This document shows positions 1-64,000 of a DNA stretch of 64,000 nucleotides, in pieces. The stretch's first letter is position 1. Every line of letters begins with the position of its first letter. Source of the stretch: Devosia sp. A16 (GTDB taxonomy: Bacteria; Pseudomonadota; Alphaproteobacteria; Rhizobiales; Devosiaceae); assembly GCF_001402915.1 (NCBI RefSeq), contig NZ_CP012945.1, positions 4,751,501 through 4,815,500 on the forward strand, read 5' to 3'. A program made the position numbers and the translations under genes. Under the pieces are notes generated by a model. That model saw only the letters and a program-made list of their open reading frames with translations. It was not told where the DNA came from and made no database searches.

Positions 1-1
1 G

Positions 2-247
2 GCGATCGGCTCCGGGATGTTCCTTTGGGTGCTGATGATCACCAGTGAGAGCAACCGTGCTTGGCCGGGAGACGTGTCGCTGGCGGACGGCTACGCTGAC
101 GCCGGCCTGCCCGCCCCCTCGCGGATCAGAACGCTCAAGCTCGCGACGATCGAGGCAAACGTAGCCGAACTGATCGGGTCCGTCGCGCCCGCCATCCTGC
201 AATCCGTTCGGGCGGAGCTCCGGGAAATCCTGGGCCTAGCCCCCTGA
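2..247 (+). CDS. MazF/PemK-family toxin, C-terminal part (cut by window edge)
   Basis: The reading frame is open from the first base of the window to a TGA at 245-247, so the N-terminus lies outside. The visible 82 or so residues read ITSESNRAWPGDVSLAD, then a stretch with LPAPSRIRTLKLATIE, and end in a helix that fits AELREILGL. This pattern (ITS...WPGDV...AGLPAPS..R..K.ATIE) is the C-terminal half of MazF/PemK-type endoribonuclease toxins as I know the family. The antitoxin, normally just upstream, cannot be seen. The gene overlaps by 12 bases the convergent small gene that follows. The family call rests on half a protein. Confidence 0.7.
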   Translation, partial: AIGSGMFLWVLMITSESNRAWPGDVSLADGYADAGLPAPSRIRTLKLATIEANVAELIGSVAPAILQSVRAELREILGLAP

Positions 248-499
248 GACGACACCGCCGCTGAACGCCACCGTGACGCCGCGCTTCTTGAAGTAGGACT
301 GCATCATCTTACGTCCCTGGCGGTTGTTCTGCGCAAGCTTGGCGGGATCGAACACCGCTTCCTTGGCGCCCTCCTTGGCCATCGCCGCCTTCAGCGCCGC
401 GATGTGAACATCGATGTCCGCATTGTTCTCGCGCAGCGAGGTGTAGATGTTGTCGATCGCTTCATTGAGGGTGAGGTCGCTCACAGGCTCGAACTCCAA
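236..499 (-). CDS. Small conserved-looking hypothetical protein (87 aa)
   Basis: An 87-residue acidic-to-basic soluble protein with no signal peptide or membrane segment. It contains a helical N-terminal half (TLNEAIDNIYTSLRENNADID) and a more basic C-terminal half rich in K/R/Q ending around QSYFKKRGVTVAFSGG. I do not recognise a family. Codon use looks like the neighbours and the ATG at 499 is the natural start. It converges on the toxin fragment and overlaps its last 12 bases. It could be a small regulatory or nucleoid-type protein, but nothing visible proves this. Confidence 0.5.
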   Translation of the reverse strand: MEFEPVSDLTLNEAIDNIYTSLRENNADIDVHIAALKAAMAKEGAKEAVFDPAKLAQNNRQGRKMMQSYFKKRGVTVAFSGGVVSGG

Positions 500-628
500 T
501 GGTGTCTGGCGAGGCTACTAGCCACTTTTTCCGTTGCGGCAAGCTGTTTCAGCAGGTCGTGGCGGCTTCCCGTTCGCCCGACCGGCCGTATAGCATGGGC
601 CGCAGTATCAGTTTCAACGGGTCTAACC

Positions 629-1871
629 TTGTCCGCAGCCGCTCCCTTCACCCTCGCCGACCGTCACGCCAGCGCCCAGCCGCGCGAACTCGCCTTCTAC
701 CGCGACCCCTATGCCTTCTATGACGCGGTGCACGCCGCTTCCCCCGCCTTCTTCTGGGACAACTACGATCACTGGTGCTTCGCTGGCTTCAAGGATGTGA
801 GCGCCCTGCTTCGCGACAAACGCTTCGGCCGGCAGATTCTCCACCTGATGAGCCGCGAGCAGCTCGGCATGGGACCGCCAAAGGCTCATACCGCCGCCTT
901 CGACCAGACCGAGAAATACACCCTGCTCAACCTCGAACCGCCGGCTCACACCCGGCTGCGGGCGCTGGTCAACCGGGCTTTCGTCTCGCGCAATGTCGAG
1001 CAGCTGCGGCCGCGCATCGAGCGGCTGGCGAACGAGCTGATCGACGGGTTCGAGCCCGACGGCCAGGTCGAGCTGCTGCGCGCCTTCGCCGCGCCGATCC
1101 CGGCCATCGTCATCGCCGAAATGATCGGCATGCCGCGCGACATGGCGATGCAGCTGGTCGACTGGTCCAACCGCATGGTCGCCATGTACATGTACGGCCG
1201 TCACCCACGAGACCGAGCTCGATGCCAACCAGGCCTCGATCGAGTTCATGGACTACGTGCGCGAGATGATCGCAGAGCGCCGCCGACAGCCCCGCGAAGA
1301 CCTGCTCACCCACATGCTGACCACCGAGGTCGATGGCGAGACGCTGACCGAGGACGAGGTGATCTCGACCACCATCCTGCTGCTCAATGCCGGCCACGAG
1401 GCCACGGTGCACACCACCGGCAACGGCGTAAAGGCGATCCTCGAAAGCGGCCTCGACCCCAAGGCCTTGTTCGCCGATGCCGACCAGACCGAAGCGACCG
1501 TCGAGGAGTGCATTCGCTTCGATGCGCCGCTCCACATGTTCACCCGCTATGCCCTGCAGGACGTGACGCTCGACAACGGCCTGAGCTTCAAACAGGGCGA
1601 GACCATCGGCCTGATGCTGGGCGCCGCTAACCGCGACCCCGCCCGCTTCGCCGAGGCCAACCGGTTCGACCCGTTCCGCCAGGACGGCGCCAATGTCAGC
1701 TTCGGCGCCGGCATCCACTTCTGCATCGGCGCGCCGTTGGCCCGCATCGAGTTGCAGGTGGCGATGAAGACACTGTTCGATCGGCTGCCTGGCCTGAAGC
1801 TCGCTACAGAGCCGCAGTACAAGAACATCTACCACTTCCATGGGTTGGAGCGGCTGGAGGTGGCGTGGTGA
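629..1871 (+). pseudogene. Cytochrome P450, interrupted by a single-base frameshift
   Basis: Two adjoining frames encode the two parts of one P450 (about 414 residues). The first runs from a probable TTG start at 629 (or upstream) to about 1200 and carries the N-terminal helices (AFYRDPYAFYDAVHAASP, NLEPPAHTRLRALVNRAF). The second carries the I-helix (LLNAGHEAT), the ExxR of the K-helix (EECIR), and the heme-thiolate loop FGAGIHFCIGAPLAR at its C-terminal end. The switch falls at about 1196-1200, where removing one C from ggccgtc restores a continuous frame through THETELDANQASIEFMDYV. All catalytic landmarks remain, so it is either a recent pseudogene or a sequencing error. The substrate is unknown, and no ferredoxin or reductase partner is adjacent. 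Confidence 0.85.
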
Positions 1872-2233
1872 GCGAGAAGACGCTGGACGACATCTGGTCG
1901 GAGATGCCGCAACGCCGACTTTTCGTCGGCGATTATTCCAAAGCTGGGCCGCCTAAGTACCGGGCTGTAAGCGTCGATACGTTGCTTAGCTTGGCGCCAT
2001 TCATCCTTATGGAGATAGATCCTGGCGAGGATGGCGAAGACGTCGAGGCCGTAACTTGGTGGCCGGGTGGGATGGTCAGTGCCGACCACCAGCGGGGCCC
2101 TCCAATGAGTCCGGAGCTGATGTTTCTTGAGGTGAAGCTCTTGACCGCGCTTAACGGAATGGAGCGCGTCGCGGTTACGATGGCGCCTGAGCTGGAATGG
2201 GACAGCACTTGGGCCGAGCTGGTCGCCGACTAA
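1868..2233 (+). CDS. Hypothetical protein (121 aa) overlapping the P450
   Basis: It begins at a GTG that overlaps the P450 stop by four bases (GTGA), a usual sign of translational coupling; a GTG three bases earlier is also possible. The product is acidic and soluble with motifs such as LFVGDYSKAGPPKYRAVS and EAVTWWPGGMVSADHQRGP. I do not recognise the family. It converges on nnrD, and the two stop regions overlap by four bases. It is probably real because it fills the gap exactly, but its function is not visible. Confidence 0.5.
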   Translation: MSEKTLDDIWSEMPQRRLFVGDYSKAGPPKYRAVSVDTLLSLAPFILMEIDPGEDGEDVEAVTWWPGGMVSADHQRGPPMSPELMFLEVKLLTALNGMERVAVTMAPELEWDSTWAELVAD

Positions 2234-3711
2234 GCGACCAGCTCCCTCAGCACATCCGGGATCAGCCCCGGCAGATCCTCGGCGATCAGCCCGGGGCCGC
2301 CCCAGAGGTTCGCCGCCTCACCATGGATCCACACGCCGGCCGAGGCCGCGTCGAACCCCTTCATGCCCTGCGCCAGCAACCCGGCGATGATGCCTGCCAG
2401 CACGTCCCCGGAGCCGGCTGTGCCCAGCGTCGGCGGTGCGTTGTCGTTGATCACCGCGTGCCCGTCCGGCGCCGCGACCACCGTGTCGCTGCCCTTCAGC
2501 ACCACGATGGCCCCTGAGCGCAGCGCCGCCGAGCGGGCTCGGTCGACCTTCGAGCCATCCACCTTGCCGAACAGTCGCTCGAACTCGCCCTCGTGCGGCG
2601 TTATCACCACCGGACGCTCCGGCTTGGCCTTGATCGCCGAGAACAGCGCCTCCGGGCTGTCCTTGAAGCTGGTGAGCGCATCAGCATCGAGCACCGTCGC
2701 CGCATCGCTTGCGAGCACCGCCAGCACATTCGTCTTGGTCGCCTCACCGAGGCCGGCGGCGGGCCCGATCACCACCGTGTTGATCCGATGGTCCTGCAGC
2801 AGCAGTTGCAGGCTCGCCGCGCCATCCACCGGCTTCAGCATGATCGCCGTTACGTGATTGGCCTGGATCAGCAGCGAGGAGTGGGCGCCGGCGAGCGTCA
2901 CCAGCCCTGCCCCGGTCCGCAAGGCCGCCGTCGCCGTCATCCGGCTGGCGCCGGTCTGCAGCGGCCCACCCGACATCACCACGCAGTGGCCGCGGGCGAA
3001 CTTGTGCCCTTCAGCGTCGAGCCTGGGCAGATGCCACAGGTCTGGGCTGTTGCGATTGAGCTTTGGCCGGATCTCGCCCAGCACGCTATCCGGGATGCCG
3101 ATCGCCGCCAGCACGACTTCGCCGCACCGCGCGCGGCCCGGCAGCAGCAAATGCCCGGCCTTCAGCCGGAAGAAGGTCACCGACACGTCTGCCTTGACGG
3201 CGACGCCGCGGATTTGCCCGCTCGCCCCGTCGATCCCCGAGGGCACATCGACCGCGACGATCGGCACCCGCAGCCCGTTCACAGCCTCGATCAGTTCGGC
3301 GAGGCCGTCTTCGATGTCACGATCGAGCCCGGCGCCGAGCAGCGCGTCGACCACCACCTTGGCGCCGCGCAGCCCGTCCGGCCGCGCCGCCTGGATCGGC
3401 CCGTTCCAGAGATCTGCGAAGAACGCCGCATCGCCCTTGAGCCGATCGCGCTCGCCGAATAGCCCCACCCGCACTTCGCGGCCGAGTTCCCTCAGCTTCT
3501 TGGCGGCGACGAACCCATCGCCGCCATTGTTGCCGGGACCACACAGGATCAGCACCTGCCCGTCCGGATAGCGCTCATGCACCAGCTCGGCGACGGCATT
3601 GCCGGCCGCCTCCATCAGCTTGAACGACTGGATGCCCGACGCCACCGCCAGCGCATCGGCGCGGGACATCTCGGCGGGGGTTAGGAGGACGTGAAGAGTC
3701 TTGTCTGACAT
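2230..3711 (-). CDS. nnrD: Bifunctional NAD(P)H-hydrate epimerase / ADP-dependent dehydratase
   Basis: The 493-residue protein joins an N-terminal YjeF_N epimerase domain (about residues 10-210; GPGNNGGDGFVAAKKL is its substrate loop) and a C-terminal ribokinase-like dehydratase (about 225-490; TLGTAGSGDVLAGIIAGLL carries the catalytic Asp). Together they repair hydrated, damaged NADH and NADPH. I place the start at the ATG at 3711 (MSDKTLHVLLTPAEMSRAD), preceded by a short purine stretch. The frame stays open further upstream only because it runs through a palindromic repeat. The fused layout is the usual bacterial form. It is likely a stand-alone housekeeping gene. Confidence 0.93.
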   Translation of the reverse strand: MSDKTLHVLLTPAEMSRADALAVASGIQSFKLMEAAGNAVAELVHERYPDGQVLILCGPGNNGGDGFVAAKKLRELGREVRVGLFGERDRLKGDAAFFADLWNGPIQAARPDGLRGAKVVVDALLGAGLDRDIEDGLAELIEAVNGLRVPIVAVDVPSGIDGASGQIRGVAVKADVSVTFFRLKAGHLLLPGRARCGEVVLAAIGIPDSVLGEIRPKLNRNSPDLWHLPRLDAEGHKFARGHCVVMSGGPLQTGASRMTATAALRTGAGLVTLAGAHSSLLIQANHVTAIMLKPVDGAASLQLLLQDHRINTVVIGPAAGLGEATKTNVLAVLASDAATVLDADALTSFKDSPEALFSAIKAKPERPVVITPHEGEFERLFGKVDGSKVDRARSAALRSGAIVVLKGSDTVVAAPDGHAVINDNAPPTLGTAGSGDVLAGIIAGLLAQGMKGFDAASAGVWIHGEAANLWGGPGLIAEDLPGLIPDVLRELVA

Positions 3712-3790
3712 GCCGAGCCGCCGCGCGTTTTTCCCGGCGTCATCAATACCGCACGATCGGGGTGACCACCACATCGCCCCATTCACGGAT

Positions 3791-3868
3791 GTCATCCCTG
3801 CGAAAGCAGGGATCCAACTCACAGCCCGCGCGAGCGGACGGATGGGTCCCTGCTTTCGCAGGGATGAC
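3791..3868. repeat. 78-bp palindromic intergenic repeat, copy 1
   Basis: The two ends are near-perfect inverted arms of about 25 bases (GTCATCCCTGCGAAAGCAGG on the left, its mirror on the right ending GGGATGAC), with about 28 bases between. Similar arms recur at 9939, 17220, 25534 and 36582. It lies between the divergent ends of nnrD and tig. Translated, it gives the familiar spurious peptide IPAFAGMT, which explains the false upstream extension of nnrD. Confidence 0.92.
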
Positions 3869-3904
3869 ATCGCGTTTGGTGCAGCAACAGCGATTTGACC
3901 AAAC

Positions 3905-3932
3905 AAAAAGGGCCGCCCCGAAGGGCGGCCCT
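3905..3932 (-). terminator. Rho-independent terminator of tig
   Basis: On the minus strand AGGGCCGCCC pairs with GGGCGGCCCT around a TTCG tetraloop and is followed by TTTTTG. It lies 24 bases beyond the tig stop codon. Confidence 0.88.
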
Positions 3933-3955
3933 GAACTTGTGATCGCAGCACCAAC

Positions 3956-5335
3956 TTAGTGGTGGTGCTCCTCCGGAACCTCGTCCTCGTCCGCGGCGAT
4001 GATCTTGGCCAGCTCGGCGCGGGTCATCGGCTTGTCGGTCTTCTTGGCGAGCTCGGTGACGAAATCCACCACCTTGTTCTCGAACACCGGAGCGCGGAGG
4101 CCGGCAAGGGCCTGCGGGTTCTTGCGGTAATAGTCGTAGACCTGCTGCTCCTGGCCGGGGAAGCGGCGCACTTCGGCGATCAGCGCCTGCTGGTGCTCTT
4201 CCTCGGTCACCTCGACTTTGTTCTGGTTGCCGATCTCGGCGACCACCAGGCCCAGGCGCACGCGGCGCTCGGCGATCTTCTGGTACTGCTCCTTGGCCGC
4301 TTCCTCGGTCGTGCCCTCGTCTTCGAAGGACCGGCCGTGGTGCTCGACTTCGTGCACGACGCGCTGCCAGATGGTGTTGAACTCGGCTTCCACCAGCTGC
4401 TCGGGAACGGCGAACTTGTGGCCTTCGTCGAGCTGGTCCAGAATCTGCCGCTTGATCGCCTGGCGGCTCATGGAGTCGAGCGCCGCCTTCATCTGCTCCT
4501 TCACCGCGTCACGAAGCGCTGCGACGTTCTCGAGGCCGAGAGTCTTGGCGAAGTCATCGTTGAGCTCGCCGGCCTTCGGGCCGTCGATGTGGAGGATGGT
4601 GACTTCGAAGTCGGCCTTCTTACCGGCCAGTTCGTCCTGCGCGTAATCCTTGGGGAACGTGACCTTGACGGTCTTGGTCTCGTTCTTCTTCATGCCCACG
4701 AGCTGCTCTTCGAAGCCCGGGATGAACTCGCCCGAACCGACGGTCAGGTGCGCATGGTCGGCCGAGCCGCCGGCAAAGGCCTCGCCCTTGATCGTGCCCT
4801 TGAAGCTCAGGCCTAGACGGTCGCCATTCTCGACGACGCCGTCCTCGCCCTTTTCCTCGTAGCCGCGCTGCTGCGCGAAGACGCGCTGCACTTCGGTGTC
4901 CACGTCCTTCTCGTCGAGCTCGACCACCGGCTTGTCGACCGCGAGGGTCTTGAAGTCCATCAGGGTAACCGGTGGCAGCACTTCGTAGCTGACCTCGAAG
5001 TTGAGATCGGCTTCGCCGTCCAGCACCTGGTTGATCACGCCCTGGTCTTCAGGCAGGTCGACCTTCGGCTGCGTCGCGGCGCGCTCGGAACGGTCGTCGA
5101 GGGTCTTGGAGACGGTCGAGTTGATCGCGTCGGACAGCACTTCCGACATGGCGGAGCGGCCGTAGACCTTCTTCAGGTGCGCGGCCGGCACCTTGCCCGG
5201 ACGGAAACCCTTGATGTTCGCGGTGGCCTTGAGCTCATCGAGCCGCGCATCCAGCCGATCACTGAGATCCTTCTTGGGGATGACCAGGGAGAGTTTGCGC
5301 TTGAGGCCCTCGTTGAGGGTTTCTGTGACCTGCAT
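3956..5335 (-). CDS. tig: Trigger factor, ribosome-bound folding chaperone and prolyl isomerase
   Basis: The 459-residue product has the expected three parts: an N-terminal ribosome-binding domain with signature GFRPGKVP at residues 43-50, an FKBP-type prolyl isomerase domain (about 150-240, including DRLGLSFKGTIKG and FIPGFEEQLVGMKK), and a long helical C-terminal chaperone domain. It ends in an acidic tail with three histidines. The start is the ATG at 5335 (MQVTETLNEGLKRKLSL), which matches the family N-terminus; an upstream extension in the same frame does not. It binds near the exit tunnel to meet nascent chains. tRNA-Leu lies 55 bases upstream on the same strand, so the two may share a transcript. 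Confidence 0.97.
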   Translation of the reverse strand: MQVTETLNEGLKRKLSLVIPKKDLSDRLDARLDELKATANIKGFRPGKVPAAHLKKVYGRSAMSEVLSDAINSTVSKTLDDRSERAATQPKVDLPEDQGVINQVLDGEADLNFEVSYEVLPPVTLMDFKTLAVDKPVVELDEKDVDTEVQRVFAQQRGYEEKGEDGVVENGDRLGLSFKGTIKGEAFAGGSADHAHLTVGSGEFIPGFEEQLVGMKKNETKTVKVTFPKDYAQDELAGKKADFEVTILHIDGPKAGELNDDFAKTLGLENVAALRDAVKEQMKAALDSMSRQAIKRQILDQLDEGHKFAVPEQLVEAEFNTIWQRVVHEVEHHGRSFEDEGTTEEAAKEQYQKIAERRVRLGLVVAEIGNQNKVEVTEEEHQQALIAEVRRFPGQEQQVYDYYRKNPQALAGLRAPVFENKVVDFVTELAKKTDKPMTRAELAKIIAADEDEVPEEHHH

Positions 5336-5390
5336 TGGGGTATCCCGTTGTCTCTTCAAAACTCGTTTGGCCGGGGGTTCTGGCAAGCTC

Positions 5391-5475
5391 TGGTGCGGGT
5401 GAGAGGGCTCGAACCTCCACGCCTTGCGGCGCTGGAACCTAAATCCAGTGCGTCTACCAGTTCCGCCACACCCGC
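5391..5475 (-). tRNA. tRNA-Leu (anticodon UAG), 85 nt including encoded CCA
   Basis: On the minus strand the acceptor stem GCGGGTG pairs with CACCCGC, followed by A and CCA. The anticodon arm is CTGGA TTTAGGT TCCAG, giving anticodon TAG. A long variable arm (GCCGC AAG GCG-like) marks a class II tRNA, and the T-arm is GGAGG TTCGAGC CCTCT. All stems pair. Confidence 0.96.
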
Positions 5476-5672
5476 AAGGTGCCCCGTCGGCCGGGTCGCG
5501 TGCATATATGTGAAGAATTGGGGAAGGTCAAAGGGAGAGGTTGAGGCCTCGCGAGTGGGCTCCGGCTACGGCCGCTCATCGGGAGGCGGCACGGCCCGCC
5601 CTAATGGTTTCCGTCTTCCCTCGTGATCGATGCGCTCGGTTACGAAATAGACATAGCCGGCGACAGCCCCTG

Positions 5673-6032
5673 CTACGGCACATATGCATGCGGGCCACGG
5701 CGAAACCCCATGGTGCTGCCCGACACAACGCCGACGGCGATGGCCAGCGGATAATAGAGCGCCGCTCCTGCAGCGCCGAAACTGATGGCGTAGCCCCAGG
5801 AGCGCAGCCTGAAGCGATTGCCAAGCCCAATCCCGAGCAGGACCACAGGCAGAAACAACAGCATGGCCGGCACAAGGCCGACCATAACGCCGGAGAATGC
5901 AAACACCGGAATGGCGAACCCGCCACATCCGAACGCAATCGCCAGAGCCGACGCCACCACCACGCATCCGGCAGCGACGGACAGCAGGTATCCGGCCAAA
6001 GAAAAGGAGTTCGTCGGTTGCGCCGCCATCAT
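5673..6032 (-). CDS. Small membrane protein (119 aa), possibly frameshifted at its C-terminus
   Basis: The ATG at 6032 (MMAAQPTNSFSLAGYLLSVA) opens a protein with three or four hydrophobic segments, e.g. VVVASALAIAFGCGGFAIPV, a second around VPAMLLFLPVVLLGIG, and a third around AALYYPLAIAVGVVSG. It ends at 5673 with a polar tail. In the neighbouring frame the downstream bases read ICAVAGAVAGYVYFVTERID and a charged tail to 5566, which looks like the natural last helix of the same protein. A one-base shift near 5685-5720 would join them. I do not recognise the family. It diverges from glnB. Confidence 0.5.
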   Translation of the reverse strand: MMAAQPTNSFSLAGYLLSVAAGCVVVASALAIAFGCGGFAIPVFAFSGVMVGLVPAMLLFLPVVLLGIGLGNRFRLRSWGYAISFGAAGAALYYPLAIAVGVVSGSTMGFRRGPHAYVP

Positions 6033-6104
6033 TCTCGGTGCCTTGTGACGATGGCACCCTAACGCAGTTTCATCCCCGTCAACAACGAGCCCGGCTCGCT
6101 TCGC

Positions 6105-6127
6105 ATTTGCCCACTTTCGCTGCAAAT
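6105..6127. promoter_or_regulatory. NtrC-type enhancer site 1
   Basis: ATTTGC and its exact complement GCAAAT frame 11 bases, which gives TGC-N11-GCA, the spacing of NtrC binding sites. It is about 185 bases upstream of the -24/-12 promoter of glnB. Confidence 0.6.
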
Positions 6128-6189
6128 CGATCTTTGCCACTGTCGGTTTGTTCGTTTCGGATCGTCGAAGTGAACAAATCGGAAGCATC

Positions 6190-6208
6190 GTGCTCACTCT
6201 TTGAGCAC
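6190..6208. promoter_or_regulatory. NtrC-type enhancer site 2
   Basis: GTGCTCA and TGAGCAC form perfect 7-base arms with 5 bases between, again TGC-N11-GCA. Its centre is 83 bases from that of site 1, about eight helical turns, and about 100 bases upstream of the -24 element. Confidence 0.7.
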
Positions 6209-6293
6209 ACGCCTTCCGCCAAGCCTGTAGCGGCGGATCAAATGTTCGCCCTAGGCGCTTATTTTAGCAAGGTTTTCCCCGGCATTGCTGAGC

Positions 6294-6310
6294 TGGCACG
6301 GACCCTGCAT
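6294..6310 (+). promoter_or_regulatory. Sigma-54 (-24/-12) promoter of glnB-glnA
   Basis: TGGCACG-GACC-CTGCAT fits the sigma-54 consensus TGGCACG-N4-TTGCAT with one mismatch, and keeps the invariant GG-N10-GC. Transcription would start near 6321, about 30 bases before the glnB ATG. Confidence 0.85.
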
Positions 6311-6351
6311 ACACCCGAGCGGCACCCGACCGGTGCCTGTTGGAGGCCTGA

Positions 6352-6690
<339 letters not shown>

Positions 6691-6753
6691 GGGGCACCTC
6701 TTCGCGCGTCTACCTGCCCTAGCATCAACTCCAGACTTACACAGGGGAACCTA

Positions 6754-8163
6754 ATGACCACTGGAAGCGACATCCTCAAGAAGATCAAAGACGAGGACAT
6801 CAAGTACGTCGACCTCCGCTTCACCGACCCGCGCGGCAAGCTGCAGCACGTCACCATGGATGTGACGGTCGTCGATGAGGATCTCTTTGAGGAAGGGACC
6901 ATGTTCGACGGTTCCTCGATCGCTGGCTGGAAGGCCATCAACGAGTCCGACATGGTGCTGATGCCCGATCCGAACTCGGCCTATATCGACCCGTTCTTCG
7001 GCGCCCCGACCCTCGCCATCAACTGCGACATTCTCGAGCCGCTGACCTACCAGCCGTATAACCGCGACCCGCGCACCACGGCCAAGAAGGCCGAGGCTTA
7101 TGTCAAGGAACTCGGCATCGGCGACACCGTGGTGTTCGGCCCCGAGCCCGAATTCTTCATCTTCGACGACGTCCGCTACTCGAACACCACCTACAAGGTG
7201 GGCTTCTCGGTCGATCATTCGGAACTGCCGTCCAACAACGACACCGAGTACGAGTCCGGCAATACCGGCCACCACATCGGGCTCAAGAAGGGCTACTTCC
7301 CGGTTCCGCCGCTCGACAGCGCGCAGGACATGCGCGGCGAAATGCTGGCTGCCATGGCCTCGATGGGCGTCACCGTCGAAAAGCACCACCACGAAGTGGC
7401 TTCGGCCCAGCATGAACTGGGCATCAAGTTTGCCCCGATCATCAAGTCGGCCGACGACGTGCAGATCTACAAGTACGTGATCCAGCAGGTCGCCCAGGCC
7501 TACGGCAAGACCGTGACCTTCATGCCCAAGCCGGTTTACGGCGACAACGGCTCGGGCATGCACTGCCACCAGTCGATCTGGAAGGACGGCAAGCCGCTCT
7601 TCGCCGGTGACCAGTATGCCGGCCTGTCGATGGAAGCGCTCTACTACATCGGCGGCGTGATCAAGCACGCCAAGGCGATCAACGCTTTCACCAACCCGAC
7701 CACCAACAGCTACAAGCGCCTGGTGCCGGGCTTCGAAGCTCCGGTGCTGCTCGCCTATTCGGCGCGCAACCGCTCGGCGTCGTGCCGCATTCCCTTCGGC
7801 CAGTCGCCGAAGTCGAAGCGCGTCGAAGTCCGCTTCCCCGATCCGCTGGCCAACCCCTATCTCGGCTTTGCCGCGCTGCTGATGGCCGGCCTCGACGGCA
7901 TCAAAAACAAGATTCACCCGGGCGACCCGATGGACAAGGATCTGTACGAACTGCCCAAGGAGGAGCTCAAGCAGATCCCGACCGTTTGCGGCTCGCTGCG
8001 CGAAGCCCTCGAGTCCCTCGACAAGGATCGCGACTTCCTCAAGGCCGGCGGCGTGTTCGATGACGACCAGATCGATAGCTACATCGAGCTGAAGATGACC
8101 GAAGTCATCAAGTTCGAGCACACCCCGCACCCGGTCGAGTACGAGATGTACTACTCCGCCTAA
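6754..8163 (+). CDS. glnA: Glutamine synthetase type I
   Basis: The 469-residue enzyme condenses ammonia and glutamate with ATP. Visible landmarks are the N-terminal beta-grasp ([16 protein letters not shown]), [18 protein letters not shown], the metal-binding [15 protein letters not shown], the ammonia/glutamate site around [39 protein letters not shown], and the adenylylation tyrosine at residue 398 in KDLYELP. The length and the tyrosine are those of GSI-beta enzymes controlled by GlnE. It lies 63 bases after glnB and is followed by a strong terminator. Confidence 0.98.
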
Positions 8164-8187
8164 GCGCCGAACGATCGACTAGATATG

Positions 8188-8219
8188 GAAGGGCCCGGCA
8201 ACGGGCCCTTCTGCTTTTC
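8188..8219 (+). terminator. Rho-independent terminator of glnBA
   Basis: GAAGGGCCCG and CGGGCCCTTC form a perfect 10-bp stem around GCAA, followed by TGCTTTT. It lies 24 bases after the glnA stop. Confidence 0.9.
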
Positions 8220-8301
8220 AGTGGACAGTCAAGTCGCCGCGCGGAACACTTCTCCCCATGAACCGGAAAATCCTGCGCGTCGCCCGCCTGAGCAACCTCT
8301 G

Positions 8302-8925
8302 ATGACGGGTCGCTGGCGCGAGACATCACCCGCCGAGCTTGCCGGCTGGCTCGCCGACGCCGAGGTACCCTGGGGGATTGCCGGCGGCTGGGCGCTCGAC
8401 CTGTGGCAGGGGGAGATCAGTCGCCCGCATTCCGATATCGAGATCAGCTGCCTTCTTGCCGACCTGCCAGCCCTGCTCCCGCTCCTGGCCGGCTTCGAGA
8501 TCGCCGTCGCGCGCGACAAGCAGCTGACGCCCTACCTGTTGGGAACCGCCCTTCCTGTCTCTCCGTTCAGCCTCTGGCTTCGACGCCAGGGCGAGATGTT
8601 GTGGGATTTCGAGATCGTGGCGGAGGCGCAGTCGGACGGGCAATGGGTCTATCGACGGGAACCATCGGTGCGGAAGCCGCTGGATCTGGTGTTCAGGCGC
8701 ACCCCGTCGGGCTGGCCGATCATCGCACCGGAGATCCAGCTGCTCTACAAATGCAAGCAGCCGCGCGACAAGGATCTGCTCGACCTCTCGCGCTACGTAC
8801 CGCGCCTTGACGAGCCGGCGCGGCTCTGGCTCCGTTCGGCGATAGCGGCGGCGCATCCGGAATCTCTGCCGACATTTTTCGATATTGAGGCGCCTGGCGC
8901 CCGCAAGGATGGTACTCTCCAATGA
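8302..8925 (+). CDS. Nucleotidyltransferase-fold protein, aminoglycoside adenylyltransferase-like
   Basis: I take the ATG at 8302 (MTGRWRETSPAELAGWLA) as the start, giving 207 residues; the frame is open earlier but runs back into the glnA terminator. The core WGIAGGWALDLW followed by RPHSDIEIS matches the pattern GGWALDLW...R.H.DID of LinB/AadB-type nucleotidyltransferases. The second carboxylate is Glu rather than Asp. A later stretch, PLDLVFRRTPSGWPIIAPEI, leads to LLYKCKQPRDKDLLDL, typical of the family. Resistance should not be assumed, since most chromosomal members have unknown substrates. The stop overlaps the next start (ATGA), so the two are coupled. Confidence 0.72.
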   Translation: MTGRWRETSPAELAGWLADAEVPWGIAGGWALDLWQGEISRPHSDIEISCLLADLPALLPLLAGFEIAVARDKQLTPYLLGTALPVSPFSLWLRRQGEMLWDFEIVAEAQSDGQWVYRREPSVRKPLDLVFRRTPSGWPIIAPEIQLLYKCKQPRDKDLLDLSRYVPRLDEPARLWLRSAIAAAHPESLPTFFDIEAPGARKDGTLQ

Positions 8926-9911
8926 GTGTTGGACTACTCGGCCTGCTCGACGACGTGACCGCCCTTGCCAAGGTGGCCGCTGCTTCCATCGACGATGTCG
9001 CGGGACAGGCGGCCAAGGCCGGATTGAAAGCCGCCGGTGCGGTGATCGACGACACTGCGGTGACCCCCAACTACGTCACCGGCTTTTCCGCCGACCGCGA
9101 GTTGCCGATCGTCTGGCGCATCGCCGTGGGCTCGATTCGCAACAAGCTGCTGATTCTACTGCCGGCAGCGCTGGCTCTGAGCTTCTTCGCGCCCTGGCTG
9201 ATCACGCCGTTGCTGATGCTGGGCGGCGCCTATCTCTGCTACGAGGGCGCCGAGAAGGTGTTCGAGGCGCTGTTCCCGCACGAGGCGCACGCGCACGAGG
9301 CCGAAGCGACCGCCCCCGTTGCGGCCGACCCGAAAAAGCTCGAGGAAGAGCGCGTTGCCGGCGCCATCCAGACCGATTTCATCCTCTCGGCCGAGATCAT
9401 GACCATCGCGCTCGCCGCCCTGCCCGGCCTGCCGTTCTGGGAACAGGCGGTGGTGCTGGTGGTCGTCGCCTTCGGCATCACCGCAGCGGTCTACGGCGCG
9501 GTGGCGCTGATCGTCAAAGCCGATGATTTCGGCCTGATGCTCGCCCGCAAGGGCCGCACCGGTGCGGGGCGCGCCACCGGCCGCGGCATTCTCATCGCCA
9601 TGCCCTGGGTGATGCAGACGCTCAGCATCGTCGGCACCGCGGCGATGATCTGGGTGGGCGGCGGCATCATCGTTCATGGCCTTGCCGAATTCGGTCTCAC
9701 CCAGATCGAACACCTCATCGAGGCCGTCGCCCACGGCGCGGAGGAAATGCTGCCGGCGCTTGGCGGCTTCATCGAAGGCCTTGCCACCATCCTCGCCGAC
9801 CTGGTGCTGGGTTTCGCGCTCGGGCTGCTGCTGATCCCGGTCGCCGGCAAGCTGATCGGCCCGGCCTGGAAAGCCATTCGTAGCCTGTTCCCGCAGAAGC
9901 CAGCGACCTGA
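8922..9911 (+). CDS. DUF808 inner-membrane protein
   Basis: The 329-residue protein begins [20 protein letters not shown], continues through VAGQAAKAGLKAAGAVIDD and TPNYVTGFSADRELPIVW, and then has about six hydrophobic segments. This start is characteristic of the DUF808/YedI family of inner-membrane proteins of unknown role. A charged loop rich in H, E and A (PHEAHAHEAEATA) lies between the early membrane segments. Its ATG overlaps the stop of the nucleotidyltransferase-like gene by four bases. It ends 28 bases before the palindromic repeat that holds the IS element. Confidence 0.88.
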   Translation: MSVGLLGLLDDVTALAKVAAASIDDVAGQAAKAGLKAAGAVIDDTAVTPNYVTGFSADRELPIVWRIAVGSIRNKLLILLPAALALSFFAPWLITPLLMLGGAYLCYEGAEKVFEALFPHEAHAHEAEATAPVAADPKKLEEERVAGAIQTDFILSAEIMTIALAALPGLPFWEQAVVLVVVAFGITAAVYGAVALIVKADDFGLMLARKGRTGAGRATGRGILIAMPWVMQTLSIVGTAAMIWVGGGIIVHGLAEFGLTQIEHLIEAVAHGAEEMLPALGGFIEGLATILADLVLGFALGLLLIPVAGKLIGPAWKAIRSLFPQKPAT

Positions 9912-9997
9912 TGCGCGGTGTTTCTCCACCCGCCGGCTGTCATCCCAGCGAAAGCTGGGACCCATTTCGCAGCCCGCGCCAGTGGAGAGTTGGGTCC

Positions 9998-11031
9998 GTT
10001 AGACTCACAAACGAAGTGCAACAGCCTGCTAAGGTCATGTTGCAATGGGAACCTATTATGAGCAGCTCTCGCTGGACGAGAGAAGTGCGATTGCCTGTCT
10101 TCGAGCAGAGGGGCATTCGCTCGGGAAAATCGCTACGCGTTTGGATCGCCCGGCATCGACGATCAGTCGGGAGCTGAATCGCAACAGCGGTGTGCAAGTG
10201 GGCTACAAGCCGGCCTATGCCGACGAGCAGGCCCGGGCGCGGCGCTGGCGGGGCAGCCGGCTGGCGCGTCAGCCGGTCCTACGCCAGTTCGTGCTGGACC
10301 GCCTTGCAATGGGATGGTCGCCCGAACAGATCTCAGGACGGCTGACGCAGGGCAACTCTAGCATGCGCATCAGCCATGAGAGCATCTATCGTTTCATCTA
10401 TGCCCAGATCCGGCGCACCAACCGCTACGAGTGGCGCCACTATCTGCCGCAAGCCAAGAGCAAGCGTGGCTGGCGCCGCCGGCCGCACCGCCCCATGGAG
10501 CATATCAAGGACCGCGTCTCGATCGATTGCCGGCCGGCGCACGTCAACAACCGTCGTCAGTGCGGGCACTGGGAGGCCGACCTGCTGCATCCGCGCAAAT
10601 CCGGCGCCGCCATCCTGGTGGTTCAGGAGCGCAGCACCCGCTTCATCCTGCTCGCCAAGCAGCCAAGCAAGCATGCCCAGCTCGTCGTCGACCGCATCAA
10701 GTGCTGGTTCAGTGCCCTGCCGCCGCAAATGCGCCGCTCCCTCACCCAGGACAACGGCACCGAGTTCTTCGAGCATCATCAGCTCAACCCGGGCGGCATC
10801 GATACCTACTTCTGCGATCCCCATAGTCCCTGGCAGAAGGGCGGCGTCGAAAACGCCAATGGCCGGTTGCGCCGGTACATCCCGCGCGGAACCGATCCCG
10901 GCAGCTTCTCTGACGAGCACCTGCAGGAACTCGCCAACGACCTCAACAATACGCCACGCAAATGCCTCGGCTTCAAAACCCCAGCCGAGGTCTTCTCAAA
11001 ACGCCTGTTGCACTTGAAATGTGAATCCACC
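9998..11031 (+). mobile_element. IS30-family insertion sequence, 1034 bp
   Basis: The ends are imperfect inverted repeats of 27 bases (9998-10024 and 11005-11031; 20 of 27 match, with the inner 11 bases AAGTGCAACAG identical). They are flanked by a direct repeat TCC at 9995-9997 and 11032-11034. One transposase gene fills the element. Both the size and the 3-base duplication suit IS30. The element lies inside a palindromic intergenic repeat and so has not broken a gene. Confidence 0.93.
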
Positions 11032-11052
11032 TCCCAGCTTTCGCTGGGATGA
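10045..11052 (+). CDS. IS30-family transposase, stop codon supplied by target DNA
   Basis: The 335-residue protein starts MGTYYEQLSLDERSAIACLR and has an N-terminal helix-turn-helix (SLGKIATRLDRPASTISREL). An integrase-type core follows with the DDE triad visible as the D of HWEADLLH, the D of LTQDNGTEF, and the E of GGVENANGRLRR. It appears intact. The frame has no stop before the right inverted repeat. It reads through the repeat (LLHLKCEST) and ends at the TGA 11050-11052 in the flanking palindrome, so the last seven residues (SQLSLG plus the junction codon) come from target sequence. Confidence 0.95.
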   Translation: MGTYYEQLSLDERSAIACLRAEGHSLGKIATRLDRPASTISRELNRNSGVQVGYKPAYADEQARARRWRGSRLARQPVLRQFVLDRLAMGWSPEQISGRLTQGNSSMRISHESIYRFIYAQIRRTNRYEWRHYLPQAKSKRGWRRRPHRPMEHIKDRVSIDCRPAHVNNRRQCGHWEADLLHPRKSGAAILVVQERSTRFILLAKQPSKHAQLVVDRIKCWFSALPPQMRRSLTQDNGTEFFEHHQLNPGGIDTYFCDPHSPWQKGGVENANGRLRRYIPRGTDPGSFSDEHLQELANDLNNTPRKCLGFKTPAEVFSKRLLHLKCESTSQLSLG

Positions 11053-11087
11053 CATCGCGGATGGTTCGACCGCCCCGCGGCGGAGAC

Positions 11088-11116
11088 GCAAGAAAGGGCT
11101 CTCGAGGGCCCTTTCT
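11088..11116 (-). terminator. Terminator of the epoxide hydrolase gene
   Basis: AGAAAGGGC and GCCCTTTCT pair perfectly with an 8-base loop, and a short T-rich tail follows on the minus strand. It lies 21 bases beyond the gene's stop. Confidence 0.7.
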
Positions 11117-11136
11117 CACAACTGCCGCGCCAGCGT

Positions 11137-12282
11137 TCAGCCGATCTGACTGAAGAACCCGCGCACATCGCCGACCCACACCTGAGGCACTTCCAGCACC
11201 GCATAGTGCCCGCCGACATCGAACTCGTTCCAGCGCACGATGGTGTTGCTGGTCTCGCCATAGCGACGGATCGGCACCTCATCGAAGCCGAACACCGCGA
11301 CACCGGTCGGCACGCCGGAGTTGGCCTTTGGCGACCAGGCCTCCGGATCATGGGCGTTCTCGTAGTAGAGCCGGATCGACGAGGCGGCCGTGCCGGTGAA
11401 CCAGTAGATCATGAAGTTGGTGAGGAACCGGTCCATCGGGACAGCGTCGATGCGATCGCCGAAGCTGGTGAACAGCTCGCTGATCCAGGCCAGCAGCCCC
11501 GCCGGCGAGTCCGAGATGCCATAGGCCAGCGTCTGCGGGCGGCTCGACTGCATGACGTTGAAGCCGAAGTGCTCCGCCATGAAGCGCTGCACCCGCTGCA
11601 GGCGCAGCTTCTCGCTATCGGTGAAGGTCGCGATCTCCTCGGGCGACACAGGCCCGAACGGAATGAAGCCCATGGTCGCGGCGTTGAGGTGGATGCCGAT
11701 GATCCGCTCCGGCGCCAGCCGGCCGATCTCGGGCCCGATGATGGCGCCGGCATCGCCGCCCTGCACCCCGAAGCGCTGGTAGCCCAGCCGGCGCATCAGC
11801 TCGATGAACGCCTTGCCGATCCGGATATTGTTCCAGCCGGCCTCATGGGTCGGGCCGGAGAAGCCGAAGCCGGGCAGCGAGGGGACCACCACGTCGAACG
11901 CGTCCTCGGGCCTCCCACCATGCGCCACTGGATCGGTCAGCGGCCCGATGACGTCGAGGAACTCGACGATCGAGCCGGGCCAGCCATGGATCAGCAGCAG
12001 CGGCGTCGCATTCTGCTCAGCCGACTTCACGTGGATGAAGTGGACGTTCTGGCCGTCGATCTCAGTGGTGAACTGCGGCAGCGCGTTGATCTCGGCCTCG
12101 GCCTTCCGCCAGTCGAAGCCATTGAGCAGCCGGTCGACGGCGCCGCGGACATAGGCATTGGTCGGGCCGGCAGCCCAGCTGCCATCGACCTCGCTCGGCA
12201 TCACGGTGCGGACCAGACGATCCTTGAGGTCCTGCAGCGCGGCGGCGGAAACGTCGATCTTGAAGGGGGTGATGGTGGCCAT
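11137..12282 (-). CDS. Epoxide hydrolase, alpha/beta-hydrolase fold
   Basis: The 381-residue protein starts at the ATG at 12282 (MATITPFKIDVSAAALQDLK) after a GGAG site; the frame is open further upstream without a better start. It has the epoxide hydrolase N-terminal domain (about 1-95), the oxyanion-hole motif HGWPGS (99-104), and the nucleophile Asp177 in QGGDAGA. A cap follows, and a catalytic His in VGGHYAVLE near the C-terminus. Members hydrolyse epoxides to diols through an alkyl-enzyme ester. The natural substrate is unknown. An AraC regulator is 64 bases upstream on the same strand. Confidence 0.9.
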   Translation of the reverse strand: MATITPFKIDVSAAALQDLKDRLVRTVMPSEVDGSWAAGPTNAYVRGAVDRLLNGFDWRKAEAEINALPQFTTEIDGQNVHFIHVKSAEQNATPLLLIHGWPGSIVEFLDVIGPLTDPVAHGGRPEDAFDVVVPSLPGFGFSGPTHEAGWNNIRIGKAFIELMRRLGYQRFGVQGGDAGAIIGPEIGRLAPERIIGIHLNAATMGFIPFGPVSPEEIATFTDSEKLRLQRVQRFMAEHFGFNVMQSSRPQTLAYGISDSPAGLLAWISELFTSFGDRIDAVPMDRFLTNFMIYWFTGTAASSIRLYYENAHDPEAWSPKANSGVPTGVAVFGFDEVPIRRYGETSNTIVRWNEFDVGGHYAVLEVPQVWVGDVRGFFSQIG

Positions 12283-12346
12283 TTGGAGACTCCGTTCCGG
12301 GGGTGATCGTTGAAGACCCCCCTTCGTACCCAGACCCCATCCGGGA

Positions 12347-13066
12347 TTATTGGAAGTTTCCGACAACCGTGCTTGGCGGGCCGCTCACGACCTCGTTCGT
12401 CGTCGCGCGAACGATCTCCTTGGGTGTCTGGCCCATGATCACCTTGAGCGAATTGATCATGTGCGCCTGATCGGAGAAGCCCAGCGCCAGTGCGACATCG
12501 ACCGCGGGGCGCCCCATCTGCAGCATGGCGACGGCCTTCTGCGCCCGCTGCACGAGGGTGAAGTGCTTGTACGTGAGACCGGTCGTCCTGAGGAAATGCC
12601 GCTGCAGCGTCCGCTCGGTCATCGCCTTGGGCTGTCCGTCGACCACCGAAGCCACCAACGCATTGCTGTCGACGATGCCGTCGCGCACCAGCCGCTCGAC
12701 GAAGACGTCGGCGTTCTCGAAGGTGGGGATCTCCCGCACGTCGGTGCCGATCCAGAAGCCACCCTTGCCGAACTTCTCCAGCATCACGCCTTCATCGCGC
12801 ATGATGTCGCCGGGCATCAGCGGCATGAAGCTGTGCGGCTTGAACGAGATCACCAGTTGCTCGTCGCCGGCCTCATGCTCATAGACCACCGGCTGCGTAG
12901 TCAGGCCGGTGCGCAACACCAGGGTTTCGTCGCCGCGCTTGATGATGGCGATATCCCAGCAGCCGTCGGGCTGCATCAGGGTCGTGCCGGTCGTGTCGAA
13001 ACGAACGGAGCTGATGCTCTCGACGAGCGGGGAGTCGATCGGTCGCGTCTGCACGATGCGCTTCAT
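12347..13066 (-). CDS. AraC-family transcriptional regulator
   Basis: The 239-residue protein starts at the ATG at 13066 (MKRIVQTRPIDSPLVESISS). It has a cupin-like N-terminal sensor with PDGCWDIAIIKRGDE, and a C-terminal AraC DNA-binding domain (about 140-225) containing TERTLQRHFLRTTGLTYKHF and the second helix-turn-helix DVALALGFSDQAHMINSLK. The N-terminal form resembles the DUF6597-type regulators. It lies between a methyltransferase-like gene (13 bases upstream) and the epoxide hydrolase (64 bases downstream), all on one strand, so it probably regulates this short cluster. The ligand is unknown. Confidence 0.88.
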   Translation of the reverse strand: MKRIVQTRPIDSPLVESISSVRFDTTGTTLMQPDGCWDIAIIKRGDETLVLRTGLTTQPVVYEHEAGDEQLVISFKPHSFMPLMPGDIMRDEGVMLEKFGKGGFWIGTDVREIPTFENADVFVERLVRDGIVDSNALVASVVDGQPKAMTERTLQRHFLRTTGLTYKHFTLVQRAQKAVAMLQMGRPAVDVALALGFSDQAHMINSLKVIMGQTPKEIVRATTNEVVSGPPSTVVGNFQ

Positions 13067-13079
13067 GCGATCGAGCCTA

Positions 13080-13793
13080 TCAGTTGCGGCGCGACGAACC
13101 AAATGCCTGTCGTGCGGCCGGCGTCCGATTGGTCGCCATCCAGATCACGTGCCGGGCGCCGCGCCCAGTGGTGCCTGCCCGCACCCGCAACTCCTCGACC
13201 GCCATGCCTGACTGTTGCAGGCGCGTGGTGAACTTCGCGTCGGGCGCCACCGACCAGACCGCAACCACGCCGCCGGGTCGCAATGCCGCCTTGGCGGCGG
13301 CGATTCCACCATGGCTGTAGAGCCGGTCATTGGCCGGCCGCGACAGGCCCTCCGGACCATTATCCACGTCGAGCAGGATGGCGTCGAATTTCTGCGTATC
13401 GCCCGACATGGCGCTGCCGACATCGCCCTCGCGCAACTGTACGCGCGGGTCATCAAGGCTGTCGCCGTGAATCTCGGCCAGCACGCCGCGCGCCCACTTG
13501 ATCACCCCCGGGACCAGTTCCACCACCACCAGTTCGGTGTCCGGCGGCGCGACCTTCAGCGCCGCCCGCAACGTGAACCCCATGCCGAGGCCACCGATCA
13601 GCCAACGTTGTCGCGTACGGCCCGCGAGCCGTTCCGCCGCCAGGCTCGCCAGCGCCTCTTCCGAACCGCTCATCCGGCTGCCCATCAGCCCGATGGTTCC
13701 GGCAAAGATGGTGAACTCGGTTCCGCGCTGGCGCAGCACAAACTCGCCACCACCTGGCACCTTGGCGCGATCGAGCTCAATCCATGGCAGCAC
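13080..13793 (-). CDS. Spermidine-synthase-like SAM-binding protein
   Basis: The 237-residue protein holds a Rossmann SAM-type fold: motif I is WLIGGLGMGFTLRAAL, an acidic residue at the end of strand 2 lies in ELVVVELVPGVIKWAR, and FDAILLDVDNGPEGL carries the proton-accepting region. This arrangement is that of spermine/spermidine-synthase-like proteins without the N-terminal beta domain. C-terminal residues include GGVVAVWSVAPD. Whether it moves an aminopropyl group, a methyl group, or does something else is not visible. It diverges from the LysE gene and heads the strand that carries the AraC and epoxide hydrolase genes. Confidence 0.75.
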   Translation of the reverse strand: MLPWIELDRAKVPGGGEFVLRQRGTEFTIFAGTIGLMGSRMSGSEEALASLAAERLAGRTRQRWLIGGLGMGFTLRAALKVAPPDTELVVVELVPGVIKWARGVLAEIHGDSLDDPRVQLREGDVGSAMSGDTQKFDAILLDVDNGPEGLSRPANDRLYSHGGIAAAKAALRPGGVVAVWSVAPDAKFTTRLQQSGMAVEELRVRAGTTGRGARHVIWMATNRTPAARQAFGSSRRN

Positions 13794-13908
13794 GCGTGCC
13801 TCCTTGCCGTTGTTCGGCCCAGCACTAGCGGTATCCGCGACGCTGCGACAGCCCTCTGGCGCAGCGCCATGCGATGGCTATGATCCCGCCACCGCGTCGG
13901 AGCCAGCC

Positions 13909-14520
13909 ATGACACCAGAATTCCTTATCACCACCCTGGTGATCGTCGCCTCCCCCGGCGCCGGCGTCCTCTATACGCTGGCGGCCGGGCTTACCCGTGG
14001 CGCGCGCGCCAGCATCCTTGCTGCCTTCGCCTGCACCCTGGGCATCATCCCGCATATGGCTGCCGCCGTTACCGGCCTAGCCGCCCTGCTCCACACCAGC
14101 GCGCTGGCGTTCGAGATCATCAAGTATCTCGGGGTCGCCTATCTGCTCTACATGGCCTGGGCCACGCTCAGGGAAAAAGGTGCGCTGAGCGTCGAGACGC
14201 AGGCGCCGCCGAAATCGGCGCGCCAGGTCCTGGTCTCAGGCGTTCTGATCAACGTCCTCAACCCGAAACTCTCGATCTTCTTCTTCGCCTTTCTGCCGCA
14301 GTTTGTCGGGACGGATTCGAGCGAGGCCCTGCCCCGGATGCTGGAACTGAGTGCAGTGTTCATGGCCGCGACCTTCGTGATCTTCGCGGTCTATGGCGTC
14401 TTCGCCGCCGCGGTGCGGCAGCACATCGTCACCCGACCACGGGTCCTCACCTGGATGCGGCGCAGCTTCGCGACCATCTTCGTGGCGCTCGGCGCCAAAC
14501 TGGCATTCACCCAGCCCTAA
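13909..14520 (+). CDS. LysE/RhtB-family amino-acid exporter
   Basis: The 203-residue protein starts at the ATG at 13909 (MTPEFLITTLVIVASPGAGV). It shows six hydrophobic segments and the family's early SPGAGVLYTLAAGLTRGARA, the later VAYLLYMAWATLREKG, and NVLNPKLSIFFFAFLPQFV. These carriers expel amino acids or their derivatives with the proton gradient. The frame is open well upstream, but that part lies over the divergent gene and is not coding. The stop overlaps by four bases the stop of the convergent PilZ gene. Confidence 0.93.
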   Translation: MTPEFLITTLVIVASPGAGVLYTLAAGLTRGARASILAAFACTLGIIPHMAAAVTGLAALLHTSALAFEIIKYLGVAYLLYMAWATLREKGALSVETQAPPKSARQVLVSGVLINVLNPKLSIFFFAFLPQFVGTDSSEALPRMLELSAVFMAATFVIFAVYGVFAAAVRQHIVTRPRVLTWMRRSFATIFVALGAKLAFTQP

Positions 14521-15224
14521 CCTGCGTCGGGAGACAGGCTCGGCTCGGCTCCCGGCAGTACCCGCTGATCGCTGGTCTTGAGCGTGAGCAGCGCCTCGAG
14601 CTGGTCGATCTGCTGGATTTGTCCGAACTGCACGGCAAAGCCCGTCTCTATGTGCCGGACAACTCGGCCGGGTACGGCTCCAACGGCCGCGATCGAGCCA
14701 AGCGGCGGCAGTGTATCGGCCGAGAGCGCCACGCCCGACTGCGACATATCGATGATAAAGCAGTCAAAGCGCCTGCCGTCGCCGAGCGTCAGGCTGGCCC
14801 GCGTCTCGCGGGGCAACACGCGCTTGTGCGCGCGACGGTCGCTGACTGTCTTCAAAGTTCGGCGCTTCAACCAGTCGATCCGCGCACCGAGCGCCGCACG
14901 CTCCTGTTCGCTGCACTCGAACGCCACGGCAAAGCCCCCGTCGAGGACCCGGCTGATCCTGCCACGGACAATGCCCAGCCCCTGCAGTGTCATCGTCAAC
15001 GCATCGCCCGGCTGTCCGCTGACCGGCGCATTCACGACTGCCTCGTGCGGCGAGACGCTTCGGGATCGGCAGGCAAACACCTGCACGGCGCCCGGTGTCT
15101 GCGCACGGTTTGCGAGGACGTAACTGCCCATCACGTCCCCGATGAAACGCACGTCCCTGAGCTTGGCCGCTGCTCCGGGCATTCCATTCTGCATCGTCTG
15201 AGCCATCTTCGACTGATCCTGCAA
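14517..15224 (-). CDS. PilZ-domain protein (235 aa), probably cyclic-di-GMP binding
   Basis: The C-terminal domain (about 125-225) has the two c-di-GMP contacts: RAHKR (RxxxR) and DMSQSG (DxSxxG). The N-terminal half (about 20-115) has a second PilZ-like barrel pattern (GDALTMTLQGLGIVRGRI, then a VLDGGFAVAFE strand) but no RxxxR. So it is a two-barrel protein with one site likely active. No membrane segment is visible. A GGDEF protein at 22.7 kb and another PilZ at 57.7 kb show that c-di-GMP signalling is present in this region. Confidence 0.88.
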   Translation of the reverse strand: MQDQSKMAQTMQNGMPGAAAKLRDVRFIGDVMGSYVLANRAQTPGAVQVFACRSRSVSPHEAVVNAPVSGQPGDALTMTLQGLGIVRGRISRVLDGGFAVAFECSEQERAALGARIDWLKRRTLKTVSDRRAHKRVLPRETRASLTLGDGRRFDCFIIDMSQSGVALSADTLPPLGSIAAVGAVPGRVVRHIETGFAVQFGQIQQIDQLEALLTLKTSDQRVLPGAEPSLSPDAG

Positions 15225-15391
15225 ACGCTACGCAAGATTGCATATGGGGTTATGAATCAGACGTTACCGCCAAGACGATCCGGCAGTATTTTGCCCAGAA
15301 TCCGGAGCATTCCGCCCATCTGCGGGACTATTCGCTCGCGTTTCCCAGTAACTCAAACCCAAAATGGCCATTTGTACTGCGCCAAAAAGGT

Positions 15392-16921
15392 CTATGACGC
15401 CTCAGCTTCGAGAATCATGTCATCGAAGAACGCCTCGGGTCCGTCGACTTCCTTGAGTCGCCTGCCGCTGATCTCAAGGTAGCGCGTGCCCACGTTCCGC
15501 ACGAAGCTGCGATCGTGCGACACCAGCACGGCCGTTGCCTCATGCGCCAGGATTTCGCTCTCCAGCGCTTCGCGACCGGGGATGTCGACGTGGTTGGTGG
15601 GCTCGTCCATCAGGTAGAAGTTCGGCTCGGTCAGCCGTAACGCCAGCAGCCCCAGCCGGGCCCGTTGTCCGAAGCTCAGCTGTCCGATCGGCCTCGATTG
15701 CTTCTCGATCACAAATCCGGCCGAGGCCAGGAGGCTCCGCACCCGCGCGTCGGGCTGCCTGAAGGCCACCGAGATGAAGCTCTCCGGCGTTTCCTTGACC
15801 GGCAACTGCGACATATCCTGGTCGGTGTAGCCCAGCACCAGCGAGGGCGTAACGTGGATTCCCGCAACGCTGTCCGGCTCGACCATGGCGCGGTGGATCA
15901 GCTTGACCAGTTGCGATTTGCCGGCGCCGTTCTTGCCCAGCAGCACCACACGGTCTCCCTGGAAGATATGCAGCTTGTCGATCCTGAACAGCGCCTGTCC
16001 GGCCGGTGTGGTCACCGTCACGTCCTCGATCCCGACCAGCAGCCTGGCGTGCGTGCCCCGATTGCTCAACCGGATCTCGCCAGAGCGGTCCCGATGCGTC
16101 GGCCGCACCGCTTCCTCGATCCTTGCGGCACGCTCGCGCAACTGCTTGGTCTTGACCACCAGCAGGTCGCTGCCTGAGTTGATGCCGATATTGTTGAGCT
16201 TGGCCGCCTGCTTGCGCAGCTTGCCGGCCTCCTTGAGATCGCGCTCGTTCTGCGCTTCCTGCGAAGCGTCCTCGCGTTCGATCTCACGCCGCGCCGCCGA
16301 ATAGGCGAGCGCCATGTAGCGCGACGTGCCCGGCCTGAGGAACAGCGTCCGGTTGGTCACCGCGTCGAGGAAGTCGCGATCATGGCTGGCCACGATCAAC
16401 GGAATGTTGCGGGCCTCGCGGTTGAGCCAGGTCTCCAGACGGAACAGTTTTGCGAGGTCGAGATGGTTGGTCGGCTCGTCCATCAGCAGCGCGTCGGGGT
16501 CGGTGACCCAGACCCGACAGATCAGCATCAGCCGCTGCCAGCCGCCGCTGAGCGCCGACACTGGCCGGTCGCGCAACTCGTAGGGTGTCTCGAGCCCGTC
16601 GAGCGCCACGTCGGCCCGCCAGGCGTCGGTGTCACGATAAGCTACGGGCAGCGCCTCCAGCACGGCGTCGCGCATGGTCAGCGGCATCAGCGTCGTCGGG
16701 ACGTCCTGTTCGACATAGCCGATGCGCAGCCCGCGCGACCGGATCACCTCACCGCTGGTGGGTTCGGCCAGCCCGGCAATGACGCGCAGCAACGAGGTCT
16801 TGCCCAGGCCATTGCCGGCGACGAGGCCGACGCGATCGCCGTCGGCGACGACCAGGCTCAGGTCGCGAAACAGCGGATCGGTGGCGGTAATGGAAAGGTT
16901 CTTGAGGCTGATCGAGCCCAT
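15392..16921 (-). CDS. ABC-F family ATPase (ribosome-associated type)
   Basis: The 509-residue protein (ATG at 16921, MGSISLKNLSITATDPLFRD) has two ABC cassettes and no membrane segments. The first has Walker A GNGLGKTS, signature LSGGWQRLML and Walker B LLMDEPTNHLD. The second has GKNGAGKSQL, LSFGQRARLGLL and FYLMDEPTNHVD. The long charged linker between them (REIEREDASQEAQNERDLKE, about 225-275) is the ABC-F hallmark. Such proteins act on the ribosome rather than as transporters, some giving antibiotic protection. A small possible leader frame and a hairpin precede it. Confidence 0.9.
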   Translation of the reverse strand: MGSISLKNLSITATDPLFRDLSLVVADGDRVGLVAGNGLGKTSLLRVIAGLAEPTSGEVIRSRGLRIGYVEQDVPTTLMPLTMRDAVLEALPVAYRDTDAWRADVALDGLETPYELRDRPVSALSGGWQRLMLICRVWVTDPDALLMDEPTNHLDLAKLFRLETWLNREARNIPLIVASHDRDFLDAVTNRTLFLRPGTSRYMALAYSAARREIEREDASQEAQNERDLKEAGKLRKQAAKLNNIGINSGSDLLVVKTKQLRERAARIEEAVRPTHRDRSGEIRLSNRGTHARLLVGIEDVTVTTPAGQALFRIDKLHIFQGDRVVLLGKNGAGKSQLVKLIHRAMVEPDSVAGIHVTPSLVLGYTDQDMSQLPVKETPESFISVAFRQPDARVRSLLASAGFVIEKQSRPIGQLSFGQRARLGLLALRLTEPNFYLMDEPTNHVDIPGREALESEILAHEATAVLVSHDRSFVRNVGTRYLEISGRRLKEVDGPEAFFDDMILEAEAS

Positions 16922-17252
16922 TTCGTGTCTCTCTGGTATTCTGACGGTCCGCAGGGGGACCGATGCCGTCAATAGCTCACGCGCGAAGCGGAGCCGGCTT
17001 GGGCAGACCAGAATGGTGTGAGACGACGAGGACGTCCGGACCCGTTCGGCCAGCCCTGCAACTAAAGCTGCAGGGCCGAAACAGGGCCGCGACTGCGGTG
17101 CTGGTCATGACGATAGCCCACGCGACCCTCCTTGGTTGGCATTGCGGACGGCGTTGGTAGTGCACCCTTGGAAAGCCGAGGTCAAGCGCAGGCTTTGCAC
17201 GCCGTGGCCACACCACCGGGTCATTCCCGCGAAAGCAGGAAACTCTAGCGCC
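16922..17252 (-). promoter_or_regulatory. Leader region of the ABC-F gene with a possible 43-codon leader frame and hairpin
   Basis: This 330-base stretch has no clear gene. On the minus strand a 43-codon frame (start 17108, stop 16977) ends 56 bases before the ABC-F start. It has no strong ribosome site. Inside it CCCTGCA (17054-17060) pairs with TGCAGGG (17069-17075) around 8 bases. ABC-F genes elsewhere are known to be controlled by leader-peptide attenuation, so this could be a similar device, but I see no terminator T-run. The rest (17110-17219) shows nothing. Confidence 0.25.
17220..17243. repeat. Half copy of the palindromic intergenic repeat
   Basis: GTCATTCCCGCGAAAGCAGG followed by AAAC matches the left arm of the complete copies at 25534 and 3791. 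The right arm is missing. Confidence 0.8.
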
Positions 17253-17426
17253 TCACACCAGGTAAAACAGCGTGGCGATGGCAGCGAGGATCACGGAGCG
17301 AGGCAAGGCAAGATGGGCAAGCCGGTACGCAAAACTATCAAATCCGGCCTGCTGCCATCCGCTGTCGCGTGGCGCCCGACGATCGATCTCAAGATACGCG
17401 AGACCGCTCTTGGCTTGGGCGCGCAT
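17253..17426 (-). CDS. Possible small membrane protein, 57 aa
   Basis: This frame is short. It opens at ATG 17426 after a GGAG about nine bases upstream and reads MRAQAKSGLAYLEIDRRAPR, then a middle with WQQAGFDSFAYRLAHLALPR, and ends in the hydrophobic VILAAIATLFYLV at the stop. The layout, a soluble basic N-terminus and a single C-terminal membrane segment, is that of small tail-anchored proteins. No family is recognised. The stop lies just beyond the half repeat at 17220-17243. Confidence 0.4.
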   Translation of the reverse strand: MRAQAKSGLAYLEIDRRAPRDSGWQQAGFDSFAYRLAHLALPRSVILAAIATLFYLV

Positions 17427-17582
17427 ACGGCTACTCCGAACAAAAACCGTATGTGAAATTCATAGCGGCGAGCGCTTAAGAAAGTGCTTCCGAGAAGCAA
17501 ACGAAGTCTGAATCAGCTGCTCCAAAACAAAGCGCCCTGCCCGGCTCCGCCATGTGGCGCACCGGGTTCGGCGAGAGTTTCG

Positions 17583-17909
17583 TCAGCTCCGGCGCAGTCT
17601 CTCTCGACTGAGGATAGCGCCGGTGCAGGTCGAGACGCGCAGCAGATAGACCCAACCGCCGCGGGTCGCGCGCACCTGGATGCGGCGGTTATCGGCGACG
17701 TTGAGCGAGATGTTCCTGTAGCCCTGGTCGCGCACGGCATTGCGGATCTGACGGTCGGTCAGCTCGATGCACACCAGCGGCCGGCGGAAACCGAAACCAT
17801 CGGTGCCCAAGCCGAACTGGAACTGCATCCCCTGCGCCTGAACGGGGAGGACCGAAGCGCCGAGCGCCAGGCCGAGCACGGCGGCGCGCATAAGCATGGT
17901 GGCTGTCAT
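17583..17909 (-). CDS. Small secreted protein (108 aa), paralogue of the upstream gene
   Basis: It begins at ATG 17909 behind an excellent AGGAGA site. A signal peptide is clear (MTATMLMRAAVLGLALGASV, cleavage near VQAQ). The mature part of about 80 residues reads LVCIELTDRQIRNAVRDQGY and goes on to VRATRGGWVYLLRVSTCTG, ending in a basic tail. The same layout (LT-RQ--R-GLRD-G-RN, a W in the next strand, a C near KCSG) appears in the gene just upstream. The fold looks like a small alpha-beta domain of the PepSY kind, which is inference. Two cysteines may form a disulphide in the periplasm. Confidence 0.75.
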   Translation of the reverse strand: MTATMLMRAAVLGLALGASVLPVQAQGMQFQFGLGTDGFGFRRPLVCIELTDRQIRNAVRDQGYRNISLNVADNRRIQVRATRGGWVYLLRVSTCTGAILSRERLRRS

Positions 17910-17931
17910 ATCGTTCTCCTTTGCGGCTCCC

Positions 17932-17966
17932 GAAACGAAAATCCCGGCCCTCGAGAGGGCCGGGAT
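17932..17966 (-). terminator. Terminator between the two paralogous secreted genes
   Basis: CCCGGCCCTC and GAGGGCCGGG form a perfect stem with a two-base centre. On the minus strand it is followed by ATTTTCGTTT. It lies 45 bases after the stop of the gene at 18011-18433. Confidence 0.85.
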
Positions 17967-18010
17967 CGGGCGGGAGCACAGGGGAGGATCCGGCTCCCGC
18001 CGGAACTGGA

Positions 18011-18433
18011 TCAGAAATTGAACTGCAGGCTGAAGCCCGGCTGGCCGCGGAACTTCTTCAGCCGCTTGACGTCGTAGACGCGGCCCGAGCACTTATCGAC
18101 CTTCATCGCGTAGTCCTTGTTCCGCCACGAGGCGACAACCAGCACGCGGTCGCGGCCGAGGTTGCGGATCACATCGACGTTGCGGAAGCCATAGTCGCGC
18201 AGCCCGCGTTCGACCTGACGATTGGTCAGGCAGCGATCGAAGTGCGGGCGGGTGTGCCTGTTACCTTTGCTGAAGGTCTGGGCGTCACCGCCGCCATTGA
18301 TACCCAACTGGAAGCTGAACTGCGGTTCGGACTGGGCCTGGGCCGGCATCGCGGTGATGGCGGCGGCACCGAGCGTCAGGGCGACGATCGCAGCGCGGCT
18401 GGTCTTCATCACAGTGGAAAGCATCGGGGTCAT
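18011..18433 (-). CDS. Small secreted protein (140 aa)
   Basis: The start is ATG 18433 with AGGAG seven bases upstream. A signal peptide follows (KTSRAAIVALTLGAAAITAM, cleavage after PAQAQ). The mature region begins with a Ser/Gly/Asn-rich stretch (about 35-62), then the domain shared with its downstream paralogue: DRCLTNRQVERGLRDYGFRN, a VASWRNKDYAMKVDKCSG segment and VYDVKRLKK. It is likely exported to the periplasm. No enzymatic residues stand out. The two genes face the same way with a terminator between them, so each probably has its own promoter. Confidence 0.78.
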   Translation of the reverse strand: MTPMLSTVMKTSRAAIVALTLGAAAITAMPAQAQSEPQFSFQLGINGGGDAQTFSKGNRHTRPHFDRCLTNRQVERGLRDYGFRNVDVIRNLGRDRVLVVASWRNKDYAMKVDKCSGRVYDVKRLKKFRGQPGFSLQFNF

Positions 18434-18592
18434 GGTAGTCTCCTATAGAGTCTTCTTGAGGCGCCAGGTCCGCTAGCGTGCCACGACCCTAAAGGTTCCA
18501 TTCTTAACCAATGCGGTATCGCCCGTTCATCCAGCGTTCATGTTGCACGGCAGCATGGCGGGAGATGCGGTGATATCAGGCGCGGTCGAGGT

Positions 18593-18655
18593 GAGATTGC
18601 CGAACGCCCAGCCCGGGCACTGCCTACCGGCCCCGGCTGGGCGCTCCGCAATCTC
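18593..18655. promoter_or_regulatory. Long imperfect hairpin upstream of parE
   Basis: Two 25-base arms (starting GAGATTGC and ending GCAATCTC) pair at 22 of 25 positions around a 13-base loop. The only other signal in the 395 bases from 18434 to 18828 is a promoter candidate at 18725. It could be a terminator-like or regulatory structure; no T-run follows. Confidence 0.7.
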
Positions 18656-18724
18656 GTGCGCCGGATTACGGCCGGGGCGTTGAATGCTCGCGGAACCGTG
18701 CGTTCACATGCCGTTCACGAGCGG

Positions 18725-18753
18725 TTGACAGCTCGAGCGCAGCGCCCTACCTC
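18725..18753 (+). promoter_or_regulatory. Candidate sigma-70 promoter of parE
   Basis: TTGACA at 18725-18730 and TACCTC at 18748-18753 are spaced by 17 bases. The -35 is perfect and the -10 weak. The parE ATG follows 75 bases later. Confidence 0.45.
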
Positions 18754-18828
18754 CCGCTTAACCCACCCAAAGCAGCAAGTATGCTAGAGCTTGTGAGGCG
18801 CCCGATTCGCGCCTCGGACGGAGATTTC

Positions 18829-20862
18829 ATGGCGGCGATCGAAGACCTTTTCGGCCCTGATGGCGAGGACCCTGCCCCGCAGCGCACGCCTGCTCCCCCC
18901 ACGCCGAAAACGCCGGCCGCCACCAATGCCCCCAGCGTCGCCCATGCTGCAACCTATTCGGCTGCCGATATCGAGGTGCTGGAAGGACTCGAGCCGGTTC
19001 GCCGTCGCCCCGGCATGTATATCGGCGGCACCGACGCCAACGCGCTGCACCACCTGTTTGCCGAAGTCATCGACAACTCGATGGACGAAGCGATTGCCGG
19101 CCACGCCAGCCGCATCGAGGTGCATCTGGGTGAGGACGGGTTCCTGACCGTCACCGACAATGGTCGCGGCATCCCGGTCGAGAACCATCCGAAATTCCCA
19201 GGCGTGTCGACCCTCGAGATCGTCATGACCCGCCTGCATGCCGGCGGCAAGTTCGATGGCAAGGCCTACGAGACTTCGGGCGGCCTGCACGGCGTCGGCG
19301 TTTCGGTGGTCAACGCCCTGTCCGACAGCCTCGTTACCGAAGTGGCGCGTGATCAGATGCTGTATCGCATCGCGTTCTCGCGCGGCAAACCGCTCGGCGG
19401 CGTCGAGACCGTCGGCAAGGTGCAGAACCGCCGCGGCACCACGCAACGCTTCCACCCCGATCCGGAAATCTTCGGCGAGCACAAGTTCTCGGCAGCCCGC
19501 CTGTTCAAGATGACGCGCTCGAAGGCCTATCTGTTCGGCGGCGTCGAGATCCGCTGGACCTGCGACGAGAGCCTGGCGAGCGCCGACGTGCCGGCCAAGG
19601 CCACCTTCCATTTCCCCGGCGGCCTGCGCGACTTCCTTGCCAACCGCATCGAAGGCGAACCGCGCATCGCCGAGGACATCTTCTCGGGCACCATCGGCAA
19701 GCCCGGCACGCACGGCTCGGTCGAGTGGGCCGTGGCCTGGTGCCTGGGCGACGGCTTCGTCAACTCCTACTGCAATACGGTGCCGACCGGCGATGGCGGC
19801 ACGCATGAACAGGGCCTGCGCGTCGCCCTGCTCCGCGGGTTGCGCAACTACGCCGAGCTCTCCGGCAACAAGCGCGCCGCCCAGCTGACCGCCGAGGACG
19901 TGCTGGTGCAGTGCTCGGCCATGCTGTCGGTCTTCGTGCGCGAACCGGAATTCGTCGGCCAGACCAAGGACAAGCTGAGTTCGCCCGAGGCCACCCGCAT
20001 CGTCGACACCGCGCTCCGCGACCCGTTCGACCACTGGCTCGCCGCTTCGCCGAACCAGGCGTCGAAGCTGCTCGACTGGGCTATCGAGCGCGCCGAAGAG
20101 CGCCTGCGGCGCAAAAAGGAGAAGGAGGTCGACCGCCAGTCGGCGACCCGGAAACTCCGCTTGCCGGGCAAGCTGGCCGACTGCACGCAATCGGCCGCCC
20201 AGGGCGCCGAGATCTTCATCGTCGAGGGCGACTCGGCCGGCGGCAGCGCCAAGCAGGCGCGCGACCGCAAGAGCCAGGCCATCCTGCCGCTGCGCGGCAA
20301 GATCCTCAACGTCGCCGGCGCCACCCGCGACAAGGTCCAGGCCAGCCAGGCCATTGCCGACCTGATCCAGGCGCTCGGCTGCGGCACGCGTGAACGCTAT
20401 CGCGAAGACGAACTGCGCTACGACAAGATCATCCTGATGACCGACGCCGATGTCGACGGCGCCCACATCGCTTCGCTGCTGATGACCTTCTTCTTTCAGG
20501 AGATGCCCAAGCTGATCGAGGGCGGGCACCTATATCTCGCGATGCCGCCGCTGTTCCGCATCAGCTCCGGCCCCAAGGTCGCCTATGCGATGAACGACGG
20601 GCATCGCGACGAACTGCTGGCCACCGAATTCAAGGGCAAGAAGCCCGACATTACCCGCTTCAAGGGCCTCGGCGAGATGCCCTATGTCCACCTGCGCGAA
20701 ACCACGATGGACAAGAAGACCCGCACATTGCTGCAGGTCCGCATTCGCGACGATTTTGAGGAAACCAAACTGTCGGTCGATCGCCTGATGGGTAACCGCC
20801 CGGAAGCACGCTTCGACTTCATCCAGGAAAACGCAGCCTTCGTTACCGATCTCGATATCTAG
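18829..20862 (+). CDS. parE: DNA topoisomerase IV subunit B
   Basis: I start at ATG 18829 (MAAIEDLFGPDGED) after GGAG; an ATG 48 bases earlier has no such site. The 677-residue protein has a proline-rich N-terminal extension (to about 45) and the GHKL ATPase domain (EVIDNSMDEAIAG, TDNGRGIPVE, TSGGLHGVGVSVVNALS). A transducer follows, then the TOPRIM domain with IVEGDSAGGSAKQARDRKS and MTDADVDGAHIASLLM. It decatenates sister chromosomes together with ParC, which is not in this window. The residues EGDSAGGSA and QAILPLRGKILNV mark it as a type IIA B subunit. Similarity to GyrB is excluded by the compact TOPRIM without the gyrase insert. Confidence 0.95.
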   Translation: MAAIEDLFGPDGEDPAPQRTPAPPTPKTPAATNAPSVAHAATYSAADIEVLEGLEPVRRRPGMYIGGTDANALHHLFAEVIDNSMDEAIAGHASRIEVHLGEDGFLTVTDNGRGIPVENHPKFPGVSTLEIVMTRLHAGGKFDGKAYETSGGLHGVGVSVVNALSDSLVTEVARDQMLYRIAFSRGKPLGGVETVGKVQNRRGTTQRFHPDPEIFGEHKFSAARLFKMTRSKAYLFGGVEIRWTCDESLASADVPAKATFHFPGGLRDFLANRIEGEPRIAEDIFSGTIGKPGTHGSVEWAVAWCLGDGFVNSYCNTVPTGDGGTHEQGLRVALLRGLRNYAELSGNKRAAQLTAEDVLVQCSAMLSVFVREPEFVGQTKDKLSSPEATRIVDTALRDPFDHWLAASPNQASKLLDWAIERAEERLRRKKEKEVDRQSATRKLRLPGKLADCTQSAAQGAEIFIVEGDSAGGSAKQARDRKSQAILPLRGKILNVAGATRDKVQASQAIADLIQALGCGTRERYREDELRYDKIILMTDADVDGAHIASLLMTFFFQEMPKLIEGGHLYLAMPPLFRISSGPKVAYAMNDGHRDELLATEFKGKKPDITRFKGLGEMPYVHLRETTMDKKTRTLLQVRIRDDFEETKLSVDRLMGNRPEARFDFIQENAAFVTDLDI

Positions 20863-20951
20863 CCGGTCCAGTCGGCCTGATCTTCGCACGGTAGCGTGCC
20901 GCCTTGCGACTGCTTTCGACGCCTTGATTAACCGCGGCGGCGCAAATGGCG

Positions 20952-21130
20952 TTGACTCGCAAGGGGTTTCCACTATGTTCCGGGCGCGCTGCGCGAGCGC
21001 CCCGGACAGGGCGGAGTCCGGATCGGTTGCTGCAAGGCGAAGCCTGATTATCCGGCTTGTACTTTGCGCCCCCTTCGTCGACCCGCACCTCCTCAAGTAG
21101 CTGCCCGTCGACCTGCCTTTCCTACTTGAG
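20952..21130 (+). promoter_or_regulatory. Structured leader of the DEAD-box helicase gene
   Basis: A promoter candidate TTGACT-N16-TATGTT lies at 20952-20979. About 160 bases of leader follow before the TTG start. It holds a GC-rich hairpin near 20981-21006, and a perfect 9-base inverted repeat CTCAAGTAG (21092-21100) with CTACTTGAG (21122-21130). The latter ends 12 bases before the start codon and would cover the ribosome site region. Long structured leaders are common in cold-induced helicase genes. Confidence 0.4.
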
Positions 21131-21142
21131 CGGACCACTGAT

Positions 21143-22594
21143 TTGGCAAATGACTTTTCCGGGTTGGGCCTCAGCGCCAAGGTGATCGATGCGGTTGCCG
21201 CATCCGGCTACACCAAGCCCACCGATATTCAGGCGCAGGCCATCCCGCATGTCCTTCAGAAGAAGGACATTATCGGCATCGCGCAGACCGGCACCGGCAA
21301 GACCGCGTCGTTCGTGCTGCCTATGCTCACGCTGCTGGAAAGCGGCCGGGCCCGCGCCCGCATGCCGCGCACTCTGATCCTCGAACCGACGCGCGAACTC
21401 GCCGCGCAGGTGCACGAGAACTTCGAGAAATACGGCAAGAACCACAAGCTCAACGTGGCGTTACTGATCGGCGGCGTCAGCTTCGAGGACCAGAACAGGG
21501 TGCTCGACCGCGGCGCCGACGTGTTGATCGCCACGCCCGGCCGTATGCTCGACCAGTTCGAGCGTGGTCGCATCCTGCTCACCGGTGTCGATATCCTGGT
21601 GATCGACGAGGCCGACCGGATGCTCGACATGGGCTTCATCCCCGATATCGAGCGCATCTGCGGGTTGCTGCCGCCGCGCCGCCAGACGCTGTTCTTCTCG
21701 GCCACCATGCCGCCGGAAATCCAGCGCCTCACCAACCGCTTCCTTCGCGACCCGATCAAGATCGAGGTCGCCCGGCAGAACTCGACTGCGGAAACCATCG
21801 AACAGCGACTGGTGCGCGTCTCCGGTAAACCGGAAGAAAAGCGTGCGGCGCTGCGCCAGCTGATCCGTGCCGAGGACAACCTCAAGAACGCGATCATCTT
21901 CTCCAACCGCAAGCGCGACGTGGCCACTCTCGCCCGCTCGCTGGAGCGCCACGGCTTCTCGGCCGGCGGGTTGCACGGCGACATGGATCAGAAGAGCCGC
22001 ATGGAGACGCTCGACGCGTTCAAGTCGGACAAGCTGCAACTGCTGATCGCCAGCGACGTGGCCGCCCGCGGCCTCGACATTCCCGCGGTGAGTCACGTGT
22101 TCAACTTCGACGTGCCGACCCATGCCGAGGATTACGTGCACCGCATTGGCCGCACCGGCCGTGCGGGCCGCTCGGGCGTCGCCATTACTCTCGCCACGCC
22201 CTCCGATGGCAAATATGTCGACGCCATCACCAAGCTGATCGCCAAGGATATTCCTGAGGTGAAGCTGAGCGGCGGGGTGGCCGAACACCCGGGCGCCGAG
22301 GAACGCGGAGAGCGCCCGTTGCGCGAAGGTCGCGGCCGCCGGGGCGGCCGGGCACGCGAGACCGAGCCGGTCCAAGCCGAGATCGCCGCGACGCAAGGGG
22401 CCGACGAGCAGCGGGCCGAGAGGAACGAGCGTTCGCGTCGTCCGTCTCGCAATGGTGCCGCTCGCGACAGCAATCGCGCTGGCGGCGCTGAGAAACCGGT
22501 CCGCGAGCCCCGTACCGATCACGTCGAAGGCATCGTCGCCGACTCGCCTTTCGGATCGGACGGTCCGATTCCGGCGTTCCTGCTGCGGAAGTAG
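21143..22594 (+). CDS. DEAD-box ATP-dependent RNA helicase (RhlE/CsdA type)
   Basis: The start is a TTG at 21143 (MANDFSGLGLSAKVIDAVAA), the only in-frame one that keeps the family N-terminus. The 483 residues hold the Q motif (PTDIQAQAIP), Walker A (AQTGTGKT), motif II VIDEADRMLDMGF, SAT in FSATMPPEI, and motif VI HRIGRTGRAGR. A low-complexity Arg/Glu/Gly tail spans about 385-475 (REGRGRRGGRARE, NERSRRPSRNGAARD), a likely RNA-binding extension. It would remodel rRNA or mRNA structures at low temperature. The exact subtype cannot be settled by eye. Confidence 0.92.
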   Translation: MANDFSGLGLSAKVIDAVAASGYTKPTDIQAQAIPHVLQKKDIIGIAQTGTGKTASFVLPMLTLLESGRARARMPRTLILEPTRELAAQVHENFEKYGKNHKLNVALLIGGVSFEDQNRVLDRGADVLIATPGRMLDQFERGRILLTGVDILVIDEADRMLDMGFIPDIERICGLLPPRRQTLFFSATMPPEIQRLTNRFLRDPIKIEVARQNSTAETIEQRLVRVSGKPEEKRAALRQLIRAEDNLKNAIIFSNRKRDVATLARSLERHGFSAGGLHGDMDQKSRMETLDAFKSDKLQLLIASDVAARGLDIPAVSHVFNFDVPTHAEDYVHRIGRTGRAGRSGVAITLATPSDGKYVDAITKLIAKDIPEVKLSGGVAEHPGAEERGERPLREGRGRRGGRARETEPVQAEIAATQGADEQRAERNERSRRPSRNGAARDSNRAGGAEKPVREPRTDHVEGIVADSPFGSDGPIPAFLLRK

Positions 22595-22727
22595 CGACGA
22601 TCAACAGAATTTCCACGGCGCTCTGCGTAGATTACCTAGCAGATCGCCGTGTTTTTACGTGCCGTTAATCCCGATCAACAGACAATGCCGACCACAAACC
22701 GGCAGGAGCCGGTGCTTCGGGGGACCG

Positions 22728-23780
22728 GTGTCAGAACAGGAATTCAGACGCGCCCTGGGTTATGCCACTTCAGCGATCGACCTGCTGAAGCGCGCCACAA
22801 TTCCACCGTATCCGCAGTTCTACGAGCTACTCTATACTTATGCGACCGGCGTCAATCCGGCCCTCAACGCACGCATCAACGCCATCTTTCGCGATGGTCC
22901 GCCGTCCGCTGATATGGCCGAGCGGCTCTACAACGAATTTCTGAAGGCACGAGATGCAAACGAGCGCATCTCAGGCGTCTCGCAGCGGATGTCCAATCGC
23001 ATCGGCGCCATTCACGACGCCATCGACACCGCCATGACCACCGCGAGCGCCTACTCCGCCTCGCTGCAGCTGGCGAGCGGCGATCTCGGGGATAAGGATC
23101 TCGATGCCACCGGATTGCGGGCGCTGGCTGGCGCGCTGCTGGCCGAGACCCGTCGGATGCAGGACGCCAACCATCAGTTGGAGATGAACCTTTCAGCCTC
23201 TCGAGACGATATCGAGGCGCTGCAGCGCGACCTCGACGATGTGCGCCGCGAGGCGCTGCTCGATCCCCTGACCAAGGTCTCCAACCGCAAGGCTTTCGAC
23301 GATGGCCTGCTGCGTGCCCTCGACCGCGCCCGCGAGCATGGCGACCATCTCTGTCTGATGCTGGTCGACATCGATCACTTCAAGCGCTTCAACGATACCT
23401 GGGGGCACCAGACCGGCGACCAGGTGCTGCGCCTCGTGGCGATGACGCTGAAATCCAACATCAAGGGAAAAGACATCGCGGCCCGTTACGGCGGCGAAGA
23501 GTTCGCCGCCGTGTTGCCCGATACCGATCTCGAAGGCGCGATCACCCTCGCCGACAACATCCGCAAGGCCATCCAGGCCAAGGAGCTGCTGAAGCGCTCG
23601 ACCAATGAAAAGCTCGGCCGCGTCACGGCCTCGTTCGGCGTTGCCAGCTATCGGGTCGGCGATACCCCGTCGAGCCTGATCGAGCGTGCCGACCGCTGCC
23701 TCTATGCCGCCAAGCACCGCGGCCGCAACGTCGTGGTCGGTGAGACCGACCTCAAGGACGACGACATCGTCGCGGCGTAG
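22728..23780 (+). CDS. Diguanylate cyclase (GGDEF domain), soluble
   Basis: The start is GTG 22728 (MSEQEFRRALGYATSAIDLL), after GGGGGA; an earlier open frame overlaps the helicase and is not coding. The 350 residues have a helical N-terminal sensor region (1-150), a coiled coil (about 125-165, RDDIEALQRDLDDVRREALL), and a C-terminal GGDEF domain (170-340) with DPLTKVSNRKAFDD, DIDHFKRFNDTWGH and the active site RYGGEEF. The inhibitory site that should read RxxD five residues before GGEEF is KGKD, so feedback inhibition may be weak. The product would be c-di-GMP. No membrane segment is seen. Confidence 0.92.
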   Translation: MSEQEFRRALGYATSAIDLLKRATIPPYPQFYELLYTYATGVNPALNARINAIFRDGPPSADMAERLYNEFLKARDANERISGVSQRMSNRIGAIHDAIDTAMTTASAYSASLQLASGDLGDKDLDATGLRALAGALLAETRRMQDANHQLEMNLSASRDDIEALQRDLDDVRREALLDPLTKVSNRKAFDDGLLRALDRAREHGDHLCLMLVDIDHFKRFNDTWGHQTGDQVLRLVAMTLKSNIKGKDIAARYGGEEFAAVLPDTDLEGAITLADNIRKAIQAKELLKRSTNEKLGRVTASFGVASYRVGDTPSSLIERADRCLYAAKHRGRNVVVGETDLKDDDIVAA

Positions 23781-24063
23781 CGGCTAGTCGCTCTTCGCTA
23801 CGCTCAGAGCGCGCGTTGCACGCGATGCGATACCCCTCATCCGGCGCTACGCGCCACGTCTCAACAGGCACGGTGACTCACCGCAATAGCGGTGATCGCA
23901 TCCCTCCCCCGCGAGCGCAGGGCTGTCGCATAAGAAGCGCTGGCAGTAGTTGGGGGCCTTCTCCCCTTGTGGGAGAAGGCAAGAGGTGCCCTCAAAAACC
24001 ATATGCGGTAGCCCTGCCCCTTGAGGGAGCGGAGCGCCGGCGATTGGGCAGCGAGGAGCGACT
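23781..24063. other. Gene-free spacer with decayed palindromes
   Basis: No credible gene lies in these 283 bases. The stretch 23835-24060 has fragments such as CTCATCCGGCGCTACGCGCC and TTCTCCCCTTGTGGGAGAAG that look like remnants of the inverted repeat at 27811-27945. Confidence 0.5.
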
Positions 24064-25347
24064 CTACCCAGCTACCGTCTCCACCCCGAGCGAGCGCAGC
24101 GCATCCCAGTACCCAGGATAGGTCTTCCCCACGCAGGCCGGATCGAGGATCGAAATGCCACCGATCTTCAGCGCCGCGAGCGCAAAGCTCATGGCAATGC
24201 GGTGATCCTCATAGGTTTCGATGCTGGTCCGCGCATTGCGGTGCTTGAGCTCGCTGAGCCGCGGATCGGATGAGACCACCAGCTCATCGCCCTCCTCATG
24301 CGCGAGGCCCGGCCGGATGCGGTTGAGCTCGGTGGAAAGCGCCGAGATGCGGTCGCATTCCTTGACCCGCAGATTGGCAATGCCGACGAACCGTACCGGC
24401 GTCTCGTTGAAGGCCGCCAGCACCGCCAGCGTCGGCACCGCGTCCTGCATCTGCGAGCCGTCGATCACCTGGGGCATGCGGGGGAACATGCGGATCAGCT
24501 TCGCCGCCTCGGCGTCGGGCTGGGTGAACGCCTCCATCGGCACTCCCAGCTCGATCTTGCCGCCGGTCAGGGCCTCTGCGGCCCACAGATAGGTCGCCGC
24601 CGAAGCGTCGGGCTCGATATGGAAGTCGGTCGCCTGGTAGCCGGTGGGCTGCACCTGCCAGGTCATCTCGTCCAGTTGCTCGACGCTGGCGCCGAACGCC
24701 CGCATCGCGGCGAGCGTCAGGTTCACATAGCCGCGGGCATCGAGATCCTTGCCGGTCAGCGCCACCTCGATCGGCCCTTCCCCGAACGGCGCCGCCATCA
24801 GCAACGCCGAGACGTACTGGCTGGAAAGCCCGCCATCGATCTCCACCCGCCCGCTGCCGAACGAGCCAGTGCCGTTCACCACCACCGGCGGGCAGCCGGT
24901 TTCGCTCGTCGCATCGATGCCGAGCGAACGGAGCGCCACCAGCAGCGGCTCGATGGGCCGCTTGCGCATCGCCTCGTCGCCATCCACCACCACCCTGCCC
25001 TCGACCAGCGACACGGCCGCGGTGAGGAAGCGTGTAGCCGTGCCGGCATTACCCAGCATCAGCGGCTCCGTCGGCGCCTTCAGCGTGCCATCGCTGGTGA
25101 CGACGAAGCTCGTCGCGTCCGGCTCCTCGACGCTGACGCCCATCTGTATCAGCGCCCGTGCCATCAGCGCGGTGTCCTTGCTCTTCAGCGCCCCGGTCAG
25201 CCGGCTCGTCCCCTTCGCCAGCGCCGCCAGCAGCAGCGCGCGATTGGTGATCGACTTCGAGCCGGGCGGGGTGACCCGGCCGACCAGCGGATGATCAGGC
25301 GGAACGATCGTCAAAGCCTCGGGCTTTGAGGAAGCAGCAGCGGTCAA
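24064..25347 (-). CDS. aroA: 3-phosphoshikimate 1-carboxyvinyltransferase (EPSP synthase)
   Basis: The 427-residue enzyme starts at a TTG (25345-25347) with GGAG seven bases upstream. It joins shikimate-3-phosphate and PEP in aromatic amino-acid synthesis. Visible motifs are PPGSKSITNRALLLAALAKG, LMLGNAGTATRFLTAA, RKRPIEPLLVALRSLG, GGLSSQYVSALLMAAP, RVKECDRISALS and YEDHRIAMSFALAALK. The second motif has Phe where the classic class I enzymes have Pro (GTAMRP); this variant is widespread in some bacteria, so it probably reflects the subfamily rather than adaptation. The gene stands alone here. Confidence 0.96.
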   Translation of the reverse strand: MTAAASSKPEALTIVPPDHPLVGRVTPPGSKSITNRALLLAALAKGTSRLTGALKSKDTALMARALIQMGVSVEEPDATSFVVTSDGTLKAPTEPLMLGNAGTATRFLTAAVSLVEGRVVVDGDEAMRKRPIEPLLVALRSLGIDATSETGCPPVVVNGTGSFGSGRVEIDGGLSSQYVSALLMAAPFGEGPIEVALTGKDLDARGYVNLTLAAMRAFGASVEQLDEMTWQVQPTGYQATDFHIEPDASAATYLWAAEALTGGKIELGVPMEAFTQPDAEAAKLIRMFPRMPQVIDGSQMQDAVPTLAVLAAFNETPVRFVGIANLRVKECDRISALSTELNRIRPGLAHEEGDELVVSSDPRLSELKHRNARTSIETYEDHRIAMSFALAALKIGGISILDPACVGKTYPGYWDALRSLGVETVAG

Positions 25348-25664
25348 TGGAGAACTCCGTCACAGAGCGGCGCAACAGCCGCACTCACTCCGGCAACGCC
25401 GGACACATCGATCTGTCGATTGGGCCCAGAGCAGCGTCCGGGGTGAAGTTGAAGCAAGCCGACTGGGTGTAGCGCAGCCTGTACGGGATTGAAAGGGCCC
25501 GACCCAAACGCGGGACTCGTCGTTACCCACCGGATCATTCCCGCGAAAGCGGGAACCTTCGTTTCGGGCGTCCAATCCCGCGCCGCCGGAGAGATCGCAA
25601 ACAGAGGTTCCCGCTTTCGCGGGAATGACTCCGTGAACTTGGACGGTTGCAGGCGGGAAGTGCC
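25348..25664. other. 317-base spacer between aroA and the suf operon
   Basis: The only recognisable element is the palindromic repeat listed separately. A 60-odd-codon frame upstream of aroA has no ribosome site and looks like noise. I see no convincing promoter sequence. Confidence 0.6.
25534..25629. repeat. Palindromic intergenic repeat, copy 4
   Basis: TCATTCCCGCGAAAGCGGGA and the mirrored TCCCGCTTTCGCGGGAATGA form arms of about 24 bases with a 48-base centre. It lies between the end of the suf operon and the aroA promoter region. The centre is longer than in the 78-base copies. Confidence 0.9.
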
Positions 25665-26045
25665 TCAGGCGTGTGCCCGGGCCTCGGCCAGCGCCTTGAG
25701 GTCAGCTGGCTTCAGCTGCACGCTTTCGCCACAGCCGCATTCGCCGGTTTGGTTCGGGTTCTTGAAGGTGAAACCGGATTTGAGGATGTCTTCCTCGAAA
25801 TCCATTACCGTGCCGAGCAGGAACAGTGTCGCCTTGGGCTCCACGTAGACGTGGACGCCTTTTTCCTCGATGTGGTCGTCGCCCTGCACCGGCTCGCTGA
25901 CATAGGCGAGCGTGTAGGACTGGCCGGCGCAACCGGCATCCTTGATGCCGACACGCACGCCCACCACCGGCTTCTCGCTGTCCTCGATGATCTCGTTGAT
26001 GCGCTCGACGGCGGCGTCGGTGAGGCTCATGATCTTCAAAGGCAT
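25665..26045 (-). CDS. sufA: HesB/IscA-type iron-sulfur carrier, last gene of the suf operon
   Basis: The 126-residue A-type carrier has the three cysteines that bind a cluster: Cys39 in DAGCAGQ, and Cys103 and Cys105 in GECGCGES. It receives clusters from SufBCD and passes them to apoproteins. The N-terminus MPLKIMSLTDAAVERINEII is standard. It lies 53 bases after the sufT-like gene at the 3' end of the operon. The distinction between SufA and ErpA cannot be made from sequence by eye, but the position supports SufA. Confidence 0.93.
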   Translation of the reverse strand: MPLKIMSLTDAAVERINEIIEDSEKPVVGVRVGIKDAGCAGQSYTLAYVSEPVQGDDHIEEKGVHVYVEPKATLFLLGTVMDFEEDILKSGFTFKNPNQTGECGCGESVQLKPADLKALAEARAHA

Positions 26046-26098
26046 CGGCTCGGGACCTTCATCGTAACAAGACGATATATAGACCTAGTTGGCGGGAT

Positions 26099-26515
26099 TT
26101 ACCACCAGTTCAGCGCCACCTGGGCTTCCTCGCTCATGCGCGAAGCGTCCCACGGCGGATCGTAGACCATGTTGACGGTAACGTCCTGGATGCCCTCGAC
26201 ATTGCGCGCCGCATTCTCCACCCAGCCCGGCATTTCGCCGGCCACCGGGCAGCCCGGGGCGGTCAGCGTCATGTCGATGGTGAGGTTGCGATCGTCGTCG
26301 AGGTCCACCTTGTAGATCAGCCCCAGCTCATAGATATCGACCGGAATCTCCGGGTCGTAGACGGTCTTCAGCGCCCCGATCAGGTCCTTGGTGATCCGCT
26401 CGACATCCTCGGCGGGAATCGCCGCACCGACATTGGGCGTGATGCGCGGGGCGTCGCCGGCATTCGGCTCGGTCGCCTCGACCTCGGGAGCAATCTCGTT
26501 CACTTCGTCAGACAT
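26099..26515 (-). CDS. sufT: SufT-like MIP18/DUF59 protein
   Basis: The 138-residue protein has an acidic N-terminal extension (about 1-40) and a MIP18 (DUF59) domain with TVYDPEIPVDIYELGLIYKV, the single conserved cysteine region TLTAPGCPVAGEMPGWVENA, and VYDPPWDASRMSEEA. Proteins of this family help in Fe-S maturation, and the cysteine in TAPGCPV is the usual functional residue. It sits between sufS (49 bases upstream) and sufA, the normal place in alphaproteobacterial suf operons. Confidence 0.9.
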   Translation of the reverse strand: MSDEVNEIAPEVEATEPNAGDAPRITPNVGAAIPAEDVERITKDLIGALKTVYDPEIPVDIYELGLIYKVDLDDDRNLTIDMTLTAPGCPVAGEMPGWVENAARNVEGIQDVTVNMVYDPPWDASRMSEEAQVALNWW

Positions 26516-26564
26516 TTGTTTTCCTAGCGAAACGGCTTCGCGTCCTTGCGAAACGGCTTAGCGG

Positions 26565-27785
26565 CTACGCGAAAAAGCTTCGCGCCTTTTCGATGCCCTC
26601 GACCAGCGCGTCGATATCATCCTTGCCGGTATATAGGCCGAACGAGGCCCGGCAGGTAGAGGTGACGCCGAACCTTTGCAGAAGCGGCATGGCGCAGTGC
26701 GTACCGGCCCGCACCGCGATGCCGTAGCGATCGAGAATGGTCGAGACGTCGTGAGCGTGAGCGCCCTTCACCTCGAACGAGAAGATGCCGCCCTTGCCCG
26801 GCGCGGTGCCGATCAGCCGCAGCGAATTGATCCGCCCGAGCCGCTCCATCGCGTAACCGGTGAGTTCCGCTTCATGCGCTTGCGCCGCGTCGCGGCCGAT
26901 GCCCTCGACATAGTCGATGGCGGCGCCCAGCCCGATCGCCTGGACGATCGGCGGCGTGCCCGCCTCGAACCGGTGCGGCGGCTCGTTATAGGTGACCGTA
27001 TCGCGGGTGACCGTATCGATCATCTCGCCGCCGCCCTGGTAGGGCTGCATGTCAGCGAGCAGATCGTAGCGGCCATAGAGCACGCCGATGCCGGTGGGGC
27101 CGTAGAGCTTGTGGCCGGTGAAGACATAGAAGTCGACGCCCAGGTCCTGCACGTCGACCTTGAGGTGCACCGCTCCCTGGCTGCCATCGACCAGCACCGG
27201 AACGCCGCGCGCGTGGGCGATCTCGACGATCTGTTTGATCGGCGTCACCGTGCCGAGCACGTTGGACATGTGGGTGATCGCCACCATCTTCGTCTTCGGC
27301 GACAAGGCCGCCTCGAACGCGTCGAGGTCGAAGCTGCCATCGTCCCGCACGTCGACCCATTTCAGCACGGCGTCCTTGCGCTCGCGATGGAAGTGCCAGG
27401 GCACCACGTTGGAGTGATGCTCCATGATCGACAGCACGATCTCGTCACCCTCGCCGATCCGCGGACCGAGGAATGAGGCGGCAACCAGGTTGATCGCCTC
27501 GGTGGCCGAGCGGGTGAAGATGATCTCTTCCGGACGGCTGGCATTTAGGAACCGCCGGGTCGCCTCGCGGCCGCCCTCGTAGGCTTCCGTCGCCCGGTTG
27601 GCGAGCGTGTGGAGGCCGCGATGGACGTTCGCATAGGCATGCCGATGCGCCCAATCCATCCGGTCGAGCACCTGGTTGGGCTTCTGCGCCGAGGCGCCGC
27701 TATCGAGATAGACCAGCCGGTTGCCGTGGATCTTCTCTTCGAGGATCGGGAAATCGGCACGGATCGTGTTCAGGTCGAAGGTCAT
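26565..27785 (-). CDS. sufS: Cysteine desulfurase, SufS type
   Basis: The 406-residue PLP enzyme removes sulfur from cysteine for cluster assembly. Lys226 (VFTGHKLYGPTG) binds PLP and Cys364 (AGTHCAMPLLQRFG) carries the persulfide; both fall at positions expected for the SufS class. It also shows IIFTRSATEAINLVAASF and ITHMSNVLGTVTPIKQIV. It is separated from sufD by 172 bases with a palindromic repeat. No SufE-type activator lies in the operon; the NifU-like scaffold at 61.7 kb may serve. Confidence 0.96.
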   Translation of the reverse strand: MTFDLNTIRADFPILEEKIHGNRLVYLDSGASAQKPNQVLDRMDWAHRHAYANVHRGLHTLANRATEAYEGGREATRRFLNASRPEEIIFTRSATEAINLVAASFLGPRIGEGDEIVLSIMEHHSNVVPWHFHRERKDAVLKWVDVRDDGSFDLDAFEAALSPKTKMVAITHMSNVLGTVTPIKQIVEIAHARGVPVLVDGSQGAVHLKVDVQDLGVDFYVFTGHKLYGPTGIGVLYGRYDLLADMQPYQGGGEMIDTVTRDTVTYNEPPHRFEAGTPPIVQAIGLGAAIDYVEGIGRDAAQAHEAELTGYAMERLGRINSLRLIGTAPGKGGIFSFEVKGAHAHDVSTILDRYGIAVRAGTHCAMPLLQRFGVTSTCRASFGLYTGKDDIDALVEGIEKARSFFA

Positions 27786-27810
27786 ACTGGTTTCCTGTTC
27801 GGAGGGACGA

Positions 27811-27945
27811 AGGCCCCCTCACCCGCCGCTTCGCGGCGACCTCTCCCCCAAGGGAGAGGTGGTGCTCAGGCTCGAACTCGGCCCCCTCGCCACCTCTCCC
27901 TTGGGGGAGAGGTCGGAGCGCGAAGCGCTCCGGGTGAGGAGGCCT
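27811..27945. repeat. 135-base nested palindrome inside the suf operon
   Basis: The outer arms AGGCCCCCTCACCC and GGGTGAGGAGGCCT are perfectly paired. Inside lie two smaller perfect hairpins, ACCTCTCCC-CCAA-GGGAGAGGT (27839-27860) and its mirror with TTGG (27892-27913). The whole can fold into one long stem or two short ones. It sits between sufD and sufS, within the presumed transcript. Confidence 0.9.
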
Positions 27946-27957
27946 TTCTTCTGGCGA

Positions 27958-29166
27958 TCAGCTGCCCGCCAGCCAGCCTTCGATGACCGCGGTCAGCGCC
28001 TCGTTCAGCGCCTCGTCTTCTATCGGATCGATCAGCTCGGCGAGGAATGCCCTGACCAGCATGGTCTCGGCATCGGCTTTCGCGATGCCGCGGCTCATCA
28101 GGTAGAACAGCGAGTCTTCGTCGAGCTGGCCGCAGGTCGAGCCGTGGCCGCAGACCACGTCGTCCGCATAGATCTCGAGCTCGGGCTTGGTGAGGATCTC
28201 GGCTTCGTCCGAGAGCATCAGCCCCTGGCTCATCAGCTTGGCGTCGGTCTTCTGCGCATCGCGCGCCACCACCAGCCTGCCCTGCACCACAGCCTTCGAC
28301 CGCCCACGGGCAATCGACTTGAACAGCGGCTTACTCGAGGTGTGCGGCACGGCGTGCAACGCATCCATGGTGATGTCGGCGTGCTGGCCGTCGGAGACGA
28401 GGTTCAGCCCGGTGATGTCGGCATAGGCGCCGGCGCCTTCGTAACGCGGGAACAACTGCGTCCGGCTCAGCGCCGCACCGGCATTGATGATGAGCGTCCG
28501 GAGCTGCGCGCCTTCGGCGAGGTGATACTCGTTGGAGGCGAAGTGCGTGGCCTTCTTGGCCGCGAGGTTGACCGTGATGTGGGTCACCCGCGCGTTCTTG
28601 CCCAGCGCCAGGTAGGTGGCGTGGTTGCCGAGATGGGCTTGTTCGCTGCCCGAGTAGGTCTCGACGATCACCGCGCTGCTGTCATCGGCGACGAAGATCT
28701 TCGCCGCGCTGGTCGAATGCCCGGCCGCGCCTTCGGTCCGTCGGTCGATCTGGATCACCGGATCGACGGAGCCGTCGAGATCGAGCGTCAGGCACTCCCT
28801 GGTCAATGCCAGGTTGAGACGGGTAACCACATCGTCACGCGTCGTAAGCACGCTGCCGGCAGCCTTGCCGACGATCACGCCGGCCGGGGCGGTGCCGGTC
28901 TCCTGCACGGCGCCATTGGCAATCATCAGCTGATACGCGCCGGGGACGCGCAGCGCTGGAGCGCTCGCCTCCGTCGCGGCAGCCGCCAGTTCGGGGACCG
29001 AGCGCAACAGCTGCTTGAGATCGGTGTAGTGGTAGGACTCGACGCGCCGCGTCGGCAGCCCGGCGCCACCGAGGCGCTCGGCTTCCGCGACCGCACCGGC
29101 GGCCGTCAGCTGGTCGATGAGCTTTTGTTCAGCCGGCCCGAGCCGGACGGGGACATGCATGGTCAT
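27958..29166 (-). CDS. sufD: Fe-S assembly protein SufD
   Basis: The 402-residue protein is a member of the SufB/SufD right-handed beta-helix family. The N-terminal 150 residues are helical and variable (MTMHVPVRLGPAEQKLIDQL). The C-terminal half has the family's helix repeats with AEGAQLRTLIINAGAALSRT and SKPLFKSIARGRSKAVVQGR, and ends with the conserved DDVVCGHGSTCGQLDEDSLF and YLMSRGIAKADAETMLV. It pairs with SufB and the SufC ATPase to build the scaffold. The start MTMHVPV lies six bases after the sufC stop. Confidence 0.95.
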   Translation of the reverse strand: MTMHVPVRLGPAEQKLIDQLTAAGAVAEAERLGGAGLPTRRVESYHYTDLKQLLRSVPELAAAATEASAPALRVPGAYQLMIANGAVQETGTAPAGVIVGKAAGSVLTTRDDVVTRLNLALTRECLTLDLDGSVDPVIQIDRRTEGAAGHSTSAAKIFVADDSSAVIVETYSGSEQAHLGNHATYLALGKNARVTHITVNLAAKKATHFASNEYHLAEGAQLRTLIINAGAALSRTQLFPRYEGAGAYADITGLNLVSDGQHADITMDALHAVPHTSSKPLFKSIARGRSKAVVQGRLVVARDAQKTDAKLMSQGLMLSDEAEILTKPELEIYADDVVCGHGSTCGQLDEDSLFYLMSRGIAKADAETMLVRAFLAELIDPIEDEALNEALTAVIEGWLAGS

Positions 29167-29172
29167 CGGTCC

Positions 29173-29934
29173 TTACGCCGCCGCTTCGTCGAAGCCGGCA
29201 TAGCCCTTGGCTTCCAGTTCCAGCGCCAGTTCCTTGCCGCCGCTCTCGACCACCCGGCCATCGGAGAACACGTGCACCACGTCGGGCACGATATGGTTGA
29301 GCAGCCGCTGGTAGTGGGTGATCACCAGCATCGAGCGATCCGGACCGCGCAGTGCGTTGACGCCCTCGGACACCACCTTGAGCGCGTCGATGTCGAGGCC
29401 GGAATCGGTCTCGTCGAGGATGCACATCTTGGGCTTCAGCAGCGCCATCTGCAGGATCTCGGCGCGCTTCTTCTCGCCGCCCGAGAACCCGACATTCAGC
29501 GCGCGCTTCAGCATGTCGGCATCGATATGCAGCGCCTTGCCGGCTTCCTTGACCGCCTTCATGAAGTCCGGCGTCGACAACTCGCCTTCGCCATTGGCCT
29601 TGCGCTTGGCGTTCAGCGCTGCCTTGAGGAAGGTCATGGTGGCGACGCCTGGGATTTCGATCGGGTACTGGAAGGCGAGGAACAGCCCGGCCGTGGCGCG
29701 CTCCGATGGCTCCATCTCCAGGATGTTGACGCCATCGAGCAGCACTTCGCCGCCGGTGATCTCATAATCTTCCTTGCCGGCCAGCACATAGCTGAGCGTC
29801 GATTTGCCCGAACCGTTGCGCCCCATGATCGCGTGCACTTCGCCCTTGGGGACGATCAGGTTCACGCCTTTGAGGATTTCGCGCTCCTCGATGCGGACGT
29901 GCAGGTCGCGGATTTCGAGCATGGGGGTGGTCAT
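29173..29934 (-). CDS. sufC: Fe-S assembly ATPase SufC
   Basis: The 253-residue ABC ATPase has Walker [17 protein letters not shown], the Q-loop [12 protein letters not shown], signature [14 protein letters not shown], Walker [17 protein letters not shown] and switch histidine in [12 protein letters not shown]. SufC drives the SufBCD complex and is not a transporter. Its start overlaps the last base pairs of the upstream cupin (ATGA), so it should be coupled to it. A later in-frame ATG (MLEIRDLHV) is an alternative start. Confidence 0.97.
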
Positions 29935-30440
29935 TTTACTTCTCCGATATTCTCGCCGTCCCAGTAATCGAAGCTCGATGCCTCGCGCGGGATGTGCCGA
30001 AGCGACGATTTGTCGGTCGGGTTACCGCTGGTCCGGGAAAAGACGCCAAACTTGTTCGAGTCCGGGTACTCGCACACTTCGGTAGCGGCCATCGTCGAGA
30101 TGCCGAAATACCGAAGCACGCCAGTGCCGGTGTTGATGATCTGATGCGCCGTTGAGCGGTCGCCTGCCGGGGCGCCCAGCACGTCGCCGGCCTTGATGAC
30201 GTGGCTGTCGGCGCCGTAGCGGTAGGTGCCTTCGCCTTCGAGCACGATGAACAGCTCGTCCTCGACATGGTGGTTGTGGAACGGGCAGCTCGACTTGCCT
30301 GACGGCACTTCGTTGTAGCTGATGCCCAGGTTACGCAGCCCCAGCAGCCGACCGAACGAAGCGTCCGACGACTGGTAGTTGGCGCCCTGCGTCCAGCTCT
30401 CAAGAGCGAGTTCCGCGATGTTGAGGAGAGGCTTGCTCAC
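29931..30440 (-). CDS. Cupin protein C of the suf operon (169 aa)
   Basis: This single-domain cupin is third of a row of three between sufB and sufC. The first cupin motif is [20 protein letters not shown], with His, His and Glu as metal ligands; the second is [16 protein letters not shown], with its His. It ends [15 protein letters not shown], sharing YWDGE with its two neighbours. The stop overlaps the sufC start by four bases and its own start overlaps cupin B. The fold resembles the COG3837-type cupins. No catalytic role is known to me. It is the most diverged of the three. Confidence 0.9.
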
Positions 30441-30934
30441 TTCTCCCCTCCCGTGTCTTCGCCGTCCCAGTAGCCCATCGGCGTCAGCTTGCCGCCAGCG
30501 CCAAAGGTGGCGTTCTCGCGATGGTGGCCCACGGCGCCGACATCGACACGAATCCGCCCGCTGTCGAGATACTCGACGACATCGGCATTCGTGTTGTTGG
30601 AGAACGCGATGTAACGCAGCTCTTCAGTGCCGGTATTGATGATCTGGTGCCCCTCGGCGCCGGCCGGCGCCGACAGGCAGTCACCCGTCCGGAACGGCAG
30701 GCGGTCGTTGCCGTAGCGGTAGGTGCCCGAACCCGATAACACGAGGAACATCTCGTCGGAGGTGTGGTGGCGGTGGAACGGTGTCGCCGTCTTGCCCGGC
30801 TGCACTATGTGCAGCGCCGCGCCCAGCCCGTAGAGGCCAAGCAGCACGCCGAATTCACCGGTCGCTGCGGCAAATCGCGTACCTTCCGCTCCCTGCTCGA
30901 GCGGCACCTCGTCGAGGTTGAGGATCACTTTCAT
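30437..30934 (-). CDS. Cupin protein B of the suf operon (165 aa)
   Basis: The second of three paralogues. Motif 1 is PFHRHHTSDEMFLVLSGSGT, motif 2 [20 protein letters not shown], and the C-terminus has [16 protein letters not shown]. It shares about half its residues with cupin A across the barrel. All three keep the two His, Glu and later His that hold a metal. Start and stop overlap the neighbours by four bases (ATGA), which indicates a coupled transcript. A role in sensing or binding iron, a thiol or a small organic ligand is conceivable; none is shown by the sequence. Confidence 0.9.
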   Translation of the reverse strand: MKVILNLDEVPLEQGAEGTRFAAATGEFGVLLGLYGLGAALHIVQPGKTATPFHRHHTSDEMFLVLSGSGTYRYGNDRLPFRTGDCLSAPAGAEGHQIINTGTEELRYIAFSNNTNADVVEYLDSGRIRVDVGAVGHHRENATFGAGGKLTPMGYWDGEDTGGEK

Positions 30935-31448
30935 CGGGTGCCCTCCCCGCCCTCGGTGTCTTCGCCGTCCCAGTAGCCGAACGGCGTCAGCTTGCCGGCA
31001 GTGCTGAAGATCGACATCGGCTCGCGATCATTGCCATGGGCGATGTCGACGGCGATCCGCCCGCTGTCGGGATACTCGGTGACGTCGGCTCGGCCGTGAT
31101 TGGCAAAGGCGATGTAGCGCAGCTCGGCGTCGGATGTATTGATGATCTGGTGCGCCTCTCCTCCAGCCGGCGCGCCGATGCAGTCGCCGGCTTTGATCGG
31201 CAACCGCTGTTCGCCGACCCGGTAGGTGCCAGTACCCAAGACGATGAAGAACAGCTCGTCATTGCCGTGGTGCCGATGGTAGGGCCAGGCGGTCTTGCCG
31301 GCCGGCACCACATGCAGCGTCGCGCCGATCTGCTCCGTGCCGATGGCGGCATCGATGTCGTGCAGCCCCACCTCAAAGCGATTGCCCACCTTGAGCCACT
31401 TGAGCTCCAGGTCGGCAACGTTGACGATGTGGTGGGGCGCTTCGGTCA

Positions 31449-31449
<1 letters not shown>
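30931..31449 (-). CDS. Cupin protein A of the suf operon (172 aa)
   Basis: The first of the three paralogues. The start ATG at 31449 overlaps the sufB stop by one base (TGATG). Motif 1 is PYHRHHGNDELFFIVLGTGT, motif 2 APAGGEAHQIINTSDAELRY, and the C-terminus has LTPFGYWDGEDTEGGEGTR. The N-terminal leader (VNVADLELKWLKVGNRFEVG) is different in each paralogue, so each may meet a different partner. No signal peptide or membrane segment exists. It looks intact. Confidence 0.92.
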
Positions 31450-32948
<1,499 letters not shown>

Positions 32949-32958
32949 CGTCTTCTTC

Positions 32959-34110
32959 CTATGCTGCGACACGGCGGGACTTGTGACGCCCCACCACTTC
33001 GCCAAAACCTTTGAGATAAGCCTCGACGTCCTCGATTGAAGAGGACCAGCCGAAGCTCAAACGCATTGCACACTCGCCGAGCTCTGCCGGCACACCCATT
33101 GCGGCCAGCACGTGGCTCGGGCCAACCTTGCCCGATGAGCAGGCGGAGCCCGAGGACACCGCCAGACCGGCAAGGTCCAGCCCCATCATCGCCACCGCAT
33201 TCTTCAGCCCCGGCACGGCGAAGTTCGTCACATTGCCGATCCGGTCCGCCTTCTCGCCGAAGATCACCAGATCCGGGGCGATCAGCCGCATGCCGTCCTC
33301 GGCCGTGCGCACCAGCTCGCTGACATTGGCGCGGTAGAAGCGCTCCGCGAACACTTCCGCTGCCGCACCGAACCCGGCGATTGCCGCCGCCGACTCGGTG
33401 CCACCGCGCCGCCCGCTCTCCTGGCCCCCGCCGGGGATCAGGCGGACCTGGTCGGCGTGGCCCTTCAGCAGCAGCGCGCCGATGCCGGCCGGACCGCCGA
33501 TCTTGTGGCCGCTTACCGCCATCATATCGGGCGCGCGCGCGGCGAATTCGAGCCCCACCTTGCCAAAGCCCTGTACCGCATCGACAAAAAGGTAGTGCGG
33601 GCTCGGGCCCACCAGCACTTCGATGCGATCGACCGGCTGGATCACCCCGGTCTCGTTGTTGACGAGGTGCACAGCCACCAAGAGCCGCATACCCACGAGG
33701 TCAGCGGCCGCCAGCGCCGCGGCGATCTCCGCGACCTTGATCAGTCCATCCGCATCGAGGCCGACCTTCTTGACCGGTAGCCCGGTAGCCTCGGCGGCTT
33801 TCAGCACGGCGGCGTGCTCGCCTTCCGAAACGACGATGGCGTCGACGTTGAACGCCCTGGCGCCACCGACGATCGCCTGGGTGATCGCTTCGGTCGCCGA
33901 GCCGGTGAACACCACCTGTTCGCGCTCCGCGCCCGCAAGCTGCGCCACCTGGGCGCGAGCCTTGTCGATCACCGCGCGCAATGCCCTGCCCTGGGCGTGC
34001 ACGGACGAGGGGTTGCCGACGAGGTCCAGCGCACCGATATGAGCAGCGCGGGCCTCCGGCAGCAGCGGCGCCGACGCATTGTGATCGAGATAGATCGCCT
34101 GTCGCGTCAT
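32959..34110 (-). CDS. Class I cysteine desulfurase (NifS/IscS type), first gene of the suf operon
   Basis: The 383-residue PLP enzyme starts at ATG 34110 ([20 protein letters not shown]). Lys203 ([12 protein letters not shown]) binds PLP. Cys324 in [17 protein letters not shown] lies in the flexible loop of class I desulfurases, distinct from the class II SufS of the same operon. It sits ten bases before sufB. Two desulfurases of different classes in one operon are usual in several alphaproteobacteria. The Irr-type box upstream suggests iron control. Confidence 0.93.
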
Positions 34111-34420
34111 TGCACCGAGGCCTGCCTCATCCGCTTCGAAAGGCCACGCGACGCCGAAGCGCTCGCCCGAGCCTGAAACAATTCTTGAAATCGGGCGCTC
34201 ACTTTCTCTACAAGGAGCGCTCACCAGCAACCGGAAGCGGTTGGAACACCAACTGCCGCCTTCGAAAACCCAGTTTAGAATTATTCGAAACTGGAGTTTT
34301 CGGCCCATGTTTTAGGCAGCGGCGCAGCATTCGTCAAGCCGAGAGACCGGCCCGGGCGCGAGGCATGAGCCCAGCGCATGGAGGTTCGGCAGGACCAGGA
34401 ACGGTCAAGGAAACGACCCT
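34111..34420. other. 310-base divergent control region of the suf operon and the hydrolase
   Basis: No gene is present. It contains the iron-control box at 34270-34294 and AT-richer DNA than its surroundings. A clear -10/-35 pair for the minus strand is not evident to me, but the box lies 160 bases upstream of the iscS-like start, leaving room for a leader. Confidence 0.55.
34270..34294. promoter_or_regulatory. Irr-type ICE box upstream of suf
   Basis: A 25-base palindrome with one mismatch (arms CCAGTTTAGAAT and ATTCGAAACTGG around one base). Its core TTTAGAA-TTA-TTCGAAA matches the rhizobial Irr box TTTAGAA-N3-TTCTAAA except for one base. Irr is a Fur-family regulator that responds to heme/iron status and represses suf genes in related bacteria. 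Confidence 0.75.
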
Positions 34421-35083
34421 ATGCCAGAAGTCATCTTCAACGGACCCGAAGGCCGCCTCGAGGGGCGCTACCAGCAGGGCAAGGATCCGAACGCTCCTAT
34501 TGCGATTGTGCTTCATCCTCACCCGCAGTTCGGCGGCACGATGAACAACCAGATCGTCTACAACCTGTTCTACATGTTCGCCCAGCGCGGCTTCTCGGTG
34601 CTGCGCTTCAACTCGCGCGGCGTCGGCCGCAGCCAGGGGCTGTTCGATCACGGCATCGGTGAGTTGTCGGACGCCGCTGCGGCGCTCGACTGGCTGCAGA
34701 GCCTCAACCGCGAGTCGCGCGGCTGCTGGATCGCCGGCTTCTCGTTCGGCGCCTGGATCGGCATGCAGCTGTTGATGCGTCGCCCCGAGGTCGAGGGTTT
34801 CATCTCCGTGAGCCCGCCGGAGAATCTCTACGACTTCTCGTTCCTCGCCCCCTGCCCGTCCTCGGGCCTGATCATCCATGGCGACAAGGACCGCGTGGCC
34901 CCGCCCCAGTCGGTACAGAAGCTGGTCGACAAGCTGAAGACCCAGAAGGGCATCACCATCGAGCAGCAGCAGGTCGAAGGCGCCAACCACTTCTACGAGG
35001 GCAAGATCGACGAACTCACCGAACGCTGCGCCGACTATCTCGACCGGCGCCGCGCGGAAATCGCGGCGGGCAAGGGGCGCTAG
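34421..35083 (+). CDS. Alpha/beta hydrolase (dienelactone hydrolase-like, 220 aa)
   Basis: The protein starts MPEVIFNGPEGRLEGRYQQG. The nucleophile elbow is GFSFGAW with Ser108. HPHPQFGGTMNN after strand 3 and FNSRGVGRSQG are typical for the COG2945-type hydrolases. An acid near HGDKDRVAP and the final His in GANHFYEGK complete a triad. It acts in the cytoplasm, since no signal peptide is seen. The substrate is unknown. It diverges from the suf operon and shares that control region. Confidence 0.88.
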   Translation: MPEVIFNGPEGRLEGRYQQGKDPNAPIAIVLHPHPQFGGTMNNQIVYNLFYMFAQRGFSVLRFNSRGVGRSQGLFDHGIGELSDAAAALDWLQSLNRESRGCWIAGFSFGAWIGMQLLMRRPEVEGFISVSPPENLYDFSFLAPCPSSGLIIHGDKDRVAPPQSVQKLVDKLKTQKGITIEQQQVEGANHFYEGKIDELTERCADYLDRRRAEIAAGKGR

Positions 35084-35094
35084 CTATACGCCCC

Positions 35095-35155
35095 GGACCT
35101 CCTCCTTCGGAAGGCTCGGGAGGAGGTCCTCATGAGGGTGCAGCTCCCCTCATGA
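35095..35155 (+). promoter_or_regulatory. Two abutting perfect hairpins in the tyrS leader
   Basis: GGACCTCCTCC (35095-35105) pairs with GGAGGAGGTCC (35119-35129). At once TCATGAGGG (35130-35138) pairs with CCCTCATGA (35147-35155). They end 29 bases before the tyrS start. The first hairpin may also stop the hydrolase transcript, although no U-run follows. Confidence 0.6.
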
Positions 35156-35184
35156 CGAGCCGGTCGATTACATAGGGCAAGCCG

Positions 35185-36441
35185 ATGGCCGCCAAGTTCA
35201 AGTCCGATTTCCTGAACGTCCTCGATCAGCGAGGCTTCATCCACCAGATCTCCGATCCGGAGGGCCTCGATGCCCTGGCGGCCAAGCAGCGCATCACCGG
35301 CTATGTCGGCTACGACGCCACGGCGACCAGCATCCATATCGGCAACCTGATCACCGTCACCATGCTCTACTGGCTGCAGGAAACCGGTCACCGGCCGATC
35401 AGCCTGATGGGCGGCGGCACCTCCATGGTGGGCGATCCGAGCTTCCGCGACGATCAGCGGAGCCTGCTCAGCGTCGACAAGATCAAGGCCAATATCGAGA
35501 GCATCAAGAAGGTCTACTCGCGTATTCTGCACTATGGCGACGGCCCGACCGACGCCATCATGGTCGACAATGCCGATTGGCTGCTGAAGCTCAACTATGT
35601 GGAGTTCCTGCGTGATGTCGGCCGCTTCTTTTCGGTCAACCGCATGCTGAGCTTCGACTCGGTGAAGCTCAGGCTCGACCGCGAGCAGTCGTTGAGCTTC
35701 CTCGAGTTCAACTACATGATCATGCAGGGCTACGATTTCACCGAGCTCAACCGGCGCTACGGCACCGTGCTGCAGATGGGCGGCTCCGACCAGTGGGGCA
35801 ACATCATCAATGGCGTGGACCTCAGCCACCGCATGGGCGGCCCGCAGCTCTACGCGCTGACTACCCCGCTGCTGACCAAGGCCTCGGGCGAGAAGATGGG
35901 CAAGTCCGCCTCGGGCGCCGTCTGGCTGAACGGCGAGCTCTTCAGCCCCTATGACTTCTGGCAGTACTTCCGGAACACCGAGGATGCCGACGTCGGCAGG
36001 TTCCTTAAGATCTTCACCCGCCTGCCGCTCGACGAGATCGAAAAGCTCGCAGCGCTGGGCGGTTCGGAGTTGAACGAAGCCAAGAAAGTACTGGCGACGG
36101 AAGTGACCGCCATCGTCCATGGCCGCGAGGCCGCCGAGCAGTCGGCATCGACCGCGGCGGCGACCTTCGAGGCCGGGGCGCTCGACCTGTCGCTGCCGAC
36201 CGCCGAGATCTCGAAGTCGGATCTCAATGCGGGCATCGGCCTGCTGGCCGCGCTGGTCACGGCCGGCCTCGCCGCCTCGAACGGCGAGGCGCGCCGGCAC
36301 ATCCAGTCGGGCGCCGTGCGCGTCAACGACGAGCCGGCGACCGACGACCGCGCCACCCTGGGCACGGCCGCGCTGCTGCCGGAAGGCGTGATCAAGCTCT
36401 CGGTCGGCAAGAAGAAGCACGCGCTGCTGAAGCCCGTTTAG
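35185..36441 (+). CDS. tyrS: Tyrosyl-tRNA synthetase
   Basis: The 418-residue class I synthetase begins [20 protein letters not shown]. The HIGH motif is HIGN in [11 protein letters not shown], the KMSKS loop is [13 protein letters not shown], and the tyrosine pocket includes [13 protein letters not shown]. The C-terminal S4-like RNA-binding domain is visible at about 345-415 ([20 protein letters not shown]). It charges tRNA-Tyr. Length and layout are those of bacterial TyrRS. Confidence 0.97.
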
Positions 36442-36581
36442 ACGCTATCCAGCCGGACTCCCACCTTACCACCTCCACGGCGTCACCCTTTTCACCGGGG
36501 TGACACCGTGGGGAAATGGTGCTGCAAGCGCCAGCTCCATCAGTGTTCGAGCCGACCCGCCGTAGTCGCCCGACACTCGGT

Positions 36582-36658
36582 GTCATCCCAGCGAAAGCTG
36601 GGAACCAATTCTCCCACGAGCTGGCCGTGAGTTGCATCCCAGCTTTCGCTGGGATGAC
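36582..36658. repeat. Palindromic intergenic repeat, copy 5
   Basis: The arms GTCATCCCAGCGAAAGCTGG and its mirror ending GGGATGAC are separated by about 27 bases; total 77 bases. It lies between tyrS and the universal stress protein gene, 141 bases after tyrS. Its arms are nearly identical to those of the interrupted copy at 9939. Confidence 0.93.
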
Positions 36659-36704
36659 AGCCGGTGGGTGAGGTAAGTTTGGGTGCCCTTACAACATCCA
36701 GGCC

Positions 36705-37154
36705 TCAGCGCGTCACCAGCACCGGGATGGTGGTGTGCGCCAGCACGTTGTTGGTCTGGCTGCCGAGCAGCAGACGGCCGAGCCCGCGGCGACCGTGCGA
36801 CCCCATGACGATCAGGTCTGCGCCCACCGAGTTGGCGGTCGAGATGATGCCGTCCGCCGGGAAGCTGTCGTTGACGTAGACCGTCTTGGCCGTGACTCCG
36901 GCTGCAACCGCCGCCTTCTCGGCCTTGCCAAGCAGCTCCCTGGCCCCCGTTTCCTGCGCCTCGATCAGTTCCGGGATCGGATCGAACGCCGTGCCGGCGA
37001 CCGTTGCATAGCCGCCCCCGAGCACCGCAGTGGGCTCCGTCACCGTGACGATGGTCACGGCCGAGCCGAGCGCCTTGGCGAGACCGAGTGCATGGTCCAG
37101 CGCGCGCGACGCGAGTTCCGAACCATCAGTTGCGACCAGAATATGTGCGTACAT
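36705..37154 (-). CDS. Universal stress protein (UspA family)
   Basis: I start at ATG 37154 (MYAHILVATDGSELASRALD), with GGAGGT nine bases before it. The 149-residue product has the single-domain Usp fold with the ATP-binding pattern GSHGRRGLGRLLLGSQTNNV near the C-terminus and IPVLVTR at the end. Many such proteins bind ATP and rise under stress; the role here is unknown. A longer frame upstream is not needed. Confidence 0.92.
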   Translation of the reverse strand: MYAHILVATDGSELASRALDHALGLAKALGSAVTIVTVTEPTAVLGGGYATVAGTAFDPIPELIEAQETGARELLGKAEKAAVAAGVTAKTVYVNDSFPADGIISTANSVGADLIVMGSHGRRGLGRLLLGSQTNNVLAHTTIPVLVTR

Positions 37155-37240
37155 TTCGCGTACCTCCAACCTGTCATGTGGAGATCGTAAGCCGTTGCGC
37201 CAACCCACACTTTGATGGAAATCAACGTTGATCCGCCGCC

Positions 37241-40200
37241 TCACTCGACGCGCGGAATCTCCTTGGCGCGGTACTCGAACATTCGCCGGAACGCCCCCGG
37301 CACCAGTGCCGACATCGGGTTGATCTTGAAGTCGGGCTTGTCGAGCGGACCACGCACCGCAAACGTGACGCCGAACAGCCCCTCGCCATCGCGGCCGGCG
37401 AGCGGTCCGAGCAGCTTCGAGAACGCGTTATTGAGCCCGAACAGCGGCACATAGGTGCCGGTCAGGTCGTACTGCCGCTTGTCGGTGTAGATGAAGCCGC
37501 GCGCCGTGCCGCCCACCGTGGAGCCGGCCAGAACCGCATCGGTGATCTCCACCCGGTCGCTGCGCCGCACGAACTCGGCCTCGGCGCTCTTGAACTCCAG
37601 CTTGTTGGAGCGGGCGATCATCTGCCGGGACTCCGAGTGATTGCCGAGAATCTGCGCCACGTTGCCTTCGTTGACGAAGGCGAAGTTGCGCAGCGAGAAC
37701 TGCCCGACATCGATCTTCTGGTCCTTGATCGTCTCGACCACGAGACTGCCCGCTCCGCCCTCGACATTGGGATAGACGTTCATCAGCCGCAGCAGCGTGC
37801 CCAGGTCGTTGAACGCGACGGACATGACCTTGCCGTCCGGCGTCGGGTTGGTGGTGACCGATACGCTGCGGCTGCCGCCCAGATTGGCCTGCAGGTTCAC
37901 GCGCTGCAGATCCGCCCCGCGCAGCACCAGGTCGAGGTTCACGTTGAACGCGGTGGTCTTGTAGAAGCCCAGCGCCCGCTTCAACTCGAGGTCGACGGCA
38001 ATGGTCTGGTTGTTGACAGCCGTGGCCTGCGGCCCCCCGGTCGAATCGCCCGACAGGCTGAAGAAGCGTTGCAGCATCGGCTTGAGATCGAGCTGGTCGC
38101 CGCGCAGCCGCACCTGGTAACCGTTGCGGATCGGCGTCAGCGAGATCTGCGCCTCGTCGCCCGGGCTCAGCGCGAACGAGGTGAACTCGGCCGACTGCAA
38201 GCCCTCCTTGAGGTCGAAATCGAGGCTGCCCTCGAGCTTGACGTCGCCGAAGCCGAGATCGAGGTCATTGATGGTGACGGCGTCGCCGTCGAGCTTGACC
38301 TGCGCCGCCAGCGCTCCTTTGACGCCTGGCGCCTTGCTGATGCCGAGGTCCTTGACGCTGAGGCGCGCGTCCTTGAGGTCGGCAGCCAGCTGGATGCTGC
38401 CGTCGCTGAGCGGTTTGGCGGAAATCGTCAGCGGTCCATCGAGGAATGCCGACGTGTCCACTCCGAACGTCTTGAACGCGCCGGAATCCACTTTCGCCGT
38501 CAACACCACGTCAGGCTTTTTGGGATCGAGCGTCCCCATCGCGGAGATCGTCGCCGGCACGCCGTCGAACTCGGTCGTGCCGCTGACATTGAAGCCCGCC
38601 TGGGTAACCCGGAACTGCAGTTGTCCCTTGTCGACCGAATGCCCCTCGATCGGCGCTGAGGTCGCCAGGTCCTGCAGCGTGCCGTTGATCACATAGTCCA
38701 TGGTCCGCGGCTGGTTGGTCTTCTTGTCCGTGACGATGGTCGCCACCAGCCCGAGCGATACCTGGCCTTTCATGGCATCGAGGTTTTTCGGCAGCGCCAG
38801 TTGTTTCAACGCATCCGGCTGGTTCTTCTTGACCCAGTCGATCAGGGCCGGAATGCCGCCCGACAGGTCGCCGGAGATCTCGTACACCGCCTCGGTGTCG
38901 CTGTTCGAGCCGATGATGAAACCGGCATTGGCGATCGAGATGTTGCCCTGGGGCGTAGGAATCGTCGCCCCGTCTCCCGAGATCTGGATGTCGCTGTCCT
39001 TGAGGCTGAGCCTCATGTCGCCTTCGATGGTGATCGGATCCATCGTGTCGAGCGCCTTGATCTTAACGCCGACGCCGACGATGTCGATCGACATCGCGTT
39101 CTTGGGCATCGGCTTGTTCTCCCCGGGCTCACCGAGCGAACCGATCGGGAAGTCGTAGCGCATGGTGGATTTCTTGATGCGCCCGCCCACCACGTTCTTG
39201 ACGAACCAGTCGCGCGAATCCTTGGCGAGGAACGCCGGCCACAGCCGCTTGAGATCATCGGCCGACAGGCCGTCGCCGGCGATGTTCATCTCGAAGCCAG
39301 TGCCGCGGCGCACCATGTCGATGCGCCCCGTCGACACCAGCTGGCTGCCGTCGGCCTTCCTGGCCTCGAACTGATCGATGCCCGTGGCGCCATAGAGCGG
39401 CGCCGACCAGCCCTGGAAGTTCACCTCGGTGAACGGCGCCTCCGGCGTCCCCGCTTCGTCGGCGATGGCGACGTCGCGCGCCGCGACCTTGATGCCGACG
39501 ATGGGCCCGTAGAGCGGATCGAGCCCGAGCTTGAACACGCCGCTGACATAGCCGGTGCTGCCGGCAACGCTGACCTGCATCTCGCCCATGGTGAACTGAC
39601 CGATGGCGGGGTCCCACACCACCTCGGCGATCGAGGTGGCGATCGGGAAATACTGGCCGTTGACCCGCACATCCATGCCGGTGAGGTCGATGTGGAACAG
39701 CCCATCAGTGATCTTCTGCACGTCGGTAAAGCCGACATCGATCGAGACCGACGCCGTGCCTACCACGGCGATCGCCGTCTCCTGCTCGCCCACGAAAGGC
39801 GCAAAAGCTCCCGGGTCGAGGTTGGTGATCGAGGCCTTGAGCCGGGCGCCGCCGTCATCGGTCTCGACCCATTCGAGAATGCCGTTCATCACCGATCCGC
39901 CGATCCCGGCGGAGAAGTTGCCCGAGGCCGACTTGCCGTCGGCATTGGGCGCGATATCGATGTTGATCTCGGTGAAGTGCCTGAGCACGCCATAGAGCGC
40001 ATCGTTCATGTCGAGCGCGCCGCGCTTGACCACCAGCCGGGAGAAGTTGCCGAGCTTGGCCTGCTGCACGATGCCGGCGATGCCCTTGGCCGCGGCCTCG
40101 AGATTGTAGACCAGCCAATCGTTGTCGGATCGGATGCCCAGGTTGGCGTCGGGCACCTGCCCTTTCACATCGACGCCGCCGGCGGAGAGGTTGACTTCGG

Positions 40201-40705
40201 GGAACTGATCCTGCCCCTCGATGACCCGCACCGTTCGCCCACCGTCCGGCTCGTCCACATATTCGAACTTGGCGAGTCGCGGCCCGAACAGATCCTGGTT
40301 CACCTGCAGGTGCGGGCCGACGATCGTGACGGTGGCGCCCGGTTGCCCCACCAGGGCCCTCAGCGGCGAAAACCCGACCTCCAGCGCATCGACGCTGACC
40401 GTGCCGCCGGTTTTCACGTCGGTGAACGTCACCGGCTTGAACTGAATCACCGGCCAGACGAACCCCTCGAGCGCCAGCGCCATGTCGCCCAGCTCGAGCT
40501 TGCTGCCCGGGGGCATTGAACTCAGTACCAGGTTGCGCACCTGCGAGCTGACGAACGGCAGCGGAATCGGCGTGACCAGCAACACCGCATACATAATGAC
40601 GAGCACAATGACGGGCGCGGCGACTGCCGCCGCTGCGATCCTACCCAGGATGCGCCATGCCGAGCGCTTGCGGAGCTGGGAGCCAGGGGCTGGAGTAGGT
40701 TTCAC
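37241..40705 (-). CDS. Very long AsmA/YhdP-type protein (DUF3971)
   Basis: The 1154-residue product has one N-terminal membrane segment (about residues 22-50, AAAAVAAPVIVLVIMYAVLL) and then a long periplasmic region of repeating beta strands. The C-terminal third has the YhdP/AsmA-like pattern, e.g. VNLQANLGGSRSVSVTTNPT, FNDLGTLLRLMNVYPNVEGG and LLGPLAGRDGEGLFGVTFAV. These proteins are thought to move phospholipids between membranes. It opposes the peroxiredoxin gene across a 150-base region. It is one gene without interruption. Confidence 0.9.
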   Translation of the reverse strand: MKPTPAPGSQLRKRSAWRILGRIAAAAVAAPVIVLVIMYAVLLVTPIPLPFVSSQVRNLVLSSMPPGSKLELGDMALALEGFVWPVIQFKPVTFTDVKTGGTVSVDALEVGFSPLRALVGQPGATVTIVGPHLQVNQDLFGPRLAKFEYVDEPDGGRTVRVIEGQDQFPEVNLSAGGVDVKGQVPDANLGIRSDNDWLVYNLEAAAKGIAGIVQQAKLGNFSRLVVKRGALDMNDALYGVLRHFTEINIDIAPNADGKSASGNFSAGIGGSVMNGILEWVETDDGGARLKASITNLDPGAFAPFVGEQETAIAVVGTASVSIDVGFTDVQKITDGLFHIDLTGMDVRVNGQYFPIATSIAEVVWDPAIGQFTMGEMQVSVAGSTGYVSGVFKLGLDPLYGPIVGIKVAARDVAIADEAGTPEAPFTEVNFQGWSAPLYGATGIDQFEARKADGSQLVSTGRIDMVRRGTGFEMNIAGDGLSADDLKRLWPAFLAKDSRDWFVKNVVGGRIKKSTMRYDFPIGSLGEPGENKPMPKNAMSIDIVGVGVKIKALDTMDPITIEGDMRLSLKDSDIQISGDGATIPTPQGNISIANAGFIIGSNSDTEAVYEISGDLSGGIPALIDWVKKNQPDALKQLALPKNLDAMKGQVSLGLVATIVTDKKTNQPRTMDYVINGTLQDLATSAPIEGHSVDKGQLQFRVTQAGFNVSGTTEFDGVPATISAMGTLDPKKPDVVLTAKVDSGAFKTFGVDTSAFLDGPLTISAKPLSDGSIQLAADLKDARLSVKDLGISKAPGVKGALAAQVKLDGDAVTINDLDLGFGDVKLEGSLDFDLKEGLQSAEFTSFALSPGDEAQISLTPIRNGYQVRLRGDQLDLKPMLQRFFSLSGDSTGGPQATAVNNQTIAVDLELKRALGFYKTTAFNVNLDLVLRGADLQRVNLQANLGGSRSVSVTTNPTPDGKVMSVAFNDLGTLLRLMNVYPNVEGGAGSLVVETIKDQKIDVGQFSLRNFAFVNEGNVAQILGNHSESRQMIARSNKLEFKSAEAEFVRRSDRVEITDAVLAGSTVGGTARGFIYTDKRQYDLTGTYVPLFGLNNAFSKLLGPLAGRDGEGLFGVTFAVRGPLDKPDFKINPMSALVPGAFRRMFEYRAKEIPRVE

Positions 40706-40859
40706 TGTTTTCCGACTTGAGGCCGCTCGCTTTGCCGCCCTATCCTAGAATCAAACCGAGCAGCGGTTCACTGCCAGATGATACCGGCTGCAATATGGCA
40801 CTAACACCCACTGGATGCGCGGCATTTCCGGCGTTTTCCCATCTACCGAACCGGACGTC

Positions 40860-41375
40860 ATGACCCTTCCCGCTCCCGGCACCCCTGCCCCAGACTTCGA
40901 ACTTGTCACCGACAGCTACGAAAAGTTCCGCCTGTCGGATCATCTTGGCCATCCTGTGGTCCTCTACTTCTATCCGCAGGACGATACCGAAGGCTGCACG
41001 CTCGAGAACATCGAGTTCACCGACCAGATGCCCGAGTTCAAGAAGCTCGGTGCGGTGGTTGTGGGCATTTCGCCCGACACCGTCGAGAGGCACTGCTCCT
41101 TCCGCGACAAATACAATCTGGGGGTCATTCTTGCCGCCGATCCCGAGCGCAAGGCCATCGAGGCCTATGGCATCTGGCAGCTGAAAAAGCTCTGGGGCGT
41201 CGAGTATATGGGGGTCAAGCGCATCACCGTGCTGATCGGCCCCGATGGCAAGGTCGCCGAAGTCTTTCATGCCACCCGGATCAAGGGGCACGCCGAAAAG
41301 GTGCTCGCGGCGACTCGCGCGCTGCTCGCCAAAGCCGACCCCGCTCCCGCCAAGCCCCGGCGCGCCAAGGCGTGA
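40860..41375 (+). CDS. bcp: Thioredoxin-dependent peroxiredoxin (BCP type)
   Basis: I start at ATG 40860 (MTLPAPGTPAPDFELVTDSY). The 171-residue protein carries the peroxidatic Cys46 in DTEGCTLENIEF within the PxxDDTxGCT motif. The resolving cysteine of the E. coli type (five residues later) is absent; Cys79 in ERHCSFRDKY is another candidate. It reduces hydroperoxides. The C-terminal KPRRAKA is basic and low in complexity. Confidence 0.94.
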   Translation: MTLPAPGTPAPDFELVTDSYEKFRLSDHLGHPVVLYFYPQDDTEGCTLENIEFTDQMPEFKKLGAVVVGISPDTVERHCSFRDKYNLGVILAADPERKAIEAYGIWQLKKLWGVEYMGVKRITVLIGPDGKVAEVFHATRIKGHAEKVLAATRALLAKADPAPAKPRRAKA

Positions 41376-41435
41376 ACTTGGCCCGCGCCGCGGTTTTTCG
41401 CGTTTGTTAACCCTAACGGATCATGATCGGGGCCA

Positions 41436-42635
41436 GTGAAGTGGCGTCCCGGAGTTCTGGCGGTGCGTGCGAAATCGACCGGCATTCGGCCGGCCTCCAA
41501 GGTGTTCGGGGCGCCCCCGCCCAAGGCGATACGAGAGCCCGGCATCCGCCCCGGTCTGTTCTACTCCGCATTCGCCGCGCTCCTCGGCACCAATATCCTG
41601 ACCCTCGTCGGCTTCCTGATGGCCCCAGACATTGCCGCCCTGCTGAACGGGCAGAACGATGTGGTCGTCTCCGCCTACGAGGACCGCATCGCCCAGTTGC
41701 GCGTCGAAGTGGATCGCCTGCATTCCCGACAGTTCGCCCAGGCCGGCGACATCAACCTGCAGCTGCAGGAGTTGAGCCAGCAGCAGGAAGTGCTGCTCGA
41801 GCAGCACCAATTGGTCAAACAGCTGGCAGCCAAGGCGGCCGAGCTTGGGATCGAAACCGCCGCCGCCGACTCGACCCGGGACGATGACGCGGCGCCGGTT
41901 GCCGATATCGCGCCGGTCGCCGCCACCGGCGACCTGGCTGAGGTCAGCGCCTCGATGACCCGAATGATGGACGAGAGCCGCATGGCGCTTGCCGCGCTGT
42001 CCGTCTCCGCCACCGAATCGACCGACACCATCCTCGACGTGCTCGACGGTCTCGGCATCAAACCGAGCATGCCCGACGGACTGACCGATGCCGTTGGCGG
42101 GCCCTATCAGCCACCGGTCGAGGGCAGCGACGGCAGCGGCATCGTCGACGATGCCAACGACGTCTACCTCGCGCTGGCGCGCTTCAAGGCGGCGCGCGGC
42201 GCGATTGACCTCGCCCCCATCCACAAGCCGATGGATTCGCTGAGCCGCATCAGCTCGACTTTCGGCAACCGCAAGGACCCGTTCACCGGCGGACGGGCCT
42301 TCCATGCCGGCCTCGATTTCCCGGCGCCCAAAGGCACCACGGTGCTGAGCGCGGGCTATGGCAAGGTGACTTTCGTGGGTGAGAAATCCGGCTACGGCAA
42401 CCTGGTCGAGATCACCCACCTCACCGGCCTCGTCACCCGCTACGGCCACCTCAGCGCCGTCCTCGTCAAGCAGGGACAGGTGGTCAATACCGGCACGCCA
42501 ATCGCCAAGGTTGGCTCCACCGGGCGCTCCACCGGGCCGCACCTGCATTTCGAGGTGCGCCGCAAGGACGTCGCGGTCGACCCCGGCAAGTATCTGGCAG
42601 CCGGCAAGCGCCTGGCCCGCTTCCTCGGCGCCTAG
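41436..42635 (+). CDS. M23 family metallopeptidase with coiled coil (399 aa)
   Basis: The start is a GTG at 41436. A membrane segment lies near residues 43-65 (FAALLGTNILTLVGFLMAP). A coiled coil follows (about 80-135, DINLQLQELSQQQEVLLEQH), then a disordered acidic stretch, and a LytM domain at 250-395. Zinc ligands are in HAGLDF and GRSTGPHLHFEV; FGNRKDPFTGG and YGNLVEITH also fit. It likely cuts peptidoglycan crosslinks or activates an amidase at division. Together the layout (N-in membrane anchor, periplasmic coiled coil, C-terminal peptidase) is that of EnvC/MepM-like proteins. Confidence 0.92.
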   Translation: MKWRPGVLAVRAKSTGIRPASKVFGAPPPKAIREPGIRPGLFYSAFAALLGTNILTLVGFLMAPDIAALLNGQNDVVVSAYEDRIAQLRVEVDRLHSRQFAQAGDINLQLQELSQQQEVLLEQHQLVKQLAAKAAELGIETAAADSTRDDDAAPVADIAPVAATGDLAEVSASMTRMMDESRMALAALSVSATESTDTILDVLDGLGIKPSMPDGLTDAVGGPYQPPVEGSDGSGIVDDANDVYLALARFKAARGAIDLAPIHKPMDSLSRISSTFGNRKDPFTGGRAFHAGLDFPAPKGTTVLSAGYGKVTFVGEKSGYGNLVEITHLTGLVTRYGHLSAVLVKQGQVVNTGTPIAKVGSTGRSTGPHLHFEVRRKDVAVDPGKYLAAGKRLARFLGA

Positions 42636-42740
42636 TCGAGTGCACCGCCGCAACGCCCCCGGCAAATCAGCCATGCATTCGCGCAAGATCAGTTGGTTGC
42701 TCTGGTTTTTCGGCGGGGACGGGTTTAGGTTCCCGCCACA

Positions 42741-45700
42741 ATGCTGATGACCTCAGACATTCCGACAATGCTGCGGCTGCACCGGGCGATGTTTCTCGCC
42801 CGCGAGATCGACCGCGTAGAACAAGACCTGGTCAAGCAGGGGCTTGCGCATTTCCATGTTTCCGGCGCCGGCCACGAGTCGACCGCTCTGATCGCCGACT
42901 ATCTCGGCGAGCAGGACTGGCTGCACCTGCACTATCGCGACAAGGCGCTGCTCTTGGCGCGCGGCTTGCCACTGGTCGAATTCTTCCGCAGCCTGCTTGC
43001 TACCGGCCCCTCGCACTCTGCCGGCAGGCAGATGAGCGCTCATTATTCTGCCCGTGAGCTGAATGTCGCATCGATGGTCGGCCCGGTCGGCAACAACGCG
43101 CTGCATGCCGTCGGCAATGCCCAGGCGGTGAAGTTCCACCCCGATTCTCCGGTGGTGATCTGCTGCGTCGGCGATGGCACCACCCAGCAGGGCGAGTTCC
43201 TCGAGGCGGTCGGCGAAGCCGTTCGCACCGGCGCGCCGGTGATCTTCGTCATCCAGAACAACAACTGGGCGATCTCCACCAAGACCCCTGGGCAGACCTT
43301 CTTCGACCTGCCGACCGGCCCGGCTGACAGCTTCCTCGGCCTGCCCATCCGTCGCGTCGACGGTGTCGACCTCGCAGCAACCCGTGCCGCCTTCGAGGCG
43401 GCCGTGACCCAGACCCGCGCCACTCGCGGCCCGTCGTTGCTGCTGATGGAGCTGGAACGGCTGTCGGACCACACCAATGCCGACGACCAGGCGCTCTACC
43501 GTACCGCCGATGAGCTGAAGTCCGGCAGGAGCCGCGATCCGCTGGAAGCCATCCGCCAGTCGCTGCGCGAGTCGCAGATGGGCGACCAGGCGCTCGCCCA
43601 GCTCGAAACCAGCCTCATCGCCGAGGTGGCAGCTGCCGCCGTCGAGGCGCGCGGCGAAGCCGTGCCCCAGACCGCCGGCGAGGCCAAGGCCCCCTACTCG
43701 GCCGAGTTCGCCCACGCCAGGGAGTATCGCGGCGACGCCAAGGCGCCGAACCTGACCATGCGCGAAGCGCTCAACCGGGTGCTGCGCGACCAGTTGCAGG
43801 CCAACCGCCAAGTGCAGCTGCTCGGCCAGGATATCGAGGATCCCAAGGGCGACGTGTTCGGCGTCACCAAGGGCCTGTCGACGGCCTTCCCCGGCCGGGT
43901 CCGTAACGCACCGCTATCGGAGTCGACCATCGTCGGCACCTCGATCGGCCGCGCGCTGACCGGTCAGCGGCCGGTGGCCTTCATCCAGTTCGCCGACTTC
44001 CTGCCGCTCGGCTTCAACCAGATCATTTCCGAGCTCGGCTCGATGTACTGGCGCACCGACGGCAGCTGGCAGGCGCCGGTGATCCTGATGGTCAGCTGCG
44101 GCGGCTACAAGGCCGGCCTCGGCCCGTTCCACGCCCAGACGCTCGAATCGATCCTGGCGCACGTGCCGGGCATCGACGTGGTGATGCCCTCGAGCGCCGG
44201 CGACGCTGCCGGCCTGCTCAATGCTGCCTTCGAGAGCAAGCGGCCGACGGTGTTTCTCTACCCCAAGAGCGCCCTCAACCTTTCCGACCGGCGCACCTCG
44301 GACGATACGGCGAAGCAGTTCGTGGTCCCCGGCAGGGCGCGCACGGTGCGCCAGGGGAACGACCTGACGCTGGTGACCTGGGGCAACCCGCTCACCCAGT
44401 CGCTGCTCGCCGCCGAGACGCTGTCCGGCGCCGGAGCCGAGCTCGAGGTCATCGACCTCCGCTCCATCTCCCCCTGGGACGAAGACGCGGTCCTGCGCTC
44501 CGTGCGCCGCACCCGGCGCCTGCTGGTCGTGCACGAGGACAACCACACTGCCGGCTTTGGCGCCGAGGTCATGGCGACGGTGATGGAGAAGGCCGGCATC
44601 CCGGTCAGCGCCAGGCGCGTCACTCGCGACGACATCCACGTGCCGTTCCAGTTCGAGCGCCAGATCGACGCCCTGCCTTCCTATCGCCGGATCATGGAGG
44701 CGGCCGCCGCGCTACTCGAGTTCGATCTCGAATGGGAGGCGCCCAAGGCCGATGCCGGCCCGGCCGCGATCACCGCCATCGGCTCCGGTCCGGCCGACGA
44801 CGAAGTCGAGGTCGTCGAGCTGCTGGTGAAGCCGGGGGACATGATCAAGACCGGCGACCTGGTCGCTGTGGTCGAGGCGACGAAGGCGGCGGTAGACGTC
44901 CAGGCTACGGTCACCGGCAAGGTGCTGTCGATCCCGGTCGAGCCGCGGCAAAAAATCGCCGTCGGCGCACCGCTGATGTTCGTCGAGGCCGATGCTAGGG
45001 TGGCCCGCCAGCAGGCCACCGTGACTGCCGAACGGATCGACAAGGCCATCCTGAAGCGCCGCGGTGCGCCGCAGCCGGCGCCCGTCACCATCGGGCGCGC
45101 CGAGGTGCCGGTCGGTGTCGCCGGCATTGCCGGGGTGACCGGCGGGCGCAAGGTGCACAACGCCGACCTCAAGGGCAACTGGCAGACCCGCGACGCCGGC
45201 GACATCGTCAAGCTTACCGGCATCGAGAGCCGGCGCTGGGTGCAGCCGGGCGAGACGGTGTTCTCGCTCGCCGTATCGGCCACCCAGAAATTGCTCTATG
45301 AGCAGCGGCTCGACATCAACGACATCGACCTGGTAATTGCCGCCACCGGCACGCCCGACGTCATCACTCCGTCGCTCGCCTGCCGCGTGGCCGACGCGGT
45401 CAGCACGGCCGGGCGGGCCAGCCTGCCCGCCTACGACATCAATGCCGCCTGCTCCGGCTACCTCTACGCCCTGGCCCAGGCGCGCGACTACGTCACCAAC
45501 AACCCCGAGGCTCGGGTATTGGTGGTGACCTCGGAAGTGCTCTCGCCGCTGCTCGACCAGAACGACTTCAACACCGCGGTGCTGTTCGCGGACGCGGCCA
45601 CCGCATCGCTCGTCCAGGGCCTCGGCCACGACCAGCCGACGCTGTTCACCTTTGCCCAGCCGACCATCGCCGGGGCGCCGGAATCGGGCGAGTTGCTGAG

Positions 45701-46064
45701 CGTGCCGCGCGCCGGCGAAGGCTATATCAAGATGAACGGTCGCGAGGTATTCGCCGACGCGGTTCGCGCCATGTCGGCAACGCTCACCTCTGCCTGTGCC
45801 GCCGAAGGCATCAGCATGGACGATATCGACCTGATGGTGCCGCACCAGGCCAACCAGCGCATCATCGACGCCATTGCACGCCGCTCGGGACGCCCGGCCC
45901 ACTCGATCATCCGCAACCTCGGCAATACCAGTTCCTCGACCATACCGCTGGCGCTGATCGATGCCCTGCCGACCACCAAGCCGGGCGACCGGCTCGGCCT
46001 CGTGGCCTTTGGCGGCGGCATCACCTATGCGGCGGCGATCGCAACGGTGGGACCGGGACGTTAG
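42741..46064 (+). CDS. Four-domain fusion: 2-oxoacid dehydrogenase E1-alpha, E1-beta, lipoyl domain, ketoacyl-ACP synthase III
   Basis: The 1107-residue protein opens with an E1-alpha region (about 1-320) with the thiamine-diphosphate motif GDGTTQQGEFLEAVGEA at 144 and NNW around 174. An E1-beta region follows (about 335-665) with LTMREALNRVLRDQLQANRQ, LSESTIVGTSIGRALTGQRP and HEDNHTAGFGAEV. A lipoyl-like domain lies at about 685-750, with the acceptor Lys715 in VVEATKAAVD. A FabH-like synthase fills about 785-1107 with Cys904 (DINAACSGYLYA), His1035 (PHQANQR) and Asn1062 (GNTSSSTIPLAL). No E2 acyltransferase core is present. I infer that a 2-oxoacid is decarboxylated, moved to lipoate and condensed with malonyl-ACP. 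The frame is unbroken. Confidence 0.93.
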   Translation: MLMTSDIPTMLRLHRAMFLAREIDRVEQDLVKQGLAHFHVSGAGHESTALIADYLGEQDWLHLHYRDKALLLARGLPLVEFFRSLLATGPSHSAGRQMSAHYSARELNVASMVGPVGNNALHAVGNAQAVKFHPDSPVVICCVGDGTTQQGEFLEAVGEAVRTGAPVIFVIQNNNWAISTKTPGQTFFDLPTGPADSFLGLPIRRVDGVDLAATRAAFEAAVTQTRATRGPSLLLMELERLSDHTNADDQALYRTADELKSGRSRDPLEAIRQSLRESQMGDQALAQLETSLIAEVAAAAVEARGEAVPQTAGEAKAPYSAEFAHAREYRGDAKAPNLTMREALNRVLRDQLQANRQVQLLGQDIEDPKGDVFGVTKGLSTAFPGRVRNAPLSESTIVGTSIGRALTGQRPVAFIQFADFLPLGFNQIISELGSMYWRTDGSWQAPVILMVSCGGYKAGLGPFHAQTLESILAHVPGIDVVMPSSAGDAAGLLNAAFESKRPTVFLYPKSALNLSDRRTSDDTAKQFVVPGRARTVRQGNDLTLVTWGNPLTQSLLAAETLSGAGAELEVIDLRSISPWDEDAVLRSVRRTRRLLVVHEDNHTAGFGAEVMATVMEKAGIPVSARRVTRDDIHVPFQFERQIDALPSYRRIMEAAAALLEFDLEWEAPKADAGPAAITAIGSGPADDEVEVVELLVKPGDMIKTGDLVAVVEATKAAVDVQATVTGKVLSIPVEPRQKIAVGAPLMFVEADARVARQQATVTAERIDKAILKRRGAPQPAPVTIGRAEVPVGVAGIAGVTGGRKVHNADLKGNWQTRDAGDIVKLTGIESRRWVQPGETVFSLAVSATQKLLYEQRLDINDIDLVIAATGTPDVITPSLACRVADAVSTAGRASLPAYDINAACSGYLYALAQARDYVTNNPEARVLVVTSEVLSPLLDQNDFNTAVLFADAATASLVQGLGHDQPTLFTFAQPTIAGAPESGELLSVPRAGEGYIKMNGREVFADAVRAMSATLTSACAAEGISMDDIDLMVPHQANQRIIDAIARRSGRPAHSIIRNLGNTSSSTIPLALIDALPTTKPGDRLGLVAFGGGITYAAAIATVGPGR

Positions 46065-47146
46065 CTTGGGGTGAAAGCCCCCCGCAGCAGGCCCACCAGT
46101 TCCGCCTGCCGGTGCATTCCGGTCTTGTCGAAAACCGCCTGCACCTGATTTCGTACCGTCGCCACGCTGGCTCCGGTCGTGGTGGCGATCTGCGCGATCG
46201 TCATGCCGCTGCCCAACGCGCGGGCAACGCGGGCCTCCGCCGGGCTGAGGTCGAACAGCCCTTGGATCACCGCCACGTCGGGCAGCTCACGAGGCCCCAC
46301 CGGGGTCATCAGGAGGATCGCCGCCGCACCGGTGAACACCTCTCGCGCCGATGCCCTGATCGGTAGCAGATGGGCCACCATTGGGACGCCACCTTCAGCG
46401 GCCGGTATCGGAATCGACCGCGCCAGCCCTTGATGCAGGCCCGCTTCTGTCGCCTGTAGGGCGGCAACAAGTATCCTGTCGGCGCCCGTGTTGGTGAAGC
46501 CCAGCCGATCGGGACGCGACAGCACTACCGCTGGATTCAGGCGTTCTAGCAGGCTGTTGGTAGCAATCGCTGCGCCACGCGCCCCCAGCACCGCAGCGGG
46601 GAGGCCTACCATCTCCATGGCCGAGACAGTGCCCTGCGCCCGAGCAAAAGCAATCCGCGCCGACATCAGAGCCGCCCGCGCCAGATGCGGGCGCAACAAG
46701 TCGAGCCGCTCCACCACGGCCCTCTCCACCGGCCCATCCTCAAGGTGCCTTTCGCCGTGAAAGATGAGGAGGTCTCCAGTGGGCACCTTGACGCCGGTCG
46801 CGACGCCCCAGCCATAACCGCGAGGCACGAAATACTCCCGCCGGATCGGATCGGCCTCCCATTCCTCGCGGGTAAACACATCGAGATCGGTGACGAAGCC
46901 AGGGTGGTCATAAGCCAGCAGCCGGGCCGTGCGATCGTCACGAGCGGGATAACCGGCGTCGAAGTATCCCTTCGACATCTCGTAGAGCCCAGCCGACGAC
47001 GTCCAATGCACCGCCTGCTCCCGCACCGCGAACAGCACGGTACCACTCACTTGGCCCACGCCGGCAAGCTCTTCGAGCACCACCGGCCATAGCTCGGGAA
47101 CGGCCCCGGCCTCGTAGATTCTGTCGATGAGATCATCGTCCGCCAT
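46061..47146 (-). CDS. LuxR-type transcriptional regulator (361 aa)
   Basis: I start at ATG 47146 (MADDDLIDRIYEAGAVPELW) after AGGAAG; an upstream frame has no better site. The C-terminal LuxR helix-turn-helix (about 290-350) reads LSPAEARVARALGSGMTIAQ, then an IATTTGASVATVRNQVQ recognition helix. The N-terminal 280 residues form an unknown sensor without obvious PAS motifs. It converges on the fusion gene, the two stops overlapping by four bases. Two GTTAC palindromes sit just upstream of its start and may be operators. It is a fair candidate to control the fusion gene, though nothing proves it. Confidence 0.88.
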   Translation of the reverse strand: MADDDLIDRIYEAGAVPELWPVVLEELAGVGQVSGTVLFAVREQAVHWTSSAGLYEMSKGYFDAGYPARDDRTARLLAYDHPGFVTDLDVFTREEWEADPIRREYFVPRGYGWGVATGVKVPTGDLLIFHGERHLEDGPVERAVVERLDLLRPHLARAALMSARIAFARAQGTVSAMEMVGLPAAVLGARGAAIATNSLLERLNPAVVLSRPDRLGFTNTGADRILVAALQATEAGLHQGLARSIPIPAAEGGVPMVAHLLPIRASAREVFTGAAAILLMTPVGPRELPDVAVIQGLFDLSPAEARVARALGSGMTIAQIATTTGASVATVRNQVQAVFDKTGMHRQAELVGLLRGAFTPS

Positions 47147-47173
47147 GGCGGAGCTTCCTGGCGCCCGTTGGGT

Positions 47174-47189
47174 TGAGTTACGTAACTCA
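47174..47189. promoter_or_regulatory. 16-base perfect palindrome upstream of the LuxR-type gene
   Basis: TGAGTTACGTAACTCA is its own reverse complement. It lies 28 bases before the start codon of the regulator. It shares the half-site GTTAC with the palindrome at 47231. Confidence 0.6.
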
Positions 47190-47230
47190 CGCCCCTGCAT
47201 TAGTTCAAATGCATCATGCGTGCGCAAGAC

Positions 47231-47242
47231 GTTACCGGTAAC
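47231..47242. promoter_or_regulatory. 12-base perfect palindrome GTTACCGGTAAC
   Basis: A second palindrome with the GTTAC half-site lies 41 bases from the first, in the gap between the LuxR-type gene and the end of prfB. The two could be tandem operators for one dimer. Confidence 0.5.
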
Positions 47243-47340
47243 AATCTGTGCAGCGCCAAGGTGGCCCTGGGCGCTCGTCTAGAACATTTCGGGTCTTCGG
47301 ACGGTGGTTGGCCGGTGATTTGCCTCACCGGCCAACTTCG

Positions 47341-48469
47341 TTACTCGGCGTCCGCTACCGTATCGGCGTAGCCGGTGACGCGGGCCGCCAACGAGGCTTC
47401 CATGAAATCGTCGAGGTCGCCATCGAGCACGCCCGCGGTGTTCGAGGTCTCATGGCCGGTCCGGAGATCCTTGACCATCTGGTAGGGCTGCAGCACGTAG
47501 CTGCGAATCTGGTGACCCCAGCCGACATCCGTCTTCGCGGCGGATTCGGCATTGGCCGCTTCCTCGCGCTTCTGCAGTTCCACCTCGTACAGACGCGCCT
47601 TCAGCATCGCCATGGCGGTGGCGCGGTTCTTGTGCTGGCTGCGCTCCTGCTGGCAGGCAACCACGATGCCCGAGGGCACGTGGGTGATGCGGATCGCCGA
47701 ATCGGTAGTGTTGACGTGCTGCCCACCCGCACCCGACGAACGATAGGTATCGACCTTGAGGTCGCTCTCGTTGATCTCGATGTTGATCGTATCGTCGACG
47801 ACCGGATAGACCCAGGCGCTGGAGAAGCTGGTGTGCCGGCGCGCCGCGCTGTCATAGGGCGAGATGCGCACCAGCCGGTGGACCCCGCTCTCGGTCTTCA
47901 GCCAGCCATAGGCGTTGTGCCCGGAGACCTTGATCGTCGCCGACTTGATCCCGGCTTCTTCGCCGTCATGGATCTCCATCGTCTCGACCTTGAACTTCCG
48001 TCGTTCCGCCCAGCGCGTGTACATGCGCAACAGGATGTTGGCCCAGTCCTGGCTCTCGGTGCCGCCGGCGCCTGAGTGGATCTCGAGGTAGCAGTCATTG
48101 CCGTCGGCTTCGCCGGAGAGCAGCGTCTCGACCTGCGCCGAGCGCGCTTCCTTCAGCGTCTCCTGCAGCGCCTGCTCGGCCTCCTTGACGACGTCGGCGT
48201 CGCCTTCGGCCTCACCCATTTCGATGAGCTCGGTATTGTCCCGCACCGAGGCTTCGAACGATTTGACCGCCTTGACCTGCACGTCGAGCTCGTCACGCTT
48301 CTGCATGATCGGCCGGGCCTTCTCGGGATCGGCCCAGAAGTCGGGATGCTCGGTGCGAGCGGTCAGATCGTCGAGGCGGGCTTCAGCTGTATCCCAGTCA
48401 AAGATGCCTCCTCAGCAGGCTTACGACCTGCTCGATTTCAGCGATGACCTTGGTGATTTCGGCGCGCAT
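47341..48469 (-). CDS. prfB: Peptide chain release factor 2, with programmed +1 frameshift
   Basis: The 375-residue protein is made from two frames. The first 23 codons (ATG 48469) end at the in-frame TGA at 48398-48400; the second frame begins one base on and runs to 47341. The shift site reads AGGAGG CAT CTT TGA C, with an internal Shine-Dalgarno sequence and slippery CTT, as in E. coli prfB, so RF2 regulates itself. The GGQ tripeptide is at residues 248-250 ([11 protein letters not shown]). The recognition tripeptide is SPY (203-205) in place of SPF. It frees peptides at UGA and UAA. Confidence 0.97.
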
Positions 48470-48585
48470 TTCAGTCCTCAAATCCGTTGCCGCTCATGTA
48501 GTTGAGACGAAGGGCTCAATCAACCCGTTCTTCCCCGCGTCGTCGGCCCATGCTAGGCAGCGAGCCTCAGAGCGAGGGCCTTGCC

Positions 48586-49359
48586 GTGACGGAACGCATC
48601 GAAGGGGTAAGCTTCGTCTCGAGTGGCACGCCCGAAGCCGACCGCGCGGCCCAGCTCCTGCGCGAGCGCTACGGTGATTGCGGCTTCGACGCCGCGACGA
48701 CAGTGGTTGCCCTCGGCGGCGACGGTCTGATGCTGCAGACGCTGCACCGCAAGATGGGCTCCAACGTGCCGGTCTACGGCATGAATTTCGGCTCCGTCGG
48801 CTTCCTGATGAACGAGTTCGCAGCCGATGGCCTGCCGGCGCGCCTCGCTGCCGCCAAGCCCACCCATATCTACCCGCTCGAGATGAACGTCCGGCTGGCC
48901 GACGGGTCCGAGCACAAGGCGCTGGCGCTCAACGAGGTCTCGCTGTTCCGCATGACCTATCAGGCGGTGAAGGTGGAGATTCTGGTCGATGGCCAGCCAC
49001 GGCTCGAGGAACTGATCTGCGATGGCGTGCTGCTCGCGACGCCGGCCGGGTCGACCGCCTATAATCTCTCGGCGCACGGCCCGATCCTGCCGATCGACGC
49101 TCCCCTGCTGGCGCTGACCCCGATCTCGCCGTTCCGCCCACGCCGCTGGCGGGGCGCCATTCTCAACAACCGCGCCGTGGTCACCTTCCGCACCCGCGAG
49201 GCCGAAAAGCGCCCGGTCAGCGCCGTGGCGGACAATGTCGAGTTCCAGCGGGTGATCGAGGTGACCGTGCGTGAGAACCGTAGCCGCAAGGTAACGCTTC
49301 TGTTTGACCCCGGGACCGGCCTCGAAGAGCGCGTCCTGAGCGAACAGTTCCGGTATTAG
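48586..49359 (+). CDS. nadK: NAD kinase
   Basis: I use the GTG start at 48586 ([20 protein letters not shown]) behind GAGGG; the frame is open from 48502 but without a better site. The 257-residue enzyme makes NADP from NAD and ATP. The GGDG motif is [12 protein letters not shown], followed by [28 protein letters not shown] and [19 protein letters not shown]. It diverges from prfB with about 115 bases between. Confidence 0.96.
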
Positions 49360-49416
49360 CCGCCGACTCGGCAGCTTGCGAACCCGCACCGGCATCGGCG
49401 GCCGGCCGGAGCCACG

Positions 49417-50625
49417 CTAGGCCGCCGGCAGCGACAGCCGGTCTTCGCCTTCAATCTGCGGCAACGACATGTGCGATTGCGTCATGTCGGCAAAGGCCGA
49501 CATCACGCCGCGGGCGGCGCGGCGGGCGAGGATCACATTCTGTTCGCTCAGATAGGCGAACGCCTCTTCGAGTTCAGGTGGGATCACCCCATCATGCTCG
49601 ACGATCAGCTCCTCGGTCAGCGCCGTGACCACGAAATGACGAGCCGAAAGGTCGTCGGCGAGATCGGCGGCCCGCGCGTGGAAGATCAGGCGGGCCAGCA
49701 TGTTGCGCACCGACTCGCTGAGGCCGCAGCGCGCGAACAGTGCATTGAGCGCTGCCCGACTGCCATGCTCGAGCAGCGTGAACACCTTGTCGCGCGGCGT
49801 CTCGGCCAATTCGGCAACGCAGTCGGCAAAGAACAGCACATGTCCCTGGACGATCGCGTGCAGCATCACCCGCGTCGACACGCATTCCGCCTCGACCAGT
49901 TCGATCGCGTAAGGCGCCCTGCCCGCTGCGGCCTCCTGCTCGCCGATTGCCGTCAATGCGGTGTCGGTCGCATCTCGCAACAGCCGGTCCAGCCGATGCG
50001 GCGCCACGGCGCCGCTGACCATCCGCGTGCCCCGCAGCGCCTCGGCCACCGCCTGCACCAGCACCAGCCGGGCATCCGCCGGCAGATCGTCCCGGGCGAG
50101 CAGCAGCCCGCGCAGTTCCGCATCGTTCGCCCCGTCGCGATCGGCCACCTGCCGCAGCAGCGCTGCCGAGAACGGCGCGTCCGGGCGCTCGAGCAATTTC
50201 ACCAGCAGGGGGCGCCCGCCTTTGGCGACCAGCGCTTCGGTGACCCGCTGGCTAAGCCGCTCGCGGGTCGCCGTTGCCATCAGCATGGCCTCGTCGGCCC
50301 CGCGGATCAGCGCCATAAGGTCGGCATCGATCAGGGCGGGCGAATACTGCACCACCGCTCGCGCGATGACCGGACTGTCCTGCAGCAGGGCCAGGAGGAT
50401 CGGCCTCGGCGCCTCTGTCGCGTGCAGCAGGCCATAGGCGAGCGCTCCGCGCACCCGCACCGAGGGATCGTCTAGGAAGCCGATCAGCGCGGCATAGAGC
50501 GCCGCATGCTCGTCGGCCGGGCCATGGTGATTAAGGTAGGCCATGGCGGCGAGATGGGCTGCCCGCCCCCGCTCCTCGCTGTCACGCGATTGGCTCAGCG
50601 CAACGAAATCCTGGTACGCAACCAT
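49417..50625 (-). CDS. DUF2336 protein (402 aa)
   Basis: The product, mostly helical, starts at ATG 50625 (MVAYQDFVALSQSRDSEERG) after GGAGAG. A HEAT-like repeat pattern is visible: LDDPSVRVRGALAYGLLH, then RPILLALLQDSPVIARAVV. The last part, LLVKLLERPDAPFSAALLRQ onward, belongs to the alphaproteobacterial DUF2336 family. The role is unknown. No signal or membrane segment exists. It stands alone. Confidence 0.85.
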   Translation of the reverse strand: MVAYQDFVALSQSRDSEERGRAAHLAAMAYLNHHGPADEHAALYAALIGFLDDPSVRVRGALAYGLLHATEAPRPILLALLQDSPVIARAVVQYSPALIDADLMALIRGADEAMLMATATRERLSQRVTEALVAKGGRPLLVKLLERPDAPFSAALLRQVADRDGANDAELRGLLLARDDLPADARLVLVQAVAEALRGTRMVSGAVAPHRLDRLLRDATDTALTAIGEQEAAAGRAPYAIELVEAECVSTRVMLHAIVQGHVLFFADCVAELAETPRDKVFTLLEHGSRAALNALFARCGLSESVRNMLARLIFHARAADLADDLSARHFVVTALTEELIVEHDGVIPPELEEAFAYLSEQNVILARRAARGVMSAFADMTQSHMSLPQIEGEDRLSLPAA

Positions 50626-50779
50626 CAAGCTCTCCGCCGAGCGAAGTCAGGAAAAGCTCAGGGACTTTTCCGGTTCGATCTGGCGACAGTTAGAGACTTG
50701 AGCCGGGATGCGCTTACCGAAGCGCAATCCTGCTCCCATCGCCAGAAAAGACGCTAGCGGGGAAGACTTAAGGAACGGT

Positions 50780-51628
50780 TCACCATAATTTGGGCGGCTT
50801 GGGCAAGGTGCCCTCCTGCCCGTAGAGCTGAGTGAACAGCGCGCTTCCCTGCGCCTCCGACGCCGGGCTCAACAGCGTGCGTCCCTGGATCTCGCCTTCG
50901 CTGGAGAACAGCGAGGTGAACGACATGTCGTCGGGCGTGAAGCGGGATGGCACCGCCGTGGTTTCCCACTTGCTGCCGCCCGGCGCGGCCAGTTGCTGCG
51001 TCGTGAAGCGCGTGTCGACGGTTCCGTCGTGCCTCGCCACCAGTGCGCGATAGACTTCGCGAATCGTCCGCGCCTCGCCGCCCTCATAGAAGATCGCGCG
51101 ATTGGCCTGCGCCTGCTTGGGGAACAGCTTTGCGGCGATCTGGTCGGGATCGTTCAGTCCGGCGTTGAACAGCTTCTCGGCGCCCTGCGCGCCGAGGAAA
51201 TGCGCGATGTAGAGTTCACCGGGGCTGGGCATCCGGCCGAACTTTTCGAGCAGATAGGCGCCATTGCTGCGGGTGAACGCCGCCGCCATGTCGGAGGCGA
51301 TCTGCGGGTCTTCGCGCAGTTTCAGAACTTCCTGCCGCAGCGCCTTATCGGCGATGTAGTAATCGCCGTCGGAGTCGACCTTGATCGCGTCGGCGTACTG
51401 GCCGTAGCCAAGCCGCGGCCCCTCCTGTTTCATCACCTGCAGCCAGGTGCTGTCGAGGAACTGAAACAGCCCCGTGGCGCTCGAAGTCGACGCCTTGGCT
51501 TCCGGATTGAGGCTGCTCTCGCGGATCGCCGTGCGCAGCAGGTAGTCGAAGTCGACGTCGCTCTTGGCCCCTGCCGTATCCATGGCATAGGCAAGCGGCT
51601 GCGGCACCGATATCGGCTTCACGCCCAT
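50780..51628 (-). CDS. Lytic transglycosylase, SLT fold (282 aa)
   Basis: The SLT domain occupies about 20-100, with the catalytic Glu in RTAIRESSLNPEAKA and the motif SSATGLFQFLDSTWLQVMKQ. The rest is a rhizobial-type C-terminal region (DMAAAFTRSNGAYLLEKFGR, FLGAQGAEKLFNAG). No clear signal peptide is visible at the N-terminus (MGVKPISVPQPLAYAMDTAG), which is unusual for a cell-wall enzyme, so export may use another route or a start further upstream. It would cleave the MurNAc-GlcNAc bond. Confidence 0.85.
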   Translation of the reverse strand: MGVKPISVPQPLAYAMDTAGAKSDVDFDYLLRTAIRESSLNPEAKASTSSATGLFQFLDSTWLQVMKQEGPRLGYGQYADAIKVDSDGDYYIADKALRQEVLKLREDPQIASDMAAAFTRSNGAYLLEKFGRMPSPGELYIAHFLGAQGAEKLFNAGLNDPDQIAAKLFPKQAQANRAIFYEGGEARTIREVYRALVARHDGTVDTRFTTQQLAAPGGSKWETTAVPSRFTPDDMSFTSLFSSEGEIQGRTLLSPASEAQGSALFTQLYGQEGTLPKPPKLW

Positions 51629-51691
51629 CGACTCGAGGGGTCCGTTGCTAACGTTCGATTAACCAATCACCTGCGACTGGTTAACGAATGG

Positions 51692-52270
51692 TTAGCCCTG
51701 CCACCATGTCACGACGTCGGCGAGGTTCGGCCGGTCGCGATCCTCGATCACCGTGGTTGGCGTGCCGATGTGGATGAAGCCGACGAATCGCTCGCCGCCC
51801 CGTGCGCCGAGCATGGTTTGGGCTTCCGTATCGAAGCCGTACCAGCGGTTAGTCCAGCTGGCGGCAAAGCCCATGGCGAAGGCGGCGTGCGAGAGGTTGA
51901 AGCAGACATTGCCGGCCGACAGCAATTGCTCCATCTCCGGCGCCTTGGGGTTGGGCTTGGGCGACAGCAGAACGCCGATGGTCACCGGCGCCGGCAGGAA
52001 CTGCCGCCGCTCGATGTCGAGGCCGGCCTCGTCGAGCTCGGGGCGCTTGCGCCTCGCGATCTCAGCCAGCTTCTCGCCTGCCTGCACGCGCGCCTCACCC
52101 TCGATCACGATCAGCCGCCACGGCGCGAACTTGCCGTGGTCCGGCACCCGCGTGCCAATGGTGAGGATTTCGTTCAGCTCCTCAGGGGTCGGGCCCGGGT
52201 CCTTGAGGAAGCCGATTCCGACGGAGCGACGGGTCTTGAGGTAGTCGCGCACTGCGGCGTTGATGGGCAT
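51692..52270 (-). CDS. Nitroreductase family flavoprotein
   Basis: The 192-residue protein starts MPINAAVRDYLKTRRSVGIG and shows the FMN-binding RRSV region, TRVPDHGKFAPWRLIVIEG, and a late VGFIHIGTPTTVIEDRDRP. The pattern fits the small single-domain YdjA-type nitroreductases. FMN and NAD(P)H would be the cofactors; the true substrate is unknown. It stands in line with the transglycosylase on the same strand, 63 bases upstream of it. Confidence 0.9.
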   Translation of the reverse strand: MPINAAVRDYLKTRRSVGIGFLKDPGPTPEELNEILTIGTRVPDHGKFAPWRLIVIEGEARVQAGEKLAEIARRKRPELDEAGLDIERRQFLPAPVTIGVLLSPKPNPKAPEMEQLLSAGNVCFNLSHAAFAMGFAASWTNRWYGFDTEAQTMLGARGGERFVGFIHIGTPTTVIEDRDRPNLADVVTWWQG

Positions 52271-52386
52271 GGTCTGGTCCTTGCGAGCGTGAGGTCCTTA
52301 TGACACAGCTTTTCCCCAATCCAAGCGTAGGCACGCGAGACATTTTGAAGCGAAGCGCCTGCGGGCGCTGATGGCGGGGACTTAGG

Positions 52387-53385
52387 GTGAAACTCAGGCA
52401 CTGGATCGGCATCCTCGGGATCGCGACCATGCTCGCGCCGGCGTTTGCTATCGCCGAGGATCCGCCGGTTCCCCTGCCCCGCCGTGCCGACCGCATGCCG
52501 CAGGCCACCGAGCAGCCGACGGACACGCCGGCAGCCGCCGACGTCGCCAATACCCCTGCCGCCGACGTCGTCGATCCCGGGCCGGCCGCGGCCGCCGCCG
52601 AGGCGGTAGCGGTCAACACCACGCCGCAGCCGGTGACGCTGATGGCCAAGATCACCGAAGACGGCGGTCCGCTCCCCGACGGCGTCACTTGGCGGGTCTT
52701 CGAGACCCGCACCGATGCCGCCGGCGATCTGGTGCTGGCCAAGAAATCCGACGATGCCACCGCGCATCTCGAGTTGCCGCCCGGCAGCTACGTCGTCCAT
52801 GTCGCCTATGGGCGCGCCCAGACCACCGACACACTGACCGTCGCCGAGGGCAACAATTCCAAGCAGCTGGTGCTGGATGCCGGTGCGATGCGGCTCAACG
52901 CGGCGGTCACCGGCGATATCGCCATCCCGATCAACCTGTTGCGCTTCGATATCTACACCAGCGGCAGCACCGAGGCCGATCGCACCCTGGTGGCGCAGAA
53001 CCTCAGCCCCAACGACATCGTCACGCTCAATGCCGGCACCTATCATATCGTCTCGTATTTCGGCGACGTGAACGCCGTTGTCCGCGCCGACCTGCGCGTC
53101 GAGCCCGGCCAGTTGACTGACGCCACCCTCTATCATCGCGCAGCGCAGATCTCGTTCAAGCTGGTCAGCGAAGCCGGGGGCGAGGCCATTGCCGACATCG
53201 ACTGGACGGTGAAGACCGCCGACGGCCAGACGGTGTTCTCCAACATCGGCGCCTTTCCTTCGACCGTGCTGGGCGAAGGCGATTACCTGGTTTTCGCCAA
53301 GCGCGGCGACCAGGTCTACAACCGGGAATTCCAGGTCCAGCCCGGCGCCGCCAAGGAGATCGAGGTCCTCACCACGGTCTACTGA
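52387..53385 (+). CDS. Secreted protein with repeated Ig-like beta domains (332 aa)
   Basis: The start is GTG 52387, followed by a clear signal peptide (MKLRHWIGILGIATMLAPAF, cleavage near FAIAED). Residues 25-80 are low-complexity Pro/Ala/Asp/Thr. The rest has several beta-sandwich-like repeats, e.g. LVLAKKSDDATAHLELPPGS, LDAGAMRLNAAVTGDIAIPI, LVSEAGGEAIADIDWTVKTA. Each looks like a carboxypeptidase-regulatory or CARDB-like domain. I know no function. It is probably periplasmic or surface bound. No cysteine anchor for a lipoprotein is evident. Confidence 0.8.
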   Translation: MKLRHWIGILGIATMLAPAFAIAEDPPVPLPRRADRMPQATEQPTDTPAAADVANTPAADVVDPGPAAAAAEAVAVNTTPQPVTLMAKITEDGGPLPDGVTWRVFETRTDAAGDLVLAKKSDDATAHLELPPGSYVVHVAYGRAQTTDTLTVAEGNNSKQLVLDAGAMRLNAAVTGDIAIPINLLRFDIYTSGSTEADRTLVAQNLSPNDIVTLNAGTYHIVSYFGDVNAVVRADLRVEPGQLTDATLYHRAAQISFKLVSEAGGEAIADIDWTVKTADGQTVFSNIGAFPSTVLGEGDYLVFAKRGDQVYNREFQVQPGAAKEIEVLTTVY

Positions 53386-53509
53386 CCGCTGCTCGCGGAA
53401 AATTCTCCTCGCCTCTGTCGATCCAGTGATCCGTCGCTCGTCGTGTCGGTGCAGCAGGATGAACTCGCGCCAGATCGCGCGACGTCCGAGAGACACAAGG
53501 AGAACCAAG

Positions 53510-53935
53510 ATGCGCTTTATGATCATCGTCAAAGCCACCCCCGAAAGCGAAGCCGGCATCATGCCGCCGCCCGAAGCCTTCGAAGCGATGGGCCGCTTCA
53601 ACGAGGCGCTGATCAACGCCGGTGTGCTGCTGGCGGCAGAGGGTCTGCATCCCTCGAGCCAGGGCAGCCGCGTCACCTCCGAGGCGGGCCGCCTGGTGGT
53701 CCGGGATGGCCCGTTCGCCGAGAGCAAGGAGCTGATCGCCGGCTTCTGGGTGATCAGCGCCAAATCGCGGGACGAAGCGCTGGAATGGGTAAAACGCATT
53801 CCCTTTGCCGACGGCGAGACCATCGAGCTCAGGCGTGTATTCGAGGCAGCCGATTTCGCCGAAGTCGTCCCCGCCGAGGCGGTTGCCAAGGAGCAGGCGT
53901 GGCGCGACGCCAACCAGAAGCCGATTACCAACTGA
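53510..53935 (+). CDS. DGPF/YCII-like protein 1 (141 aa)
   Basis: The start is ATG 53510 after AAGGAGAAC. The YCII-related fold is seen with MRFMIIVKATPESEAGIMPP, the DGPF motif in VRDGPFAESKELIAGFW, and RRVFEAADF. Genes of this family accompany ECF42-like sigma factors; here a second copy (7 residues upstream in layout) and the sigma gene follow. Ten bases separate it from the next. The function is unknown. Confidence 0.88.
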   Translation: MRFMIIVKATPESEAGIMPPPEAFEAMGRFNEALINAGVLLAAEGLHPSSQGSRVTSEAGRLVVRDGPFAESKELIAGFWVISAKSRDEALEWVKRIPFADGETIELRRVFEAADFAEVVPAEAVAKEQAWRDANQKPITN

Positions 53936-53945
53936 GGAAAGCCAC

Positions 53946-54371
53946 ATGAAATTCATGATCATCCGCAAGGCGGACGCCGAGACCGAGGCCGGTGTGATGC
54001 CAGGCGCAGACCTCATCACCCAGATGACCCAGTTCCACGAGGATGCAGCAAAGCTCGGCATCGTCATTGCCGGCTCCGGTCTGATGCCCAGTTCGCGCGG
54101 CGCCAAGGTGAAGTTCAGCAACGGCAACCCCACGGTGATCGATGGTCCGTTCGCCGAAGCCAAGGAACTGATCGCCGGCTACACCTTGATCGAGGTGCCC
54201 TCGCGCGAGGCGGCTATCGAATGGGTCAAGACCTGGCCTCCCCTCGATGGTCACGGCAATGTGGAGATCGAGATCCGCCAGCTCTTCACCGAGGAGGATT
54301 TCGGCGAGGCCTATACCGAGGCCATGGCGGGCCGGGAGGTCGCCCGCACGGCGCTCGGCACGCCTCGGTAG
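53946..54371 (+). CDS. DGPF/YCII-like protein 2 (141 aa)
   Basis: A paralogue of the preceding gene: MKFMIIRKADAETEAGVMPG, then VIDGPFAEAKELIAGYTLIE, and EIEIRQLFTEEDF. It is the same length (141 residues) and keeps the DGPF core but differs at the ends. It precedes the ECF42-like sigma factor by 66 bases, so the three form a likely operon. Such pairs may sense or bind small molecules for the sigma factor; this is inference from the family. Confidence 0.9.
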   Translation: MKFMIIRKADAETEAGVMPGADLITQMTQFHEDAAKLGIVIAGSGLMPSSRGAKVKFSNGNPTVIDGPFAEAKELIAGYTLIEVPSREAAIEWVKTWPPLDGHGNVEIEIRQLFTEEDFGEAYTEAMAGREVARTALGTPR

Positions 54372-54437
54372 GCGCCTTGCTCCTGCCCGGCATCTGCAGC
54401 TTGCTGCGGCGGATCGGATTTGATCTGATCCGCTGCC

Positions 54438-55700
54438 ATGACCCAGAGAGAAACCCATCGCGCCATCGAAGCGGTGTTCCGCATCGAGCAGGCCAAGCTC
54501 ATCGCCGGCCTGACCCGAATCGTGCGCGACGTCGGCCTCGCCGAGGAACTGGCGCAGGATTCGTTGATCGTCGCCCTCAACCACTGGCCGGAAAGCGGCG
54601 TGCCGCGCAATCCGGGCGCCTGGCTCATGCAGACCGCTAAGCGCCGCGCCATCGACTATTTCCGGCGCAACAAGATGGCGGCGCGCAAGCTCGACGAGCT
54701 GGGCTATGACCTGCGCGAAATCGAATCCACCGCGCCCGACCTCGATACCCCGCTGGATGACGATGTTGGCGACGACCTCCTGAAGCTGATCTTCACCTCC
54801 TGCCACCCGGTGCTGTCTGCGGAGGCGCGTGTCGCGCTGACGCTGCGCCTGCTCGGCGGACTCACCACCGACGAAATCGCCCGGGCGTTCCTTGCCGCCG
54901 AGCCGACCATTGCCCAGCGCATCGTGCGCGCCAAGAAGAGCCTCGCCGAGGCCGGCATGCCGTTCGAGGTTCCCCGCGCCGAGGAGCGCGCCGCGCGCAT
55001 GGCTTCGGTGCTCGAGGTGCTCTATCTGATCTTCAACGAAGGCTACTCGGCCACCGCCGGCGACGACTGGACCCGTCCGCAGCTCTGCGAGGAAGCAATG
55101 CGGCTGGGCCGGATTCTTGCTGGCCTCGCCCCCGCGGATGCCGAGGTGCATGGGCTGGTGGCGCTGATGGAAATCCAGGCGTCGCGGCTGCGCGCCCGCA
55201 CCGGCGCCAACGGCGAGCCGGTGCTGCTGCTCGAACAGAACCGCGCCTTGTGGGACCAGATGCTGATCCGCCGCGGCCTTGCGGCCCTGCAAAAGGCCGA
55301 GAGCCTTACAGGCGCCGGCCCCTATGTACTGCAGGCGGCCATCGCCGCGTGCCATGCCCGGGCCCGGCGAGCCGACGAGACCGACTGGCGGCGCATCTCG
55401 GCGCTCTACGATATGCTGGCGGAGCTGACGCCCAGCCCGGTGGTCGAACTCAACCGCGCCGTCGCCCACAGCATGGCCTTCGGCGCCGGCGCCGGCCTCG
55501 CCATCCTCGACCCCATCGCCGACGATCCGGCGCTGCGCAACTACCACCTGCTGCCCAGCGTGCGCGGCGATTTCCTCGTGAAGCTCGGCCGGCTGGCCGA
55601 GGCCCGCGTCGAGTTCGAGCGCGCCGCCGGACTGACCCGCAACGAGCGCGAACGCGTGCTGCTGCTCGATCGAGCCGCGGCCTGCCAGCCCGCAGCCTGA
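54438..55700 (+). CDS. ECF42-like RNA polymerase sigma factor (420 aa)
   Basis: It has sigma region 2 (about 10-85; GLAEELAQDSLIVALNHWPE) and region 4 (about 110-170; GLTTDEIARAFLAAEPTIAQ, RIVRAKKSL). A long C-terminal extension with the DUF6596/TPR-like pattern (about 175-415, EVLYLIFNEGYSATAGDDW) follows. The size and the link with DGPF proteins match group ECF42, whose extension is needed for activity and which has no classical anti-sigma factor. It likely reads its own operon. No anti-sigma gene lies near. Confidence 0.93.
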   Translation: MTQRETHRAIEAVFRIEQAKLIAGLTRIVRDVGLAEELAQDSLIVALNHWPESGVPRNPGAWLMQTAKRRAIDYFRRNKMAARKLDELGYDLREIESTAPDLDTPLDDDVGDDLLKLIFTSCHPVLSAEARVALTLRLLGGLTTDEIARAFLAAEPTIAQRIVRAKKSLAEAGMPFEVPRAEERAARMASVLEVLYLIFNEGYSATAGDDWTRPQLCEEAMRLGRILAGLAPADAEVHGLVALMEIQASRLRARTGANGEPVLLLEQNRALWDQMLIRRGLAALQKAESLTGAGPYVLQAAIAACHARARRADETDWRRISALYDMLAELTPSPVVELNRAVAHSMAFGAGAGLAILDPIADDPALRNYHLLPSVRGDFLVKLGRLAEARVEFERAAGLTRNERERVLLLDRAAACQPAA

Positions 55701-55810
55701 ACCCCACGCTCGGTTGCTCCTCGCGAATTGTTCTCGAGCAGAACGCGCCCGCTATCTCCGTTACATTTCACAGTGCTATAGAGCGGAAGCTTGCAGCAGA
55801 AGCACACGTA

Positions 55811-57580
55811 ATGGCCCAACCCGACCGTCGACTGGTCCCGATCGTATCGCTGGACATCGTGGGGTACTCCCGCCTTGTCGAGCGCAATGAACGTCAGACC
55901 CTGCGCCTCGTGCAGCGGGTCTACGACCGGCTGATCTCGCGCACCATCGGCGCGGCCGGCGGCAAGGTTTTCAAGACCATGGGCGACGGTCTGCTGGCGG
56001 AGTTCAATAGCGTAGTGGCGGCTGTACAGTGGACGGCCGACCTGCAGCGCCAGATCCATGAGCGCAAGATCCATGCGCCCGGCGGTGAGATGTTCCAGGT
56101 CCGCGCCGGCATCGTGCTTGCCGATGTGCTGGTGGCCGGCAATGACCTCTACGGCTCGGGCATCAACCTCGCGGTGCGGGTGCAGAGTCACTCGCCGGCC
56201 GGCGGCATGTGCATCACCAAATGGATGTATCAATACCTCGACGGCACCATCGAGCTGCCCTTCGTCGACATGGGCCCCACCGAGCTCAAGAACATCTCCA
56301 AGACGGTGCGCATCTATGCCTGGCACCCGGCGGGCCTGGTGCGACCGCAACCAGCCCTCGACACGCCGCCCCCCGCCCCGCCCAGCAATCGCCCCTCGGT
56401 CGTAGTGCTGCCCTTCGACAACCTCTCGGGTGAGGCCGACCAGAGCTATTTCGCCGACGCCGTGGTCGAGGAGATCACCGCTACGCTCAGCAGGGTGAAG
56501 GATTTCTTCGTCATCGCCCGCAACTCGGCCTTCACCTACAAGGGCCGGGCCGGCATCGACATTCGCCAGATCGGGCGGGAGCTCGGCGTTCGCTACGTCG
56601 TCGAGGGCTCGGTCCGCCGCGTCGGCGAGCGTGTCCGCATCACGGCGCAGCTGGTGGAGACCGAGGCCGGCAGCCATATCTGGTCTAACAAACTCGACGG
56701 CGCCGTCGCCGATCTGTTCGACCTGCAGGATCGCATGGCCGCCGAGGTGGCGAGCGCCATCCAGCCCTCAATTCGCCGTGCCGAGGTGGAGCGCGCCCGC
56801 AGGAAGCGCCCCGACGCCCTCGCCGCCTATGATCTGGTGATGCGCGCCCTGCCCCACCTGTGGTCGCACAGTCCCCAGGACAATGCCGAGGCGATATCCC
56901 TGCTGACCCGCGCCCTGGCGCTCGACCCGCATTACGGTCTGGCTGCCGCCCTCGCCGCCTGGGCGCATGGCCAGCAGGTCGCCTATAACTGGACCGCCGA
57001 TTTCGCCGGCGAGCGCCGTACTGCCGCAGCGCTGCTCGAGACGGCCTCCCAGCACGTCGCCGACGATCCGACCGCTTTGACCGCCCTCGCATCGGCCATG
57101 ATGATGCTGGGCGGCGACGTGCCGCAGGCTGCTGCATTTGCCGATCGCGCGCTCGAACTCGATCCGAACCACGCCTGGGCCTGGATGCGGCGCGGTTGGG
57201 GGCACGTCTATCTGGGCAATCCCGAACAAGGGCTCGCTGCATTCGAGCGTTCGGTGCGGCTGTCGCCGATGGACCCGTTCGCATTCAACGTGCATCTGGG
57301 GATGGGGCTTGCCAACTTCGCCGCCGGGCGGCCGCAAGAGGCGATCGCCTGGGCGCAACGCGCCATGTCCGAGCGCCCTGGCCTGACCTGGCCACACCGC
57401 GACCTGGCGGTCTATTTCGCCCATCACGGCGACCTGGCGGCCGCCGCAGATGCGCGCGAGCGCTTCCAGCGCGCCCATCCCGAGGTCACTGTCGCCGCTA
57501 TCGGCGACGGCCTGCGCTTCATGTACCCGTCGCTGCTGGCGCGCTACCTGCAAGGGCTGCGGCTCGCCGGCTTGCAATAG
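55811..57580 (+). CDS. Class III adenylate/guanylate cyclase with TPR region (589 aa)
   Basis: I start at ATG 55811 (MAQPDRRLVPIVSLDIVGYS). The cyclase domain (about 8-165) has the two metal-binding aspartates, Asp15 (SLDIVGYS) and Asp59 (FKTMGDGLLAEF). A region of about 195-330 (SVVVLPFDNLSGEADQSYFA, ARNSAFTYKGRAG) resembles the TolB-type domain often found downstream of such cyclases. A TPR-like tail is at about 370-580 (AAAFADRALELDPNHAWAWM). It would make cAMP or cGMP. A soluble protein, without visible membrane segments. Confidence 0.9.
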   Translation: MAQPDRRLVPIVSLDIVGYSRLVERNERQTLRLVQRVYDRLISRTIGAAGGKVFKTMGDGLLAEFNSVVAAVQWTADLQRQIHERKIHAPGGEMFQVRAGIVLADVLVAGNDLYGSGINLAVRVQSHSPAGGMCITKWMYQYLDGTIELPFVDMGPTELKNISKTVRIYAWHPAGLVRPQPALDTPPPAPPSNRPSVVVLPFDNLSGEADQSYFADAVVEEITATLSRVKDFFVIARNSAFTYKGRAGIDIRQIGRELGVRYVVEGSVRRVGERVRITAQLVETEAGSHIWSNKLDGAVADLFDLQDRMAAEVASAIQPSIRRAEVERARRKRPDALAAYDLVMRALPHLWSHSPQDNAEAISLLTRALALDPHYGLAAALAAWAHGQQVAYNWTADFAGERRTAAALLETASQHVADDPTALTALASAMMMLGGDVPQAAAFADRALELDPNHAWAWMRRGWGHVYLGNPEQGLAAFERSVRLSPMDPFAFNVHLGMGLANFAAGRPQEAIAWAQRAMSERPGLTWPHRDLAVYFAHHGDLAAAADARERFQRAHPEVTVAAIGDGLRFMYPSLLARYLQGLRLAGLQ

Positions 57581-57665
57581 GCAACTCGCCGCGCAACTTT
57601 ATCCATTCCGTAAGCATTTCTCCAACACCAGCTCTGCATTGTCGCACGGCCACGAGGGTCTTGCC

Positions 57666-57932
57666 TTGGACATCCGACTAGAGAAGCGTCTTTCGCCCCG
57701 CCGCAACACCATGATCGAGGCGACCATCGTCTTCGATGGCGGACGCACCCGGATCCGCTGCATCATCCGCAATCTGTCCGAGACCGGCGCCAAGCTCGAA
57801 GTGGCCTCGGTGACCCGCATTCCCCGCACCTTCGATCTGGTCGTCGACAAGGTTCGCCCGCAGGCCTGCATCGTCGTCTGGCGCTCGGTGAAGGAACTGG
57901 GCGTGCAGTTCCGCGACCAGGGCATCCGCTGA
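57666..57932 (+). CDS. Single PilZ-domain protein (88 aa)
   Basis: The start is a TTG at 57666 (MDIRLEKRLSPRRNTMIEAT) after GAGGG. The c-di-GMP motif RxxxR is RLSPR. The second motif is NLSETG, where Asn replaces the usual Asp, so binding may be altered. The protein consists only of the PilZ barrel. It lies 86 bases after the cyclase gene. The frame extends upstream but would overlap it. Confidence 0.8.
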   Translation: MDIRLEKRLSPRRNTMIEATIVFDGGRTRIRCIIRNLSETGAKLEVASVTRIPRTFDLVVDKVRPQACIVVWRSVKELGVQFRDQGIR

Positions 57933-58063
57933 ACCCTGCCTGAACCGTGGGTTCGGAGTCGGTTCAGGGCCTGCCTCCTAACAGACCGGCCATTGACGCG
58001 GACGACATGTTCCGCCTCGCAGACCGCCGCCGTGCGGAATGCCCGTCTAACAGGAGAACAAAA

Positions 58064-58363
58064 TTGCAGAAGACTATTGCGCTGGCCCTGCTGGCCGCGT
58101 CCCTCGCCGCCTTCCCGGTCGCCACCCCGTCATTCGCCTTCGACGCCAGCAAGAGCGTGCTGTGTGGTCCCGACGCCCCGGAGGGCTACAAGCGCCCGGG
58201 TGGCTATTGCGACGTCATCACCCAGAACAAGTCGCTTATGGAAGCCGAAGACGGCTGCATCCCGTACGTTCTGACCAACTTCGGCTTTGATGTCCCGGCC
58301 AGGACGGTGCTCGTCGCCGAGTACTGCTCCGAACCGCCGGCGCTGCCGCTCGCCGCGATCTGA
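58064..58363 (+). CDS. Small secreted protein (99 aa)
   Basis: The TTG at 58064 has AGGAG eight bases upstream. A signal peptide follows (MQKTIALALLAASLAAFPVA, cleavage near FAFD). The mature part has four cysteines (VLCGPDAPEGYKRPGGYCDV, EDGCIPYV, EYCSEP), which might form two disulphides. The product should be periplasmic. I do not recognise the family. A strong terminator follows. Confidence 0.7.
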   Translation: MQKTIALALLAASLAAFPVATPSFAFDASKSVLCGPDAPEGYKRPGGYCDVITQNKSLMEAEDGCIPYVLTNFGFDVPARTVLVAEYCSEPPALPLAAI

Positions 58364-58370
58364 GAACTTT

Positions 58371-58401
58371 GAAGAAGCGGCCGTGGGCCGCTTCTTCTTT
58401 C
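58371..58401 (+). terminator. Terminator of the small secreted gene
   Basis: GAAGAAGCGGCC pairs perfectly with GGCCGCTTCTTC around GTG, then TTTCC follows. Confidence 0.88.
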
Positions 58402-58482
58402 CGTCTGTTCAAATGCCATTCAGCGGGCCTATCCTAAGGCTGGCAGCATGGTTCAGGCACGTCCCTTGGGGGGACTATTGTC

Positions 58483-58839
58483 ATGTCGAGGCATGCATTC
58501 TTCGTCGCCGGTGAGCGCGTCGTTCACGTCGCCAACCCGTGCGGAGCAGGTTTTCAGTATCAGGCGCAGGCCCACACCCTGCCGCCACAGGTGCAGGTGG
58601 GCCCGCATCAGCACGATCTCGCCGAAACGGTGCTCGTGGTGAGCGAGGGCACGCTTGAGGTCATGGTCAACGGCGCCGTGGGCCTGGTCGCCGCCGGGGC
58701 GTTCATCAGCATCCCGCCAAAGACCTGGTTCGCCTACCGCAGCGTCGGCGACGATCCCGTAAGACTGCTCTGCCGCACGGCCCCCGCGGCGGCGGCGCGG
58801 CACGCCTGCACCGTCACCATCCACATCGCGGCCGCCTGA
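58483..58839 (+). CDS. Small cupin protein (118 aa)
   Basis: A single cupin barrel with motif 1 VGPHQHDLAETVLVVSEGTL, where His, His and Glu can hold a metal, and motif 2 region GAFISIPPKTWFAYRSVGDD. The usual last His is absent. There is no signal peptide. It is not close to the suf cupins in sequence. It converges on thrS and the two share a stem-loop between their ends. Function unknown. Confidence 0.82.
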   Translation: MSRHAFFVAGERVVHVANPCGAGFQYQAQAHTLPPQVQVGPHQHDLAETVLVVSEGTLEVMVNGAVGLVAAGAFISIPPKTWFAYRSVGDDPVRLLCRTAPAAAARHACTVTIHIAAA

Positions 58840-58895
58840 ACGCCGCCCATCGACGAGCAGCCTCGGCCCCACCTGCGCAATCCTGCCGGAAACGA

Positions 58896-58923
58896 AAGGG
58901 CCGCATCGCTGCGGCCCTTGTTG
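58896..58923. terminator. Bidirectional terminator between cupin and thrS
   Basis: AAGGGCCGC and GCGGCCCTT pair perfectly with a six-base loop. On the minus strand it is followed by TTTCGTTT, just past the thrS stop at 58928. Confidence 0.85.
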
Positions 58924-58927
58924 TGCT

Positions 58928-60898
58928 TCAGGCGGCCTGCTGCTTGAGGTCGGGCGGCACCGCCTCCGCCATCAGCTCGACGATCGCGTCGGTGGCAGCG
59001 ATCACCTTCTGTCCCTCGGTGCCGAGGCGGCGAACAGACACGGTCCCCTCCTCCGCCTCGCGCTTGCCGACCACGAACATCAGCGGCACCTTCTGCACCG
59101 AGTGCTCGCGCACCTTGTAGTTGATCTTCTCGTTACGTGCGTCGAGTTCGGCCCGAATGCCGCCGACCTTCAGCCGGTCGACCAGCTTCTGGGCATAGTC
59201 GTCGGCTTCCGAGACGATGGTCGCGACCACCACCTGGGTCGGGGCCAGCCACATCGGCATCTTGCCGGCATAGTGCTCGATCATCATGCCGATGAAGCGC
59301 TCGAGCGAGCCAAGGATCGCGCGGTGCAGCATCACCGCGTATTTCTTGGTCCCGTCTTCGGCCACGTACATGGCGCCCAGCCGCTCGGGCAGCACGTAGT
59401 CGAGCTGCAGCGTGCCCACCTGCCAGGAACGGCCGATGGCGTCCTTCAGGTGGAACTCCAGCTTGGGCGCATAGAAGGCGCCCTCGCCCTCGGCGATGAC
59501 GAAGTCGTAGCCCGTGGCCTTGAGCGCATCGCCCAACGCCTTTTCCGCCGCGTCCCAGCGCTCGATGGTGCCACCGAATTTCTCCGGCCGGGTCGCCAGC
59601 TTGATCACCACGTTCTCAAAGCCCATGTGCTCGTACACCGAGTAGAGCAGATGGACGAAACGCTCGGTCTCGGCCTGGATCTGCTCCTCGGTGCAGAAGA
59701 TATGGGCGTCGTCCTGCGTCATCTGGCGCACCCGCAGCAGCCCGTGCAGCGCACCATGGGCTTCGTTGCGGTGGCAGCAGCCGAACTCGGCCATGCGGAT
59801 CGGCAGGTCGCGGTAGCTCTTGATCCCCTGGTTGAAGATCTGGATGTGGGCCGGGCAGTTCATCGGCTTGAGCGCCATCAGCTCCGCCTTGCCCGACAGC
59901 ACCGGGCCTTCCTCTTCGGTGCCGGGCACTTCGTCAGGCACCACGAACATGTTCTCGCGATACTTGCCCCAGTGGCCCGAGGCCTCCCAGAACTTCGAGC
60001 TCATCAGCTGCGGGGTCTTCACCTCGTTATAGCCGTTGGCGTTCACCCGCCGGCGGATATAGGCCTCCATCTGGTTGTAGAGGACATAGCCCTTGGGGTG
60101 CCAGAACACCGACCCCTGCGCTTCCTCCTGCAGGTGGAACAGGTCGAGATCCTTGCCGATGCGGCGGTGATCCCGCTTCTCGGCTTCCTCGATCATGTGC
60201 AGGTAGTCGTCGAGTTCCTTCTGGTTGGCGAACGCCGTGCCATAGATGCGGCTCAGCACCGGGTTGTTGCTGTCGCCGCGCCAATAGGCGCCGGCCACCT
60301 TGGTGAGCTTGAACGCCGTGCCGACATCCTTCGTCGAGCGCATATGCGGCCCGCGGCAGAGGTCGAACCACTGGCCCTGCTTATAGATCTTGATCGACTG
60401 GTCAGCAGGAATCGCATCGACCAGCTCGACCTTGAAGTCTTCGCCCTTCGACTTGAACACCTGCTTGGCATGGTCGCGCGTCCAGATCTCCTTGGTGAAC
60501 GCGGCGCCGCGCGCGACGATCTCGGCCATCTTCTTCTCGATGACCGGGAAATCGTCCTCAGAGAACGGCGTGTCGCGCTTGAAGTCGTAATAGAAGCCGT
60601 TCTCGATCACCGGGCCGATGGTGACCTGCGTCGCAGGCCACAACTCCTGCACCGCTTCGGCGAGGACATGCGCCGCGTCGTGCCGGATCAGCCCGAGCCC
60701 GTCAGCGCTGTCGCGCAGCACGAACTCGATCCTGCCGTCACTGTCGAGCGGATCGGACAGGTCGCTGAGGACCCCGTTCCACTTCATCGCCACCGTCTTC
60801 TTGGCGAGGCTTGGGGAGATGCCCTCGACCACGGTGGTCCCGGTGGTGCCACGCGCATAGTCGCGTACTGCACCGTCGGGGAACGTCACCTTGATCAT
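58928..60898 (-). CDS. thrS: Threonyl-tRNA synthetase
   Basis: I start at ATG 60898 ([20 protein letters not shown]), the ATG placed correctly from GGAG, six bases after another ATG. The 656-residue class II enzyme has an N-terminal TGS domain (1-60), an editing domain with the metal His motif [10 protein letters not shown] (about 75-85), a catalytic domain with the zinc-binding [30 protein letters not shown] and [10 protein letters not shown]-like parts, and an anticodon domain at about 550-650 ([20 protein letters not shown]). A perfect hairpin lies in its leader. Confidence 0.97.
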
Positions 60899-60916
60899 TT
60901 TCATCTCCAATGGAAA

Positions 60917-60938
60917 TTGCCGGCGGAAGTGCCGGCAA
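60917..60938 (-). promoter_or_regulatory. Hairpin in the thrS leader
   Basis: TTGCCGGC and GCCGGCAA pair perfectly around six bases. It ends 18 bases before the thrS start, on its upstream side. It may influence translation. Confidence 0.5.
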
Positions 60939-61049
60939 GGCGGGGTGTCTAGCATGTGTCGCGGGCCCGCGCCAAGCGGACGTGCGAAACCGCCCGGAGC
61001 ACTGGCTCCGGGCGGTGAACTCGATTGGCGTTGCCGAACTCGGCGGGCG

Positions 61050-61310
61050 CTAGGTTCGCCGCCCTGATACCGCTCTGCCGATGGCGATCAGGATACAGGC
61101 GCCGATCACGCCGGCGATCAGATAGCCGAACCAGCCGCCGAACGAGATGCCCAACAGACCGAACACCAGGCTGGCGACGATCGCGCCAACGATGCCCAGG
61201 ATGATGTTCATCACCACGCCGCTGCTGTTGTTCATGAACCGCCCGGCGAGCCAACCGGCGATGCCGCCGATGATGATCGCCGCGAGCCAACCCACTCCGT
61301 CGAATGCCAT
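61050..61310 (-). CDS. GlsB/YeaQ/YmgE-family small membrane protein (86 aa)
   Basis: The protein starts [20 protein letters not shown] and has three hydrophobic segments with the family's [20 protein letters not shown] and [20 protein letters not shown]. Such proteins are stress-linked membrane proteins of unknown action. Positive residues close the C-terminus (GRRT). It stands alone between thrS and yidD. Confidence 0.88.
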
Positions 61311-61404
61311 CTCACGTGTTCCTTCGCGTTAAGTATGCATCGGGCCAGAACATTCCGGCTCGTAGGCAATAACGAAGGACGAGCAAAATCGATCCGCGGT
61401 GGCG

Positions 61405-61716
61405 CTATTTCCATCGTCCATAGGTCCACGGCGCATACCAGTGCGCCTCGGGCGGCACCGTTTGCGGCACTGGATCATAGCCGTGCGTGCCGCCTGGACG
61501 GCACCTGACGATCCGCGCCAGGCCCATCCAGCCGCCCGGCCAGAAGCCATGGCGCCAAATGGCGTCGCGCGTGAACTCCGAGCATGTCGGGGCGTGCCGG
61601 CAGGTGCGCCCCATGAACATCGACAGCGAGTAGCGGTAGCCCTGGATCAGCCCATAGGAAACGAGCTTGAACGGCCAGTCGACGATGCTCCAGAACAGCT
61701 GCGTGATGCGATGCAT
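61405..61716 (-). CDS. yidD: YidD membrane insertion factor
   Basis: The 103-residue protein starts at ATG 61716 (MHRITQLFWSIVDWPFKLVS). It has the YidD pattern IQGYRYSLSMFMGRTCRHAP, TCSEFTRDAIWRHGFWPGGW and CRPGGTHGYDPVP, with the conserved cysteines. It helps YidC insert membrane proteins. The start overlaps the stop of the scaffold gene by one base (TGATG), so the two are coupled. Confidence 0.95.
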   Translation of the reverse strand: MHRITQLFWSIVDWPFKLVSYGLIQGYRYSLSMFMGRTCRHAPTCSEFTRDAIWRHGFWPGGWMGLARIVRCRPGGTHGYDPVPQTVPPEAHWYAPWTYGRWK

Positions 61717-62168
61717 CAGCCGGCGGCCGCCCCCTGCGGAGCCTCGAGCTTGTCCAGTGCCTCGCACACCGCGTCGAACACCAGCAGCGTCGAGGTGTGG
61801 CGTGGCCGGTACTCACGCACCGGTTCGAGATATTTGAGGTCGATCCATTTCTCGCCGGCCGGCGGCGGGCCGTCGGCTTTGAGCATGGCCGTCATCTCGT
61901 CGCGCACCCGGCGGAACTCGCTCACCGGCGTGCCGACCACGTGCGTTGCCACCACCGCCGCCGAGGTCTGGCCCAGCGCGCAGGCCTGGATATCGTGGCC
62001 ATAGCCGGTAATCACGCCGTCGGCGACGTTGATATCCACCTCGATGGTCGAGCCGCACACCCGGCTGACTTTGCGGGCGCTGGCATCGGGCGCACTCAGG
62101 CGGCCTGGTCGCGGCTGATTGCCCGCGAGCTCCAGAATCCGGTCCGAATAAAGATCGCTGAGTTCCAT
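61716..62168 (-). CDS. NifU/IscU-like iron-sulfur scaffold protein
   Basis: The 150-residue protein has the three scaffold cysteines: Cys38 (SRVCGSTIEV), Cys63 (IQACALGQTSA) and Cys135 (FDAVCEALDKL). The Asp/His positions also fit the SufU/IscU type, and RPRHTSTLLVFD precedes the last Cys. It is remote from the suf operon yet would provide a U-type scaffold or sulfur acceptor that the operon lacks. It is coupled to yidD. The gene neighbourhood (thrS, yidD, this gene, folE) is the one seen in other Hyphomicrobiales. Confidence 0.9.
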   Translation of the reverse strand: MELSDLYSDRILELAGNQPRPGRLSAPDASARKVSRVCGSTIEVDINVADGVITGYGHDIQACALGQTSAAVVATHVVGTPVSEFRRVRDEMTAMLKADGPPPAGEKWIDLKYLEPVREYRPRHTSTLLVFDAVCEALDKLEAPQGAAAG

Positions 62169-62188
62169 TTTTTTCGCGAAACTGTTTC

Positions 62189-62218
62189 TTGGCCGCTACC
62201 GTTCTCGACCTATATAAT
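62189..62218 (+). promoter_or_regulatory. Candidate sigma-70 promoter of folE
   Basis: TTGGCC-N18-TATAAT, with a consensus -10. It lies about 105 bases before the folE start in the divergent region. Confidence 0.5.
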
Positions 62219-62324
62219 CATCGAGATGCAACAAGTCAGCGGCGTCCATCGTCACTGACAGCAAACCGGGAACCGTGGGGCGACGTATTGCGTCTGTCGC
62301 CTGCTATTGACCGAGGAACCGAAG

Positions 62325-62942
62325 ATGGACGCCAGCGCCAAGCCGCAGCACACTAAGCTCGTCCCTGAAATTGTCCGCCCCAGCCGCGAAGAAGCAGAGG
62401 CGGCGGTTCGGACTTTGATCGCTTGGGCCGGCGACGACCCCTCGCGCGAGGGGCTGCTGGAGACCCCGCACCGCGTTACCAAGGCCTACCGTGAGTTCTT
62501 CGCCGGCTATGACGACGACTCGGGCGAGGTGCTGCGCAAAACCTTCAAGGAGGTCGGCGGCTACGACGACGTGGTGCTGGTGCGCGATATCCCCTTCTCG
62601 TCGCATTGCGAGCATCACATGGTGCCGTTCTTCGGCAAGGTGCACATCGCCTACCTGCCGCACGATGGCGTGGTCGGCCTGAGCAAGCTCGCCCGGCTGG
62701 TCGAGGTCTATGCCCGCCGCCTGCAGGTGCAGGAGAACATGACGGCACAGATCATCGACGCCGTGAACGAACACCTCAACCCGCGCGGCGCCGCCGTGAT
62801 GATCGAGGCCGAGCACATGTGCATGTCGATGCGCGGGGTCCGGGCTCACGGGGCGCTCACCATCACCCAGCGCTTTACCGGCGTGTTCGCCGAGGACCGC
62901 AACGAGCAGGACCGCTTCTTCGCCATGGTCGGCAAACGCTGA
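62325..62942 (+). CDS. folE: GTP cyclohydrolase I
   Basis: The 205-residue enzyme opens GTP to dihydroneopterin triphosphate, first step of folate and related pathways. I start at ATG 62325 ([20 protein letters not shown]). The zinc ligands are Cys95 and His98 ([14 protein letters not shown]) and Cys166 ([10 protein letters not shown]). [16 protein letters not shown] and [16 protein letters not shown] are further family marks. It runs divergent from the scaffold gene. Confidence 0.97.
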
Positions 62943-63000
62943 CCTGGCGACCGCAACAGCGATCAAGTCTGTTATATCAGGGCGGGCATAGGGTGAGCCC

Positions 63001-63843
63001 ATGTCCGCTGTCGCCAAAACCCTCTGGATTATCGAATCCCGCTTCGGCATGCCGCTGACGCTCGAGGAAATGGCGATGCACGCGGGCGTGTCGCGCTTCC
63101 ACTTATCGCGCATTTTCCCCCAAGCCACCGGCTATTCGATCTCCGCTTACCTCCGCGGTCGCCGGCTCACCGAAGCTGCCAAGGCCCTGGCGGCAGGCGC
63201 GCCCGACATCCTCGCCGTGGCGCTCGACGCCGGCTACGGCTCACACGAGGCGTTTACCCGCGCCTTCAGGGAGTTGATCGGGCTCACCCCCGACCAGGTC
63301 CGCCGCCGCGGCCGGCTCGATGACCTGCCGCTGCTCGAGCCGCTGCGGATCGATCATGAGGTGCGGGTCGAGCTGTGCGCGCCACGCATCGAGACGCGTC
63401 CGCCCATGCGGATCGCCGGGCTGCTGGCCCGTCACGTGATGAACGGTGATGCCGCGATCCCGGCACAGTGGCAGCGGTTCAACGCCTATGTCGGAAACGT
63501 TCCGGGAGAAGTTGCCGGCGTCTACTACGGCCTCTCCGGCCATCACTTCGCCGATACCGATGAATGCGAATACATGGCCGGGATGGAAGTGCGGGAAACC
63601 GCCGAGCTGCCGCGCGAGTTCACGCTGATCACCGTACCAGCGCAGCGCTACGCCCGCCTCGCGCATCGCGGCCACATCACCACCATTCGCTCGACCATCG
63701 AAGCGATCTTCGCGCAGTGGCTGCCGACTTCCGGCTATCGGAAGAAATATGCCCCATGGAGCTTCATCGAGTATTACGGTCCCGACTTCAACGAGCGAAC
63801 CGGCCTCGGCACTGTCGAGATCTGGATCGCACTGGAGGATTGA
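63001..63843 (+). CDS. AraC-family regulator with GyrI-like ligand domain (280 aa)
   Basis: The DNA-binding AraC domain comes first (about 1-105; SRFHLSRIFPQATGYSISAY, DILAVALDAGYGSHEAFTRA). The C-terminal GyrI-like domain (about 125-280) has RIAGLLARHVMNG and PAQRYARLAHRGHITTIRST, ending in a GTVEIWIAL strand. Such Rob/SoxS-like proteins bind small hydrophobic or cationic compounds. It stands between folE and hisI, which are usually neighbours in this group, so it may be a later insertion. Confidence 0.92.
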   Translation: MSAVAKTLWIIESRFGMPLTLEEMAMHAGVSRFHLSRIFPQATGYSISAYLRGRRLTEAAKALAAGAPDILAVALDAGYGSHEAFTRAFRELIGLTPDQVRRRGRLDDLPLLEPLRIDHEVRVELCAPRIETRPPMRIAGLLARHVMNGDAAIPAQWQRFNAYVGNVPGEVAGVYYGLSGHHFADTDECEYMAGMEVRETAELPREFTLITVPAQRYARLAHRGHITTIRSTIEAIFAQWLPTSGYRKKYAPWSFIEYYGPDFNERTGLGTVEIWIALED

Positions 63844-63874
63844 GCCCCGCCCGGGCGCGGGCTAGAACCCGGCC

Positions 63875-64000
63875 ATGAGCACCACCTTCGCCGACCCCGC
63901 CAGCCTCAGCCACGCCGACCTCGAGGAAGGCACGCGGTTCGCGCCGAAATTCGACGCGCACGGCCTCGTCACTGCCGTGGCGCAGGAGGCCGGCAGCAAT
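63875..64000 (+). CDS. hisI: Phosphoribosyl-AMP cyclohydrolase, N-terminal 42 codons (cut by window edge)
   Basis: The frame opens at ATG 63875 (MSTTFADPASLSHADLEEGT) and runs to the edge. The visible residues RFAPKFDAHGLVTAVAQEAG match the N-terminus of HisI, which opens the ring of phosphoribosyl-AMP in histidine synthesis. The catalytic part is outside the window. The call leans on position after folE as well as the sequence. Confidence 0.85.
   Translation, partial: MSTTFADPASLSHADLEEGTRFAPKFDAHGLVTAVAQEAGSN

Follow-up and report, generated by a model that had tools for sequence, protein, structure and literature searches.

A single-chain fusion of 2-oxo acid dehydrogenase E1, a lipoyl domain and ketoacyl-ACP synthase III in Devosia, a candidate CoA-independent starter-unit synthase

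A four-domain reading frame and its neighbours

The window analyzed here, a 64,000-nucleotide stretch of the Devosia sp. A16 genome, contains on its plus strand an open reading frame (42741..46064) that begins with ATG, has no internal stop and encodes 1107 amino acids plus a stop codon. A first-pass annotation had described this frame as an unbroken chain of E1-alpha, E1-beta, a lipoyl domain and a ketoacyl-ACP synthase III (KAS III), and both the open reading frame and Pfam searches bear that description out, with every match above its gathering cut-off. The N-terminal part is a thiamine diphosphate (TPP)-binding E1-alpha (E1_dh, PF00676; residues 15-307, 42783..43661; 1.8e-44) with a GDG motif at 144-146, N174 and H244, followed by an E1-beta (43752..44660) composed of Transket_pyr (338-513; 3.3e-25) and Transketolase_C (531-640; 1.8e-28) segments that carry E394 and H464; an additional TPP_enzyme_C match (1.3e-6) overlaps E1. 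Among solved structures, E1-beta best matches the beta subunit of the Thermus thermophilus branched-chain 2-oxoacid dehydrogenase. A lipoyl domain (Biotin_lipoyl, PF00364; residues 687-746, 44799..44978; 3e-10) comes next, with Lys715 (codon 44883-44885), in the motif EATKA, as the predicted acceptor.

The C-terminal part is FabH-like (residues 792-1101, 45114..46043), matching ACP_syn_III (898-962; 3.5e-19) and ACP_syn_III_C (1019-1101; 2.5e-22), and has a thiolase-like fold with a Cys-His-Asn set formed by Cys904 (codon 45450-45452), His1035 and Asn1062. The chain scores 216 bits against the curated FabH model TIGR00747, below its cut-off of 292.1, and 255.8 against the broader NF006829, above its cut-off of 249. 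Profile searches of each part thus returned the families that had been named, with no other family for the lipoyl or C-terminal part, and the GDG motif, Lys715 and the three KAS III residues all lie where the annotation had placed them. The reported absence of an E2 catalytic core and of an E3 likewise stands, as Pfam finds neither PF00198 nor an E3 anywhere in the 1107 residues. An AlphaFold2 model of the full chain, a check that the annotation had proposed, has a mean pLDDT of 90 and a pTM of 0.69; low confidence was noted at residues 776-787 (45066..45101; pLDDT <50), a probably flexible linker between the lipoyl and KAS III domains.

Upstream of the fusion lies an M23-type peptidoglycan peptidase gene (41463..42635, plus strand), whose matches fall below the cut-offs of the named models. 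An upstream gene of like size and, by eye, like sequence start occurs at 7 of 7 other Devosia loci read, the family assignment applying to the window gene; no functional link between this gene and the fusion is evident. A convergent gene with a weak LuxR-type match (46061..47146, minus strand) overlaps the stop codon of the fusion and is seen by eye at the same place in 2 of the 7 loci. These two genes, a peroxiredoxin and a gene without an NCBIfam match make up the four neighbors tested against profiles, none of which matches E2; no biosynthetic cluster was recognized in the window, the remaining genes being judged from their sequence starts. A promoter and terminator scan of the plus strand across 42400-46300 found nothing. 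No neighbor is universally conserved: the largest common family occurs in 6 of 47 loci compared (some cut by contig ends), and this lack of a widely common neighbor fits a complete enzyme. At individual loci, the fusion has close by an E2-like gene of its own reading frame that adjoins an acyl carrier protein (ACP) gene (L098), an ACP is encoded nearby (L125), olsE neighbors the fusion in Rhizobium, and the Xenococcus fusion sits in a sphingolipid-like operon.

Recurrence of the fusion across eight phyla

Relatives were gathered by a scan of GTDB genomes, from which the best 80 of 187, spanning eight phyla according to record titles, were examined. Of these 80, 78 have KAS III as part of the same gene, which leads us to reject a chance or assembly join; the other two comprise a locus truncated at a contig end and one (L126) that carries an E2 acyltransferase core in place of KAS III. 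The same chain recurs at 77-96% identity in eight other Devosia-group sequences and at 44-58% identity in Rhizobium and other phyla, indicating that the join is not accidental. Nor does a stop codon divide the two halves at the join in any of the 80 loci, an arrangement that the first-pass annotation had said would count against its reading; the sole split case (G077/L072), one of the 78, comes from a draft assembly and reflects a frameshift of 1 nt within KAS III. Within 54 aligned fusions, N174, H244, E394, H464, K715, C904, H1035 and N1062 are invariant, as are the other residues named earlier except D145 of the GDG motif (50 Asp, 4 Glu). The sequences compared in this work are not independent; 24 Rhizobium-group loci, for instance, are close relatives. 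Comparison of L126 with the remaining loci suggests that a ketosynthase has taken the place of the E2 core on a common E1-lipoyl chassis.

Fused KAS III domains lack the CoA-adenine contacts of FabH

To the 83 fused KAS III domains we compared 23 stand-alone KAS III proteins, all taken from fusion-bearing genomes. The catalytic machinery is preserved in the fused set: Cys, His and Arg249 are present in 83 of 83 and Asn in 82, the exception (L140) ending at a contig edge. In FabH, the CoA adenine is described as stacked between Trp32 and Arg151 and bonded to Thr28 (PMC4606726). Each of these three residues is found in 0/83 fused domains, as opposed to 20/23, 21/23 and 18/23 stand-alone proteins, respectively, and in the window protein D821 and F943 occupy the Trp32 and Arg151 places. 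Trp32 is missing from three stand-alone sequences (one a gap) and Arg151 from two; within their FabH-like subset (n = 19), Trp32 is retained by 19 and Arg151 by 18. Loss of the adenine contacts is no proof of lost CoA use, the mode of CoA binding may differ in other KAS III enzymes, and Arg36, a pantetheine contact, is retained by 39 of the 83 fusions. Phe87 is replaced by Thr, Ser or Ala in all 83, but an argument from this pocket is weak because the residue also differs in 9/23 stand-alone proteins. Lys214, an ACP contact, is likewise absent from every fused domain (0/83, against 18/23), indicating that the ACP face is incompletely preserved. In a tree with the 23 stand-alone proteins, all 83 fused domains group together as a single clade (support 0.937), and E1 and KAS III distances are correlated (r 0.80; 0/999 permutations).

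A candidate starter-unit synthase and its known relatives

We consider it reasonably probable, judging from sequence, that the fusion is a self-contained, CoA-independent starter-unit synthase, and infer its chemistry as follows. E1-alpha/beta with thiamine diphosphate would decarboxylate a 2-oxo acid, probably of the branched-chain type, and reductively acylate a lipoyl group on Lys715; the lipoyl arm would then swing to the KAS III half of its own chain, where thioester exchange would place the acyl group on Cys904 rather than on CoA. Condensation with malonyl-ACP would yield 3-oxoacyl-ACP and CO2, and the cell's own E3 (Lpd), found above cut-off in 12 of 12 genomes, would reoxidize the dihydrolipoyl group in trans. 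The first-pass annotation had put forward such a CoA-free handover; its domain assignments and architecture hold, while the handover itself gains indirect support from the loss of the CoA-adenine residues in 83/83 domains that keep the catalytic triad, from the single clade formed by the fused domains, from the E2 core that fills the KAS III place in L126, and from a related E1 that stands before assembly lines starting with a lipoyl domain. A branched-chain acyl substrate is plausible by analogy, since the nearest solved E1 is of the branched-chain type and the streptogramin-type relative suggests isobutyryl.

If the lipoyl-donor reading is true, the fusion couples keto-acid breakdown to chain initiation, bypassing the acyl-CoA pool, and its KAS III would be specialized to take acyl groups from lipoate. 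Unknown lipids or metabolites would then be expected in Devosia, the Rhizobium tropici group, planctomycetes, verrucomicrobia and spirochaetes. All 19 fusion-bearing genomes checked also have a FabH-like gene apart from the fusion, which makes a role as the housekeeping initiator unlikely for the latter. We see roughly even chances for the broader proposal of a widespread chain-starting route, in which the acyl group rides only on lipoate in CoA's stead, that takes a 2-oxo acid to 3-oxoacyl-ACP on one polypeptide and serves special lipids in some lineages, in keeping with the Rhizobium olsE neighbor and the sphingolipid-like operon of Xenococcus. No description of such a fusion or route was found in the titles and abstract openings of the literature searched. 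The apparent replacement of the E2 core by a ketosynthase, seen when L126 is set against the rest, would make lipoyl-to-ketosynthase transfer directly testable and useful for starter-unit engineering.

Other functions can be envisioned for either half. The KAS III half might act as an acyltransferase instead of catalyzing condensation, moving the acyl group from lipoate to ACP, the part apparently played by E2-like domains in streptogramin-type loading modules, or to another acceptor. E2-like domains with an H...NG motif stand beside lipoyl domains and ACP in three Streptomyces clusters and adjoin the ACP gene at L098; a KAS III-like acyltransferase, ChlB3, is also on record (PMC9573744). Cys-His-Asn is nevertheless complete in the fusions, as a decarboxylating condensing enzyme should have it, and plain transfer would need no more than an E2-like domain, making this possibility unlikely in our estimation. 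An ordinary acyl-CoA-using KAS III, merely tethered to an E1-lipoyl module while an external E2 makes acyl-CoA, would agree with the retention of Arg36 in part of the fusions and with the other E1-like and lipoyl-like frames in the genome. We judge this quite improbable, given that Trp32, Arg151 and Thr28 are missing throughout and that no E2 appears among the four window neighbors and no neighbor is widely common, even if an E2-like gene does lie close to the fusion at L098.

As for the E1 half, a transketolase-like enzyme that draws on a ketose phosphate to make a glycolyl starter, as reported for QncN/QncL and NapB/NapD, has some appeal in that SclQ1-4 and the Qnc proteins join E1-like, lipoyl, E2-like and ACP components, with a glycolic unit proposed to derive from a ketose phosphate (PMC6335953). 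Against it, the solved E1 nearest to the fusion comes from a branched-chain 2-oxoacid dehydrogenase, and the closest relatives found belong to streptogramin-type clusters, pristinamycin II being reported to start from isobutyryl (PMC6963833); the chances of this variant appear slim. There is scarcely any likelihood that the lipoyl-like domain is instead biotinylated or unmodified and the chain has another role. Biotin carriers do come close to single lipoyl domains in their matches (transcarboxylase, 9.9e-6; 1lab, 6.1e-7), but the best match is a pyruvate dehydrogenase E2 that has three lipoyl repeats (2.4e-16 when summed), the domain adjoins E1, and the 15 sequences inspected have a lipoyl-like E(A/T)(T/S/D)K(A/S/G) motif rather than the MKM of biotin-type carriers.

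The proposed synthase can be set beside several known systems. An 804-residue protein of the same genome (L002) is also a single chain, running from E1-alpha through E1-beta to a lipoyl-like C-terminus, but is 29% identical and has no KAS III. With 2-oxo acid dehydrogenase complexes (branched-chain, Thermus thermophilus E1, 1um9) the fusion shares the E1-alpha/beta fold, the TPP motif and catalytic His and Glu, a predicted lipoyl acceptor arm and lysine, and an expected need for E3, with Lpd encoded elsewhere in each of the 12 genomes checked; unlike them, it is one chain, with no match to the E2 acyltransferase core that transfers to CoA and with KAS III in its place. FabH and other KAS III enzymes share the fold and Cys-His-Asn triad, whereas the fusion carries its own acyl source and has lost Trp32, Arg151 and Thr28. 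In the Qnc/Nap system, an acyl-lipoyl intermediate is reportedly transferred to ACP without CoA. These glycolyl-ACP suppliers (QncN/QncL, NapB/NapD, SclQ1-4) resemble the fusion in their E1-like enzyme, lipoyl domain and ACP-bound product, but use a ketose phosphate donor and an E2-like acyltransferase, with KAS III unmentioned in the consulted portion of PMC6335953; an E2-like acyltransferase and ACP accompany E1 neither in our chain nor among the four window neighbors.

Photorhabdus BkdABC, a branched-chain dehydrogenase described as giving isovalerate-CoA (PMC3838401), was set aside as a precedent, as were PglB/PglC of pristinamycin I (PMC7089894) as counterparts of the E1 from Streptomyces; the only cluster that was read at length probably fits the group A half better. 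The closest E1 relatives found are single-chain proteins, 40-44% identical, that directly precede megasynthases in 3 of 3 Streptomyces clusters read; for E1-beta alone, L036 (41%) is as close. In these streptogramin-type loading modules, borne on Streptomyces plasmids, a lipoyl domain heads the assembly line (lipoyl, E2-like, ACP, KS), and the acyl group seems to be routed through the E2-like domain to ACP and then to a type I KS, on separate chains rather than within one polypeptide as in the fusion.

Architecture and distribution of the fusion

As the first-pass annotation had proposed, the open reading frame at 42741-46064 (+) is unbroken and encodes one chain of 1107 amino acids. Its E1, lipoyl and FabH-like parts fall into the expected Pfam families (E1_dh, Transket_pyr, Transketolase_C, Biotin_lipoyl and both ACP_syn_III entries, all above cut-off), with a further above-cut-off match, TPP_enzyme_C, overlapping others; each of the residues singled out earlier (the GDG at 144, Lys715, Cys904, His1035 and Asn1062) is found at its assigned position. 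The fusion architecture is confirmed.

Within the family, the fusion occurs in 13 of 121 genomes, all of the window's genus and its own genome included, with one copy cut by a contig end and another frameshifted. Matches in the family's other genera at an E-value of 1e-60 all end by residue 662, and no full fusion was found there among the 121 genomes; nor was a full-length fusion found beyond the window's own genome in 249 genomes of the order or 385 of the class. A scan of 398 genomes across the phylum recovered the fusion from the window's genome and one other, G695, in whose order it is present in seven of 250 genomes, six of them from a single AT-rich genus.

Scanning GTDB genomes with two E1 patterns returned 187 relatives, of which the best 80, many from MAGs, were taken into the counts. 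Going by their labels, these best 80 comprise 11 from Devosia and kin, 24 from Rhizobium (four labelled just Rhizobiales bacterium), 17 planctomycetes, 11 spirochaetes, nine verrucomicrobia, two each of lentisphaerae, cyanobacteria and betaproteobacteria, one sumerlaeote and one armatimonadote. Devosia supplies the nearest named relatives of the window, at 96% identity. The same fusion recurs in these genomes: KAS III lies within the same gene at 78 of the 80 loci, namely 76 detected automatically (in two of which, L138 and L140, the contig ends inside KAS III), L132, which falls two codons outside the end rule, and L072, whose KAS III is interrupted by a frameshift. The remaining two are L104, cut by a contig end, and the verrucomicrobial L126 (135-3356), in which the same E1-lipoyl half is joined to an E2 acyltransferase core (PF00198) that replaces KAS III. 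The fusion is apparently of single origin and unexpectedly wide in distribution.

Conservation and predicted structure

Fifty-four fusions were aligned: the window's, 47 selected from the 80 loci and six from the AT-rich genus, sharing 44-89% identity with that of the window. All 54 have N174, H244, E394, H464, K715, C904, H1035 and N1062, and the GDG residue D145 is Asp in 50 and Glu in four. Distances between E1 regions correlate with those between KAS III regions (r 0.80, rank correlation 0.48; 0/999 permutations). Set against 23 stand-alone enzymes, a small sample that does not represent all KAS III, 83 fused KAS III domains group in a single clade (support 0.937).

The full chain, modelled with AlphaFold2 from the 54-sequence alignment, is predicted with a mean pLDDT of 90 and a pTM of 0.69, confidence being low at residues 776-787. 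The top Foldseek match is the Thermus thermophilus branched-chain 2-oxoacid dehydrogenase beta subunit (TM 0.93, normalised to target length); FabH and more E1-beta structures come next. The lipoyl domain is matched best by a PDH E2 that has three such repeats, with biotin carriers not far behind.

The CoA site of the fused KAS III

Passages of PMC4606726 describe how FabH sandwiches the CoA adenine by stacking between Trp32 and Arg151, with Thr28 bonding the adenine and Arg36 the pantetheine. We compared 83 fused KAS III domains (the window's, 76 of the 80 loci and six of the AT-rich genus; L072, L104, L138 and L126 excluded) with 23 stand-alone ones (19 FabH-like and four others, all from fusion-bearing genomes; L164, which gave no usable match, was dropped). 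Trp32, Arg151, Thr28 and Phe87 occur in 0/83 fusions as against 20/23, 21/23, 18/23 and 14/23 stand-alone enzymes, respectively, and Arg36 in 39/83 against 19/23. By contrast, the catalytic Cys (83/83 versus 22/23), His (83/83 versus 23/23) and Asn (82/83 versus 23/23) persist, as does Arg249 (83/83 versus 20/23). These counts therefore indicate that the fusions have lost the CoA-head site and retained the catalytic residues. Lys214, which we take to be an ACP contact, is likewise found in 0/83 fusions versus 18/23 stand-alone enzymes, an absence for which we offer no explanation.

Such a combination would be expected, though it is not proof, of a synthase served by a tethered lipoyl donor. 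Judged from sequence, the best-supported mechanism, and the one towards which we lean, would be a CoA-free starter synthase, in which the acyl-lipoyl arm hands its group straight to Cys904 of KAS III. We found no published description of the fusion in the open-access literature, which leaves out most subscription journals, and for that reason its status as undescribed is only provisional.

Gene neighbourhoods and related systems

No neighbour conserved across the fusion loci overall was found. An OlsE homologue nevertheless lies inside the 8-kb flanks at 24/24 Rhizobium-group loci, probably reflecting one ancestral arrangement; at one locus it scores 537.6 bits against NF052566 (cut-off 475), the OlsE ornithine-lipid hydroxylase. 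According to PMC3972451, OlsE places its hydroxyl group on the ornithine moiety of these lipids. In Xenococcus PCC 7305 (L125, 5634-15677), an apparent operon that looks sphingolipid-like contains the fusion, an ACP, an SDR, a fatty acid hydroxylase, a serine-palmitoyltransferase/BioF-like protein with a GNAT, and an acyl-AMP ligase. An AMP ligase, an ACP, an E2-like acyltransferase with an H...NG motif and an LPG-synthase-C protein lie 5' of a planctomycete fusion (L098, 3292-11351); an AMP ligase-ACP lies downstream of the fusion at L120, and in three spirochaetes the fusion has SDR genes nearby. These neighbours point to lipid or lipid-like products, which may depend on lineage. All 19 fusion-bearing genomes checked (10 + 9) have a separate FabH-like gene, so the role of the fusion is probably a special one.

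The window's genome, a single 5.03-Mb contig, carries its own stand-alone FabH-like gene (L004) and, at 4596982-4600188, a PDH-like locus whose frames match E1-alpha, E1-beta and lipoyl by sequence only. It also encodes a second single-chain E1-alpha/E1-beta/lipoyl-like protein of 804 aa that lacks KAS III (L002, G000:C1:3174835-3180111). Elsewhere in the window, 10045-11052 is presumably an IS30-type transposase gene, and 53510-55700, where a sigma-factor-like gene comes after two adjoining small proteins related to each other, resembles the arrangement of a YCII pair with an ECF sigma factor.

Single-chain E1 proteins of Streptomyces plasmids share 40-44% identity with the window's E1 in both of its halves, as compared with 31-41% in E1-beta (41% in L036 alone) and 27-32% in E1-alpha for the other E1s compared. 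The plasmid loci L165 (11929-25890), L166 and L167 carry streptogramin-type megasynthases adjoining the single-chain E1. In all three clusters examined, out of eight Streptomyces records matched, the E1 gene lies immediately 5' of a megasynthase with an N-terminal lipoyl, 2-oxoacid_dh acyltransferase, ACP and ketoacyl synthase series, and this head together with the E1 is apparently a lipoate-based starter loading module. One cluster, studied at length, looks by annotation like a streptogramin cluster; the starter of pristinamycin II is isobutyryl, according to a portion of PMC6963833. The Qnc/Scl systems, as described in sections of PMC6335953, also unite E1-like, lipoyl, E2-like and ACP parts. 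The fusion looks like the chassis of the Streptomyces and Qnc/Scl systems, with KAS III standing where those have the E2 core.
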